From assembly GCA_005406025.1 (NCBI GenBank), contig BGZK01000004.1, forward strand, positions 930,001-994,000: DNA of 64,000 nucleotides, written 5' to 3'. Each line of letters opens with the position of its first letter. Position 1 is the stretch's first letter. The notes below the pieces were generated by a model. The model saw only the letters and a program-made list of their open reading frames with translations, made no database searches and was not told the DNA's origin. A program made the translations under genes and the position numbers. Origin of the DNA: Eumeta japonica. Lineage: Eukaryota; Arthropoda; Insecta; Lepidoptera; Psychidae. This document shows positions 1-64,000 of the stretch, one piece after another.

Positions 1-190
1 ATTCGCATATAGGTGCTGGAAACTAAAACTCGGTCGCTGTGAATCCTGAGTCTGTTCATTACAAATTTCTGGTCTCATCGAGCCGAATTCATCTACAAAT
101 AGGATAGAATAGTGAATATGCTTATAGTCAGATCCTAGGGGATAAATAGTTATAAAAGAATTTAAGGAAAGAAGATAAAGTCATAGAACA
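1..190 (+). repeat. Partial 5' LTR of a degenerate BEL/Pao element
   Basis: The last ~150 bases of this stretch align in direct orientation with 3545-3739. Shared landmarks include TCGGTC near the start, a GCCGAATTC block, ATAGGA(T/C)AGAATAGTGAA, then a purine-rich GAAAGAAGA run and a common end near TCAT(A/T)(G/A)ACA. The sequence between the two copies encodes BEL/Pao-type protein relics, so they are read as the LTR pair of one element. The window starts inside the LTR, so its 5' end is not visible. Many substitutions and small indels separate the copies, which implies an old insertion. Confidence 0.6.
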
Positions 191-1559
191 TCCGTTTCAT
201 GATGATACCGCTCTGCAAACGTCATTGGAGGCGATACTGTTTCCCGTTAAAATTTAACAGTCAAAGCAAACGTCGCACGCCATGTCATCGAAGTCAGACT
301 GCACGTACTGGTTTACGAAAGAACGGGAAGAGAGCGCAAAATTAATATTAGAAGTAGCTTTGGCGTCCACGGAGACCATAGAAGCCAAGGAATCTGAAGA
401 GGACGAAGACAGAGCCCCTGAAAAGTGTTCGGAAGTGATACATCAGCGCATCGCATCGTCGTTATAAAATCAGGATAAAGACGAAGGAGCCCGAAGTCAC
501 CGCACCGATTAGACAATTATATACAAAAGTAGAATCGTTGTCTGCCGTCGCTGAGTTATCACGCATAAAAGAACTCACAGCTGAGTACAGCTAAGGCGCT
601 TTCATGAGGCCCGGCACTCTGTCGTTGACGACACGTAGACCGATGACGACACAGCGAATACCGAATAATGAACAATCGAAACGAATAAATAGTTTGGAAT
701 TAGCTTCTGTGATTGCACTTGCCGCTGATACTATATAGCCACAGACAGTGAAATGTGGCTACAGGCGAATCACCTATGTTTCCCGGATGGAATTATGAAT
801 GGTTCACTTTAAAATCAGGGTAAAATGAGACTGCATATTATTCCATCGATGTCGAAAATATAGCTCGTATTCCAGTTTTGTATAGCAAACTCCAAACCCT
901 ATGACATTATATAAACATTAGAAATGAGGCGTGACCGCTTCTATTCTATAGCACTCGCTGAGTTAGATCAGCTTCAAAATTTATAATGTTTAACAGATTC
1001 TTCTAAAGGTATTTGCATTTTTCCAAATAAAATAAAAAAAACTTGAAAAGTTTCAACTGTAAGAATTCTTGAACACTCTTATTATCTGTATAATTCCGAA
1101 GTGATGAGAGCGGTAGCCAAAACACTCATACTGATGCTGCAATATGATTTTATTACTGAAAATTCAAGTAGCGTAGGCCATCTACTGAAATTTCAACATC
1201 TTTTTATTTAAAACGATTTTTTTTTCATTTACAATTTTAATCGAACATACTGCCAACCGCTGCGGAAATTCGCGCCTCCTGAGTAAATTTATTTTAAAGA
1301 CGCATCGAATAGAAATCGAACACAGCGAGCGCATAGTACCGATACATAGCTAAACAACTATGGCCGTGTTACCATATTACTATAGATGTTTAGTTTATAA
1401 ATCATCGATACATAAATGCGAGCCGAAGAAGTGCAACATAAATAGATGCAAGCGCATTCATAACTCCCTATTCCACCACACGCGCCCGAGCAAAAAAAGA
1501 AAGTAAGGACCCTTAAATAGTTACATCGACCGGCTCTTGTAACCAAACATACCTATTTG

Positions 1560-1960
1560 GAGATACTATCAATCCAAGTTTTTGGTCCAAAGGGCTACAT
1601 CAATAGTTATGCATTTCCAGATGAGGGATCCACGATCACCATAGTTGATATAACCAACATAGCTGAAAAAATAGACGGAAAGCATCCCATCGATCCGTTA
1701 TATTGTTATTAACACGTTCGCAGATATCACTATCGACGTCGAGTTCTCACATCAAGTCACATTACATCTTCAAGGTCAATCTGAAACTTTCGATATCAAA
1801 ACCCAAACCGTGCACTGGTTCGTCCTGCTACCACAAATTATAGAAAAGGACGACATCGATAGCTGTATTCACTTGAAAAACATTTTAACGAACAAAAAGC
1901 GGATCTATGGATCAGTCCGTCATCTCGCTCACAAGGTTAGGGTAGGTTCTTCATGGCTCA
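1560..1960 (+). pseudogene. BEL/Pao aspartic protease relic
   Basis: Reading from about 1570 the frame gives VFGPKGYINSYAFPDEGSTI followed by TIVD. The DEGS motif (Asp codon at 1620-1622) in a hydrophobic setting is the form of the aspartic-protease active site characteristic of BEL/Pao polyproteins. A stop follows near 1712, and a shifted frame then continues with HWFVLLPQIIEKDDIDSC-type residues that match the segment normally downstream of the BEL protease. In a working element this enzyme would cleave the gag-pol polyprotein. Here it is a non-functional relic. Confidence 0.7.
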
Positions 1961-2379
1961 AGTAACAGAATATCGAAGAAAAAACAGGTACATTAAGCTC
2001 CTTACTGTATAGAAGATAGAATGGATGAAATGGCAAGAAAATACTTGTAACTCGAATCACTCTGTATGCTGCAACTTGAACGCACGCGTGCAAATCCTGA
2101 AAACGTGCTGTATATAGTCTGAAAAACTATTGCAGAGCGCTCTTCGCGAGGGTATGGGACAGCACTATTATGGAAATAAGATAAAATTGTACTTCCTAAT
2201 AATTTTGTTAAGACTCTGAAACAAATAAACAGCATTGAAAAGAAATTAGGAAGGAAAAAACAGCTGAAAAATGATTATGTAAAATAAATCGAAGAATTAT
2301 TGAGAAGACCTACGCTAAATAAATTACTTCTTAACTGACACCAGAGAAAACTGGTAAATACCAAGTTTATACGAACAAG

Positions 2380-3060
2380 TACAAATACCAACACATTCTT
2401 ATAACGGGACAAATTTGGAAGGAGTCCATAGAGAACTACATGAAGTCACAAAACACAATGTGGATAATTCTCTACAATATGGAAATATATACCTCCGGTA
2501 GACTCGTTCGTGGGAAGGGCGTCGAAGCGGCTAGTGCGTTCTTCTCAATATATTACATAAGAAACACCTGCACGAAGACATTTCATCTACTTTATTAAAT
2601 GAAGCGGAATACATAGGAAATAGTGGACCGCTCACACATGTATCAATAGATGCCGATAATGACGAAGCGTTAACTCCAAATCATATTGTACTCAGACGTT
2701 TAGTCCAGGTGTCGACGTCAGGAACTTTCACTAGCGAGGACATTGACAATAAGAAATACTGGCGTCGAGCCCGGACCCTTGCCAATATATTTTGGAAGCA
2801 CTGAGTGAAAAAATATCTTCCTGACCTACAATACTGTCGAAAGCCCTATGTATAAGGTTCAGCATTAAAAATCCATGACCTAGTCGTGGTAGTCGATATA
2901 AACCTGCCCCGCAACACTCGACACGTGGAAGAGTGATAAAAGTCTATCTCGGGAGGGATGGCATAGTGCATCTCGTTGAGGTGAAGGCACTAGGGAGAAT
3001 TCTACGACGAGCAACGAAGCGACTCGTGATGTAGCAACGATGAGCCCCAGGAGGTCATCG
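2380..3060 (+). pseudogene. BEL/Pao integrase and C-terminal domain relic
   Basis: At 2403-2450 the frame reads NGTNLEGVHRELHEVT, the counterpart of the SDNGTNF segment holding the second catalytic Asp of retroelement integrases (the Asp is lost here). Downstream come WKYIPPVDSF and then, from about 2618, SGPLTHVSIDADNDEALTPN, a strongly BEL/Pao-like stretch. YWRRARTLANIFWKH ends in a TGA, followed by VKKYLPDLQY and the C-terminal barrel LVVVVDINLPRNT, which shifts frame into GRVIKVYLGRDGIVHLVEVK. Motif order and spacing fit the family. At least three stops or frameshifts make it a pseudogene. Confidence 0.8.
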
Positions 3061-3469
3061 TCGCTACACCGAGCGAGCCTGCATCACCGGAGGTTGTCGC
3101 TGCATGGCGGAAGAATGTTCGAAACTATTGAATTAGCTTGTAATTGTATTTTATATAAGTAACATTAAATTGAAAATTATTTTTTAATGCATTTAAGTAA
3201 GCAATATTGTTTTAAATAAATGGCAGGTATAAGGATATACACATCACACACCACATAAATAGTAACATACGAAAAGTGTGTACGTCACAATTATGCAATA
3301 CATCTTTCGAAGGCTGTGACTGGTATAAACTAGGCAAACCACGACCAGTCTATAATATAATAGAATTATAGAACCATTCAGTTTTTACTTCTAAATATCA
3401 GATCTCATATTGTTAACATTCGTTCCACATTTCACTTAATAGCATTTTTAAGAAGAAACCCTGTTCATT

Positions 3470-3739
3470 TAGCTACAGATAGTATTTTAATATCAAGCAA
3501 GAGAGGAAGCTCGATCAGCCGAAAACCGTATCAATACATCAATACTATAGATGATAAGAAATAGGGATCGGTCACTGCCAAAACTGAGCTTTCAAGAAGT
3601 GCCGAATTCTTGTGGAGAATTGAATCCGGATTGATTTATCAACCTATAGGACAGAATAGTGAAGATGCCTGTCACTGGATCCCACGGAGTTAAAATAGCT
3701 ACAGAAGGGTTAGAAGAAAGAAGACAACCGTCATTAACA
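3470..3739 (+). repeat. 3' LTR of the BEL/Pao element (start uncertain)
   Basis: The segment 3545-3739 is the partner of the LTR at the window start, and both end at a TCAT-x-ACA block (3731-3739). The true LTR start lies further upstream, somewhere between the end of the integrase relic (about 3130) and 3500. It cannot be fixed because the matching part of the 5' LTR is outside the window. Confidence 0.55.
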
Positions 3740-6260
3740 AAGTCTTTAAAATTATCTTTCAAAGTAGTAAAATTTTGAGTTTGTCATTTCATTACATTGA
3801 TTCCACAACATATATAATAATTACTTTTCATGTTAATAGGGTATATTAATTATGTAAGTACTTTATTATAAGTTATGAAAATTTAAGTGAGAATACTTGA
3901 AAACCAACTTTAAATCTTTATAGATCCTAAATAGTTATTCAAAATGATAAGTGTTAATAGAAACGTAAAGATGATCTTTAAAGGTGTATTCGATGATACC
4001 TCACACAATATAGTTCGACTTTTATTTTTTATTCGCCATAATTATTGTCCCATAATGAATTTTTATTCCTGTCATATTTTTAATGATGCAAGATTAAGAC
4101 AAATCAACTCACTGATGATGCATCAAAAACGACCCATGCGTTTGGACTCTAGAGCAGGAATAAACATACATAATATATAGGCTGATAAACATATTACCCT
4201 CCTTTGTGTCGCGCAGTCGGGTCAAAAACCTTGTAGCAGTTTCTTAGTAATATAGTCAAGCAGCTTACATTACCGCTCAGTCACTCACATTTTCCCACTT
4301 TCGGTTGGGTTTGGAGAGCGCTTTGGGAAGTGTGCGAAGGGCTCTCCGGTGAATTGGGAAGGAATCTGAAAACTTAAAAGCCTTGGAAATCGACCGACCT
4401 AATTGAGGCGAGGCAAGACCGTGAGGGTGCTTCAACTATAACTGGAAATGCAAAAAACCAGTTATACTGGATAATTAGGGATCGGATTTCGTTTTTTACA
4501 CTTTCTCCTTGAAAAGAAAAGTGAAGGTGTGGTCAGCTAGATACACATAGAGTTGTGTCTTAATCCATGGGCAAAAGTTAGACGAATTATGAAGTGTAAT
4601 TGTCCTATAACTAACAGTGTTAACTTTGACGGAATCTTATATAAAACAAATGAAAAAATTATAAACACCTTTTTAAAACTATTGTTGAAAATATGTAGTT
4701 GTTTTTGAAGTTGGTGCCGTTTGAGCATGATAAAAAAATTAAAATTAAAATAACAAAAATGATGATCCAATAAGTTAAAAAACATAACCAAATTCAAAAA
4801 TCTATAAACATGAACACGTTGATAATAAGTATTGAGTTACAAAGATTTCAAATTACAAGAGCTGAGATACGATCAGGTTTCTTTTAGTCAATATCGACTG
4901 CAAAAACATTTAAGTATTTTAAATAACATATTTTAAAAAGTAATTTTCATTTCTAAAATTGTAAAAGCTATTTTTTCCGTCAACAATTACGACCTCTTTC
5001 TTCATTTCTCTAATTCATAATTCTGGTTTTGACTCGTATTAATAAATCGTACTAAACTCTGAGAGCGCTCTTGAGTTTGCGGTTGAAGTACGTCCTAATT
5101 AATAGATTGTGTAAATCCTACTTAAGCTCATTCTCAAATGTGCTACTTACAACTTGTAGACATTACAGGTAATTAAGAAACAAAGTTAAATACGACCTTT
5201 AATTAAAACAGCACCGAAAGTGTGAACTACAGAGTGCTCTGAGGTAGGAGCGTCTTTAATGTAGATGTTAGTTATATGAATGAAGAATTGTAAACAGGTA
5301 TAGTCTTGTAACAATAAATATTTTAATAAAAAACCAGTCAAAAAATCTAAAACTTTATCATCCCCAAAACTTCCTGCTACTATATTTGTTGATGTATTTT
5401 TGAGCTCCTCAAATTTCAAAATTTAGTGTTTGTAAATTTTTGAGATGTATGATCTTGATAATTCGAAATAAAAAAAGAAAATGTTTGTTAAGATGTGTGA
5501 TAAATACCAAAACAATAACTTTAATATAACAATATTATGTAACCGTTAAAAAAGGTCACTAAGTACAAATTGTAGAAGTGGTCACTACTACGATTCTTGT
5601 CTTCCGTGACACATAATGCGCGTGTAGGTAGAAATTGAGTCGCGCATAGCTTGCATCAAAAGAAAATAACTAGTATAAAATAAAAAGAAGTTAAATTAGT
5701 TAAGGTACGTACTTAAGAATATGTGTTTCTTGAATTATACATCTATATGTAGCTTAATAAGGTGTGATATGGTATAAGGTAAGCTTCGGTAATACCTCCA
5801 TTTGTCAATACCTTATCAGAACTACATGGACAATGAAAATATCGAAAACAATTCCATTTTAGACAGGCCTTTTATATAAAACTTATTTATATATGTAATA
5901 AATAAGATTTTTAAGATTTATTTGAATATAGTATAATATAGAAGACTTGTAAAAGCAGTCGCGAGAAATTTTAAATACATGTTTTTCAAATTTGAGAAAT
6001 CCATCTATTTAAAGCCTAAATTCTGAAATTCGGTCATGCGTTTAATTAGAAGGCCTAACAGTTATATGGTAGGCCTAAAGTAATTAATTTTAGTTGTTTG
6101 AGTTTTAGAATCACCAACAAGAAAATTTGATTTTTCAGGATTTAAGACTTGACTCTTCAGTTAATACTAACTGGCTACCTGATTTACGTTCTGATTTAAT
6201 TTATTTAAGGCTAATGAAGTTTTCTTATGTTACCAGGATATGTACAAATGTAAATAGGAA
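3740..6260. other. AT-rich stretch without recognised genes
   Basis: I find no convincing coding sequence on either strand. 4200-4420 is more GC-balanced than its surroundings and may be a worn repeat, but I cannot place it. The open frames of 77-86 codons in this stretch are low-complexity translations of AT-rich DNA. Confidence 0.4.
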
Positions 6261-6269
6261 ACGTATATT

Positions 6270-6860
6270 TATGTGCAATATTTAAAATTCTCAATATTAT
6301 GCACTATATCCACACTATACAATAGAAAAAGTACCGGTCCAAAAATAGAACCCAGGGAACTCCCTGAGTCAATGGTAATTAAAAAAGCGACTGAGCCATC
6401 AATATCATAAAGTTCAATTAATTGCGAGTGACCTCAGAAATAACTAGCAAATCATTTTGTCCTGGAGTTATCTAAATAATAAAAATAAATTTTTATGAAA
6501 ATTAAATGTATTGATAATATCAAAACCTTCGAAGAAATCTAAAAATGTTAAAATTATTCTCTTGCTAATGACTTTAACAATCAAAATGTCTTCCACAATG
6601 TCAACTAAAGCCGTTACAGTGCTGTGATCCTTTCTGAAACAGGATTGTTTATCAGGAAGTATTCTGTTATTTGCTAAATAGGAAGTGAGTTGCAAAGAAA
6701 CCACCTTTTAAACTGTTTTAGAAAAAATGGTAGAGTACTTATTGGTCGTAATTACTTTATCTATTTCGGGTCGTTCGTTTTTGGAACTGGTTTAATTATA
6801 GCTGTTTTTCACAAAAACGGAAATGTCATCGTTTTAATAGATGTTATTAATTCTAGCAGT
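6270..6860 (-). pseudogene. Non-LTR retrotransposon reverse transcriptase relic
   Basis: On the minus strand, from high to low coordinate, the reading gives KTAIIKPVPKTNDPK (about 6815-6770), VVSLQLTSYLANNRILPDKQ, SCFRKDHSTVTALVDIVEDI and, near 6355, GSSLGSIFGPVLFLLY. These match the ordered RT blocks of Jockey/CR1-type LINEs: the PIPK segment, the fingers QSGFR..HST block, and the GVPQGSILGP-LLFL motif. An open frame of 78 codons (6468-6704) covers the central part. Stops and frameshifts disable the rest. Neither the 5' end nor a polyA-type tail was found. Confidence 0.75.
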
Positions 6861-6869
6861 GATTAAGAT

Positions 6870-7910
6870 TAATGATTGTGATAATGTTAATACAATTACA
6901 TTTCTCTATATTTCATCCGTCCCAATGACATTCGAAGAAAAGGATAGAACAATTTTCAGAATTAAAGATGTACTTCGTTAATAGAAAGTAGATAAAAAAA
7001 AATTGTGGTCAATGTCTACAGAATTCAAAATAACCGAGAAGTGTTTATCAGGTACAGAAAGAATATGATCGTCGTTGATGTTATAGTGATGTTAATGACG
7101 TCACAATTATTAAAATTATGTGATAACTCCTCAAGCTTTTGTTTAAAACTATCCTCATTTTTTTCATATTTTCCATAAGAACATTTTTTTTTTAATTTTC
7201 CATAACGAGATATTTATAGTATTATTAAATTATTACTTAAGTAGGACCTCTTTACGAAATCTATAGCTACTCTTATTGATTTTTTAATTTTTACTAAATC
7301 TTTATGTGAAACACTATTGGATTTACGACTATGAGAATAATAAGCTTTAACACTTAATTTAATCAGCATTCTTATATCATATGTTAACCAAGATTACATG
7401 AATGTTTTTTTTTTATATTTATTCTTTTATGTGTAGGGTGCTTATTAGAAATGAAAAAAGAGTGCACAATAGATAGGTTTTCTCTTTTTTAAAGTGGGCC
7501 AGTGATCATCCTCTCTGAGCACGAGTGAAAACGAGGGTTGATAAAAATTACCTTTGACAGCTTTGGTCAAGAAAAATAAGATCCTGAAAGGTGACGCGTC
7601 AGTCACTCAGAAATCTTGTCAATTTACTCGGATTTGTACAAGCCTAACACCTTTTTATAGATCTTGGAGACAAGGTTGTACTTCTTCTCAAGTAGATCGG
7701 CTCTCGGTCCAGCAGCTGCAATGCAGTACTTCTAGGCTTGGTAACATTCCTGTTTATGGTGAGATGCCATTTATCTGGTATAAAAAAGTTAAGATATAAA
7801 AAAATAGCAAAGGGATATGAAACATTTAAACTGGGAACTATAGAAATTAAACAACAAAGAGTGATTGTTCTATTTTTGTCCCATTTCACTGAACTAACGA
7901 GTAAATGTAG
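6870..7910. other. No recognised feature
   Basis: AT-rich DNA, possibly including worn 5' sequence of the adjacent minus-strand LINE: a reading such as INDDHILSVPDKHFSVIL occurs near 7095-7030. 7500-7760 is more balanced in composition, but its 102-codon minus frame resembles no family I know. Confidence 0.3.
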
Positions 7911-7914
7911 TAGA

Positions 7915-7985
7915 CAGAGTGGATGGTAACCGCCACTCATGAACACCAGCAACCCCCAGGGAATCGAAGAGAATCACTAGAATCC
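7915..7985 (+). repeat. Fragment of a lepidopteran-type short interspersed repeat
   Basis: GTGGATGGTAACCGCCACTC followed by CATGAACACCAGCAAC and CAGGGAATCG resembles the widespread lepidopteran short repeat whose core runs GATGGTAA-GC-CACC-CTCATGGACACCTGCAACACCAG. The match is recognised by eye and is short, so this is a family-level guess. It would be a truncated, non-coding copy. Confidence 0.4.
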
Positions 7986-8743
7986 TAGAATAAACAAAGG
8001 AGTTCGTTCGTCTTAGTTTCTGAGCTAACGTCGAAAGAGCAAATAGAACGGGTATGCGTTTTCAGTGGCGCATGACATACACGGCTGCAGACTTTATATG
8101 ATATACTGTGTTTCCAACAAATAACGGCTACAATAAATAGTGGTAATATTATAAGAATAACTTAATATACGTTATTTATAAAAGTCTCATTCAACAAGGA
8201 ATGAGACTATACACTGCCTGCGTATAGAAGCATGCGCATTTGCAAACCGTAAAAACTTGTGATCGCAATATCTCATCATCTGTCTGTCTCCCAAATTTAG
8301 TTCACATAATATTAAATTATCTGAAATCAAATAATTTAATTGAATTATTTGATTTCAAATAATTGAAATTAATTGTTACACAACCGTACGCTGTACAATG
8401 TAGGTTTTCTAATAAGAAAAACTAAAAAATACATTTTACCTTTCGTGCTTATTTCCAGTCGACATTAATTTTTATGTGTTATTATTATACAAAAAAGTTT
8501 AAAAATTATTCTAAATATACGTTTATGATAAAACTTAACTAAATTTTAATTAAAACAAAGGAATTAATTTAAAAATATTTACAGTGCGTTCATTCTGTAC
8601 GTTAATATGAAGACAATTTTTTTAAGGTAAAGAATATCAACACGAACATTAAATAAAAAACCGCACAACAAAGAATAATTTAGTCTATTCTTTTTTATGC
8701 AGTAAAATAAAAAAAAAACGCTGGGCTAATTAGCCAAACAATT

Positions 8744-8773
8744 TAAACTTGTATCTAATTAGATACAAGTTTA
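8744..8773. repeat. Perfect 30-bp palindrome
   Basis: The two halves TAAACTTGTATCTAA and TTAGATACAAGTTTA are exact reverse complements with no spacer. A 14-bp-arm inverted repeat (GAAATCAAATAATT / AATTATTTGATTTC, 6-base loop) occurs 400 bp upstream at 8323-8356. No protein-binding site is recognised. Such structures can form cruciforms or arise by templated mutation. Confidence 0.7.
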
Positions 8774-8911
8774 CAGAAGAAATGTAGAAATATAACAAAT
8801 ATTTAACCAAAGCACTTTCTTTTCTTCAGTGACTTCATTATTACCTGATGTTATTTTGTGAGCCTTTAAATAAGCAAAATATAATTTTAAAAAATGTACG
8901 CTAATAGTCTA

Positions 8912-9453
8912 AGATCCGGCATCAGAAATATGTACCCTCATCTGTCAAATAAATCAAATAATATTTAGCAGGCAGATAACAATATTATAAATTTATGAGA
9001 ACAATGTCAGCCACCTTAGTCCTGCTGTTATTGACATCAATTAATAAATTTATAATATTTTTTTTGGTTTTTATGTTAATTGCATACCGCAAGTACAACA
9101 TTTTCGAATAATATGTTTTACATCTTGTTATAATAGGCAGCGACCTTCGTGACTGCTAAAATTACCTGCAGCCAGATGTAAACAGGTAGATAAACTGAAA
9201 TTATTTCCTTCACATGTTAAGTGAAAAATATTAATAGGTATGTAAAGCTTATAATAATTTAAATATATTTATAACTGGCAGGTAACGCGAAATTATTTGC
9301 AGCCAACGTAAAAAAACTAAGTAATTAATGTTAATAGCAGCAGGACTGTGGTGTCAGACGTTGTTCTCATAAATTTATAACATTGTTATCTGTTTTTAAA
9401 ACATTATTTGATTTAATTATCAAATGAGGGCACATTTTTCTAATGTCGGGTCT
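8912..9453. mobile_element. MITE-like element with ~130-bp terminal inverted repeats and TA target duplication
   Basis: 8912-9045 and the reverse complement of 9320-9453 align over about 130 bases at roughly 80 percent identity by eye. Shared landmarks in order are AGA(T/C)CCG(G/A)CAT, ATGT(A/G)CCCTCAT, AAATCAAATAAT, CAGATAACAAT, ATAAATTTATGAGAACAA and AGTCCTGCTG. Both ends are flanked by TA (8910-8911 and 9454-9455), the target-site duplication typical of Tc1/mariner-like transposition. There is no coding capacity, so this would be a non-autonomous foldback element. The interior has a smaller repeated motif (GCAGCCA, 9170-9310). Confidence 0.7.
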
Positions 9454-9459
9454 TAATCG

Positions 9460-11165
9460 GGTCTTAGACTACAATGATAAAATGGAATTAAAATACAATT
9501 AAATGGTAAAACTCGATTTCACTATTCAGTATCAAATCTTTGTTAACCCATCAAACGTTAATTGGCTGTCTTTGGAAGTTGCTTTTCCTAATTCAAGGTT
9601 GACTTGGAAACATAATTTGTGTTTAGGATGTATCAGAATATATTTATATATGTTTAGTTGCTCTTTCGTACCTCAAAAACTATGCAAAAAATACCGTATG
9701 AACGCACTAAATAAATTATGGCATCGTCAGATTCCTTAACAACATTGGTAAAATGCAACAAGAAATCATAATGGAAAAGATTTTAAGTGAGATCGAAAAC
9801 AGAATATGAGATTAATGCTGAAATTTCAAAAAGTTCTTGTAATGTACGAACCAAGTTTTATCCCGCGCAATAATCACTGAGTACATTTCGGTCGAAGGAA
9901 ATAAAGGAGTCTGTACCCTTGTGGATCTTAGAACAGAATGGAAGAAGATTATTTATAGGAGATTATCGTATCATATATCGGTATGAAGTGTGTGGGCAAC
10001 TAATAAATGCACGGCTACCTTCGGCACAAATGTACCATTGATTATATTCAAATAAGTAGAAAATACAGTGACTGGTTGCACATCCAAAGAACTGTACGGC
10101 TGGGATGAACAGCTTCACAATAGTTGCTTAATCTATTTACGCATGGTTGCATGAACAACTTAAATACTTTGAAGATGGGTTACAAAGAATATGCATTAAA
10201 AATGAATGATGTTTAAGTAATTCTTACACTATAGGCAAGTAAAATGAATATTTTTTCTTGTGTAAAGACGAACATGAAATCAAATTTACGCAAATCCAAG
10301 ATCACAATGTTTGCAAAGAGAAAAATGTTGCCTGCATGAGGAGAGTGAGAAAGATGATTAAATGGAATAGCCTGTTTACTTGTTTGTTTCCAAACTAGGC
10401 GAGAGATGGTAAAACATCAAATACGGGGTAAATTAGGTAAATAGGAGACATTGAGTGAATGAGATTTTTCTTGCTGTTAGGAAAAATCTTTGAAAATAAA
10501 AGCAATGTAGAGGAGATGCAATTCCTGTCCATTATGTATGTATGGAATCTTTTTAAAGATGGATATGAAAATAATATAATGACATGAGAGGAAAGTACTG
10601 ATTGAAAAGAGATGGAGCTAATAGAATAGAAAACGATAATTTGAGATGACTTCGCTAACTGCAAAGGATGAATAATATTACACTTATGAAGAAAACTGTA
10701 AAGCCAATCTGCACGATGGGCAAATAGGTGAGGGAGGTCCTCGTAAATCTTTGCCAGAGCAGTTTATCAGCATATTAAATAATAGCCAAATTTTAAGTAC
10801 TAGCAACCGAAGAGATTGTATGAAGTGATTAATACATATCAACGAAACGAAAGGGTTATTTTTTTGTCTCTATCAAATAGGTGTGATTTCCATTTTACAG
10901 AGAATTAAGTAGACAAATAATGTGTGTTTCATTTTAATTTATTATGAAAAATACCACAAACAAATTGAAATATTGTGATGATGTTTCACTCAAAAACTAT
11001 TGCAATCAATCATTTAAAATTTTACGTACAGATTAAGGGCCAGTCGATATATAGGTTATCTATATACGCAAATCTTTTTTAGTTTAAAAACACGTTCGAT
11101 TTTATATCAGTTGATATTTTAATACAAAGTTATAACCTACATATGGTATTTGACAATACTGAAAA
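9460..11165. other. No recognised feature
   Basis: AT-rich sequence with a 78-codon frame at 9503-9739 and an 89-codon minus frame at 10395-10664. Neither resembles a known family, and both have the composition expected of chance frames. 9780-10200 is less AT-biased and may be an eroded repeat. Confidence 0.3.
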
Positions 11166-11169
11166 CGTT

Positions 11170-11400
11170 GAGTAGATATTTATTTACAATAGATTGGAGT
11201 TCTAGAATGTTAAGTCCTTGGAATCTAAGAAGCTTCTAGAGAGTATTCAAGGGAGCTTACAGATGCAACCTAGCAAGGTGATAATAAACTGAGAACTGAG
11301 TACGGTGATTCTCTCTAAGATGTACCTCAAGAAAGCTTGCAGGTCAACCTAGCAACGTGATAATCGATCGATCTTTGAACACGGTGATTTTTTTTTCTCT
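11170..11400 (-). repeat. Two tandem ~80-bp units within a possible transcript
   Basis: Read on the minus strand, two consecutive units share TCACCGT(G/A)(T/C)TC, ATTATCAC(G/C)TTGCTAGGTTG, GTAAGCT or GCAAGCTTT, and CTTGA. The unit spacing is about 80 bases, with a partial third unit of TCTAGAA-rich sequence. They start about 250 bases downstream of the heat-shock-like start site at 11654. No open frame runs through them. Confidence 0.55.
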
Positions 11401-11654
11401 AGAAGCACTCAAAACTTTTGTAAAAATAGTTTTCTTCACACTTAAGATGATTTTATAAACATGAAAATCTGAGCTTCCAAATTTGTACAGATGATTTTCT
11501 CTAATTCAAGACTGATAGAAAAAATAATTCTTAAGTATAACTTAAACAGATGTTTACACTTCACTTTTTACTAAACACTTCACTTTAAATTGCAAAGCAC
11601 ACTTATTCTTTTCTGGTCTTGAGATGCTCGTTGATCGAAAGTAAAACGTGAACT
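11170..11654 (-). ncRNA. Possible heat-inducible noncoding transcript
   Basis: This is the region expected to be transcribed from the heat-shock-like promoter with predicted start at 11654. The first ~190 bases have no ATG, and later ATGs open only very short frames. The transcript would run through the ~80-bp tandem repeats and reach an AAATAAATA stretch near 11185-11175 that could serve for polyadenylation. A heat-induced, repeat-bearing noncoding RNA recalls Drosophila hsr-omega in style, but no sequence homology is claimed. The existence of the RNA is an inference from the promoter alone. Confidence 0.25.
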
Positions 11655-11760
11655 GACTCGCAGCGCTTTTGACGGCTTTATATACCCGCAGGCGGGCATT
11701 TTGAAACTTCGCTTGAAAGTTTCTAGAGTTTCTAGACTAGATTGTTCAAGCGCATGCGAG
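11621..11760 (-). promoter_or_regulatory. Heat-shock-type promoter (HSE cluster, TATA box, TCAGTT initiator)
   Basis: On the minus strand a TATATAA box (complement of 11678-11684) lies exactly 30 bases upstream of the A of a TCAGTT initiator (A at 11654), the classical arthropod core-promoter spacing. Upstream of the TATA box, 11700-11740 is packed with heat-shock-element modules: GAAACTTC, GAAAGTTTC, and two TTCTAGA units. This layout is that of insect Hsp70-class promoters. The downstream leader is A-rich with repeated AAAGTGAAGTGT and no early ATG, also like Hsp70 leaders, but no Hsp70 coding sequence follows. It may drive a noncoding RNA, be an orphaned promoter, or sit in a mobile element. 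Confidence 0.6.
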
Positions 11761-11999
11761 AATATTGCATAAGAGTTCGCACGGCACTCAATGTCACCAC
11801 TTTTTTAATTTTCTATTTTAACATCAAATATGAGCTTAATAGCTGTCGCTATCTTCATTTTCTCATCTTTTAAACAATCGATAATAGATGTCGCTGTAGT
11901 CCTTTTCTCATAATTTAACAACTCGAAAAGTATTAAAACTAAAAATTTTAAATTTTACACTTAAAGTGACTGTACTCAAAATATTAGTTATTACATATA

Positions 12000-12060
12000 A
12001 AAAAAGTGTGTGTGTATTAGTGTACACAAGTAAGAAGTGAAACTTCTTTATGACATCATT
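12000..12060 (-). repeat. Inverted fragment sharing the end of the LTR at 12.8-13.0 kb
   Basis: GAAGTGAAACTTCTTTAT (about 12039-12056) is the reverse complement of ATAAAGAAGTTTCACTTC at about 12981-12998. Next to it is a GTGTGTATTAGTGTACAC near-palindrome. The two pieces are about 0.9 kb apart in opposite orientation. They may be two fragments of one repeat family, or the ends of a composite insertion. Confidence 0.4.
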
Positions 12061-12540
12061 TTTTCGAAAAATGATTTACTATTTACAACTTCACAGAAAT
12101 TGGTTGAATAAAGCCAAATTAGATAAAGTTTGTGCAAAAGGCTTTTATTATCATAGACATGGATACAAAAATAATACAATTATTTCACCTTTCTGCTACT
12201 AAGATTATAGCATTTCATTAATTTTATTATAGAATGATTACTATTATTGTTATCGTTATTATATATTTTTGTAATTAATGGCTTAACTCACTATATTTAC
12301 AATTAAAAACTAAGGTTAACCTGAAATAACTTAAAAAAAAAAAAATAAATACCGTAATCACACCCACGTGTTGAATGTATTAGAAAAAAAGTTTAATTAC
12401 TTACTTCTGTTAGAAATCCACTGGAATTAGAATAAATATCTTTTATTCTTTTTGCCAATAAATTTATAAAAATTTTTTCGCTAATCACTTAATTGAAATA
12501 TTTTTTTTTTCACGTCACTACTGAGTTTCAGAAATAGAAA

Positions 12541-12747
12541 TGTTCAGAGTTTCATGTAGGAGACTTGGTAATGGTATATGTACCTAGAAGGGTGATAGGT
12601 AAAACTTTTCAATTAATGCGATGTTATAAAGGGCCATATAGAATTGTACGAAAATTATCGAACGCTACATATAAAATCGAGTCGCTCAATGAAAGAATGT
12701 GAGATATAGTTCATGTATTACGGTTGAAAAGGTTTCAACTTAGATAA
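12541..12747 (+). pseudogene. Ty3/gypsy integrase C-terminal relic
   Basis: In one frame the segment reads FHVGDLVMVYVPRRVIGKTF, then CYKGPYRIVRKLSNATYKIE, an in-frame TGA at codon 54, DIVHVLRLKRFQL and a TAA. This is the conserved C-terminal part of gypsy-type integrases (the GPY/F module, with GPY preserved, closed by the VHVxRLK motif). In an active element this domain helps position integration. The 5' part of pol is missing upstream, where 12060-12540 is unrecognised, so this is the tail of a truncated copy directly before an LTR-like sequence. Confidence 0.8.
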
Positions 12748-12788
12748 TAGGAAAATGTAATATATACAAACTGTAAATAGATCTAGGG

Positions 12789-13000
12789 TGTTGACAAAAA
12801 GTATACGTGACAGGTGGCCTTAGTAACAATTATGTTTATGCCACGATGACATTAATAACATTGAATAAATATGGCGCGTAACGGAAAAATGTTACCCAGA
12901 AATAAAGATGGCGCGTAACAGATAAAGATGGCGCGTAACAGAAAAACGTTACATTGCTATAAAATTTCTCCCATACGCCGATAAAGAAGTTTCACTTCAA
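12789..13000 (+). repeat. LTR-like sequence following the gypsy relic
   Basis: Starting with TGTTGAC shortly after the integrase stop, this stretch has three copies of a GATGGCGCGTAACAG-type motif (about 12871, 12908 and 12928), twice followed by AA(A/C)(A/G)TTAC. A TATAAAA box (12958-12964) and ATAAAGAAGTTTCACTTC follow. Position, TG start, repeated upstream motifs and TATA box fit the U3/R part of an LTR. The 3' end (CA) was not located. 13000-13290 has ATCGAATCCGAAAC-type runs that may belong to another worn repeat. Confidence 0.45.
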
Positions 13001-13299
13001 AAAAGCTTAAAAACTATCTGTTTGTCTATCAAATAACTTAAAATTTTAGACAAAGATTGGCTGATGGCTGTGGCTAAAGCATAAATTGTAGATAGTTTCA
13101 GAACTAGTAGAAAAACTAGAATCGAATCCGAAACTAGAATAGACACTGAAACTACAAAGGAATCACAATTATGGTAATATGTCGAGTTTGAAAATGAGGC
13201 TGAACTGGAATACATATAAAAAAGATTTAATCTGGAAGTAAGAATTAAATATTTATAAAAGGTGAACGAATGTATAATATATCCGCACAAAAAATATGG

Positions 13300-14820
13300 A
13301 TACTATTTCTGAAAAATGTCAATGTATAACAGAAGGTACAAAGAACGCAACAAAAACAAAAGCAGAACAAATTCATTTCTTGCTGCATAAAATAAATTAA
13401 TCAACTAAACGAAGAGTTGATATTTGTAACGAGAGGCGGTGACCGTGTAGCCGCCGTGTTATTTCCGAATCGGTAGACAACAAATGCGATGTCTGACCGT
13501 AGAAAAATTTGAAGTTTCTTACTTAAGTAGCGTTAAACAAATTGCTCTGGGCTTCTAAGATTCCGTCGAATAGTCTCTTGGGTACCGGCTGTTTCACCCC
13601 ACTGGTATAAACGATTGTAAACATATACTAACGCACTGTTTTAGCGTGGAGGTTGAAGCCTCGTTTTCAATAAAATATAGGGTTAGAGTAGGTATACTTC
13701 TGTAGTAAGGAGACGAAAATCGAACGCAATACTAAAAGAAGAAAAAAAATGATTGTGAATCATAATACTTGACATATGAATGAGCAATTTGTTAATTTTT
13801 TTAGATTATTATTATGTTTAGTTTTTTTATTTTGTTGTAACAAGCCCGATGAGTTTTCCTTAAAAATTATAAAAAAAAAACGTTTTCTATTGAATCACAA
13901 TTTGTATATTAGTTATAATAGTTAGCTAACGTCTTTATGAAAGACGTTTCTTGTTTATCTTGTACCTTTTTCAAATATATTGGAGGAGAATACAGGCAAT
14001 AAGTAACACTTGCTGATGTTAAAATTGTAAAAAGAAACGATACAAGAAAACAATTATTTTCTTGTATCATTTCTTAGCGTATTTTTTAGCGTTCTATACA
14101 TAACATATATTAAATATAAATATTAATTCGAAATGAGCTCGCTTTTTAATTAAATATTTTACTTATTTTATTTGTCAATTTTTTCTATAACATTGTTTCG
14201 CGTTTTAATGCTTTTCATTCATAAAAGTAAATAAACCAGGTACATTTGCATTAAATATTACTAATGTATTTGATTGCAAAAATAGGAAACAGCTTGAAAC
14301 AGGCAAAGTATACCGCTTAGACTCTTGTAGCATCTTAGCCTGGAAAGTCAATTAAATAAATCAATCAATAAGCAAAGCAATAACTAAATTTTTTTTCTTC
14401 GTTCAAAACCTTTCTCCAGGGTGTTCTGAAGGGCGCTTTATCTTCATGGTTGACGCGTGTCCCGTTAAAAGCATTTTAGAAATTTATTTCTAGCAGCGTT
14501 TCAACACTTTATCCTTTATCATCGGAGGTATAATTCGAAATGTCTCGAAAACTTCCCGCAGATAATTCAATGTGATGCGCGCGGGCAGCGACCCACGTTC
14601 CCCCTTCTCGTCCTTTCCAACTACTTTAAGGGTCATTCAGCAGCGAAACCAGTCCGACGGGAAAGGAATATTTGAAAAAAAACGCCATTATGTTAATCAT
14701 TGAATAAGTCACGGGTAGCTTTTCAAAGACTTTTTGTTGGTCAAATCAGAGGTATGAAAATGTAGATGGTTTAATAATAATACCTATAACAAAATTTCGA
14801 ATCAATTTTACCCAGTTCGA
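13300..14820. other. No recognised gene; one near-perfect hairpin
   Basis: Unassigned sequence. 13425-13620 and 14400-14700 are more GC-balanced and look unique. A hairpin at 14032-14075 has 19-bp arms (AAGAAACGATACAAGAAAA against its complement with one mismatch) and a six-base CAATTA loop. Confidence 0.4.
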
Positions 14821-14825
14821 TGCTC

Positions 14826-15060
14826 AGAGGAGCGGCGGCGGCTCTGTGGTTAAGCGCGTCGGCTTCAAGCCAAAGCGTACGGGGATCGATGCTTACTAGA
14901 AATAATTTAACTAACGAGGTTTTAACTTAAGTCAAGTTGAACCACTCGTTCCATGCCGCATTAAGCCGTCAGTTCCGGACATTGTCATCGCATTGCTGAA
15001 AAAGGCCGTCAGCAGCCCACAATCCGCACTACACCATAATGGAGGATTTGGTATTCAAGT
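14826..15060 (+). repeat. tRNA-derived SINE
   Basis: GGCTCTGTGGTTAAGCGCGT at about 14840 has the form of a tRNA-like A box (pol III promoter), followed about 40 bases later by GGGGATCGATGCT, a decayed B box. Downstream, AAAGGCCGTCAGCAGCCCAC then AATCCGCACTACACC matches the body style of lepidopteran SINEs that continue CAATCCGCACTGGxCCAGCGTGGTGG. The tRNA-like head does not fold into a complete tRNA because the acceptor and anticodon arms do not pair, so it is not annotated as a tRNA gene. Confidence 0.6.
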
Positions 15061-15064
15061 TTTT

Positions 15065-16440
15065 CAATCTGAAATAAAAATATTGTGAGTATGCCTATAC
15101 AGTGAGGTAAACTTAAACCTGTAACTCATGCCATTTTTACTAACATAAATAAATTTAATTGCTGTAATAATGTTAGGAAAAAGTTATAGGCATGAATAAT
15201 GAAAACTGTAGTAAAATAAGTTGAATATAATATAATTGTTTTTGTGAGCAATAAATTGACTTTATTGTACGAAGCGTTAGTCGCACGATGTCTTTTATTG
15301 ATTGGCTAATATCTTTAATAGCGGTAAGGGACTCAAAAAAAACTGTATCCGTCTTTATTATACGAAATAATACGCTCAAGGTAAGTAGGATGAGCCATCT
15401 AATACCACAGTTATTTTTATAATTCAGTATCAGAAATCAATAAAGATCTTTGTCCATTTGTCCTCCTTTTTGTTTAACTTTCTAGACGTTTTTTCTATAA
15501 ACGATAAAGATACAAAATTAATATTAACATGAAATATTTAAGTCTATACACACCTCATAGTTAAAAATGTCATCTTTTTCGCGATAATAAATGTGGTAAT
15601 TTCTAATACATATTGTCGTATTAATTCATCATAAAAAACATCTAAGGGATTTATTGTGCATCTAAAACTTAGAAATATGACTACATACAACTTTTCAATT
15701 TTTATTTTTGTTTTTAAAAGACTAAATAAAAACTCTAATTATTCTTATTGTTGGGGTATATAGAGCAGGGACTGTGTGGAGTTCTTAATAAGATTTGCAT
15801 AATCTTTTGATGCTTTTTCGTTATTTTTGATATTGAACATTTTTTTGTAAATAGCTCCTGATCAATGGAATCCGTATAATGGAATTTGTACCTTCTCATT
15901 CACTCTTTGGATGTTCGTAGTTGGTCTACAGTACAGCGGGAAACTATGGCTTCAAAATAACCTGGGAAGATAAAAGATTCTCCGAGCCCTTCCTTCAATT
16001 CAGTCCTTCGATATATTTTTTAATTGTTGCGCACGACAGAAAATTTCGTGGCGTACAATAACAGCGCAAAACAGTGATACGGACACACATTAGTGAACTG
16101 CGAGTGTTATTTAGTGTTTAATGGTAGAGTACGAGTTGTAAAGTGATAGTGTAAACAAGTGCGGGACAAATAACGCTTGCGGCCTGACCGTGACCGAAAT
16201 AAGGATAATGTAAATAAATGTATCAAACAAGTATCACTAACTAATAAGATATTCGTGTTGTAAGTATTAGAATGAGTTCTTTATATGGTAATTACATCGT
16301 AATCGCACTACATTAAATGGTACATTAAATAAATGTACATACAGTAAATGGTACATTGTTAGATCGTAAGTATTGTCTGAATTAATACTATATCATAGTA
16401 ATTGTATTTATATAAATTGCGAAATAATAAACATCAAGTG
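15065..16440. other. No recognised feature
   Basis: AT-rich sequence with no protein or RNA family recognised. 16080-16200 (AACTGCGAGTGTTATTTAGT and neighbouring text) resembles untranslated leader sequence and might be the worn 5' end of the Jockey-like element downstream, but this is a guess. Confidence 0.3.
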
Positions 16441-16447
16441 ACAATAA

Positions 16448-16496
16448 AGTCGCATGACCCTCACTCCCCCGTCGTGGGAGTGAGGGTCATGCGACT
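16448..16496. repeat. Perfect hairpin, 21-bp arms, 7-base loop
   Basis: The left arm is 16448-16468 (AGTCGCATGACCCTCACTCC plus C) and the right arm 16476-16496 is its exact reverse complement, with loop CCGTCGT. It is GC-rich compared with the AT-rich flank and is followed by a TGCT TGCT TGCT run. Neither a terminator nor an miRNA assignment is supported. Confidence 0.75.
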
Positions 16497-16619
16497 CCTT
16501 GCTTGCTTGCTTGCAAGCCAGAGCTTGCATTCTTGTTGGATCTCACGCGCTGGCCGAGCGCCCGCTGCCGCAAGCATGTAAGCCGAATCTCGTCAGGCAA
16601 CCGAGTTACTGTTATTATT

Positions 16620-17440
16620 AGTCAATATCTTTAATGATTCCCTAAAAAAATAATGCTTCCCCTCCATCTAGAATAAAGCCGATATCACTAAACCTCGGAA
16701 ACCTCGTGGCCTCCCAGCCAGTTACAGACCCATTAGCTTACTGAGCGGTTTGGGTATATGAGAAAATTTAAAAGCTTGCCCAAGCGAGCACCTCCTCGGC
16801 AAAAGCCTTAATGTAAATGAAGATCAGGCTTTTTTCCGAACCATTCTTACCTCCAACACGCTCTCTGTCTAGTTTAATATATCATGGAGGACTTTAAAAC
16901 CAAGAAAGACCGATGTAGCCAAGGCCTTTGATAGGATACGGTACGTATGCCTCATTTATAAACTCCATCTCTTGGAAGTCTAAGATTGTCTCATATACAT
17001 CATATGTCATACATTCATACATCATACATACGACAACATCAGTTACAGACATTCCATGTTCAGACATGAAAACATACACTCACCTTGAAGGTCGATCAGA
17101 ACGGGAGTACCTTAAGACTCCACGCATTTCCCTTTCTGTATTCCGAGTATACTAACGATATACTGCGACCGACGTCAGTCATTAAACTTGCATTCGCATA
17201 TGATATCGCAATGCATATTCACGGTAAAACGGTTAAAAGTATATCCCTTCACACCTCCGGAGGGACATCGACAAGCTGGTTCGGTGATTCCAAACTTGAA
17301 GGATAGAGGTAAGTCCAGATAAATCGGCTATAATCTATTTTAAGCACAGAAAATGTAGAAGTGTACGTACAGTCGACTACGACACCCTTTTCACGTAAGG
17401 CCACGGTACGTCCTCAAAGATCGGTCCGACGTCCACACAA
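16620..17440 (+). pseudogene. Jockey-like LINE reverse transcriptase relic
   Basis: The plus strand reads KADITKPRKPRGLPASYRPI then SLLSGLG, HLLGKSL, DVAKAFDRIRYVCLIYKLHL and LYSEYTNDILRPTS. FAYDIAMHI follows at about 17195, then HPDKIGYNLF-like text in shifted frames. These are RT blocks of a Jockey-clade element in correct order. The catalytic FADD motif reads FAYD here, and several stops and frame changes are present. The fragment ends abruptly at about 17440, where a different LINE begins on the opposite strand. Confidence 0.8.
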
Positions 17441-18650
17441 CCAAGTTCAAATCAAATCAAATCAAAAATATCTTTATTTCGTAGGTAATAGAAATTACAC
17501 TTAAAATGCGTCATAAAGAAGTATTATCAAAATTAAAATTACCATGCATTCTAAATGATCATTCTTTTTGAGATGTCGGTCCTTTTTTGGAACTATTCTA
17601 TGTCTCTTGACATATATCAGGTTTTCATATATGTATTATGATGCTAAAGTTAGAATATTAAATTCTTTAATTTTTTCTCTGACAGATGCCATTGGTCTCA
17701 AATCATAAACAGCAAGAATAACTCGCTTCTGCAGTACAAAAACTGTATTAACATCGGCTGCGTAACCCCATAACAAAATTCCATAGGTCATGAGACTATG
17801 AAAAAAAATGAAATTAGCTAGTCTCGCGGTGCTTTCATCTGTAAGTCGCCGAATTGTTTTCACGGCATATACTGCACAACTAAGCCTTTTCGCCAATAGG
17901 GTATATGAGTATTCTGACGCAATTTAGTATCTAAATTGAAACCAAAGAATAAGGTCGTGTTCACAATATCCAATATCTCGTTTTTGACTATTATGTTACC
18001 GTTGATCGGTTTAGCACTAGTCAAGAAAAATTGAACAAATTTTCTTTTTTATTCATTGACAAGAAGATTATTAATACCAAACCACTCAACTATTTCAGAG
18101 ATAGTACTGTTTACTTCGTCAAAAGCTGGTTGTTTCTTATTAATATTAAAAAGTAAAGAAATGTCATCAGCAAACAGTACAATCCCATGCCTATCCTTAA
18201 CAAGAAGTGGTAGATGATTAATGTAAACTAGGAACAGATATAGTCAAAGAACTTAACCCTGTGGTACACCCATATTGACTGTTGATTCAGAAGACCTCTC
18301 ACCATTAACATCAACTCCTTGAATTCTACCTCTTAAATTAGACTCTATAAGTGCAAGTGGTTGACCTGTGACATCATTATGATGCAGTTTCCTGATCAAT
18401 ATGTAGTGATGAACGCAATCAAAAGCCTTGAATAAATCACAAAAGACACAGATTACACCCCGTCAATCACCCTAAGCATCAAAAATCTGTTGAATAAGCT
18501 CAACATTGGCTACAGTTCTTTAGCAACCCTTTGTGAATCCGAATTGTTTTACGTTCATTAAGTTATTGTTATAAAAATAAAGCAATAATTGATTTAAAAT
18601 AAACTTTTCAAAAATTTTACTGAGTGTTGTTAGTAATGAAATTATCGAAA
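17441..18650 (-). pseudogene. 3' part of a CR1/Jockey-type LINE with tail
   Basis: On the minus strand the order is LSKIFEKFILNQLLLYF (about 18630), NVKQFGFTKGC, VFCDLFKAFDCVHHYILIRK, VNMGVPQG, an FADD-region remnant, then the 86-codon frame 17636-17896 (SAVYAVKTIRRLTDES, SLMTYGILLWGYAADVNTVF, VLQKRVILAVYDLRPM). The element ends at 17450-17510 with the tail GAAATAAAGATATTTTTGAT followed by repeated TTGAT units, the usual 3' end of this family. Upstream of the FEK block the element stops, so it is 5'-truncated. It shares its 3' end with the copies at 29920-31415 and 52016-52618. Confidence 0.85.
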
Positions 18651-18654
18651 AGCT

Positions 18655-19855
18655 CATAGAAATTAAGTAAGAAAAAGAAAATTGATTAGTCAATAATTTT
18701 AGGTTTCTTAGTCATTAAGATCTTAAAGATCATATTCGTTCACGTATCAGGACGCTACTGCGCTTGGACACATAAATAAACCCTACCCGTGTAGATTTCC
18801 AGTGACTTCGTATGCCGATTATTATGATACAATTACGATTCCCTTAAGGAATCGTCCATAGATATAACTTCGCGCTATCAGCACCCCCGCGTGCTATCTG
18901 GCTACATGCGGTAAACTGTCACAGTATCTCGACTAAAACAGCACTGTCGACCCGTCATTTCATCAGGAAGTTTTTTTTAGTGAGTTTCAGCCCCATACTA
19001 TTTGCTCGTATGGGCATGCGGGTTTACGTTATGCATTTTATACCAAAAAAAAAAAGGCAACTAGACAGTTTCAGTGCGGTTGTCGATAAGAAAGGTTGTT
19101 CGAGCAGTGGTAGTGCAGTGCAGACAGCGTTTGTCTTTTATTTCTGAAACCAGCCTAGTGCCGGCATCCCCGATAATTATCGTTAATTACATCCAACATT
19201 AAAATTTAAAATAAGTGCTTACATGCTAGTCTTAATACGTAAAAATATTTATTGACTTAATATATAAATGTATAAAAAAAATGTATAGTTTCGTTACAAC
19301 ATACTTATTAAACCACATCAAGGCCTGAATTATGAGTGCTACAAAAGCAAAAGTATACAGCAACGGAAACAAAAGTAGAATAAATTAATTAATTTAAAAC
19401 GGATCGAATGAAAGAAAGGAAAGTGAACAAAAAAACCAAAGTTTTAGATTAATAGATGTCTTTTAGAAAAACAATACTTATAAAATAAATAAAAGAGAAG
19501 AAAATAATGACAGTAAAAATGAAAAGACTCTAAGAGGTAAACAACCGTTTTACAAGGACGAAACCGATAATTAATTACAAAATATTATTGAAGTCATAAA
19601 ATAAACAAAAAAGTCACGAATAGGAACAAGCAGTAAAACCTGAGGTTATTAAATAGATGATTTAAGAAATGGGAAAAATGATATAGAAACCGACGGAAAA
19701 AGAAGCAAAATTACGAAGAAAATGAAAATGAAGTTTAAGAAAGTTATAATATTGGATTAAAGTTAGTGAAGTAAGCAAAAGTCAGTCTGAAAAAAATATG
19801 AACAAACAAAAATGGTCCAGTAATGGATACTGGAATGTACTCATTGAGTGTACAT
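18655..19855. other. No recognised gene
   Basis: 18730-19200 is GC-balanced, with a short palindrome ACGATTCC-cttaa-GGAATCGT at 18835-18855. 19330-19800 is strongly purine-rich on the plus strand. This could be the eroded 5' portion of the RTE-like LINE that follows. Confidence 0.3.
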
Positions 19856-19859
19856 TTAT

Positions 19860-20490
19860 TTAGGAGTATCCATTGAGAAATCTCCAATCGTAGTCGTAAA
19901 TGAATATGTGTACTTAAGAGAGACCAGCCAGAAGTAGAAATAGATAAATGTAAAGAGGTTACATGAAAAATTCAGCTTGATTGGGCAGCGTTCGTGACAT
20001 TAAGAGCAGTCTTCAAATCCAATATACCTCGTTACCAAAAGATGAAAGTTACGAACAGTGCGTATTATCAATGATAATATACGGATATCAGACTTAATCC
20101 CTTACTATCAGTCTCATAAACAAGCTCGAAGTCACTCAACGTGCGAAGAAAAGATCTAAGCACAGAATATTTAAACGAGATATAATCCGGAACGAGGAGT
20201 TCTGCAGAAAAATCAGAGTGGTCAGCATGACATGAAATCAATAGGTTGAGGTGCTAATGGACATATCGCATCGCTCGTTGAACTGATAACCGCTGAGGAA
20301 GAAAGGTTTTTGAGTAGTGACTACGAAGTAGGCCCTGCAACGTGGGATGGCCTCCAGTAGGTGGACTGATGCCCTGTCAAAGTTTGCAGTCCGCTGTTGG
20401 TGGCAGGTGCCTCAAGATCCTGCCTCGTGAAAATTTAGAAGAGAGGCCTGTGTCCTAGAGTGGACGTCTAATGACGCTGAAATGAACGAG
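19860..20490 (+). pseudogene. RTE-like LINE, C-terminal end
   Basis: Plus-strand frames read VNEYVYLRETSQK, then RRLHEKFSLIG-type and KSNIPRYQK-type residues in shifting frames, then GHIASLVELITAEE, VGRPP-like PATWDGLQ*VD and finally AGTGGACGTCTAATGACGCTG (about 20456). The ordered features (a VVNEYVYLG-type block, a GHIAR..D-type block, a GRPPTRW-type block, then the EEAYVQQWTS-type end encoded by AGTGGACGTC) identify the RTE clade, abundant in Lepidoptera. Stops and frameshifts throughout make it dead. 5' extent unknown. Confidence 0.7.
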
Positions 20491-20499
20491 TATAAAATT

Positions 20500-21510
20500 C
20501 GGTATAAAACCATAGTCAAAAGATAATACTAAATATTTCTTATTATTTGTGGTATAGTATTATAGGTCTTCCAACGATCTACCTTATTTATTCTCCAATA
20601 CAATTAATGAAGACCTTCTAATTCTTTTTAGAACTTCATTAATGAAAGTATAATAATTACTAGGATGAAAGTATAACATGCTAGTAATTATAGTCTTCCA
20701 AGTCTTCGAGGTAAATTCGTAAAAGTTAAAGTGTGCAGGAAAAAATTATAATTTCCAAATTACATAAAAAAATATAAATTAAGTATAATTGTTTCCTTTT
20801 GTACTAAGGAAAGGTTAATTTGATTGGTTTATTTACTTTACTTACAGACGTGGTTATTCTTGATAGTCCTTTACTTTACCGAACTTTAGCATAAATATAG
20901 TGAATTCTCTGAGATGCATTTCAGAAATTAGTTACGAATTTTAAAGTCCTGCTTCTCACAAATGACCTTGATATAAAAATAGTGCTCAAAATCGAAATGG
21001 TACTCAGCATGAAACCAACCCTTATAGTATTTGAACATTTTGTAGTAGCGAAAACAGTCATCGTAGGAAGAGCTTTTTTTCTGAATATAAAATTGTTTTT
21101 AACATATAATTTCTTTATTAAGCCGTCCTCATAGTGTCATAACAATATCAAAAGTAATTTTTAAAATCAAAATAGTATTTTGGGTATTAAAATATAATCA
21201 AAAAACTTGAAGAAAAAAAAATACTTTCAACATGCGATTTACAAAACTAATATAAATCTCTAAACTCCAATATTCCTAAGGTGTGACTTTCACTATTTAT
21301 CCAGCATTAATTATTAAGTCACATTACTTTTAGAGTGTACCCTGTAGACATTATAAATAAATTGTTAATTAAAAAAATTACATTAATAGAGACTCAGTAG
21401 CTGTTCTCTGTAGGACAAATCTCTAGGATGATTTTCAATGACCCGCACTTCCCTTCATTAACCCATTCCACTACCATAAAAGACACTATTCATTCCCAAA
21501 ATTATTCCTG
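20500..21510. other. No recognised feature
   Basis: AT-rich DNA. A 12-bp inverted repeat (TATAATTACTAG-type arms) lies at about 20650-20690. No coding signal. Confidence 0.3.
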
Positions 21511-21514
21511 TAGG

Positions 21515-21600
21515 GTTTCATGCGTCCATGGGCGATGGTAACCACCAACTCTCTGATAGTTTCTAAGGGGCAAATGAGCATTTACTCCTCAGAAATGCTA
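21515..21600 (+). repeat. Fragment of a lepidopteran-type short repeat
   Basis: CGTCCATGGGCGATGGTAAC followed by CACCAACTC-TCTGAT and GGGGCAAATGAGCA matches the style of the very common lepidopteran repeat end GTCCATGGGCGATGGTAAnCA ... CATCAGGTG ... GCTCGTTTGCC. It is short and non-coding. Confidence 0.45.
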
Positions 21601-21639
21601 TAAAAAAATGAATCAAGGTCGGGAACAAGCAATTGTCAT

Positions 21640-21960
21640 TCTATGTTAGTCCTAAACCAGCATGGACCGGGTCGCAAGCCGCTGCCAGCGGTCGAAAATT
21701 AACTAAAATTAGCGGTCTCCATCCCACCGAGTTTTTCCTGGCTCGCTGTAACAGAAGTTTTAATTGTAAAACTTGAATCATTCCCGCGGTCCGCGTTTTA
21801 TCTCGACGGTGCTAATTGCCTTCTCACTTATCAAATTAGAAATTATTCGAGGAAAAGCCAGGGGGAAAAAATTATATCGGGAGCGATGTAGCCGCGTCGG
21901 CAGGTGACTGATCATTTTCAATTAAAACTTTCCAGTGGACTCCCCGAGATCGGGTTCCCT
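21640..21960. other. GC-balanced unique island, possible regulatory sequence
   Basis: In contrast to the AT-rich flanks this stretch keeps many CpGs (GGGTCGCAAGCCGCTGCCAG, CCCGCGGTCCGCG) and homeodomain-type cores (CTAATTG, AATTAG). It has no open frame longer than expected and no repeat resemblance. I infer selectively retained noncoding DNA. There is no direct evidence of function. Confidence 0.25.
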
Positions 21961-21964
21961 TCGT

Positions 21965-24765
21965 TACAAGAGGGCTTTCAGTAATGCTATACCGTCGAAG
22001 ACTTGAATGTTGATTTACCTTGAGATAGTTTGAGCGTAATAAATATAAGATTTTTCTCACCACCAAGGAAGGTTGAACCATAATTCTGTTATCCCCTTAA
22101 AAGTTTTCTAATCATCCATCCCTTCGTCCAGAGTAGGTATAGATAGCACCCAAATAAATTCACTTACCTCACATAACAGTTACACCTTCAATCTTAATCA
22201 AATGTTTCCATGTTTATATTTGTCTTTTTAATTTTTCACTGTGCAAAAATCAATAGAAATATATACTGAAAATGCTAGTTTAAATGCTGTCTCTCATTTA
22301 TCATAACCTTTTATAGTACATACCTAATATCTGAGAGAGCGAGAATTTTGATAATTAAATTGAGAAATTTGAGATTATGAGGCTTAATATAAGTCGTTGT
22401 CGCAAAAAATGACGCTATTACATTGATGTTGCGTCGTCATCGATTGCATTAAGGTGTCGAATTGATTGATCGTGGTATTATAACAATCACCTACATAAAT
22501 TCTGATTCACTTACATTTCATTTCTTTAATTTTATGACTAAGAATTAGCATAAAATTTTGCTATCACAATGCCCGTAATCTATACTTTCATATTTCGCAA
22601 AGCCGTTAGTCTCAATATGTCTTTGGTACATACAATACTTCGTCAAATATAGTCGTTAAATCTTAATGTAATATGGATAATGCCGTCGGAACTTCGCTTC
22701 TGCCTTGTTGATTTTCGGTCCTAAGCAAACAGATCTAAGTTTTGGTATTGGCCAACACACATTCCCAGCCGCTGGATAATATACATCCGACTCTTCGGTT
22801 CGGAGCAGGTGAATTGTGAAGTAGTAATGTACTTCCGCTATCCTGTACGGCTGATGATTGAAAATCACTCAGGATTAAAGGCTTACGTTTCGAGACCTGC
22901 CGCAAATCTTTCTTTTTAAGTCGTACAACTAAACTAATTGCAACTGAAATATTGTTCAATAACATTGCGACGAAAGCGCATTGAAGTAGACTTAAGAAGA
23001 AAATAATCTTATGTATATTTTTAAGTACGTGTATTTTTTATAAACACAACTATTATTTGTCGTAACTTAAGGGTTTCAAACAATAAAGGGTGCAGGATTT
23101 TTTTTAAATTCTGCAAGTGTGGTCTTACAAAAAAACATTCTTCATTGCGTACTTAAAATTCTTGAATAGAACCAAGTTATCAGTGAATTACTGTTAAATC
23201 AGACTATGAGATTTTAATTTTTTCATATTTAGTGAGTTTTAATCAGATCGATTGTTTCGTGGTTTGGACATCATTTTAAGCCCATTGGGTTTTGGACGTG
23301 GTCAATTAGTGATAGCGGTAATTGTCTGCCCTCAACTTGAATCGGATTAGTGTGGAAGACGAGAGAAATTATACAAAAAAAATTAATACATAAAACTTGT
23401 TGTAAATGTTTATCCTTACTTTTTTACAAATATCTAAAAATGTCACATGCGTCTATTTTTATATTTCACATGTTTAGTAAGCTTTTTTCATACTGATACT
23501 ATTATTCTACAATCCAAATACGACCTCTCTATAAAAGTTGAACTTTTGGAATAATCAATCGAATAGTATGAGCATCCACTGAAGATTTTTTACACGTTTA
23601 GAATATACACGTTCAAGAAATGTTTCGTCTTATCCTTTATGGTGCTGAGGTCATTTAATAATTGTTATTATGTTATGAGCAAATCGAATGAAATCGATAT
23701 ATTTGCCTTAGAGATTGATGTCACATTATTTAAAAATAAACAATATAAAAATTTGAAAGCCTCCGTCGATAAGGTGATAAAGAATTTCAGAAATGTGATA
23801 CCTCCCTGTTTCATAAGTCTTTCCTTTTGCATCGGTATTATCTCTCGATTTTGTATTCGGAATAACAGGTATTTGTTCATATGAATGTCTTGACACATTA
23901 AAATAGCAAAAAAAAAACAGCCAATGTTGCACCATCCAGGTTTCAGGGCATTCGCATACTCACATAATAAGTATACTAGATTACTCGTCGCAAAACAACC
24001 AATTACACACTTCGATATTTTATATAGTCAGCCGGGGCATATAGTATCGTCTATGAGCGTGTGGTGTGTTCTACAATGCTGTAGCCCTTTTGGAAAACAA
24101 CTTTTTCTGATGAACGACAGTCATCGAGTCTGTAAGCTTTTTCAAAAATTACCTTTTAAGTAACTTGAAATTATTTCAAGAGTGATTCTTAAGGATTCGC
24201 GGATGACCAACGATACGGTGACAACATTGTCAAGGCTTTAAATGCTCTGTCATTAGTTAACAACTCGTAACTGATCAATTTATATGCCAATTTAAAAGAT
24301 TGATGTAAATATAAACACTGATAATGTTGATTTTTCATATAGTCTAATAAAAGATAAAAAGTAAATGTATAATCACTAGAGTTTCAGTAATCACACTTTT
24401 TCAGTTAGATTTTTCATCAGTTGAGCCCACTCATTACTTTTTTCATTTTAATTCGGCTTTTATTCTCGTCCACTCCTCGATGGTAATTTGAAACTTATTC
24501 AATATATGAAACTAGGTAAAAGTCACCATTTATGGCATTACACGAAATGTTTACGACTGTGCGTCTTTTTGCATAAAATTTTGTATAGCTTATATACTGC
24601 TTTCCTTATTTAGATAAACTTTGTCAAAGAGCTACAATAGTTGAACCAGCATTTCCTGACAAATATTGCAGTGAACTTACATATGAACAATATAGTTCAT
24701 ATATAGTTCAGCGCTTATATTTCATGTTTGCTCCTACAGCTGATCGGCCTTTGACCTCTTTCGTT
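21965..24765. other. No recognised gene
   Basis: Mostly AT-rich. 22660-22960 has overlapping minus-strand frames of 70 and 76 codons in GC-balanced DNA, and 23924-24163 has a 79-codon plus frame. None resembles a family I recognise and none has clear splice-bounded exon structure. Confidence 0.3.
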
Positions 24766-24769
24766 TGCT

Positions 24770-24910
24770 ATCGATTTTCAGTACAATACTCTCGGCGTCG
24801 TTTGATTTCGCCGCCGACGGCGTCTGACCCTACCGCGTGGCGGCGGCGCGGGCGGTGTATACATGAAAAGGGGTTGTGCGGCTGAGATGGACCGTGACGC
24901 TTAACGCTCT
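24770..24910. other. CpG-rich island
   Basis: GTTTGATTTCGCCGCCGACG and GTGGCGGCGGCGCGGGCGG stand out sharply from AT-rich flanks. No open frame of note. Could be a promoter-proximal or enhancer island of a neighbouring gene. Confidence 0.3.
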
Positions 24911-25249
24911 TACGCTCATGTGTCTAAGTTATTTAATTGCGTGCACGTTATTCCATTATGAATCTATACATTAAACCGAATTTCATTCGAGAAATTAAAG
25001 GAATGAAGGATTAATTGTTTATTTAGAGAATTATTTGATTGGTACATATAGGAATATGTGAGGTTGGTTTAATCATAGACTACAAACAATACACACGTGT
25101 AATTGGTTGATAATTGGCAAGACCTTAGGTATTTTATGGTGTTCATATTAACCACATCATAGTCCACCACATTTTCTCGTTAATTGCAAATACATACTTT
25201 ATGCTGTCAAGATGGTATCATTTGTTTTATTTAATTTTGAAGAGAAATT

Positions 25250-25345
25250 CCCTTAATGCGCCTTGCGGGATGTGTGAGTTGGTAGAAATCATCACATAAC
25301 GGCGTTAGGTCCCCTCTATTTGACTCTGAGTAACTTTCTCTTTTT
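25250..25345 (+). repeat. LINE 3'-end fragment, copy 1 of 3
   Basis: CCTTGCGGGATGTGTGAGTT followed by GGTAGAAATCATCACATAAC, GGCGTTAGGTCC and a pyrimidine-rich run matches the segments at 26085-26174 and 29765-29850. The shared core is TTGCGG...GTTGACTGGTAGAAATCGTAACATAACG. Lepidopteran LINEs end with a similar GAGTTGACTGGTAGA... block, so these look like 3' UTR remnants of one family. Confidence 0.5.
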
Positions 25346-25859
25346 CTTTCTTTTGGTGTTTTTTTCTAATACATGTTAGTTAATTGAGCAATGTGGGACG
25401 AAACCCGCACTATGTATAGCACTGGATTTGTTAGCTCCGTGCATAGATTCATAGCGATCTTTCTGCTCTTTTTCATAGTCATAATTTACATTTCACTCTT
25501 ATTATCTAATTTTCATTAAATGAATATTTTTTTTTAGAAATTTAAATGAAACTTTTTGATTTGATTGCGTCTTTTACATCATACACATTTAGGGAGTAAC
25601 AGAAAATAAAAAAAATATCCAGAATTTATTTATGATTTACGTTCGAAGTTGAGACAATAGCCTAAGATATTTTTTTTCATTCAATTTTCGTAATACTCGT
25701 TTCATACATTGAAAAGTAATATTTTATTAATAGAATTTTTATCAAATCATCGTTTTAAAATTCGACAAATAAAACGGTCCCATTAAAGTGGCAAACTAAA
25801 ACCATCATAGGATTATCAACGATATGGTCGTTCTTAATTGAACTATGGAATGGCGTTGC

Positions 25860-25990
25860 ATTTTAGACGCGCCGCCCGCCCGCCCGCTCGCTCGTCCGTC
25901 CGTCCGAGTCCGCCGCGGACGCCGCATCGCGTTCACAATCAGGGTCCGGTCGCTGTTGCAGTGCGCTAATTAACAATTCGCACAGTCAAA
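25860..25990. other. CpG-rich island with CCGCCCG/TCCG repeats
   Basis: A run of CCGCCCGCCCGCCCGCTCG followed by CTCGTCCGTCCGTCCGAGTC forms short tandem pyrimidine-rich repeats, then CCGCGGACGCCGCATCGCG. A conserved-looking GTGCGCTAATTAACAATTC with a homeodomain core follows. No coding signal. Possibly regulatory. Confidence 0.3.
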
Positions 25991-26084
25991 GCTAAAATTG
26001 TTAAAGGCGCGTTTTCAGTTAGTCTATTTCTAATACGAAGAATAAAAATAGAGAATGGAATTTGTTGCTTTTTGATTGAATGAT

Positions 26085-26174
26085 AACTTGCGGTAGTTGA
26101 CTGGTAGAAATCGTAACATAACGCTGTCTTCAAGTAACTTTATCTCTCTCTCTCTCTCTTTCTATCTCTCTTCC
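26085..26174 (+). repeat. LINE 3'-end fragment, copy 2 of 3, ending in (TC)n
   Basis: TTGCGGTAGTTGACTGGTAG then AAATCGTAACATAACGCTG matches copies at 25250 and 29765. It is followed by a CT-rich microsatellite at 26141-26174. Confidence 0.55.
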
Positions 26175-26899
26175 TTAAAATGTATAATATAGTATTTTCT
26201 TGTATAATTTATAAAGAAAACACTAATTATTAATTTTAAATTACTTTTATAAAGCTAGACGTTGCCAGCCTGCTTGGCTGAGCATAAATTAAGATTTACA
26301 ACATAACGTTTTTTTTTATGTTTCATAAAAGACGAACAAATTCGTGAAACGAAGTAGTGCGTCTTTCATTCGGTCGAACCCGCTGACAAGTTCTGTTGCC
26401 GATGCCAGTAACAGTTGCGGCCCCACTGCGGGCTCCGGTACCGGTTTCTCTCTCATTGTCAATAGCGGTCTTGTTGCCTATCTTACTTCTTCCTTGAACG
26501 TTGATGTTAGTGATAACAAATTACTTTTCTATTGGTATTTTTTATATGTTAAAGTATTTGAGGGCATAATCTGTCTCTATGCAAAATTTGCTTACAATCC
26601 GTTTATCCGGTAGCGGATGTTTAAAAAACCAACGTCCAAACAAACATATTTTTACACTTGTATTTTAAATAACTTAAAACACAGAAGAATCAAAATCCCA
26701 CATCGATACGTTCAATAGTTCTGAATTGATGGTCGAACAAAGGAAAACCGTTTTAATTTCATATTCATTTTTTATTAACTTAGTTAGATGAAAAAACTTT
26801 AAATAAAGATACAGAGTTGGTATGGTCTTTTTACTGACATTCCTGTCACGACTACCGATTATTACTACAACTACTACTTATCTCCCGTTCTTGCCGAAT

Positions 26900-28400
26900 G
26901 ATTACTGAAAAAAAAATCCAATATGTATTCCAATCCAAAATCCAATATGCAAAAAAATTCCAATTCAGAATTAAATACATGAGTTCTGAAGGAGTTATCA
27001 AAAAACTTAAATCATTAGGCTGAAGAGGACTCCTGAACTTCATGGTCCTCAATTACGATGGTAAATTCCCTTTATAGATAGTATTGCGCCACACTTGGCG
27101 TGTTTTTTTAATAGGTGTCTAGATGAAGGCGTTTTTCCCGATTTAATGAAATAAAGTAATTCCATGTTTCAAAGGTGATGATAGTGCATCAAACCTCAAT
27201 AACTTAGCCCCACTTAGGATTTCTTTCGAAAAATTAGTCATAAATCACTTGTCAGTACATTTTTGGAGTACTAAATTAATGGCCAATTAACAGTTTGTTT
27301 TAGCCAAAGAAGCTCGACAATCACGAGCTAGTGCAATATATTTTTGAAGCCTGGATTCATGAGATACAATTAGCGTATTTTGCGATTTCCCCAAGGTACT
27401 CGATTGTGTTTATGATGAAACTCTGAGAAACTACGTGACTATGGAACAACAGACCAGGTACTCAGCTTTCTGAAATCGTATTTGAGTAACAGAATTTAAA
27501 GGGTTTCTGTCAATCGCGTGATCTCATCTGGATATGTAGCCTACATGGGTGTACCACAGAGACCAATTCTTGTTCCTTTTCTTTTTTTTAGCTTATATAA
27601 ATGACTTTAGACCATGTAGAGATCTAGCCTTGTTAAGGATGTTCATGAAATTGTACTGTTGCAGATCACACTTCTTGTTATTCAAAGTCAAAAGACAAAA
27701 GCCTCCTTATGACGATGAAAAACAATGCTATCTCTAAGGTAGAGAAATGGTTTACTGCAAATAACCTACTTCTTAATGAAATGGAAGTAAAATCTTTAAG
27801 ATTCTCACTTTCAAAAGTAAGACGTGGATCTCGAACTATTTCAATATGAAATTTATCAGACATCGAGACTGCTAGATTAGTTTATTTTGGCCGTTTCGAC
27901 AGCATGATGTTGTATGACATCTTGCTATAAGAACATGCTGGGCATGCCTCGGATATTCTTGTAATTTTCGTGCTCCTGAAGCGAGCCGTTTGCATAATTT
28001 ACAAGCTCGGCCGTTGTTATCTCTTAAAAGTAAGTTCAAGGAAATTGGTATCTTAACTCTGATACCCCATTATTATACCAAAATTTATGATATGTAAAAA
28101 AAATTAAAATGTATAAAAGAAATAGTGGTCGATACATCAGAAGTAAAAATAAAGTGTTTACATGTTACTCGACTGTGCAAAACAATAAATTAATTTAAAG
28201 AGCTCTGTATGTGCATGTTCCGTAGGGCCTCTGTTGAAATACGAAATTTATCCTTATATAATTTTAATAGTATTATTAAACAATGACTTATTAAAAAAAG
28301 ATATTATACAAATTTCAAACATTTATATGTTCATAGGCATAAGCGGTTCGACTTCTTATCACACTGGTTCGTTCATCAATGTCTTTATATTTGTTTTGTT
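26900..28400 (+). pseudogene. LINE (CR1/Jockey-type) reverse transcriptase relic
   Basis: The plus strand in shifting frames gives a pre-RT stretch, FKGDDSASNLNNLAPLRISF, EKLVINHLSVHF, VFCDFPKVLDCVYDETLRN, TWVYHRDQ...AYIND (27541-27600), then, after the damaged catalytic region, SKFKEIGILTLIPHYYTKIY (about 28030) and VEIRNLSLYNFNSIIKQ (about 28235). This is the same family as the minus-strand LINE at 17.4-18.6 kb and covers more of its 5' side, but it is much more diverged. FADD is not preserved. A clear 3' tail was not identified after 28400. Confidence 0.7.
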
Positions 28401-28599
28401 TATGCACGATTCAAATTAGAAAAAAGTTACCTTTAAATTGTTTGCTCTTTCTTTTTGTAGGAATACTGCCTACCGAATGAGTGGTAAAATGTAGAGTTGC
28501 AAAAAAATTCGACTTATTTCAAGTGTTATTTTATAGCCTATGAAAAATAGACATTTCGAATTTGAATTTGCAATATGATATGTGAATATTTCGCAAGCA

Positions 28600-28870
28600 T
28601 CACGATGAGCCTTTTTCGTAATGAAAATCGCTCGACAAACACTATTCAGGGAAAATCTCGCCGCGGTCTCCGCGGTTGCGTAACCTTTCAGGGCTTGACC
28701 CGATAAAAAGGCGAAGTCGACGCCCGCCAGGAATGTAATAAATACTTTGGTACAAATGCCCTCGACTAAGCCCTAGCCTCCCTCGCTGGGATCGAATGAA
28801 AAAGGGCATCTCCAGCGGACATATTGTATTTTAATCCCTTTTCACAACTAGCTAAACCCTCCTAGGTTAC
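28600..28870. other. GC-balanced CpG-retaining island
   Basis: ATCTCGCCGCGGTCTCCGCG, CCCGATAAAAAGGCGAAGTC and CCTCCCTCGCTGGGATCGAA lie in an otherwise AT-rich setting. No reading frame and no repeat match seen. Possibly conserved noncoding DNA. Confidence 0.25.
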
Positions 28871-29764
28871 GCATTGGCTGTTTTCGTTAATGAAATAAAA
28901 ACTTTAGAACTCGCTTAATCGTTCAAATCACTATCTCTTCTTCGCAAGGATTCTCAATTGAAAATAAGTACATAAATTGTGCATATCACTATTCAGCCAA
29001 AAGATTTCGCACGACAGACATGTCCGATTTTAATAAATTTCCATTTTGATAGTAATTGCTAACAGTACCACCTACATAAAATTACTGAGACTATTTTCTA
29101 CATCCTTTCAGCGAGGTATCGAACTTGACACTTAAATTTGAGCTCGAATGGTTGAGTATATAAACACACAGATTAACATTGCTTTACATAAAAAAAATCA
29201 ATATAGGACGATTGTTTGAAAAACTGTATTTATCAAAGGCTAAACGGGATAATATTCCACACCACGGACGCCATCTGTACATTATTGCGGCCTAGAATTT
29301 TGATCCTAAGTCTCCCTACAGGCATAATTCAAAGACCTCAACTAGAGTTAATAATTTGATGTTTGTAGTTGTTCTTACCCTATAAGAATTTCTTATTCAA
29401 CTATTCAATTTTATGTTTATAGTTATTCTTACATTAAGGACTTTTTTTATACAAATTCCTTGAAAATTTTACACATATGTATTGTTGTGCTTATGTATAA
29501 GCGTACGTTTGTAAATTTGAACCTAAATTTAATTCTCGCAAAATCGACGAAAGCATCAATCTTCTGATCTGTTTGAATGTGTGAGATTTTGTTGGATTCG
29601 TTTCTATCTTTATGGTTATATAAAAACACATTATGAACTAAGATTACCAGTTAAATGCGTGTCAGGTGTGTGGTCCTGTACTGTACTCCCTTACTTGTAA
29701 CGCCTATTCATTAGAAGCGTCTTAACGTGGTTAAATACTAACCCTGTACATCATCGAAACGAAG

Positions 29765-29850
29765 TTCTTCCTTGCGGTAAAAGTTGACTGGTTCAAATCG
29801 TAACATAACGAAAAAGAATTACACCCCCTTCTCTCTTTCTCTCTTAAAAT
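29765..29850 (+). repeat. LINE 3'-end fragment, copy 3 of 3
   Basis: CCTTGCGGTAAAAGTTGACT then GGTTCAAATCGTAACATAAC, followed by a CT-rich run. Same family as 25250 and 26085. Upstream 29690-29760 may be worn coding end of the same LINE. Confidence 0.5.
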
Positions 29851-29919
29851 TCCTCATTTAACATGTTTATTTATAAACTTTACACCGATATCAATACTAC
29901 CGACAATTGGTAATTTTTT

Positions 29920-31415
29920 TTAAAAACTGCTCGTAAATCAACAACGTATTTTCGTATCAATAATTTGATAAACGTTAAACAGTTTGGATTTACAAAGGGT
30001 AGCTCACCAACCGAACCCGGTTTTGAGTTTATTCAACAGATTTTTGTTGCCTGGGAGTAGTCCCGAAACAGAATCGGTGTTTTAGTGATTTATCCATTGC
30101 ATTTTATTACCTTCATCATGACACATTAATCAGAAAACTACGTCATTACGACGTCAAGGGTCGATCATTTGGACTTATGGAGTCATATTTGAGTAGCAGA
30201 GTTCGGAGTGTTGATATTATAGGTGAAAAGTCATCGGTAACTGTAGTCAATATGAGTGTACCACTAGGTTCAATTTTTGGAACATTTCTATTCCTGAATT
30301 ATAGTAATGATCTACCACACCTTGTAAAGGAGGCGCATGGAATTGTACTGTTTGCTGATGACACTGCCTTATTTTTTAAGGATAATAGTCAAGAACCAGA
30401 TTTTAAGGAAGCAAACAGAACTACCCAAGAAGCTGTTGAGTGATTTACAGTTAACGATATTTTGCTCAATGAGAACAAAGCAAAAATAATTAAATTTTCA
30501 TTGTCTAATACTAAATTGGTCGAAAAAAACGTAGTAGTCAGGCGCGAGATACTGGATATTGTGAACACGACCCTATTTCTTGGTGTTAGTTTAGATACTA
30601 AATCACAGTAGAATTTCCATGTAACGGAATAGACGGAAAAGATTATTTCTGCAGCATATGCAGTCGAAGGAATTCGGCGGCTTACACTAAAAGCACTGAG
30701 AGATTAGTTTATTTTAGTTCCTTTCATAGTCTCTTGACTTATGGAGTTTTATTATGGGGTTGTGGAGCCGATATAAACACATTTTTTGTGCTGCAGAAGC
30801 AAACTATTGGTGCCATTTATAACTTAAAATCAACAGGATCTTTCAGAGAAAAATTTAAAGAAATTAATATTTTAACTGAACCCTCACAATACATAAACGT
30901 AAACCAGGTATATGTCAAAAGAAATATAAAATCGTTTCAAAAAATGACTGACGTATATAGTATTTATACTAGACCTACGAGTTAGAATGACCTTGCTGTT
31001 CATAAAACGAAATTCAGCAAAGTTGGCTTGAAAATTATTTAAGGGACAATATGTGCGCTTTTATAATAAGGTGTCAGTTTAATTTCAAAAATTTTCCATT
31101 TCACGAATACAAAAATTTTCATTTAAAAAAGTTATATGATAAGGGCTATTCCATATCTGAATATATTAAAGAAAAACAAAACCGTGGGATTGAACTGTTC
31201 GGATATCAGGTTGCTTTGCGTAATTTTCAAAGTTTGTGCTAGATTTATTGGCTAATCTTTAAGCAAAAACAGCAAACCTTGAGTTTCTTGCCTATTCTTC
31301 TCAAGGTGGATCAGTATATGGAATGGGTGCTAATGTTAATATCAATAGAATACAATAATGACGTATTTTAAAATGTAATTTTATTACCTATGAAATAAAG
31401 ATATTTTTGTTTTGA
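29920..31415 (+). pseudogene. LINE (CR1/Jockey-type), 3' half with intact FADD motif and tail
   Basis: The plus strand reads NVKQFGFTKGSS (about 29970), a KAFDCV-type block in shifted frame, then the 88-codon frame 30177-30443 with MESYLSSRVRSVDIIGEKSS and a GVPQG-equivalent reading VPLGSIFGTFLFLNYSNDLP. VLFADDTALFF, the RT catalytic motif, is preserved (about 30345). Downstream are LTYGVLLWGCGADINTFFVL (30732-30790), KFKEINILTE and FHLKKLYDKGYSISEYIKEK. The element ends near 31410 with GAAATAAAGATATTTTTG. Stops and frameshifts between blocks make it non-functional despite the intact catalytic motif. It is 5'-truncated like its relatives. Confidence 0.85.
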
Positions 31416-31531
31416 TAAAACTTATAATTCACTATGTCATACCTAATATTTAATAAACGAATATTTTTCCCAAAATATTAAATGGAACTCTTTGATTTTA
31501 TCCTTACTTTGCCTGATTTACATTGAAAAGA

Positions 31532-31960
31532 ACACGTGTGGCACTCGGTGACTGTTGCGGTAAAGCTATTGCATAGTATTTTTTATCAACTTACGCAATT
31601 ATAATTATTTATTTATTTTATTAATGCAGTATCTTTTTTGAGGAGGTGCCCTAACGCCGAAACTCTAAGCAGGCATGAGTCACCAGATTGTGAGGCGAAG
31701 AGGGGGATTACGCATGCGCAGTAACCCCGATACAACCAATGCCACCTAGAGGCGAGTTGCTGAACTAAAGAGAAAAGCGTGATATTTCAAAAAAGTCGTT
31801 AAATGTTCTGTTATTCATCGATAGATGGCAAAAGTAAAAAGTATCACCGCTGTGCCGGTCGGAGTGGGGGGTGTTAGGTTATTTTCGTTACGGAATTTCT
31901 GGATTCGGTCTCCACGCTCAAGGCCCGCGATAGAAGCTTTGCAATAGCTTAAAAACTTCG
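31532..31960 (+). mobile_element. Non-autonomous element, copy 1
   Basis: Its first ~100 bases (ACGTGTGGCACTCGGTGACT, GCGGTAAAGCTATTGCATAG, TTTTTTATCAACTTA) and last ~110 bases (GGTCGGAGTGGGGGGTGTTA, TTCGTTACGGAATTTCTGGA, CTCAAGGCCCGCGATAGAAG) recur at 45252-45355 and 45690-45800, while the middles differ completely. Both ends contain a GCTATTGxATAGC near-palindrome in inverted relation. The conserved ends around replaceable interiors are typical of a non-autonomous DNA element family or a Helitron-like carrier. Confidence 0.6.
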
Positions 31961-32479
31961 TTCCTAACGAAGGTCCCCTGACCACGCATTTGTTTTTTTT
32001 TTATAACAAAACTAGCTATTAGCCGTGTATTTGCCTATGTGAACATATAATGTATCCCTGTAGTTTTTATGTGTAAAGTGATCTCTTTATCGATTTGCTG
32101 CACAATTCAATACCAGTACCGTTCGCGATTCCAATTTGTTCCACTCGGGATTAATGTTCAAAAATCATTTCTTAATGTATGGTCTTTGTAAAACATTGAA
32201 TTGTGATACTCAAAGTCGTACTGTCCATGAATAATTATTGTATATAGTTCAATAAATCAAATTTTATGTTTGTAATGTGAACTCTAAAATTTAAGTTACA
32301 GGTTACATTGCCTATATTATAAAAGGAAGGCTTGTCTAAAATTTCTAAGCCCGTCAGGCTGAGTCATTCGACCATTTTCTCCTTTGATGTACTTCAAATA
32401 TATTTCAAAACGGTATTGTTGTCTTTATAAAAAAAAAAAAACATTATTTCTCGTTCTATTGAAGTCCATTCCCTAATTC

Positions 32480-32800
32480 CATTACAGGTGTACACATTCC
32501 GAAATGGAGCACGCAGTCCGCGGGCCGAATTCCCGATTACACGCGTATCCCGATCGTCGTAACATCAATTTTGATTAATTCGTTTCATTCATTTCTCGAT
32601 TACATAACGAATCGGCATCGGTAGGTTTTGAGGGCTGCGCCGCGCGCGCGCTTTCTATAAATATGGAAAATCCTTCCCGGCGCGGGACCCTGAACGTAGA
32701 GCGCACGAGAGTTAAGAGAAACCATCGGTGTTATACGTATACATCGGTGTTATATCGGTGTTATACATATACGTTTTCAATTACTTAAGATCCGACATAT
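32480..32800 (+). promoter_or_regulatory. CpG island with TATA box and short tandem repeats
   Basis: A GC-rich block (GCGCCGCGCGCGCGCTTTC) runs straight into TATAAATA (32656-32663), followed 30 bases on by CCCGGCGCGGGACCCTGAAC. About 60 bases further are three copies of a (CA)TCGGTGTTATA unit (32723, 32742, 32755). The arrangement resembles a core promoter on the plus strand, but no initiator, transcript or coding sequence could be linked. 32570-32640 has several homeodomain-type cores (GATTAATTCG). Confidence 0.3.
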
Positions 32801-34590
32801 TTAAGAGTGAAAGAAGATAATGTGAGATATAGAACTTATATCGTAATTGAGTACCATCTGTCATTTGACTTTATAAATGGGGAGGGAACTTTAGGAATCA
32901 CAAAGAAATATGGTTCAAAGGTAATTTGAGTTATCGAGGGAGAGAAGCGATTCGAACTTCAAAATAATAATCTTATATTATTATAATTTTATTATTCCGA
33001 TATTGGGTTTATAATATACAAGTGAAATAAAAAGATTTATTAATAAGCTGTAAAATGACTATTATTAAAAGAATTCGAGATTCGCAAGAGTAAAATACAA
33101 AATAACAGTAAAGGGATTCAAAATAAAATATCAAGATATGTTCAAAGACAAAGGAAGGAAGTAAACGAATTGGATATGCATTATTTTTTGCAAAATGATG
33201 CAAACCCTCTGTAGATTAATTTAATTCTTTAGTAATAAATAGTCACGAAAATATTTATGTTGATTTTATGAAATGACCTCTATAAAAGCATTTAAGTTTT
33301 CGCGCAAAAACACTAGCTGCCATTTTACAATGGTTTGTGATATTGTTAGATATTCAACCACTGTCAATTGTGAACTACGTCCAGTGCATGCCTTGAATTT
33401 TGTAAAGAAGGAAACATGACAAACGAGAGATACAGGTATCGTCAAGGCTTAGGGGCGCTCCGTGAAAGTGGTGGGGTCGATTGGCGCGTGCGCGTCTGGA
33501 GTGAGGGAGCGCGCGCAACCAGAAACAGCTGTGCCGGTTGCTTTTCCGTCGCTCCCCACCCGCCCTGCTAAACGGACACAGACAACGACTACAAGCTGCG
33601 CATTCATAAGTCGTGATGATACATGCACGATCGATATTCACTGTATAACGATATCACATAGGAATTTATTATGGCAGCTACCGTTTTATTTTCTTGTAAT
33701 ACCTCTGAATATTTTAAAAGAAATATAAAATTTATTTAATTTTTATGCATTAAAATTAACAAACTTGAATTGTTTAAAACGATAATTACTTTATTTACGC
33801 ATTTTTAGTCTCTTTCGCACGCACAGTAAAATACCTCGTAATCGATTTGATGTAATCGGAATTAACTGATATTACGTATTTATAATATTTTTCTACAAAA
33901 CAAATCATTCTGTGGACAGAAGTAAGTATTTCTACTAGTCATTCCGCATCTTAATAGAAATAATGTTTTAAGGGCATGAGACACTGACGATCACGAAGCA
34001 TCAAAATCTTTACAGTTCTTTCGTTTGAGGTTGTGTCAGATTTTATTTGCCTCACTGCTGAAGCGTACCCGGCCACAGTCTTTTTATTTCAGCTTGAGGA
34101 TCTCGAAGTTTTCTAAGTATTCCACGCAAGCCCATTTCGGATTGAGAGTTGCATTTAATTCAGTACATTTTACATATTAACGATAATGTACGTAGATACC
34201 TACTCATAATACGACTACATAGAAGCAATCGTATCTAATGATCTACAAACTTGTTCTGTAGGCAAAATAGCATACTGGTCTATTACATTAAAACAAGACT
34301 GAATAGAGCAATTTCTATTTTGGAAGAGCAAGAAGGAGTTAGATACACAAGTGAAAGAAATAGAGTCGACAGACATGAAAGAGATGCCATTGATCGCATA
34401 ATTGAGTCTGGCGGTATATTAAATACGCCATCATGGTATTATTACACTCATTTCTCGCTAATAGGATATCGTACATGATTCCATCGACTCCAGTCACTTT
34501 TCTAGAATAAACATAATAATTTGGCTACCCTCTTTATTGAATGTTGTATCTATGGGACTCCAAACCGATCTCATTAAGGGGTAGGCATAG
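32800..34590. other. No recognised gene; GC-rich patch at 33430-33610
   Basis: 33430-33610 is GC-rich (TTGGCGCGTGCGCGTCTGGA, TCCCCACCCGCCCTGCTAA) with open frames of 88 codons on both strands that overlap each other. Neither looks like a known protein. 34251-34478 holds a 75-codon frame with a charged stretch but no recognisable motif. The remainder is AT-rich. Confidence 0.3.
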
Positions 34591-34675
34591 ATGCGGGAGG
34601 GGGAAGGGTAGGCGAAGGAGGGAGAGGGGCAGCTATAGACGCCAGAGAGGGGATACAGAGAGGAGAGAGGGCCCG
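34591..34675 (+). repeat. Purine-rich (GGGA/GGAG) tract
   Basis: About 85 bases are almost entirely purine on the plus strand (GCGGGAGGGGGAAGGGTAGG and GAGAGGAGAGAGGGCCC). Such mirror-type tracts can form triplex or H-DNA. No gene is implied. Confidence 0.5.
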
Positions 34676-35349
34676 TCAATTTGCGGCTTCGAAGCTACTG
34701 AACGGGCTGCCAACTTCGCTTATTTAACGCTTTGAACGTAGAAACCTTGAAGACGGCGCGTGGATGCGGCATTTGTTATACAAATATTCGGTGGCGCCCA
34801 TCTGGGAAATCCTTAAGTATTAATTTTCAAAATTTCAATGTTTATTTAAGTTTTATATAATAATTGAAGTCCTAAGTAGCTTCACCATTTCATTGATTCA
34901 TTTGATACATTTAAACTGTTTTATAGTTCTTATCATATTCAGAAGCATCAGATGTGTATGATATAAAAAAAGAGGAAACCATAGATTCTGTTACCACTAA
35001 CAAAAGTAACGTATGAAATTGAAGCGTTTTTAATTATTATTTCGTGGTGATTATACGTTATGGGTGAGTTAAAACGACACGTTATAGCTAAGGTATAATA
35101 TAATGAAGAGCAGCGCTCACCACTCTTAGCTCCACTGTATACTTGTAAATACTAAAGTCATTTAAAACTTTGAAATAATTTCTAATCCTCTTCTATTTTC
35201 CCTCAACGCTGGCGCCAACTGTCGGCGGGGGTCCACAATGAAAAACGTTTGTTAATTAGATTACTTGAACTTATAAGTATAGAGATTACATAATGAGACC
35301 GATGCGCTTCAAACTCTCATTTGCAATAATTAACTGTTTACTGTTAAAT

Positions 35350-35571
35350 TTACATCTGAATATAGGCAATCTTAGAAATATTCGCATTTGTGACATGAAG
35401 TTTAATGTTACAAATGCCAATATCCCTATGATTGCCTTAGTTAATTGTCAATTGTGAAGTTAAAACAACATATTTTGACGTGTTTAGTTTTAACTTTAAT
35501 ACTTAACTGTTACATTTACAATATTTACATTAAGCATTTACAATAGTTAACTGTTAACTATTGTAAATGCT
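35350..35571. repeat. Two adjacent inverted repeats, one perfect
   Basis: 35361-35438: the arms around ATAGGCAATCTTAG ... CGCATTTGTGACAT pair with ATGTTACAAATGCCAATAT ... ATGATTGCCTTA over about 35 bp at roughly 80 percent. 35533-35571: a perfect hairpin with 18-bp arms (AGCATTTACAATAGTTAA) and a 3-base loop. Both sit in a 350-bp stretch dense in TTAACTGTTA-like words, suggesting a small foldback element or a hotspot of templated mutation. Confidence 0.6.
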
Positions 35572-35574
35572 AGT

Positions 35575-36395
35575 TTGAAGAACACCGGTGTAAAAAATTA
35601 ATTATTATATATGCACATCGACATCGAAAATAAACAAAAATGTTTTTTAGAGAGCAATATTAAAAATTTCGAAATTTAATTTTATATTAAATAAAAAATT
35701 AAAGCGGAAATTTTAGTAATTTATTTCTAATTTTTATGCCTCAGCACAATATACATTTCTTGGGTCCTTTTTTTTTTCTTAATTTCATAAGTGTTAAAAA
35801 ATACTAAGTACTCGTATATGGGTGTATAAGTTGTGAGTAATTTATCTTCTTATTAATAAAAGCCTAGCTGTTGATATCTATATTGGAATCGTCTATATCA
35901 ACATTTGTAAGAACGATTGTAAAACCTAAGCAATTGTTTATACGTTTTTATATAGTGTACTTAATTGTTTTTACTTGTTGAAAATACTGATAAGTACAGA
36001 ATTATTGATATATAAGACCTATGGTGTTTTTTTGGATACTAGTTATACAAACCTCGAGATTATGGGATCTACTATGAAAGTCCTAACTAACTAACGTTTC
36101 TTAAACTCTTTAAAGTGATATAATGTCATTTTACTTTTTTATTATCATATACGAAAACGCTATTTAAGACTAAGTTTATAGAGACTTTTCATTAAAATGC
36201 AAGATGATATTTAAAATTTTCTTACGTTTGAAAATCATTAATACATAAAATATGTATTTTGGATCAAGATGACAAAACAAAACCCTCTAGTCTTTTGTCC
36301 ACTTTTATCAGATCGTTTCTTGCCAAATTTGTTCATTACCAATCAAAATGACCCGTCACTTCCTGATAATCGTGCTAGTCGCCGACGTAAACACG
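35575..36395. other. No recognised feature
   Basis: Strongly AT-rich; no coding frame or repeat recognised. Confidence 0.3.
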
Positions 36396-36399
36396 ACAG

Positions 36400-36725
36400 C
36401 AAAGGGGGTAGTCGTTGATGTAACAAGTTTCACGTTTTCGTCAGTCTCGCTTCTCCGCCGGCGCATACCTCCTGCGAGGGCTATAACTCGCGGGGTATAA
36501 AATACCAGAGCTTAGTATAATTCGGTCCTCGGAGGCGCCGCCGCCGCGCCCCCCGGCGGCGGCGCGGGGCTTTGTTTAACGCGCTGATTGAATTTTTAGC
36601 CGCGAGTGGGCCCGGCCCAGACAAGCGAGCAAATCGGATTTCGATTATTCTCAATAAATCGAAACTTATTAGATTGGATCGACCCACTGCCATTGTTGGG
36701 GAAAAAGTGGTCCGGATCGATAATG
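36400..36725 (+). promoter_or_regulatory. CpG island with TATA-like box and GC hairpin
   Basis: GGCTATAACTCGCGGGGTATAAAATACC includes a consensus-quality TATAAAA at about 36496. About 40 bases downstream is a GC stem, GCGCCGCCGCC / GGCGGCGGCGC (36536-36566). The following GAATTTTTAGCCGCGAGTGG and TCGATTATTCTCAATAAATC are CpG-retaining and unique. I infer a host promoter or enhancer island. No adjacent coding exon was recognised. Confidence 0.3.
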
Positions 36726-37509
36726 CGATGCGAATGAGTGCCGTTTAAAGTTCTGCTTCTATTGATCAGACTTAAGAATTGCTTTTTGCAGAAGGAAAGA
36801 ATTTTAAGCTGAAATTGCTTTGTCGTATTACAAGCTATCTAAGGAAATAGTGAAGCTTGATCGCCAATACCGTACAGCTGCTTATAACAGCGGAAAAAGT
36901 CAGTACCAGTTGAAAGTACTCGGACATGGACGTCTTAGTTTGTGGTTCAGCTGGAGAATGTTATCAATTCACCAGCTCATACTCCGTAGAGTGACCAAGA
37001 GATTAGTTTCTTTGTAATCCTGTTAAGAACTAGTCAGCTAATCACAGAAAATACAAGTTTTCTACAACTGTGATCAAACTGTTTGAAAAAGCAGACACTC
37101 TCTTCACATATAACATTTTTTTTTCCAAAAGTGTTTTACATCTACAGACTCGAAGTCCATACCTTTTTAAATCGAAGTCTTTTATTTTTATACATCGCTG
37201 TTTGACATTTAAGATTAATTAGAGCATTATTCGCTCAGCACCACTGATTTACAATATATATATATATACAGTTTTACTTCCCTATTAAATATACTTACAC
37301 ATCTAAATACTTATTATGATTTAACTATTTCTTTTATTTTCCATTTTTTTTTTGGACCGATCTAGGTCCCAGACCTGAGTCATGGATGAGTATATGCCAC
37401 TATATAAGGGCATATGCTACATTCATAGGGTTCCTCTAGGTCAGAGCAGTTCCTGCGTGACCATTGCCACCAGGTTTGGTCAAATGTACTGCATTTCTTA
37501 GAGGTTCAG

Positions 37510-37745
37510 CCTATCGATGATGCGGAATCGTTTAATATCGCCTATCCGGAAGCCGTTCACCAAGACCGACGCCATCATTCTCACTTTGCTGTTTGCGTCG
37601 GCTCCCAGTCGGCTAGCAAACTTTTCTTTGAGGTCTCTTGCTAGTTCTCATGTTGCGGTGATGACAAAGTCCCTCCCCATTTCGAAGTGCTTCACGACCT
37701 ATGTTGTTTTCCTGTAGCCTGGGATTCCATTAACCCATGATATAT
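37510..37745 (-). pseudogene. SF1 helicase-like segment of the virus-like relic
   Basis: Motif I reads GIPGYRKTT (complement of about 37703-37734) against the GxxGxGKT consensus: the final Gly is Arg and a stop follows two codons later. Then GRDFVITAT, a stop in place of a residue, ELARDLKEKFASRLGA, KVRMMASVLVNG and FRIIDRL, the last aligning with the Walker B (DE) position with Glu replaced by Arg. The helicase would have unwound viral RNA. Both nucleotide-binding motifs are damaged. Confidence 0.5.
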
Positions 37746-38184
37746 CGGGCGCCACCTAGTTTTCACGGGCATTGCCGGAAGCTACAGCCCAACTTTCGTG
37801 CATTGAGTAGTGACAACTATCGGGTTATACGAGGGGGTGATGTATTTTGGTCTTTCTGTACGGTCCGTCTGTTCTTCATCAAAGGCCACCAGGCTATTTG
37901 GCGTACTATAGGCCACCATATGTATTGAATTTATTTTTCCTCTCAACATTGTTTGAGAGTCGTTATCATATATTGCGGTTTCCACGTCCTCAAACGCAGC
38001 CGTTAGTCGTGTCTCAGATTCATCTTAGTACAACTCTCACACGTGGCTTTGTGGACTTTCAGGGTTGCTGATGTAAGCGCTATGAACTCTGAGAATGCGT
38101 TCGCGTAGTAGTCTCGTATTCACTTTACAGGATCTGGAGCCGGCGAATCAACCTCCCCTTTTTAAAGCTCTCGTTGGCGCGATT

Positions 38185-38736
38185 TTAGGGTTTATTGGCA
38201 CTGTTGACTTCATCCTCTTGGCTTGCTCTCTTCGGGTATTTTTTTCCGAGCAAACTTTTTGCGGCTCTTCCTAGTGCCCTCAAGAATGCACGGATGCGAT
38301 TACGAGACTCGGAGTTTTTTTTGTCAGCTCTTTGCCTACTCTTCGCCAGCTCTGCTTTCTTGTCTTTGTTATGCGTTGATGGAGACGTTCGGAACCTGAC
38401 AAACCCTCGCTTGTTATCGGATGTTCCTAGGTGTCGACTATATTGACGGTGTTTTTTGGGTTGCGTTACAGGGTAGTTTATGGTTTCACCTCGATCCTCG
38501 TATACCACGACCACGTAAACCTCGGATGCTTTGATGCATCCTAGTCGGTCCATGATTTCTGCGATCTCGAAGACACCGATATCGCATTCACAGTTATAGT
38601 ACAATGTGTAATTGCCCCTTCGAACCCGGCTGCTACAAAGATGACAGCAATGAGTATGCCTGAGTATGCCTAAGAGAAGGGTGTTTTTCTTCCCAGGAGA
38701 ATAGTGGGTGTTTATTTTTTCCTGACTACCCTGCAC
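38185..38736 (-). CDS. Longest open frame of the window, part of the virus-like relic
   Basis: 183 codons, bounded upstream by an in-frame stop two codons before and beginning with GTG rather than ATG, so it is not an independent gene. Residues 42-72 hold the methyltransferase-like segment. Residues 105-183 are basic and serine-rich (NKDKKAELAKSRQRADKK, KSLLGKKYPKRA) and could be linker between domains. The preceding frame (38906-38712) overlaps it and leads into it by a frameshift near 38720. It is annotated as a decayed part of the larger element, not as an expressed host protein, though its length suggests either recent insertion or a late loss of constraint. Confidence 0.4.
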   Translation of the reverse strand: MQGSQEKINTHYSPGKKNTLLLGILRHTHCCHLCSSRVRRGNYTLYYNCECDIGVFEIAEIMDRLGCIKASEVYVVVVYEDRGETINYPVTQPKKHRQYSRHLGTSDNKRGFVRFRTSPSTHNKDKKAELAKSRQRADKKNSESRNRIRAFLRALGRAAKSLLGKKYPKRASQEDEVNSANKP

Positions 38737-39004
38737 TTCTTATCCCCGACTTTCACTAGGGATAGTACGTCGAAGACTTTGCGCTTCATACTCGTTTTGA
38801 AAGTGCTGCCGTTCAGGAGAACCGCTAATCTCGAAGAGATTGACATCCAGCGAGGTCCCGCTGTGCAGCAGAAGCTTATTCCGAATCTTTCGGTATTCCG
38901 ATCCATGAAAAGAGCTACCAGTCTAAGCTCTTCGATTCGGCACGTCCTTCTATAAGCGCTTGTTCCCGAGGTTGGTTTACATTTTGTTTGTTTGATTTTG
39001 GATT

Positions 39005-42000
39005 TATGTGTCTTAATGTTAATGTCTGAGGACCACTGTTTTTCTTGACTGCGATGCGAAAGATGACTTCCGCATATTCGAGAAATAAGAACCTTTTTAG
39101 GTAGGACTGGCCATGATATAAGGTACTGCTTCCTGGGTGAAATCTTGTTCTATTTTATGTTCAAGTCGAAATCATTTAGACATACATTTTATTATCATAA
39201 GCTCCAGTTCTGACTTATGGATTACAATCATTTTGTTTTGACAAATCATTTGGTTAGTGTTTTCGCCACTTTAAACGCGAACAAAAATAATGTCGATTAA
39301 TCGACATGTTTTCTTTTAAACAACATTAAATGTTTTCCTTGAAACACATTTTTTTAATTTAGCTACCAGTTAAAAAACGCAAATTCAAAATCAACAAGGG
39401 GGTGATTACCATTAAATATAATTTTGAAAGCAGCCCAAAATAATTACTGTACTTAGTATTCTGATAGAAGATTTTTTATTTTATATAGCCTTCGAAGCTA
39501 TAATTACATAGCATGGGACTAATTAAAAACGCCTTACAAACGCTTTACATTTTACAGCTCGTGATTACTTAAAAACATGTATTTTCCACACAGAATTGAT
39601 CGGGGTGTTGTTTGTTGATAACAATTCAAAGAATCTATATAGACTATATAGATAACCAATATATCAGACAAGTTGTTTTGATTAGGGATTTTGATGAAAC
39701 AAAAATAATTAAAATGTTTGACCCTGCAGGCCATCAATAAAACTATAATGTTTATCAATGTATCAATGTATCAGTACTTGTCTCAAAGCTGAAAAGTTTA
39801 TCTTAAAACTTTTCGAGCTCAAAAATTTAAAAAACTGTTGGTTTTACAACCAATTCCTGAAACTTTTTTCTACCTTCACACTCGAAGTCTTCAAAAAGTA
39901 CCTAATAGTAAGTTATTGCGTTTGAGCTCAAAAGAATAATTTTCATGTCTTTTCATGCTCATGCTTTTTAAGCTCAAAAATATAATCATAGTATGTTTTC
40001 AGCTCTTCGAGTTCGAACATCTAGATTTATTTTAATAAAATATTTTTTTTTTATTGAAAACTACGTTAACTATCGGACGCGTTGTTCTTTGTTATAATCA
40101 GTTCACGTATAGATTAATCCCATGGAAGGACCAAAACGCCAAAACCATGTTAAAAATCTCAAGAATTTTTAAAATACTTATGTATTCGTGTCCCCTAACA
40201 TTTGTATTAAAGCATTCTTTCTCATGTCTCTGAGTATTGTTATAAATATATAACCAACAGTGAAAGCCACTTTTTTATTGGCTCGTCTTAAGGACTTCTA
40301 TTGAGTAACTGATAAAAATTAAAAAAACCTTTGTACCGGATTAACTTACTGGCATCAGATAAATATGTTATTGGAATAGGAAATCCGAATATCGTAAAAA
40401 CAAAAGTTTTGTAAAGGTTGAAGAGCTCAAATTTCGCCATAATTGAACTGGGAAATTGGAAAATCGGTTAGTTATGACTGCGAGGTGCGTAGACAAAGCT
40501 CTATGTATAAAATATTTTATGTATTGATTTCGGCTCTTCTATCTCTTCCATTTAGAAGAAAACATAAGCATACGTATTCTTTAGGAATCAGTCTAAAGAA
40601 AATTAGAATTTAAATTAATAAATACTTCTAATGTTCCATTGTCAAGTTGTTATTAGTCGGTTGTAACTAAGATCTAAATTAAATCATGATCGAAACTGTA
40701 TGTAGAGACGGATTTTGAATAAAACAACTTGTAAAGAAAAGAACCAACCGATGAGGGTGTAACAAAACCGTGCGATTTGGTCTCAATGAAGTGCAAAAAT
40801 AAATATTTCATTATAAAAGCGCAACTTTCGTGACGGAATTGCAGAATGAGACTCTGTAGCTGTTACTGAAATGAAAATTGAACTAAATAGTGAAAACCAG
40901 GTCGTTTGCTGTTAACCGTTTATGAGGCTATAAATAGAGTCACGCACGTTGAACGCAAAACAAAACGCAAAATATTTTGAGAATGCGAATTTATATCGAA
41001 ACAGAATTTCAGAATTATTTAAACGAAGTTTTTTTTTGATATCTCTTGAAAATATTAATCGATTTTGATTGAACAAGCGACAATCAACGCAGGCTTTATA
41101 AAAAGTTCTATAAAGTTCTATAAAAGAATTCAGAACATGCATTTAATCATGAGAGGAGCTTCCTAGGACCTCAAAACGTCAAGACCTGATGAAAACTCGA
41201 TTTTCGAAAAATGGGGCAAGACCAATAACTCTCTAGTTTCCGAAAATTTTAAATTTTCTCAGTAAAGTTAAAAAATACTATAAGATGTGAGACGAGTATT
41301 GTATGACATTTTTATTACTTTTAGAATACCTGATAGACTAATCAGTAATTGTTGCTACCGCTTTACTTTATATGCTTTATGGGAGATATTATCTCGAAAA
41401 AGGTGTCAAAATACATTCTGGTGGCGGTAGAAAGTCAAATACAGCGTTTTAACCACACCATCTCGGACTCGCTCGTGGCGCAAAATCTGTACAAAATTGA
41501 AAATTTTCAGAGAATAAACTCGGAAATTTCCAGTAGAATTTAAGTAATAGTATAAAAAAGGCAAGACTCACCTCAGACGAAGTTATTTATGGCAACTACA
41601 GTGAACAACTAAACTTATCCGATATTGGACGAATTAATTGAACAAACTCGTTTAGACTGTTTAGGCGTAAAGCGGTAGCGAACAGGAAAAATTAAACAAA
41701 GATATGTTAAAAATAAGCTGCTAACCATTCGATAAAACAAACGCAACGAGATAGTCAAAATCATTAAAATAGGTTTTCAGAATCAAGGGGAAAAATATAA
41801 AATTTCTAGACTTGTACGAGTGTCTGTTTCGGATAATCATGGTGTTAGGTAACAACTGGTTCAGTATAACCCAGGAATTTGTATTTATAAAGAATAAGTT
41901 GCAGTAGATAGAATGCAATCATGGGTCCAAAAGGATGAAGGTGACAATTTCACGATCTCTCAGATTCTTATAATAATAACAACAACGCTGACTCCGTGTC

Positions 42001-43005
42001 CAAATCAGTAACTAATATGAACGAATCAATGCCGTATAATAGTTAAATTAGCCACAATATAGTCACAATAGTATTTGTATTGTTTTCATAGATACAGATA
42101 TTATTGTTAGTTGGTTTAGTAAATAAGTTTGAGACTAAAGCCTCTGAACAAGCTGTTCTAATAAGTATTACCCTTTACATGTATAACTTAATATTTGATA
42201 ATGGTAATATGTAGTGTCATGAAGATGACTTTCAATCAAAAGAAATATGCACAAAAACTGAAAATAAGATAGGTATTTTATAACTAAAAATAATGTGAAC
42301 CTTATAAGATGAATAATGATATTGTCACATGAAATCTATTGCTTAACGTTGTATTATAAAATTTAAACAAAATAATTACTGCATAATGAATATACACAAT
42401 GAAAATATTACTAATGTAAGAATAAATGCTTTTTCAAGGTATGAGCATGAAACTATTACTGTAAGATGATTATTTCTTTTTACTTGTCCTATTTGAAAAT
42501 AAACAGTTTTCAGCAAAAATAATATTAGGTTTGTTATTACGTGAACAACTTTCCACAAAAATAATCTAACTTTTGGAGATAAAATTTAAATCTCTCCTTC
42601 CAGGATTTGGTGTTTATTATATCGAATTAGTATTGGATCTAATTTATAAGAAATCCTGAGTGTAAGAATTCACCAGATGACTGCTTGTCATCCACTTTAT
42701 CAAAATTTCTGATCGACAGAAACCGGAACAGTTTCTTTAAAGTATTTATGCGGGTCATCAATCTAAAGGAGACATACAAAAAGGTGAACTACCAATTTAA
42801 CGGATCGAAGCGGCATTAGCAGCTCACTGACAGTTAAATCGAAAGCGCAAATCGAAACTCAGTCCGTTGCATTTAATCAAATATCGCTATCGATGTACTC
42901 GTCATATACATAAATACAGTCATCAGTAGCCGGTAAGAAGTTAAATAGCTTATACATAACACGCAGGCGTTTTTTTTTTTGGTAGGTTTGCCTCTCAAAT
43001 CGATC
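39005..43005. other. Long AT-rich stretch without recognised genes
   Basis: No convincing coding sequence, SINE or TIR structure seen. 39800-40450 has several GAGCTCAAAA-type words, 41095-41130 a short tandem TTCTATAAAG repeat, and 41150-41560 CTCGATTTTCGAAAAA-like words that may belong to an unidentified repeat. 41349-41543 is a 64-codon frame of no known kind. Confidence 0.35.
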
Positions 43006-43009
43006 ACTC

Positions 43010-43420
43010 GAGAAATCGATTTTCGCACGGCAATTTCGGAAGCGCCGAATCGTCGCCCGCCGAATCGATTCCGAAACTAACGACTGACACACACCGTTTA
43101 CATTCGATTCGCTGTGAGCTCATCACGACGGGGCGCGAACGAGAACCGGGCGCAGGTATGCGGGGGCCGGCGAAGAAATAAACGATTTCAAGAGGAAACT
43201 CCCTGTTTTCCTTTAGCGCCGTTTTTGTAGTGGCCCATCGCCATTAGCGGACGAGGGCCCGGCCGAGACGGCCTCGTTAGGGCCTGTTAGGGGATTGTCT
43301 TCGCTCCGTCGACGCTGGGACGGAGCCCGACGGATACAATTAATTGCTCTGACTGCGGCTGTCGTTTTCTCACTCGGCTACAAAAAGGGCGGAGGTGGGG
43401 GAAGGGATGGGCACGGAAAT
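43010..43420. other. Large CpG-rich island
   Basis: About 400 bases with dense CpG (CGAATCGTCGCCCGCCGAAT, CGGGCGCAGGTATGCGGGGG, GAGGGCCCGGCCGAGACGG) stand out from AT-rich surroundings. Overlapping frames exist on both strands (99 codons plus from 43295, 71 minus), but their content reads as translated GC-rich noncoding DNA. Candidate host promoter/enhancer or first-exon region. Cannot be resolved without transcript data. Confidence 0.3.
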
Positions 43421-43755
43421 CGTTTCTTACGGATTCCAAAACGAAGGAATCTCGTGAAGCTCGCTTCTTCTACAATACGGTTTGTCTGTCTTGACAGAAG
43501 TACACCACTAAGTAAGTTATTAGAGGTAGATTTAATTTTTTTTTTGTCAATCGTGTCGAGTACGGGTTATGTTATGGTTAAGTGCATAATGTGAACAAAT
43601 AGGTAAATATACTTTTATCGACAGTATTGTAAAGTGCAAAAGTACGGTCCCATATGTTCCACAACTATATATCGCTGAAAACTATTAATTATTAGATCGA
43701 TTAAGGAATTCGTATAATCCTTCCCGGAAAGTGAATCTGGATAGAATTAAATAAT

Positions 43756-44075
43756 ACTGGCTTCCGCTTGCGGCTCCGCGCACGTTGGCAGAATAAATTT
43801 CTACATCTTATATTTCGACCTTTTACGATATTGCTCATGGCCTTGATCGCTATCACGTTATTGATTCCGATTACAGTCCTATCCTCGATTCCAATTTGTA
43901 TCGCTCTCGATTTCAAACCCGTTCTCGATTTAAGTAGGTTTGAATTCTAATCTTTTCTTATTCCAATTCCGGTCTCGGTCTCGGCTCGGCGATTTTGCTT
44001 CTTGTCCCGTTTGCAATTCCGATTCCATTACCGGTGAAATTTCCAATTTGGACGAAGCCTGGAAAAATTCTAGAA
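43756..44075 (+). mobile_element. Helitron-like short element, copy A
   Basis: Starts ACTGGCTTCCGCTTGCGGCT (a worn form of the ACTAGCTTCCGCCCGCGGCTTCG-type start), followed by ATCTTATATTTCGACC-TTTTACGAT and a degenerate 6-bp TTCCGA/ATTCCG repeat interior (GATTCCGATTACAG, CAATTCCGGTCTCGGTCTCG). It ends CCAATTTGGACGAAGCCTGG. The reverse complement of 47700-48108 matches it from end to end. No coding capacity. CTAGT-type ends suggest Helitron relatedness, but this is an inference. Confidence 0.6.
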
Positions 44076-44200
44076 TTAATTTTTAGAATATATTCTAACA
44101 CAAGTATGCACTTGAAGCCAAAGCGAAATATTGTTGATCTATTTTACTCAAGAAGTTTTTATCAATGAAATAATTCATAGCATCTATTTAGTACTACAAA

Positions 44201-44279
44201 CGCACACACGTGTGCGCGCATGCACGCACTCGCTCATGAACGCACGCACGCACGCACTCACACACACACACACACACAG
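44201..44279. repeat. (CA)n / (ACGC)n microsatellite
   Basis: Mixed CACACA and GCACGCACGCAC repeats with an internal ACACGTGTG palindrome. Low complexity only. Confidence 0.9.
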
Positions 44280-44449
44280 CGTTGCGTAAAACAAATCAAT
44301 ATGTCTACTAAAGAAATAAAGACATACCGATTGTTTTTTTATGGTTATCATACGGTGTATGGACAAAACATAAAACCTGTCATTTTTGCATTCTCAGGCT
44401 CTGGCTGTAAACTGATTTCCATTAAGAAAACGTAGATAATTAAACAACA

Positions 44450-44832
44450 CAGACAGTCTGACAAACAGTAGCCTATCGTTTGTGCATACACAAGTTCTTC
44501 CTGTACACCAATTTTCATTTAGTTTGTTGAAACCTTTTTTAAGTTATAAAAAAACCAGCAGACAAATAAACAGACTAACAGATGGTAACCTATCGTTTGC
44601 GCAATCAAATGTTCTTACTGTACACAAATTTTCATTAAGAGCGGTGAAATCTGTTTGAAAGTATGAAAGAAAGTGCACATAGAAACAAACAAATAGACAG
44701 ATTGGCAGACAGTAGCCTATCATTTGCGCAATCACACGTTCTTACTACATATCAACTTTCATCATGATCGGTCAAGCCGTTTTTAAATTATAAAAGAACA
44801 TACAGACTGACAAACAGACTAACAGCCATAAA
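44450..44832 (+). repeat. Tandem array of three ~117-127-bp units
   Basis: Each unit has CAGACAGxxxGACAAACAG, GTAGCCTATC(G/A)TTTG(C/T)GCA, (A/G)TTCTTACTGTACA, AATTTTCAT and a GGTxAAACC-TTTTTxAAxTTATAAAA end. The CCTAT landmark falls at 44472, 44589 and 44716. The same unit occurs twice in opposite orientation at 46515-46805. No coding capacity. Confidence 0.7.
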
Positions 44833-44880
44833 TTTAATAATGGTAGCTTTGGAATTAATTCTAAATCGTGATACATATAA

Positions 44881-44910
44881 GTTTTATGACTAATTAGTTA
44901 GTCATAAAAC
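44881..44910. repeat. Perfect hairpin, 13-bp arms
   Basis: GTTTTATGACTAA / TTAGTCATAAAAC with loop TTAG, immediately after the tandem array. Confidence 0.7.
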
Positions 44911-45251
44911 GAATACGTACCACGAAATTTTACGAAAAATTGAAAGTACAGACATACACTACAGATTTATACTATAGTAGTATATACAAGTGTAGAGATT
45001 TAAAATAATGTAGTTAGTTATGGAGGGGACGGATTTTGAGAAAATTTCTATACAAAAACATTTCTCTTGAAACTTTATAAAGTGTATGGTAGGGGAAAGT
45101 ACTATCGACCGCAGCCATCCTGTGGAAGAAATGAGATTATCGGGATGCCTTTTGTCGAATACAGTAGTATACTCTGGATGAATTTCGTGCGAACCTTCAG
45201 TACTATTATCAATATAATTGGAATGACGCACTATATTTATTATAAAAATTT

Positions 45252-45800
45252 AAACGTGTGGCACTCGGGGACTGCCGCGGTAAAGCTATTGCATAGCATT
45301 TTTTATCAACTTATTCAATTATAATTATTTATTTATTTATGCAGTATTTTTTTTCTATGATATTCATTCAAGTTTTTCCTCACTTTCTTCATTAATAAAT
45401 GCACTTTGTTTATGCATATTTAAAACACTTTATACACAAATTTTACGCGTATAGCTATTCACCAACAACTGCTGTTCACTGTTGTACATAGGTACACCTT
45501 ATGTATACGTATATAACTACATGTATACTTACGGGGCACATATGGTGAGTGTAGCATTATAAAGATATGATAGATACCTATACACCTATATACTTTCTCA
45601 CAAACAGCTGCTTACGTATTCGTCCGATTTCGGAGCAGCTCGTCTCGGTCGTACCACATACATAAACGTTAAGCGAACACTCAGCCGAGCTACATGGTAG
45701 GCGGAGTGGGGGTTGGTAGGTTTTATTTTCGTTACGGGATTTCTTGATTCGGTCGCCGCGCTCAAAGCCCGCGATAAAAGCTATACAATAGCTAAAAAAT
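45252..45800 (+). mobile_element. Non-autonomous element, copy 2
   Basis: Shares both ends with the element at 31532-31960: AACGTGTGGCACTCGGGGAC, GCGGTAAAGCTATTGCATAG at the left and CGGAGTGGGGGTTGGTAGG, TTCGTTACGGGATTTCTTGA, CGCGCTCAAAGCCCGCGATA at the right. The interior (45360-45690) is unrelated to that of copy 1 and carries an unusual run of GTATA-rich words plus a unique GC-balanced part (45615-45700). A 116-codon minus frame just beyond (45877-46227) is AT-rich and starts with TTG; I do not consider it a gene. Confidence 0.6.
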
Positions 45801-46347
45801 TTTTAAAATAATGTACAAATTAAATGCTAAAATGGAAGTCGAATTATCTGAGATATCTTAGAAAGCAGTTCGGTTTTCACAGAATCACTGCTTTAAAGAT
45901 ATTTTGATTAATTGTACAAATCTTTAGGCTTTGCAAAAACGATTTTGTTTTTGGACAAATTACCTTATAAATATACAAGCCATAACGCGTAAATTTTAGG
46001 TACAATTTAAGGCAAAAGTGTATATAGTCGTCATTTATCACAAATATTTCAACAACAATAGAGATCGTTATATTATTTGTTACTCTTGTTGATGTGCATA
46101 GAATTAAACTGGCTAAATTACTTTTGCTGTTTTCACTATTACAGCGGTCATAGTGAGAACAACAACGATAACATTTTATTGTGAAAAATAAAGCGAAATA
46201 AGGAGACTGTTGCTCCTTTGCATACAATGATAATAAGCAATTCTATTATAAATATTTTCATTATTTCATGAACACAAATATTCCATAAGTCCTGGCATAT
46301 TTCGGACGTTAGACAGCGCTAATATGATGTATGTATATAACGAATAG

Positions 46348-46356
<9 letters not shown>

Positions 46357-46406
<50 letters not shown>
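46357..46406. repeat. (TA)n microsatellite, ~50 bp
   Basis: Uninterrupted alternating TA. Possible slippage and assembly weak point. Confidence 0.95.
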
Positions 46407-46408
<2 letters not shown>

Positions 46409-46514
46409 ACTATATAAATATATTGGCTTTCTCTGTACATTTATTTTTTCATCTAATTTTTTGATAGATAATCACTTTATGATGCAGTGATTCACGTTCT
46501 ACTATTTTTTTCAT

Positions 46515-46808
46515 TTTTATCTGTCTGTCTATATGTATGTCTTTTTATAACTCAAGAACGTCTCGGACGATCGAATTGGAAATTGGTATTTAATAGTAAA
46601 ATGTAGTTGCGCACATGATAGGCCACTGTCTGTTTTTTTACTGTGTGCGTGTCTGTCTGTGTGTTTTTCTATAACTAAAAAAAGGTTTCACTGATCTTGA
46701 TGAAAATTTGTGTACCGACAGTAAGAACATGTGATTGCATAAATAATAGGCTACTGTCTGTCTATCTGTTTTTTGGCATGTGTGTGTGTTTTTTATAACT
46801 TATGTATA
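46515..46808 (-). repeat. Two tandem ~128-bp units, inverted relative to 44450-44832
   Basis: Reads as the reverse complement of the array units: CTTTTTATAACTCAAGAACG, CATGATAGGCCACTGTCTG, GGTTTCACTGATCTTGATGA, AAAATTTGTGTACCGACAGT, AAATAATAGGCTACTGTCTG. The ATAGGC landmark repeats at 46618 and 46746. A related but weaker CTGTCTGTATATCTATGTGA segment lies at 48385-48500. Confidence 0.7.
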
Positions 46809-46814
46809 GCTGTA

Positions 46815-47695
46815 TTTTTATTAGTGAGTTTGTCAATATAATTAAATAAAAGCATAACGATACAATACAGAATATTTAATTTATGTTCAATAAGACATGA
46901 GGTTCAGGGCGTATGATTGTTTTTATGTTACCTCTGACGTACAATAGGATTCAACTTATGTCTAAATTACTTGTTTTATCAATTGAGACACATGATAAAC
47001 ATTGTGCATGATTACAGTGTAATTAATGGGAGCCAAACGATAGCAAGTGCCGAAAAAAAATATATAATCAAACTTAATGTTGTTCGCAATCAAATGTTGT
47101 ACAAAGAGATTAAGGTGGGTACCTGATTTCGAATATTGCACTGGGTTCACTTCCCACATATATTTGTTCTTAATTTCTTATCTATGATGAAACATCGGCA
47201 GTAGGCAGTGCAGGCAAATATGTTAGAAGAAATGTTGCGGGCTGAGGCTACCTCAGCAATGGAACACTGTGCACTTCCAAACCGCCGTTTGCGTATCCAG
47301 ATATCGGACATCTACTTTTGTGGGGGTGAAAAAAAAAAGGATCCTAGAACCACCATAGACACGAGCCACCGATGATAACCGGTATACTAGACTTCACAAA
47401 TCACTTGTCTGAACAAAACATCTTACTTGTGACTTAGAAGGATCCTACAATAAATACTTATATTAGACAGGAGACGATTGACTGGTTACAATATTTCCTT
47501 GAAAGAAATTCACCTTTTGCAATGTTTGCCCTGACGCTTTTCATATCAGAAAAGAATACACACGAATTTTTGTATTTGAAAAAGTTACCTTCGATATGAT
47601 ACAAATGATATTGCTGATCGTTTAATGAAGGAATTTGTGCTATTACAGATTTTAAAACTTCTTCCACTTATAGAAACCTCAATTCCGAGCAATAT
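46815..47695. other. No recognised gene
   Basis: AT-rich. 47140-47160 has GGGTTCACTTCCCAC, reminiscent of a pol III B box, followed by text that could be a SINE body to about 47300, but no A box was found. Otherwise nothing. Confidence 0.3.
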
Positions 47696-47699
47696 AGTT

Positions 47700-48108
47700 A
47701 AATTTTATTTTGGTAGTAGCTCCGTTCAAATCAGAATCGTGAGCGGTTGCAGAATCGATATTGCAAACAAGACGAAGAGCAGAATCGAGAGTCGAGACCG
47801 GATGAAGACGGAATGGAGAACGGTATCATGGTTGGAATCGAGTGTGAAATTAAAATTAGAACCAAGAGCATGTTCGGAATCGGTATAAGGAACGGTGCCG
47901 ACGTCAGAAATCAGAGCGGGGCCTTTTAACCCTAATCTACTTAGTTCGAGAATGGGTTCTGAATTAAAAGCGAGACTGCGATCAAAGTCAAAAGTGAGAC
48001 AAATCGGTATCGAAATCAGGATTGGAATTGAGATCGTAAACGGTCGATACATAAGATAAAGGAATGTATTCAAAGTCCACGCGGGCAAAACCGCAGATAG
48101 AAGCTAGT
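47700..48108 (-). mobile_element. Helitron-like short element, copy B
   Basis: On the minus strand it begins ACTAGCTTCTATCTGCGGTT (CTAGT at 48104-48108), TTGCCCGCGTGGACTTTGAA, ATCTTATGTATCGACCGTTT-ACGATCTC, then the TTCCGA-type interior, and ends with GATTTGAACGGAGCTACTACC. It is the best preserved member and parallels copy A throughout. A 120-codon minus frame (47726-48088) is simply the translation of the 6-bp repeat interior (ISIPILISIPI) and is not a gene. Confidence 0.65.
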
Positions 48109-48109
48109 A

Positions 48110-49430
48110 CACATTATAATTTTACCCGTATTATTCACTCTGGTACAAAATAGAATTTGTCTAATAAAAATATATTATATATTTTTACCACAATTTTTTT
48201 CGGTCTCAGACTGATGATAATTTATTAGGGTAGTAAAAGATACTCTACTTGCCTTAGCAATTAGCCTAATTAAAATACTAATAGCTTATTACCTTTAGCA
48301 GACCGGTCTTTTTATATCATTCGCCAATTTTAGGCTTCGATCCTTCAAAAAGACAAATGAAAAGGGACTCTCATATGATTACTTTAGTGTCTGTCTGTAT
48401 ATCTATGTGACTGTCTGCCTGCCCACGTGTCTGTCGTTTTGTATTAAGATCGCTTTTCTAGAGATGAATAAGGATATGAAATAAACTGAACATAAAATAC
48501 TAAAATGTTCGGTCTCTTACAAATGTAAAAATTAAGTTTCCAAATTAAAACAATTTAAAGCACGGCCATTTTGTCACATATTTTGTCATTCGCAAGCTCA
48601 CTCATCAAAACCTTAGGTGCTTCTATTGTATATGGTGTTGCATTACAGAAATTCATGATTAGACGCTTGTCTGCGAAATACAGCATGCAACCCATCGCTG
48701 ACCCTCGATTTTGTTCTTTCACAACGTATCTTTATTAAATCAAGTAAATGAAGATTTCGAGTATCAGAAGTGTTAAAACTACCGACAGATACTCTTCCAG
48801 CCACCTTGCGCTCTGTGGCTGTCACAATCGACAAGCATGCGTAAGAGTGTTAAGATAAAGATCTTTGATACGATCAAAATCCCATAAAACTGTGTAACCC
48901 CTCAACAAAATCTTCTAAACGTATTTGACGGGTGCTTTAAAATTAAAACGTATCATGAGGTAAAAACGTTTATTACCGTAGAGAGTGCGCGCGCGCCGTA
49001 ACAGGTAATCACTGACCATATCTGTTTTCTACGTATCTCCAATTAGTCGCTAATGTACAGAGGGTCACGATTAAGATGTAAACTAACCGTATAAGTTTCT
49101 GTAAGCTATAGGATTGTAATCTGTTACATGTAATAAATAAAAACTCTTATTTTATTCTTTTAGAAAATACGCATAGACCATGTTTAACCACTAGTATAAT
49201 GTTCTAAAGGCACCATATATTTTTTATTACGAGTCGTTTTCATAAACAAAGACAATAGTCCCACTTCCCATATATTTTTTAAATTTTGATATTTCAATTA
49301 GCACTCTTCTAATATCTACTGAGACGGTATATTAGATTTTCCAAATCTACATGACACATATTTTATTGTAGTTCTGAATTGACATTGTCGTGGTACAAGA
49401 TGATACGACGTTAACGGTTATTTTTACGGA
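48110..49430. other. No recognised gene
   Basis: 48640-48834 has a 63-codon minus frame (TTG start) in balanced DNA without known motifs. A GTGCGCGCGCGCCG run lies at 48984. The rest is AT-rich. Confidence 0.3.
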
Positions 49431-49431
49431 G

Positions 49432-49910
49432 TTTGTCAGTAACTTACGGCAAACAAATAGTCGTGTACCCAATCACTATTAACAATACGGTAATTCTCCA
49501 AGGCACCAGTAGTCACGTGTCCACTTAGAGGCACTTCACTCGCGCGCCACTTTGGTTGGTTTCGGCTCGTTTGGATAAAGTCAACGATCGATTGCTGCTT
49601 TGTTTTGGGGTCATAGCAAAAAGTCCCTGTTTCGTCACCTATTACTATTTCGTAAGTCCATGTCCAGTCTATTACTGTTTCGTAAGTCCATGTTTCGATC
49701 ATACGGCGTGCAGCAAACCACCACGAAATACGTCACTGAGATTGACATGTCAACGCTTGAATTCTGCAAACCAGTTATAAATAGTTGTCTTGCTTGGTGC
49801 TTCACTGCCAAAAGTAGTTTGAAGCCGAGTTAAGTTCTGCTGTGATGTCAATTTACACTTAAAATCGTAGAAAATCATACTTCGACAATTTTTACAACCT
49901 AAATCCATAT
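49432..49910 (-). pseudogene. mariner transposase relic (first type)
   Basis: Beginning at an ATG (complement of 49906-49908) the minus strand reads SMIFYDFKCKLTSQQNLTRL, FGSEAPSKTTIYNWFAEFKR, a TGA, then HVNLSDVFRGG. This is the N-terminal paired HTH DNA-binding region of mariner. It then jumps to EIVIGDETGTFCYDPKTKQQ (first catalytic Asp in the GDET motif), after which DEPKPTKVARERSA-type and YRIVNSDWVHDY follow. About 80-100 residues between the HTH and the first Asp are missing, and the C-terminal DD part is absent. A 30-bp in-frame tandem duplication (about 49639-49698) repeats TYEIVIGD-like residues. Inactive. Confidence 0.85.
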
Positions 49911-49914
49911 TGAT

Positions 49915-50073
49915 GGAGACAAGCAATCTTTAAAATGACGCCACAATGTAAAAATCATTGACAGATAAACTGTGTTCTATAGCCAGAGAGTTGCATTTTC
50001 TAATGTAATAATTATTTTTAAATATTGTTTATGTAAGTGGCCAGTTCCAGAAACTTATAGTGCATTCCACATA

Positions 50074-50110
<37 letters not shown>

Positions 50111-51285
50111 GATTTCGTTTAGAGAACAGAGTGACAGACAGACACGATTAATAAGAATTCTTTTTGTAAAGCGAAAGTCGAGATCGTATTCCTGACAAAC
50201 ACAATTTAATACGGAATATCGATTTGACAATAAAACGCCGCCCGCCGCGCTCGGCGTCATATTTCACCAGCTCACAACTCAATCCCGCCGAATTGAAATG
50301 CAAAGTACTTAAGCATCGGGACCGGCAATAATATTGTCTAGACGGAAGGCAAAGGGCAAAGGTCTCTCTGTTTGCGCCAACTGCGTTATGATGTTATAAA
50401 TAGTCTCATTTGTTGCTAGTAATGTGGTAAATTCATAACCGTATAGAAAGTTACTTTTTATTTTTATACCTGTCTGTTCAGAATTTCGGTTCGCGATATG
50501 GTCGCGTTTATAAATTGTTTAGTTTTTCTGCGATTTTTCAATGTTGTTACCGGACGTAACTTTTGAAGGAGGCAAGCGGTAATGAGTCACGCTTGTCATC
50601 CGCATATCGTCACTGACAAATTGAAGATCTCTTCCCAGATCTTCGTCTTTAGGCAATAAGGTATTGTTGGACTCGAAAACGCTGGGTACTTTTCTGGTTG
50701 CTGCTGATCCGAGCTAAATTCTTCCTGTGGCCTGTCTGATGATGTTGTGCCTGCCCAATCGAATAGCCTGCCCCAAGAAAACTCTTTCATCTACAACTGT
50801 GATTGTAATTTATTATGTTGTTAAATAAATAATCAATTAGCCTAGTCGAAAACTTCATTTCCTACGAAAAACAGTTAACCGTTTCCGAAAAATATGAGCG
50901 ATGGTTCATTCAATCCGGAATATTAGGTAGAAAAAAAAAGTTTTGTTTTTTGAATTTGACTTGCAGATAAAAACTAAAATTGTTATTAACAAAAAACTAA
51001 AATAAGGAATTTTTAATTAACTATAACTCAAAAACGATGAATGGCAGAAAAACTTAAGAAAATTACTAAAAGAGCAAAAAATTTCCAACGAAAAAATTTG
51101 ACTCCCGGAACTATTGGCCCTAATAATTATAATTTTAATTTAACGTTGAAAATAGCTACCCCCCACGTTTCTTGCTCATTCTTCTTGAAGCAAAACTGTT
51201 ATGAAAAAGCAGAAAAACAAACAAAAAACTGCTAAAAAACCAAACGAATGATAAAATGGTAAATACTAAAATGTAAATTTTTGAT
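49915..51285. other. Intergenic stretch with an (AT)n tract and a CpG patch
   Basis: (AT)n occupies 50077-50108. 50232-50400 is CpG-retaining (CGCCGCCCGCCGCGCTCGGC) with ATGCAAAG octamer-like and AAGGCAAAGGGCAAAGGTC words, possibly host regulatory DNA. 51041-51235 is a lysine-rich 64-codon frame with no known motif. Confidence 0.35.
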
Positions 51286-51291
51286 GTATTT

Positions 51292-51740
51292 GTGACGTAT
51301 TTCAAGAACTCGGGTGTGTGCCAGTATCCGAACACACATAAATGGGTGAAAACCTCTAAGTTTATTTTGGAACGAGGTACTTTATTGGGCGTTTGGTCGG
51401 TGGGATTTACACGGGAAAAAGTGTCTGACCGACACTCAAGAGAGAGACGAAAGAGAGAAAGGGTAAACGTGTACTTGGCGCCGAGGAGGGACTGCTGCTC
51501 TAGATTTGTTTACTATCATTCTTATAGCTTATTTAAAAGCCTATCTCTTTGAAGTGTGGGTATATCCTTGTATTATAGTGGTACGGTGTACGTGACAGCA
51601 GTATATTCGTATACGTGTTGAATGTTACTGATGTTAATTAATTTATCATTTATTTATATTTTTGTAATAGTAATTCATTATAAAATGCTTATTTTCATAA
51701 CTTTGATAAAACATGAAATAAAGATATATTTGGATTTAAA
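51292..51740 (-). repeat. Possible LTR next to the gypsy relic
   Basis: Read on the minus strand this holds TCTCTCTTTCGTCTCTCTCT, a near-palindromic AGTGTCGGTCAGACACT, then CCCAATAAAG and AAAATAAACTT, the order expected of an LTR U3/R with polyadenylation signal. The plus strand has an 86-codon frame (51292-51552) of no known family. The location directly downstream, in minus orientation, of the gypsy RT/RNase H pieces supports the LTR idea, but integrase is absent between them. Near 51715-51740 a plus-strand GAAATAAAGATATATTTGG could alternatively be a LINE tail. Confidence 0.3.
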
Positions 51741-51744
51741 TTTG

Positions 51745-52010
51745 TGGTTGAATTTGTTTCTTTAGCATTTTAAATGCCGCCCGACATTTCTCTGACCAAT
51801 GAAATTTATTTGTTCTTTTTAGTAATTTTGTTAAAAGTAAAGTTATATGCGCGTAATTTTCTATGAATTTCTCATGACAGAATGTGAGAGAATATAATTT
51901 TAAACTCTTGACACTTATGGGTCTCTCTAATTCTTACTTTTTTCTGGAAGGTTTGACTCCCTCTTCGATAACTTCATACCCCGGAACCGTCACGGATTCT
52001 TAACTAAAGA
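51745..52010 (-). pseudogene. Ty3/gypsy RT C-terminus and start of RNase H
   Basis: On the minus strand: PGYEVIEEGVKPSRKKV (RT thumb-side FLGHxISxEGVKP block), then, in another frame, CHEKFIENYAHITLLLTKLL, KRTNKFHWSEKCRAAFKML. The last is the F-W-xxCxxAFxxLK start of gypsy RNase H. It continues the RT piece at 52619-52860 and was separated from it by a plus-strand LINE. Confidence 0.8.
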
Positions 52011-52015
52011 GGACA

Positions 52016-52618
52016 TAGTTTGTGATCTGAGACCAATGACATCTCTCAAAGGAAAATTTAAGGAAATTAATATCCTAACTTTAGAATGGCAATATATATA
52101 CGAAAACCTGGTATATGTCAAGAGAAATATAGAATCGTTTCATGAAAGGAGCGACATCCATAACATTAATACTATACATATTAAGAATGATCTTGCTGCT
52201 CATAAGACTCGTCTAAGTAAAGTTAATAAATCATTTAAGGGGATGTGTGTGTGCTTTTATAATAAGATCCCAATTGAAATTCAAAATTTGCCATTTACTG
52301 AGTTTAAACGTTTAGCTAAAAGAAAGTTATATGGCAAGGGCTATTGTACCGTGTTGGAATATCTTTATGAAAAAAGGCCCTGGGATTGAGCTGCTCGCCT
52401 ATCAGGTTATTTCATATTATTTGTAAATGTCCAGTAAATTATAAATGACTAAATCTTTTGTATTTATGAGTAAAAAGAGCAAACGTTGAGTTTCTTGCGC
52501 ATTCTTCTCTCGATGAATCAGCATTTGGAATAGGCGGTAATGTCGAAATGAATTCATTAAGGACGTATTTCAAGTGTAATTTCATTACCTACGAAATAAA
52601 GATATTTTTGATTTTAGT
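52016..52618 (+). mobile_element. 5'-truncated LINE inserted into the gypsy element
   Basis: The plus strand opens in the middle of RT with a RPMTSLKGKFKEINILTL block and keeps 117 codons open to a natural TGA at 52389 (YENLVYVKRNIESFHERSDI, CFYNKIPIEIQNLPFTEFKR, KRKLYGKGYCTVLEYLYEKR). A 3' UTR of about 225 bases and the family tail GAAATAAAGATATTTTTGAT then follow. No inactivating change is seen in the retained C-terminus, so this is the youngest-looking member of the family also present at 17.4 and 29.9 kb. Truncation at the 5' side is the usual outcome of target-primed reverse transcription. Flanking TAGTTTGT / TAGTGTTTT may be the remains of a target duplication. Confidence 0.85.
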
Positions 52619-52860
52619 GTTTTACCATCAAATTCGCTTCCCTGAATCTACTTAGTACGGCTCTCAAAGGATTACAAAATTCTTCGAAGATTTCCCCATA
52701 TAGTGATACTTCGTCTACATACACTATGGCATTTCTATATTTAATCCCAGCTAGGGCATGATTCTCTGAAAGTGGGCCTGACTCGTTTACAAGCCATATG
52801 GTAATACACAATCTCGACACGCCCAGGCGGAAGCCTCGATCAAATTTTTTGTCTCACTTC
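52619..52860 (-). pseudogene. Ty3/gypsy reverse transcriptase, catalytic region
   Basis: The minus strand reads SRLCITIWLVNESGPLSENH then ALAGIKYRNAIVYVDEVSLY and GEIFEEFCNPLRAVLSRFRE-ANLMVK. The AIVYVDE motif corresponds to the (Y/L)xDD catalytic centre of gypsy RT, with the second Asp changed to Glu. The preceding FGL(V/T)N block is recognisable as WLVN. The 68-codon frame ends at the boundary with the inserted LINE. Confidence 0.8.
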
Positions 52861-53189
52861 TCTTATTTTATTTTTCGCCTTGACTAACCTAGTATTTTAA
52901 AATCCAAATAATGAACAGAACCTACGTTTGCCGGACTTGGCATGAAGGCCAGATGCCTCAGATGCTACGTAAATGATTCATTTATTACAATATATATATA
53001 TAAATTTGCTTTTTGTTACCAAATTTGAAAAGCAGCGCTTCGTTGCCTTACTAATTTGATGCAACGTTACATTTAAATACGCGCGTATTTTGTTTCATAT
53101 CTAATAGTATTTGTCTCCTATTCCGTATATTTGTACTGTCCACCCGAATTACTAAACTGATAACAAAAATTCTGTTACTCATAGAAACA

Positions 53190-53454
53190 TACACGTATTT
53201 TATTTTGATACTAACATTTGCCCCAGCTTCGTATAAATCGGACCCGTGATGAATAGAGAACGGAAACTGGGTCGAAATTGAGTGTAAGGGCGGAATGAGC
53301 ATCAAGGGAACAATAGAAATTAAACCGGAACAATACTGGGGCCAGAATTGTAAAAAGAGATTGAGATTGGGGTTAATAGCAAGATCGATCAATATAAAAG
53401 ATAAAAGAATACCTTGTATATCCACACGAGCGAAGCCAAAGGCGGAAAGCCAGT
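53190..53454 (-). mobile_element. Helitron-like short element, copy C
   Basis: On the minus strand: ACTGGCTTTCCGCCTTTGGC, TTCGCTCGTGTGGATATACA, TTGATCGATCTTGC, then a decayed repeat interior, ending GATTTATACGAAGCTGGGGC-AAATGTTAGTAT. It parallels copies A and B. The 124-codon minus frame at 53051-53425 is a translation of this repeat and of its flank. Confidence 0.6.
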
Positions 53455-53459
53455 TTCTT

Positions 53460-54085
53460 AATCATAAATTATTTAGATGTACACAATGCACAAAAACAAG
53501 GCATATTTATGATTATTATGAATATGCCTCGAATGAAATTATCTTAAACTTCATGTAACGGGCAAGCACTGCATTATTAAGTTTTACTGTGGCAAAAGTT
53601 ATCCCGTAATTAATGTATTATCAAATTAGTTATGTAGTTCACACTGTGTGAACACAATTTGATAGATAAACTTCCAACTAATTGAGATATTTTACTTTTG
53701 ATCGTTCTCACAAAATCAACTTCTCAATCTCTGTTTTTAATCCTTGTTTCCACGTTGCTTCACTTCCTTGATTTTCTTCTCCTTCGTTAAAACGTTAAAA
53801 AGAAAATAATTCCTGTCTTTCATATAAAAGTTGAATTGCTTACGCATAGCGAAGGTTAGGTTAAGTATACATTTAAGAGATATCATGCATAAGAGATACG
53901 GGATATAAGTGACAAATAAAAAATTGTTAAAAACACACGTAATAAATAAATGAAGTGTGCATACTGTGTCAAAGTTACAGTATATGAATTCAGTAATAGC
54001 TGAAAAGGAGCAGTATTCAATTCATTAACTTAATACGTGCATTAACTTAATACATTAACGAAATATTTAGTTCACAATTTTATTC
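53460..54085. other. No recognised feature
   Basis: AT-rich; a GGTTAGGTTAAG word and a CACACTGTGTGAAC near-palindrome only. Confidence 0.3.
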
Positions 54086-54089
54086 CAGA

Positions 54090-54255
54090 GCGTGACTCGA
54101 CTGCCGGAATACTGATTAACTTTATAATGAGACCGTGTTGCTAGTGGAACCGAGCTGGCGTTGAACTCGGTACGTGGTCGCTGAAGGGATACATTTAACT
54201 CGTATTGAAGTGTTCCTGAGCGAGCGGTTAAGAGCGATATAAGCGAGTTCTAAAT
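54090..54255 (+). repeat. GC-balanced repeated unit, copy 1 of 3
   Basis: GAGCTGGCGTTGAACTCGGT, GTATTGAAGTGTTCCTGAGC and GAGCGGTTAAGAGCGATAT correspond in order to ACTGGCGTTGAATTTAGTGC, TATTGGAGCGTTCACGAGTG and CCCGGTTAAGCGCGATCGG at 58080-58165. The unit is non-coding. It may be a worn transposon or a duplicated host sequence. Confidence 0.5.
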
Positions 54256-54599
54256 CAAGCTCAATAAAATGGACGGTTTCCATATGGCAGGTTTAGTAAT
54301 AAAATACTGTAATCGATTCTTGTTAAGTCTAGATTTATTTTTCCTATATAAATATTGGATGAAAAAAAAAGTTAAAATATTGAATACATGGACTCACATG
54401 TGTTTTGTCGTACTGCTGAAACAACAAGCACCAAAATTAGTAATGTTTTATATCTATCTTCAAACTAACAAAGCCATAGGTGTTGTGTTAAAATACTTAG
54501 TTGTGTTAATCATAAGCTGTCAATTACATATTAAATTTATTATATACTATCTGACCTGGTAGACGTTGTTCTGCCCTTTCTTGTGGATGGCTTGTCGCT

Positions 54600-55250
54600 A
54601 TAGTTAGTGCCCGCAGCTCCGTCAGCATGAACATAGAATGCATTTTTCTTCTTTTGTATCGATCGATGTCAATTTTAATTCCGGTCTCGTTTTCGACTCC
54701 TATCCCAGTCACACTTTTGACTCTGATCCCGTCCCCCACACTTGTTTCCAGGTCTAGTCCCGTACTCAATGTCGGTCCCGGTCTCGTTTTTGATTCTGAT
54801 TCTGGTCCCTATCTCCATTTTGGTCTCCGTCCAGCTTTCAATTCGGATTCCGCTATTAGTCCTAGTTCCGATTTGGACGAAGCTAGAAGCAAATGCTAAT
54901 ATAAATATAAAAAGTAAGCCATATTACTCGGGGATAGAATAGTTTCCTATGAGTTAAATAATATAATTATTAAAATTGTCTTATTAATACAAATTCAAGG
55001 ATGAAGCCGGGGGTAAATGTAAGTATCCTAATTTGCTCAAGAATAGTGCAAAAACCTATTAATGAACTAATTTTTGTTATCGATTCATTAGTTCTGTTTA
55101 ATAGTGTAATTATGTGGATGAAACAGGGGATAAATGTTGAAATATACGTACAACATATCACCAAAGTTTCACCGTAATCGGATGAATTGATGAGGCGCGC
55201 ATAGAGGACAAACGCACAAACATTGATTTATATATATATACATATCATGT
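54600..55250 (+). mobile_element. Helitron-like short element, copy D (longest)
   Basis: Starts near AGTTAGTGCCCGCAGCTCC and runs through TATCGATCGATGTCAATTTT and a well-preserved repeat interior (GGTCTCGTTTTCGACTCC, GATTCTGATTCTGGTCCC). It reaches GATTTGGACGAAGCTAGAAG at 54866, then two GGATGAAGCCGGGGGTAAAT / GGATGAAACAGGGGATAAAT blocks. It ends in TAATCGGATGAATTGATGAG, GCGCGCATAGAGGACAAACG, CACAAACATTGATTTATATA, a tail widely seen in lepidopteran repeats. No coding capacity. Confidence 0.6.
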
Positions 55251-55259
55251 TTTATAAAT

Positions 55260-55515
55260 ATATTAAACGTACAAACATGAACATTGTATTAAAGTGACAA
55301 ATCTAAAAAAATCATTAATGTCACCATTATGGACAGCAGCGACACAATAGAATGTATAAATCGTTCCCTATCTTTTATGTGGCAAGTGAATGTAATAATG
55401 TTGTTATGGAAGTAAAGATTCTCTAAACTGTAAACTGTATTCATCATTGTCTATGGGTTTAATGGAATATTGTAAAGAAACAAATTATTTATGAAACGTT
55501 ATAAGTTTTCTGTAT
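55260..55515. other. No recognised feature
   Basis: AT-rich spacer between two mobile elements. Confidence 0.3.
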
Positions 55516-55520
55516 TTATA

Positions 55521-55782
55521 CTGTCCAGTCATTCTTACACATATCTTACCTGCTGGGGCACCATTGTGCGTTCTTCTAACTCTTAGCACGTTGAAGAATA
55601 TAAAAGAGAAGGAGTGTCGGGGGACATCCGCTTCGAATGAAGTTCTTTTGTTGTTGCGCCCAGAAGCAAAGGGCTTAGGGTCCCCGAGATTGACCGTCTT
55701 CCGTTTAAATGATACCAGCGGTAACTTTATATGTGAAAATGGTATGTCAGTGCGTAAGATATATTTAAGAATAACTGGACAG
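55521..55782. mobile_element. MITE with ~29-bp TIRs and TA target duplication
   Basis: The left end CTGTCCAGTCATTCTTACAC-ATATCTTAC pairs with the right end whose reverse complement is CTGTCCAGTTATTCTTAAAT-ATATCTTAC (about 25 of 29 matching). TA flanks both sides (55519-55520 and 55783-55784), as in Tc1/mariner-type insertions. The 262-bp element contains overlapping open frames on both strands (minus frame of 119 codons, plus frame of 73) that reach into the TIRs, so these are chance frames of a GC-balanced MITE. Confidence 0.8.
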
Positions 55783-55789
55783 TAGAGAT

Positions 55790-56370
55790 ACCGACAACTG
55801 ATCTCATTTCTTAAATGGTTCGTTCGTTTACACTTTCCCATCACGTCCGTAGATGAAGATGTGTCTTCACCTAATGAACCCAGTGTCGCACGGCGTTCGG
55901 GTTCAGCCCCAATTGACGACAGTGTCTTAAATTAGAGACTCACACAGAGAAAGAGTCGTTGAAAGCCGAAAGGTGGGAGCATAACGCTTATTCGTTACAT
56001 GACAATTTCCACCAACTAACACCTCCAGCAAATCTGGTTGAGGAACCTCTTTGCACTAAGGATTATCAAACACACACATCAAGTTGTTCCCGAAGTGCTT
56101 GATTTTGTGATTCTGCTACATAATGGATAACGAAAACGAAAATATATAAGAATGTTAACATCTGTGATTTTGTTTTCCGTTTAATTGCTCTTAAATGACT
56201 GAATTGATTCTATATACCTTTGGATAGAGTTAATTATATCGTCAAATAGGTACATTTTGTATAAAATATATTTATATATAGAAAAAAAACTTATAAATAC
56301 TAGATAGTAAAATTCCAATTGGATACCTAGTTTCATTCATAGAAAGCTAAACTGTTTTGATTAAATCAGC
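55790..56370. other. No recognised feature
   Basis: 55850-56060 is GC-balanced (GCGTTCGGGTTCAGCCCC) without family resemblance; the rest is AT-rich. Confidence 0.3.
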
Positions 56371-56374
56371 CTGT

Positions 56375-56540
56375 ATTTTATATTTGTATATTAGCATTCG
56401 TCCCCGGCTTGATTCTAATCGGAATCTTGACCGGCAGTGGAATCAAGAGCAGTGCCGATATCGAAATTGAGAACTGAACCGGGATTGGGGTTATCAGCTA
56501 AATCGATCGATATATTGTGCCTCGGCAGAGCCATATCGTG
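56375..56540 (-). mobile_element. Helitron-like short element, copy E (truncated)
   Basis: On the minus strand CAATCCCGGTTCAGTTCTCA, ATTTCGATATCGGCACTGCT, GATTCCGATTAGAATCAAGC-CGGGGACGAATGCTAATATA matches the 3' half of copies C and D. The start region is degraded. Confidence 0.5.
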
Positions 56541-56749
56541 CTCAACTTGACTTAGGCATGAAATGGGCAGTTCGACTGGTAGTATACCATTCTCTCACAG
56601 GAAACAGAAGCGAAGTAACGTCTAGATGTATAAAAAAAGTTAAAAAATAATGTAGCGATTTACACGCGAACTTAAATGTGAGCGGAATTTAACTTAACTA
56701 TAAACGAAACGACATCATTAAACGAACAGAAGAAATAATTAAGTTTGCA

Positions 56750-56960
56750 ATACAAGGTCAGCGCCATGAATCAACCGCCGCAGCGCTAATTAGCGTCAAA
56801 ATGAGGCTAGGCCTGTACCGACTCGGGCGCAACTAGAGGGACGATTCGTATTTCGCTCTCTAATTAGCGACCACTGTTGATTTAGTGACGGCGCCCTTAC
56901 CGTCAATCCTCAACCTTCGTTGGGTCAGCGGGAAGGGCTTGAGATGGGACCCGTCGACGT
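56750..56960 (+). repeat. GC-balanced repeated unit, copy 2 of 3
   Basis: GGTCAGCGCCATGAATCAAC, GCCGCAGCGCTAATTAGCGT, CAAAATGAGGCTAGGCC corresponds to CTCGGCGCTGTGAGTTAACT, GGCGCAGCGCTAATTAGAGT, CACAACGAGGCTACG at 57993-58055. CGCTAATTAGCG is itself a palindrome with a homeodomain core and recurs in inverted form at 56860 (CTCTAATTAGCG). Confidence 0.5.
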
Positions 56961-56969
56961 GAAGTTAAA

Positions 56970-57980
56970 AATTTTTGGAAGATTCTGTTTCAATTTCGTA
57001 AATAAAACTTCTAATTCAAATATTTCTTTACACTAATTTAGATATTTCTTTGTATGTTTATTTTTTAATTTGACTTCACGAATCAACAAAATCAGCGATG
57101 ATAAATAATGTGTGAGCGATTTTCGAAAATATTGTCTAGCATTCACAGAATCGAACCCCCACCCCGTGTTGTTAATGTTTACGCGTTGTTGTAAATAAAT
57201 TATTCTAACATTTTCATTAAGTTGTCTTTACAATTTTGAATCGATAAGCTTGTGTTAATCTATTAACTTGTGACATCCCACAATGAAATAAATCTTAACA
57301 ATGTGTTATGTTATATTTAGATTCTTTATGTTCACGGACAAAGACACTTTGTAAGTACAACACAGAAGTATGATAGCCAAGTGTAGATTTTCTCATGGTT
57401 CAGTGTTGACTAGACTTCGCTTTTTCGCTTACTCTCTCGTAAATCGTACAATAACTCCGTGTTATTTTTCTTTCCTTTGTTACGATTTTTTGTTCGCTTT
57501 GTTACTTATTTCTGTAGATTTTCATTACAATGGAACACTCTCTATATAAACTGTCAAAATGCATGTATTCCTTTTTCGTACTCATATCCATTATTATGAA
57601 ACAGCTTGATATTGATAAATCACTTATAATAGCAGCGGATATTATTCCTTATCGTCAATATATTATATGCTGATCTATCTACAAAAATGTATAAAAGTTG
57701 ATGACAGTAAAATTCGTTTTATAATCTATGATTTGCCAATACCTTTTCGTGACAGAATCAGACACATCGCAAAAGTACATAGAATCTGAAAGAGAATGAA
57801 ACAGGACAACACTAAAAAAACACAATATAAACATGATATATTTAAATAACAAAACAAAAGTGTGAACTGTGACAAACAGACGCCAAAGTGATCTTTTATG
57901 ACGCATTATATTTTCAACAGCCTAATAAGTAATATTAAAAAACAGAAGAGTACTTTAATTCTAATGAGCTGGAGAAATAT
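56970..57980. other. No recognised feature
   Basis: AT-rich intergenic sequence. The 75-codon minus frame at 57679-57906 has no family resemblance. Confidence 0.3.
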
Positions 57981-57984
57981 ACAG

Positions 57985-58175
57985 TTCACAATAAGCTCGG
58001 CGCTGTGAGTTAACTGGCGCAGCGCTAATTAGAGTCACAACGAGGCTACGTACGACCGGCGTTGTTAGTGTTAACAAACTGGCGTTGAATTTAGTGCGAC
58101 AATGTTGCGCCGGCACATAGTCTATTATTGGAGCGTTCACGAGTGCCCGGTTAAGCGCGATCGGAAATGCGGATG
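57985..58175 (+). repeat. GC-balanced repeated unit, copy 3 of 3
   Basis: The most complete copy: its left half matches 56750-56830 and its right half (ACTGGCGTTGAATTTAGTGC onward) matches 54145-54245. Together they suggest an ancestral unit of about 180-200 bp. Non-coding. Confidence 0.5.
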
Positions 58176-58179
58176 CGAT

Positions 58180-60540
58180 GATGGTTCTCTAGCTCGTCGA
58201 TAAAAAAATCCATATCGGAACAAATAGGCCATCCGGTGAATTTATGGTTAGTAAAATATTTTTACTACTGCCATTAAAGTCTGTGAGATATTTCTCACAG
58301 TGATTGATTGCGATAAATATATAAATAAAGGCTAAGTTAAATAACTAAGGCTAATAAAATACCCACAACTTTTTAGTCACCACATATCTACGGTGACTTA
58401 AAAAATAGTGGGTATTTCATTTATAATAAACCCCAAAATCTTAAGCATTTTTTGTTTTATAATGGTTGATAATCACGTTGTTTATATACTTTCTTTTTTA
58501 AATGTATCCGTTTCGTTCTCTAATACAATCAACGCGCTATTGTTTTCAAATTTATCATATAATGTTAGACAACGTAATGAAAGTAATTATATTTAACTTC
58601 CTTAACGATTTTACACCAACTTCACCAATATCAGACGAGTGTAATAATGAACTAGAGGGCACTCTATGTACTCGCGTAAAATAATTAAAGTATAAACATC
58701 AATCTGAAACATATTTTCCGAATGCAAAGGGAAATCAGTGATTTCTTTTGTCTAAGCGAAGCTTTCAACTGCTAGGATATAACGTTTTCTAAACTTCCGA
58801 TGGCTTGTCAGACCAATTTCAAGACAATAAAAAGGAACTGGCGAAGCAGCAGCCATGTATTTATGTTATACAAACAATTTGGTGCCACTTTTGATACCTA
58901 AATAACTTAAAATCTATTCAACATAAAAACATGAATTTGTTTTATTTATTAAAACCCTTTAGATAAAATGGAACCCCAAACTTTTTATGAATACAACTCA
59001 AACGGTTATTGACATATTAAAGTTTAAAAATTGACATTTTTATCACTGATTGATTGACGTAAAGATAAAAAATCTAATATACTTCCCGGTGACTTAGAAA
59101 GCTGAAATTTGACGTCCGGCTGGACAATTGTGTATACCTAAATATAGGAAAAGGTGAATTTTAACTGTTTGAAATTTTTTCCATGCAATCAATTTTTATT
59201 AAAACCTAGCGCCTTTTGAAATTATAAGAGTAAAAACTTTTTCTTTCGTAGGAGAACATATTACACGATAAAGGGGCTGGTAAAGGGCTCCATAGGAATA
59301 ATAGAAAAAAATTTAATTATGAAGGTTGTAGTTGATAGCAGCAATAATGCATGTAAAATTATCATCGAATTAAAACTTTATTTAACTTACAAGCTAAAAC
59401 GTGTCTAAACTAAATTTCATGTTCTGAATAATGCATATGATGACCGCCAATAATTCTCTATTTGCTTAGCATACGCTATTTCTATCCACAAATCACGAGG
59501 TCTTAGTTTTAACGACGATCTTTTTGATTTAGGCACTTACCGGAGGACAGGGTTACGCTGCATCTTTCAGACACTAGAACTTAAAACAGTAGATAGAGTA
59601 TATTTTATCAATCTAGATCCTAATCAAATTAAGGTACAAGACAGTTCTATAGTATAATATAACCGCCTGCGAATGTTATATCATCCCGAGTTTAAGCAAT
59701 TTAACACAAACAGAAAAAGTACAAAAAAAAAAATGCAAAGAATGAGTAGTTAATACGCTCTAATATTTCTAGCGTTCAAGAAAATGTAGAAAATGTTTGA
59801 ATAATGGATAATAATAACTTCATTACAAAAAGTATCCCATCAAAAGCATGACTGTGAAAAGGCGAGCCAAGTTCAATATTAAGAATATGAGTGTTCTATA
59901 TTTTATTTATTCTATAATAAATTAAAAACACAGTTTCCCATTTTTTTTTCTACTTCAACAGTGATTGTTGAAGTAAAGAAGTTTGTTAGTAAACAGATGA
60001 TTGGTACTGATTGTACTTTATTTGTGATACGAATTGGACCGCGGCCCAAATGGAACCACAAGGGAGTTGAATCAGGCTGTGTTATTATAACTATTTATAT
60101 TATAAGTATTTCGGCAGTCTGTATTCACTAAGTGCTAGTACATGACCCGTGGAAGGAGGGTGACTTTGAACTGTTGAATAGGTTAACATGGTACGATCGC
60201 CCACGAGGCAGCTACAACAATAGCTCATAATAGCATCCGATGTATTGGCTACTCCATCAGTAATGCTTATTAGTAGGTATATATAATAGATGATACTGGT
60301 AACATGTTTTTTGTCCCTTAATAAACGGAAAAACCTATATTCTACTTCATCTGTATCGACCTCATTTGCTCATTATTTTTACCTTTTCTTGGATGATTTT
60401 CTTTACAATACAATCGTAAACTATAAACAGTTCACCTCGTATCATCCTATTCTCCTATACTTCCTTGATGTTAAGCTAACATTGCCTAAAGAATTCTGAA
60501 GATATAATAGGTAAAATTCGAAATAGGTCAAAATCTAAAG
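58180..60540. other. No recognised gene
   Basis: AT-rich with short chance frames. Small palindromes such as GTGAGATATTTCTCAC (58285) and TCAACAGTGATTGTTGA (59957) occur. Nothing else seen. Confidence 0.3.
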
Positions 60541-60554
60541 CTGCAAGGTTAGGT

Positions 60555-61135
60555 TCTTATGGTGGATACGTTAACACTTCCCAACAAACTCTCTCAATAT
60601 TTTCTGAGTTGCTAATAATGTGTGTGGTCTGGCGTCATAATAACGTAAAACCACACCCTTTCTGTTTGTCAATTCCGGACGTTTTTTCTCTACTTCTTGC
60701 TTGAGTCTTATCAGATGTTGGCATGTTGCCCAACGGTAAAAGCTGATAATAAATAATGCCAGTCTAATACCACCATACACATAGCATCAACTCATTGCAT
60801 CTTTTTCGCACTTTCTTATCGTAGGTAATCCATTTTTCATCACCAGTGATCAATCAAAACCGATTCGGTCTTATTATGTTTCAATAAAGAATTGCAAATG
60901 AGTACATAATTCATTAGATTTCTTTCAGTGAGCTCATGTTAGACCCGAGTATCAAGCTTTTTAGTGCATCCAGCTCTCTTCTAATTGGTCAAATCTGTTT
61001 TATGGTCAATTCCCAGCTCTTAGGATATGTTTTAAAAACTAATATGCCGATCTTCCTCTACTTTTTCCAAAATGGCATCGATTTTATACGTAACAGGTCG
61101 AGCGGAGCGATAACTTTGACATCAAAATTACCGGA
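60555..61135 (-). pseudogene. mariner transposase relic (second type)
   Basis: From high to low coordinate: ELTERNLMNYVLICNSLLKH (about 60940-60880), ITGDEKWITYDKKVRKR in shifting frames (first catalytic Asp in GDEKW, about 60830), LCVWWY (about 60790), then the 69-codon frame 60571-60780 with RPELTNRKGVVLRYYDARPH. The last holds the second catalytic Asp of the DNARPH motif, with the Asn lost. The segment 61135-60945 is a poorly preserved upstream part. It belongs to a different mariner subfamily from the relic at 49.4 kb (GDEKWITYD versus GDET..CYDP). HTH region and last Asp not found. Confidence 0.8.
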
Positions 61136-61139
61136 CTGA

Positions 61140-62450
61140 AATGCTTGAATCAGTTTCGTACCACTGTTACCAATACTGCATTAGGTCTATGACGTCACAA
61201 TTTTTTTCCAGCTTGTGTTGCATTTTTAATTCTTAATAAAACTTCAAAATGAAGATTTGTAGATTATATTAGATTCACTCATTTTCGTGGACAGAAAAAT
61301 AATAGAACAATGGCGAGACACCGATTTTACTTTTTAATTTTTTTAATGTTATCTATTTAATTATATCAAAACTAGCCAGATACAAACAACATAACTAAAA
61401 AGACTCTTTACTTATGAAATGTGAAAAAACTCATTCCTCAACCTAATATATTATAATTTAATGTAGATTAAATATGAAGAAAAATAATCTTGAATTGGTA
61501 TATAAAATACAAAAAAAAAAAATCCTCGAATTTACATTTTGACGAACATTTTCGCCAATTTTATTAAGGCTGTAGAGTTTATAAAATTCTAGGGTTTCAT
61601 TATAGCAGTCGAAACTGGTTATCAAGGTTGATAAAACTCAATCCAAAAACAGAATATTCTAATGAAATCGTAAGAAAATCGTATTTGAACAAATACCAAT
61701 AACAATTATCTACTCTTTTCTAATCCGATGCACAAGTCACCTTCTAATTTATTTATTGTCTTAGCTACCTAACTAGCTAACTTTCTTATTTGTTCGTTAC
61801 TCTTCGAATCATGATGAGTTCAGAAGCTTAAACGCTTACATTACCTGATTGATTTATAAAATTATTGTTACAGCTCTACCGTAATGAGATTGTCATCAGC
61901 TAATTGAAGAAAGCCTACATTGAGCAAAATTTAAAATATTACATTAGGGCCCCGGTTAAAATTTCCCATTCTTTTGGTGATTGTGTGATATAATAATATT
62001 TTTATATATAATAATTTAATAACATTTTAATGTTGACGCATGACACTTTCTGGTATCATCCATGGGCATTCTCTTTTAGTCACAATCTCGATTTCGAGTC
62101 CGACTACATTTGTTGTTGTTGCTGGTGTGTGTATACTCCTAGAACAACGAAATATTCCTTATCGTTTACTCTTAACGAAATCACAAAATTTATTTTAGGA
62201 TACCATAATAAAATAATTTTTCATGTAGTTTTACTTTTTCATATCAATCCAATGTATGCACTATGTATTAATAAATTATTAATAATTATTTTCCTAATGT
62301 AAAATGCAACAATTGAAATCAACGCTACTGCTGCAGTTCATAAAATATTTCCACCTTTTTCTGCTGGTCACAATTGCGTAACCTCTCTCCCTCTCATTCA
62401 CATGTTATACAATAAATCTTAGGACGTCCATATCATCTATAAGCAATAAC
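61140..62450. other. No recognised feature
   Basis: AT-rich sequence. The 90-codon frame at 62030-62302 is hydrophobic and AT-driven with no known motif. Confidence 0.3.
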
Positions 62451-62459
62451 CTACGCTCC

Positions 62460-62610
62460 GCGACAAAAACACACAGCGATATGAAATTTTTTTCGCAGTT
62501 CTATCAACCGCGCTTTCGCCGAAGTAAGTCAGGGCGCGCATGCCCCCAGCGCACCCGTCCCCGGAATATTAAAAGCTTTCGCGGCCTGACCTCGTGAATG
62601 TTGTAGCAAT
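62460..62610. other. CpG-retaining island
   Basis: CAACCGCGCTTTCGCCGAAG, AGTCAGGGCGCGCATGCCCC, AGCGCACCCGTCCCCGG; unique, with no coding signal recognised. Possibly regulatory for a gene outside the window. Confidence 0.25.
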
Positions 62611-62935
62611 TTTCAACTACCCTCCGTATTTTGGAGATCTATGAGCATGTAAATGATGGCTGTCCCAATTAGTAACATTTTAGTAAAGTTCGCATGCGAT
62701 GACGATATCATGACGTCCCATCACGACGTCTAAACACTGTGAGCTGTCACAACATTAACTGAGAGCACTCCTTTGGAAAAGCTACCTGCAGAAACTTCAG
62801 TTCTGTTTTCAATGGCCTCAAGACAAGGAAGAACTAAACAACGCCTGGAAGTTGTCGGTGGATGTTAAAGCTTTTAAAGGCGCATCCTAAAATCTGACAT
62901 TGACCGAGTAAGCAAAACGTTACATTTCTTCATTT

Positions 62936-63256
62936 TTATGTCGCCAGCTCAACATGCAACATCTTTCGTGAGACTGCGATCGTTCGAGGTCCTCGTTTTG
63001 GGTACACGGATTGTCGGTAAAGATCGTCCAGAAGCTCTAGATTGTGAACCATGTTAGCTTCCGCGCGTTTTGGGTAGCTGATGGTGATCGGACGGCGACG
63101 GCCGCTCGATGGTCGCCGCTCGGCATTGCATATTGTCTGTAAATTTACTCGTAATAGTGGTTTGCTAGGAGGGCTCATAGTATGTAGTCTCTTGCGACCT
63201 TTATTTAGTAAATGTGCAGGTGGTAAATGCAGTGGTACAGTTGTAGGCTGTTTACT
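62936..63256 (-). CDS. Open frame of 107 codons, unknown, possibly an exon
   Basis: The frame is open from just after an in-frame TGA to a TAA and starts with TTG, so no initiator Met is present at its 5' end. Internal ATGs occur at MSPPSKP and MVHNLELL. It is GC-balanced in an AT-rich neighbourhood, with proline- and arginine-rich text (LHLPPAHLLNKGRKRLH, RRPSSGRRRPITISYPKRAE) and a plausible helical stretch (MVHNLELLDDLYRQS). No domain recognised. It could be a coding exon, a retroelement gag scrap, or chance. A 65-codon ATG frame overlaps it on the plus strand (63081-63278). Confidence 0.25.
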   Translation of the reverse strand, partial: SKQPTTVPLHLPPAHLLNKGRKRLHTMSPPSKPLLRVNLQTICNAERRPSSGRRRPITISYPKRAEANMVHNLELLDDLYRQSVYPKRGPRTIAVSRKMLHVELAT

Positions 63257-63589
63257 CAATCACTTTGATGGAGGGTAGCCGACGAAACACGCCTTATCGG
63301 GCGCTCCAATGTGTCTCTAATTATATATACAATTAGTCAGGTAGGTTCCCACCAGTGGAGATTGAGGAAAATTGTACGCATTGTTTTACGATAACCTGGT
63401 ATGAACGAACAGAAGAGCGTTTAGAAGCTCGAGATAAGTACCTCAATCAGTTTGTTAGTGACGAGCAGTGATTGCAGACTGCGATGAACTGCAACATCGC
63501 CGCATTTTTATTTATTTTTGAAATTGACATCTAGTCGTTCGAAAGAAAAAAAAGAAATATTGAAATCTGATTAGTCCAAAGGGACTTGA

Positions 63590-63643
63590 ATTATCAGACT
63601 ATGGTCGTATAATAAAAGTATTATACGACCATAGTCTGATAAT
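63590..63643. repeat. Perfect hairpin, 25-bp arms, 4-base loop
   Basis: The arm 63590-63614 (ATTATCAGACTATGGTCGTA plus TAATA) is the exact reverse complement of 63619-63643, loop AAAG. Perfect pairing over 25 bp in neutral-looking DNA implies a recent origin or selection. No miRNA-like bulges or flanking stem seen, and no matching element elsewhere in the window. Confidence 0.8.
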
Positions 63644-63649
63644 AATTAA

Positions 63650-64000
63650 TATACCTCCCACATGTGCGTCACAAAAACTAATACATGTACATATGTAAGC
63701 TAACGATAATTCCTAAATTGGTGGACAGACACTATAGATATTTATATGATGCCATCTTTGCATTTCTCTCTTGCTTCACATCTATCAATTTTTTCATGCA
63801 AGCTCGTCAGTTCCCGATGCTTATAATTTGGCCCTTTTTTAATACGCCACCATTTTTTTTACATACAAATTTCTAGTGCGACCCTTGCCGACCTTTCCAC
63901 AACACACATTAGCTCTATTGATTTGTTTTGTTCTTATAGTTTCATTCATCTTTTTCAGATGGCCAAACAACCGCAATATACCTTTTTCTACTTAAGTCTA
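63650..64000. other. No recognised feature
   Basis: AT-rich end of window. A 63-codon frame at 63685-63876 has no family resemblance. Confidence 0.3.

Follow-up and report, generated by a model that had tools for sequence, protein, structure and literature searches.

The window analysed here comprises 64,000 nucleotides of contig BGZK01000004.1 of the bagworm Eumeta japonica. Its minus strand carries, in this order, the peptides CECDIGVFEIAEIMDRLG, VNGIPGYRKTT, FVITAT, KVRMMASVLVNG and FRIIDRL, with stops and frame changes between them, all of which an earlier sequence-only reading had named and placed in that order. The first peptide sits inside a minus-strand frame of 184 codons from stop to stop (38188-38739), the longest of the window, as that reading had held with a count of 183. 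The GC-richer block that it had pointed to is also present, 38001-39000 being the most GC-rich kilobase of the window (0.465). The block, placed at 37430..39000, had been taken for the relic of an RNA-virus replicase. Homologous sequence does occupy this interval, and the true span is wider, about 37117-39170. The block is very probably a dead copy, lacking the 5' part, of a LINE whose ORF2 has the order endonuclease, reverse transcriptase (RT), RNase H, long linker and virus-derived SF1 helicase. Its parts are given below, with L numbers for loci of the same genome and P numbers for proteins.

37117..39170, minus strand: whole element, very probably the decayed remainder of a helicase-bearing LINE, truncated at its 5' end and retaining the 3' part of ORF2 and the 3' UTR; DNA matches to siblings span 37112-39174
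39166..39174, minus strand: 5' truncation point; the match with L064, L066, L069, L070 and L072 breaks off here, LINE ORF2 extending further upstream in these loci
38715..39149, minus strand: piece A, where the linker begins behind RNase H; tblastn matches to L062 (5e-17) and L045 (7e-15), 57% identity to P0011 residues 376-445
38188..38739, minus strand: piece B, LINE linker between RNase H and helicase, formerly read as a methyltransferase; matches the spacer frame of L047 (E 2e-6)
38006..38119, minus strand: piece C, where the N-terminal domain of the virus-type helicase module begins; matches P0011 665-694 (E 2e-6)
37785..38024, minus strand: piece D (80 aa), N-terminal domain of the helicase module; at least 107 match rows in the own genome, P0008 at E 7e-23
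37702..37734, minus strand: VNGIPGYRKTT, read from the sequence as the decayed P-loop (motif I), with a stop behind it; sibling L043 has VNGVPGCGKTT
37501..37647, minus strand: piece F, covering the helicase motifs that follow the P-loop (KVRMMASVLVNG) and, beyond motif III, the FIDRLNL stretch; L045 at E 2e-11, P0007 at E 1.2e-11
37546..37548, minus strand: deletion 1, about 105 nt with the Walker B motif, present in siblings (L054 5492/5386, L052 4500/4607)
37299..37369, minus strand: deletion 2, where siblings are longer by roughly 700 nt holding the second half of the helicase (L049 6012-6764 against window 37369-37299)
37116..37305, minus strand: 3' UTR and short poly(A) end common to siblings; L039/L052 (one place), L049 and L059 reach 37112-37117

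Linker and helicase of the window copy

The long pieces of the window are collinear with LINE ORF2 proteins. On the 1152-residue protein P0011, pieces A, B, C, D and F fall in order on residues 376-445, 498-526, 665-694, 708-777 and 835-866, and since P0011 has its RNase H at 35-160 and its helicase at 806-1060, they map between RNase H and the end of the helicase. As a control, all stop-to-stop pieces of at least 25 aa were taken from both strands of the whole window: of these 1491 pieces, 21 of them in the block, six match the open frames of the relative L047 at E<=1e-3, and all six lie within the block, a signal beyond chance. Scanned against Pfam and PDB, the window's own pieces, short and decayed as they are, returned no usable match. 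Protein searches found one relative of piece B besides itself and none of piece D, and a search that started from an open relative found 33 proteins.

Piece B, in which a viral methyltransferase had been seen upstream of the helicase, matches the Eumeta protein P0002 (47% identity, E 1.9e-18) and P0014 (3.5e-12), and has no Pfam match. P0002 is EVAR_77744_1, encoded at 100% over 180 residues by sibling locus L066. The Vmethyltransf profile (PF01660) found no match among the scanned window pieces, sibling copies and relatives. The peptide CECDIGV within this segment is probably not in the frame of the family at its place: the neighbouring frame there reads ITVNAISVS, comparable to ISIDAISVS of P0002 (E 3e-6), and P0012, P0013 and P0034, whose local alignments to piece B do cross CECDIGV, have almost no identity there. 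From FEIAEIMDRLG onward, downstream of CECDIGV, the piece is in frame. Since the LINE family reads another frame at CECDIGV, the supposed methyltransferase segment is LINE linker, partly out of frame, and the methyltransferase assignment was dropped. In P0011, the stretch 371-520 of the linker gives a structure prediction of fair confidence (block means mostly 66-91, and 41 at 491-500); this stretch is found in other moths and is without known relatives. A bolder, wholly speculative suggestion would be that the linker, an orphan, might likewise be a viral domain worn beyond recognition.

The assignment of an SF1 helicase of RNA-virus type, by contrast with that of the methyltransferase, is borne out. 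The window's own short pieces give no match to Viral_helicase1 (PF01443); the profile is matched in single unbroken pieces of siblings L056 (E 4.6e-9) and L063 (E 2.3e-8), as well as in the open relative L047 (E 5.1e-32), and structures of the Tomato mosaic virus (ToMV) replicase helicase (PDB 3vkw, 3wrx) are matched at E 3e-25. These matches support a helicase of tobamovirus/virga type, ultimately of viral origin. Piece C matches the helicase-bearing LINEs of a young group described below (E 0.004) and falls inside the part of the P0011 model (650-1087) that aligns with 3vkw, while piece D matches the same young group at E 1e-9. VNGIPGYRKTT was rightly read as the P-loop, now decayed. FRIIDRL had been read as Walker B and is rejected as such: it corresponds to the stretch after motif III, GDVNQFPFIDRLNL in L043, of which it is a remnant, the Walker B motif itself having been lost from the window copy with the approximately 105 nt of deletion 1. 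Over gap-free alignments, the window copy is 0.735 (L068) to 0.847 (L064) identical to its siblings. Searches of a viral contig collection for relatives found none; a scan of the same collection for the P-loop pattern gave 36 loci, and in 34 of these the stretch following the P-loop does not, by eye, resemble a virga-type helicase.

Sibling copies and the LINE enzymes upstream

The own genome was searched over 701.7 Mb in 5067 contigs; match rows there are pieces rather than copies, and counts are lower bounds. For piece D, the better matches are mostly at 58-70% identity, with a second, nearly uniform group at about 41%. A 293-aa piece of sibling L044 has at least 138 match rows.

The window copy is truncated before the endonuclease and the RT and holds neither; its identity as a LINE therefore rests on its siblings. 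L064 matches the first frame of L047, which contains the endonuclease, and its RNase H frame, then runs into window-like sequence, 84-85% identical to window 38732-39170; the helicase core is absent from this locus. RT, RNase H, linker and helicase are matched in one stretch in L065, as are RT, the end only of RNase H, linker and helicase in L069, and RNase H, linker and helicase are matched in L071. Within the window's subfamily, endonuclease is thus seen in L064, RT in L065 and L069, and RNase H in L064, L065, L070 and L071; none of the loci fetched is a sibling complete from endonuclease to helicase. The full domain order is seen in L047, which matches Exo_endo_phos_2 (PF14529, 3.9e-19), RVT_1 (PF00078, 7.5e-14), RNase_H (PF00075, 4.9e-12) and then PF01443, its frames being open though not one continuous frame. 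The statement that no retroviral enzyme surrounds the block holds for the window copy, which has no adjoining RT, and fails for the siblings, which have RT/RNase H directly upstream.

LINE insertion leaves variable 5' ends and a common 3' end. The 5' ends of the sibling matches vary from 38025 to 39174, and the window copy is sharply truncated: upstream of the break, RNase H or RT follows in L064, L069 and L070, and in L066 and L072 the break falls where RNase H ends or past it. The window copy ends, at 37117, in a short A-run, as do L049 and L052, and a broken A-run lies near the end of L059; most sibling matches end in the alignment some bases before the poly(A). Another A-run, at about 37352, was considered as the 3' end and rejected, sibling homology extending to 37117. 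A check for a target-site duplication turned up no convincing one, the best 12-mer match being 10, a value that 72 of 2000 random pairs also reached. Domain order (in L047, and partly in siblings), collinearity of the pieces, 5' truncation, an A-rich 3' end and high copy number are thus all observed. The copy would have arisen when target-primed reverse transcription stopped early, and would then have decayed through substitutions, frame changes and two deletions. Most likely it does nothing; it may possibly be a putative source of small RNAs.

The window also holds, at 30027-30443 on the plus strand, another RT fragment (RVT_1, E 6.6e-9) that has no match to the L047 frames at E<=1e-3, and other LINE debris is therefore present.

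An independent germline integration of a virga/nege-like virus replicase, unrelated to any LINE, is very improbable. Its appeal lies in the virga/tobamovirus type of the helicase and in reports of such insertions in insects (Kondo et al. 2017, as cited in the available text of PMC6338049). However, the linker upstream matches LINE proteins, the copies are numerous and share a 3' end, and no Vmethyltransf match was found in the pieces, siblings and relatives scanned. An endogenous element of this kind is expected to combine a virus-type SF1 helicase, which is seen in L056 and L063, with a lack of retrotransposon coding sequence, whereas the siblings here are continuous with LINE RNase H/RT. Collinearity with LINE ORF2 in effect refutes an independent integration, and with it the fossil of a stand-alone RNA-virus replicase proposed from the sequence alone, which was to be given up if the block better matched a transposon protein, as it does in LINE ORF2. 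Still more improbable is the secondary gain of a LINE helicase tail by a host gene or by a non-autonomous repeat, as might be read from the many copies, the window's included, that match in linker and helicase only: the 5' match ends vary over the range given above, several copies hold LINE enzymes, only about 37 of the at least 138 rows of the L044 piece are stop-free and most have internal stops (the 80-aa piece, many of whose rows are stop-free, being too short to judge), and among the loci fetched there is no set of copies with a common 5' end at 39170 and intact frames.

Helicase-bearing LINEs in Lepidoptera and in the Eumeta genome

Two papers, of 2015 (Lazareva et al., PMC4686597) and 2017 (Morozov et al., PMC5563155), described LINEs of TRAS type that bear a helicase in Lepidoptera, and the window copy, as a decayed LINE copy, belongs to this kind as the available text of these papers presents it. 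There, the ORF2 of SF1H-bearing LINEs of the TRAS superfamily carries endonuclease, RT and a C-terminal virga/tobamovirus-like helicase. The likeness extends to a C-terminal helicase behind a linker that exceeds 300 aa and has no known relatives, to multiple copies and to a lepidopteran host; the window copy differs in that it is dead and reduced to a 3' fragment, that its subfamily is older and dispersed, and that no telomeric repeats adjoin it. Here, a C-terminal Viral_helicase1 after such a linker is found in P0011, and endonuclease and RT upstream in the same element are found through L047 and the siblings of the subfamily, the TRAS likeness being one of layout, as the tree described below covers the helicase only. 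According to the available text of PMC5563155, Jockey LINEs of Hemiptera and Orthoptera also carry a virus-type SF1 helicase; they belong to another LINE group and have it in ORF1, unlike the element here, in which it lies at the C-terminus of ORF2. Compared with the ToMV replicase helicase (3vkw, 3wrx), the present one lies within a LINE ORF2, and no viral polymerase or methyltransferase was found alongside. Following the published account as available (PMC4686597, PMC5563155), an ancestral LINE of Lepidoptera would have taken up the helicase from a virga-like virus and carried it along ever since as a part of itself. Because LINEs spread a captured helicase, a virus-like helicase relic in a moth genome is not necessarily the fossil of a germline infection, and such LINE copies should be left out when endogenous RNA viruses of Lepidoptera are counted. 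A literature search listed no report of Eumeta copies; Psychidae is not mentioned in the available text of PMC5563155, whose Table 3 names Tineidae, and a bagworm is thus added to the hosts named in what is available of the two papers.

In the Plutella xylostella protein P0019, the LINE helicase is joined, in precomputed Pfam annotation, with domains that we take from their accessions to be C2H2 zinc fingers; this protein may possibly be a host-gene fusion or an annotation artefact.

L047 belongs to a young group of five loci. In four of them, L045, L046, L047 and L062 but not in L061, the helicase is followed downstream by telomeric dimers or longer runs. On contigs C2601 (8751, 18392, 28046) and C2542 (30487, 40121, 49597), young helicase-bearing LINEs recur every 9.5-9.7 kb in one orientation, as in head-to-tail arrays. 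TRAS in the narrow sense denotes elements with insertion specific to telomeric repeats, (TTAGG)n/(CCTAA)n. The window contains no TTAGG/CCTAA dimer, and the window copy is therefore not filed as TRAS in this sense; telomeric repeats occur in just one of the 15 sibling loci examined, each 9.9 kb long, namely L057, where they are not adjacent. A tree of 31 helicase rows separates the window's group (three single pieces from copies other than the window's) from the telomeric group (five rows), with supports of 100/99 and 100/100, and 16 of the 28 inner branches are open in the deeper order.

Non-synonymous differences between L047 and the window's group are 0.26-0.40 for the helicase core, against 0.31-0.45 for RT and RNase H; conservation of the helicase thus appears roughly equal to that of the enzymes proper to the LINE, in a comparison between clades to be read with caution as the copies are dead and their synonymous sites mostly saturated. 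For L047 and L045, dN/dS is 0.31 in the helicase, 0.42 in RT and RNase H, 0.20 in the linker and 0.66 in the first frame (endonuclease), and other pairs within the young group range over 0.13-0.76; these values point weakly to constraint. We tentatively suggest, as a somewhat doubtful reading, that the helicase-bearing LINEs of this genome may form two clades that parted long ago: a young clade next to telomeric repeats, and an older, scattered clade that would include the window copy. The helicase core being about as similar between them as RT/RNase H, the helicase may be a working part of the retrotransposition protein rather than a passenger, and one clade may have lost telomere targeting. 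The interest of the two groups is that a single genome displays two separate clades of such LINEs.

Elsewhere in the window, 44453-44825 is a tandem array of a 117-bp unit, with about three copies at 69% match.
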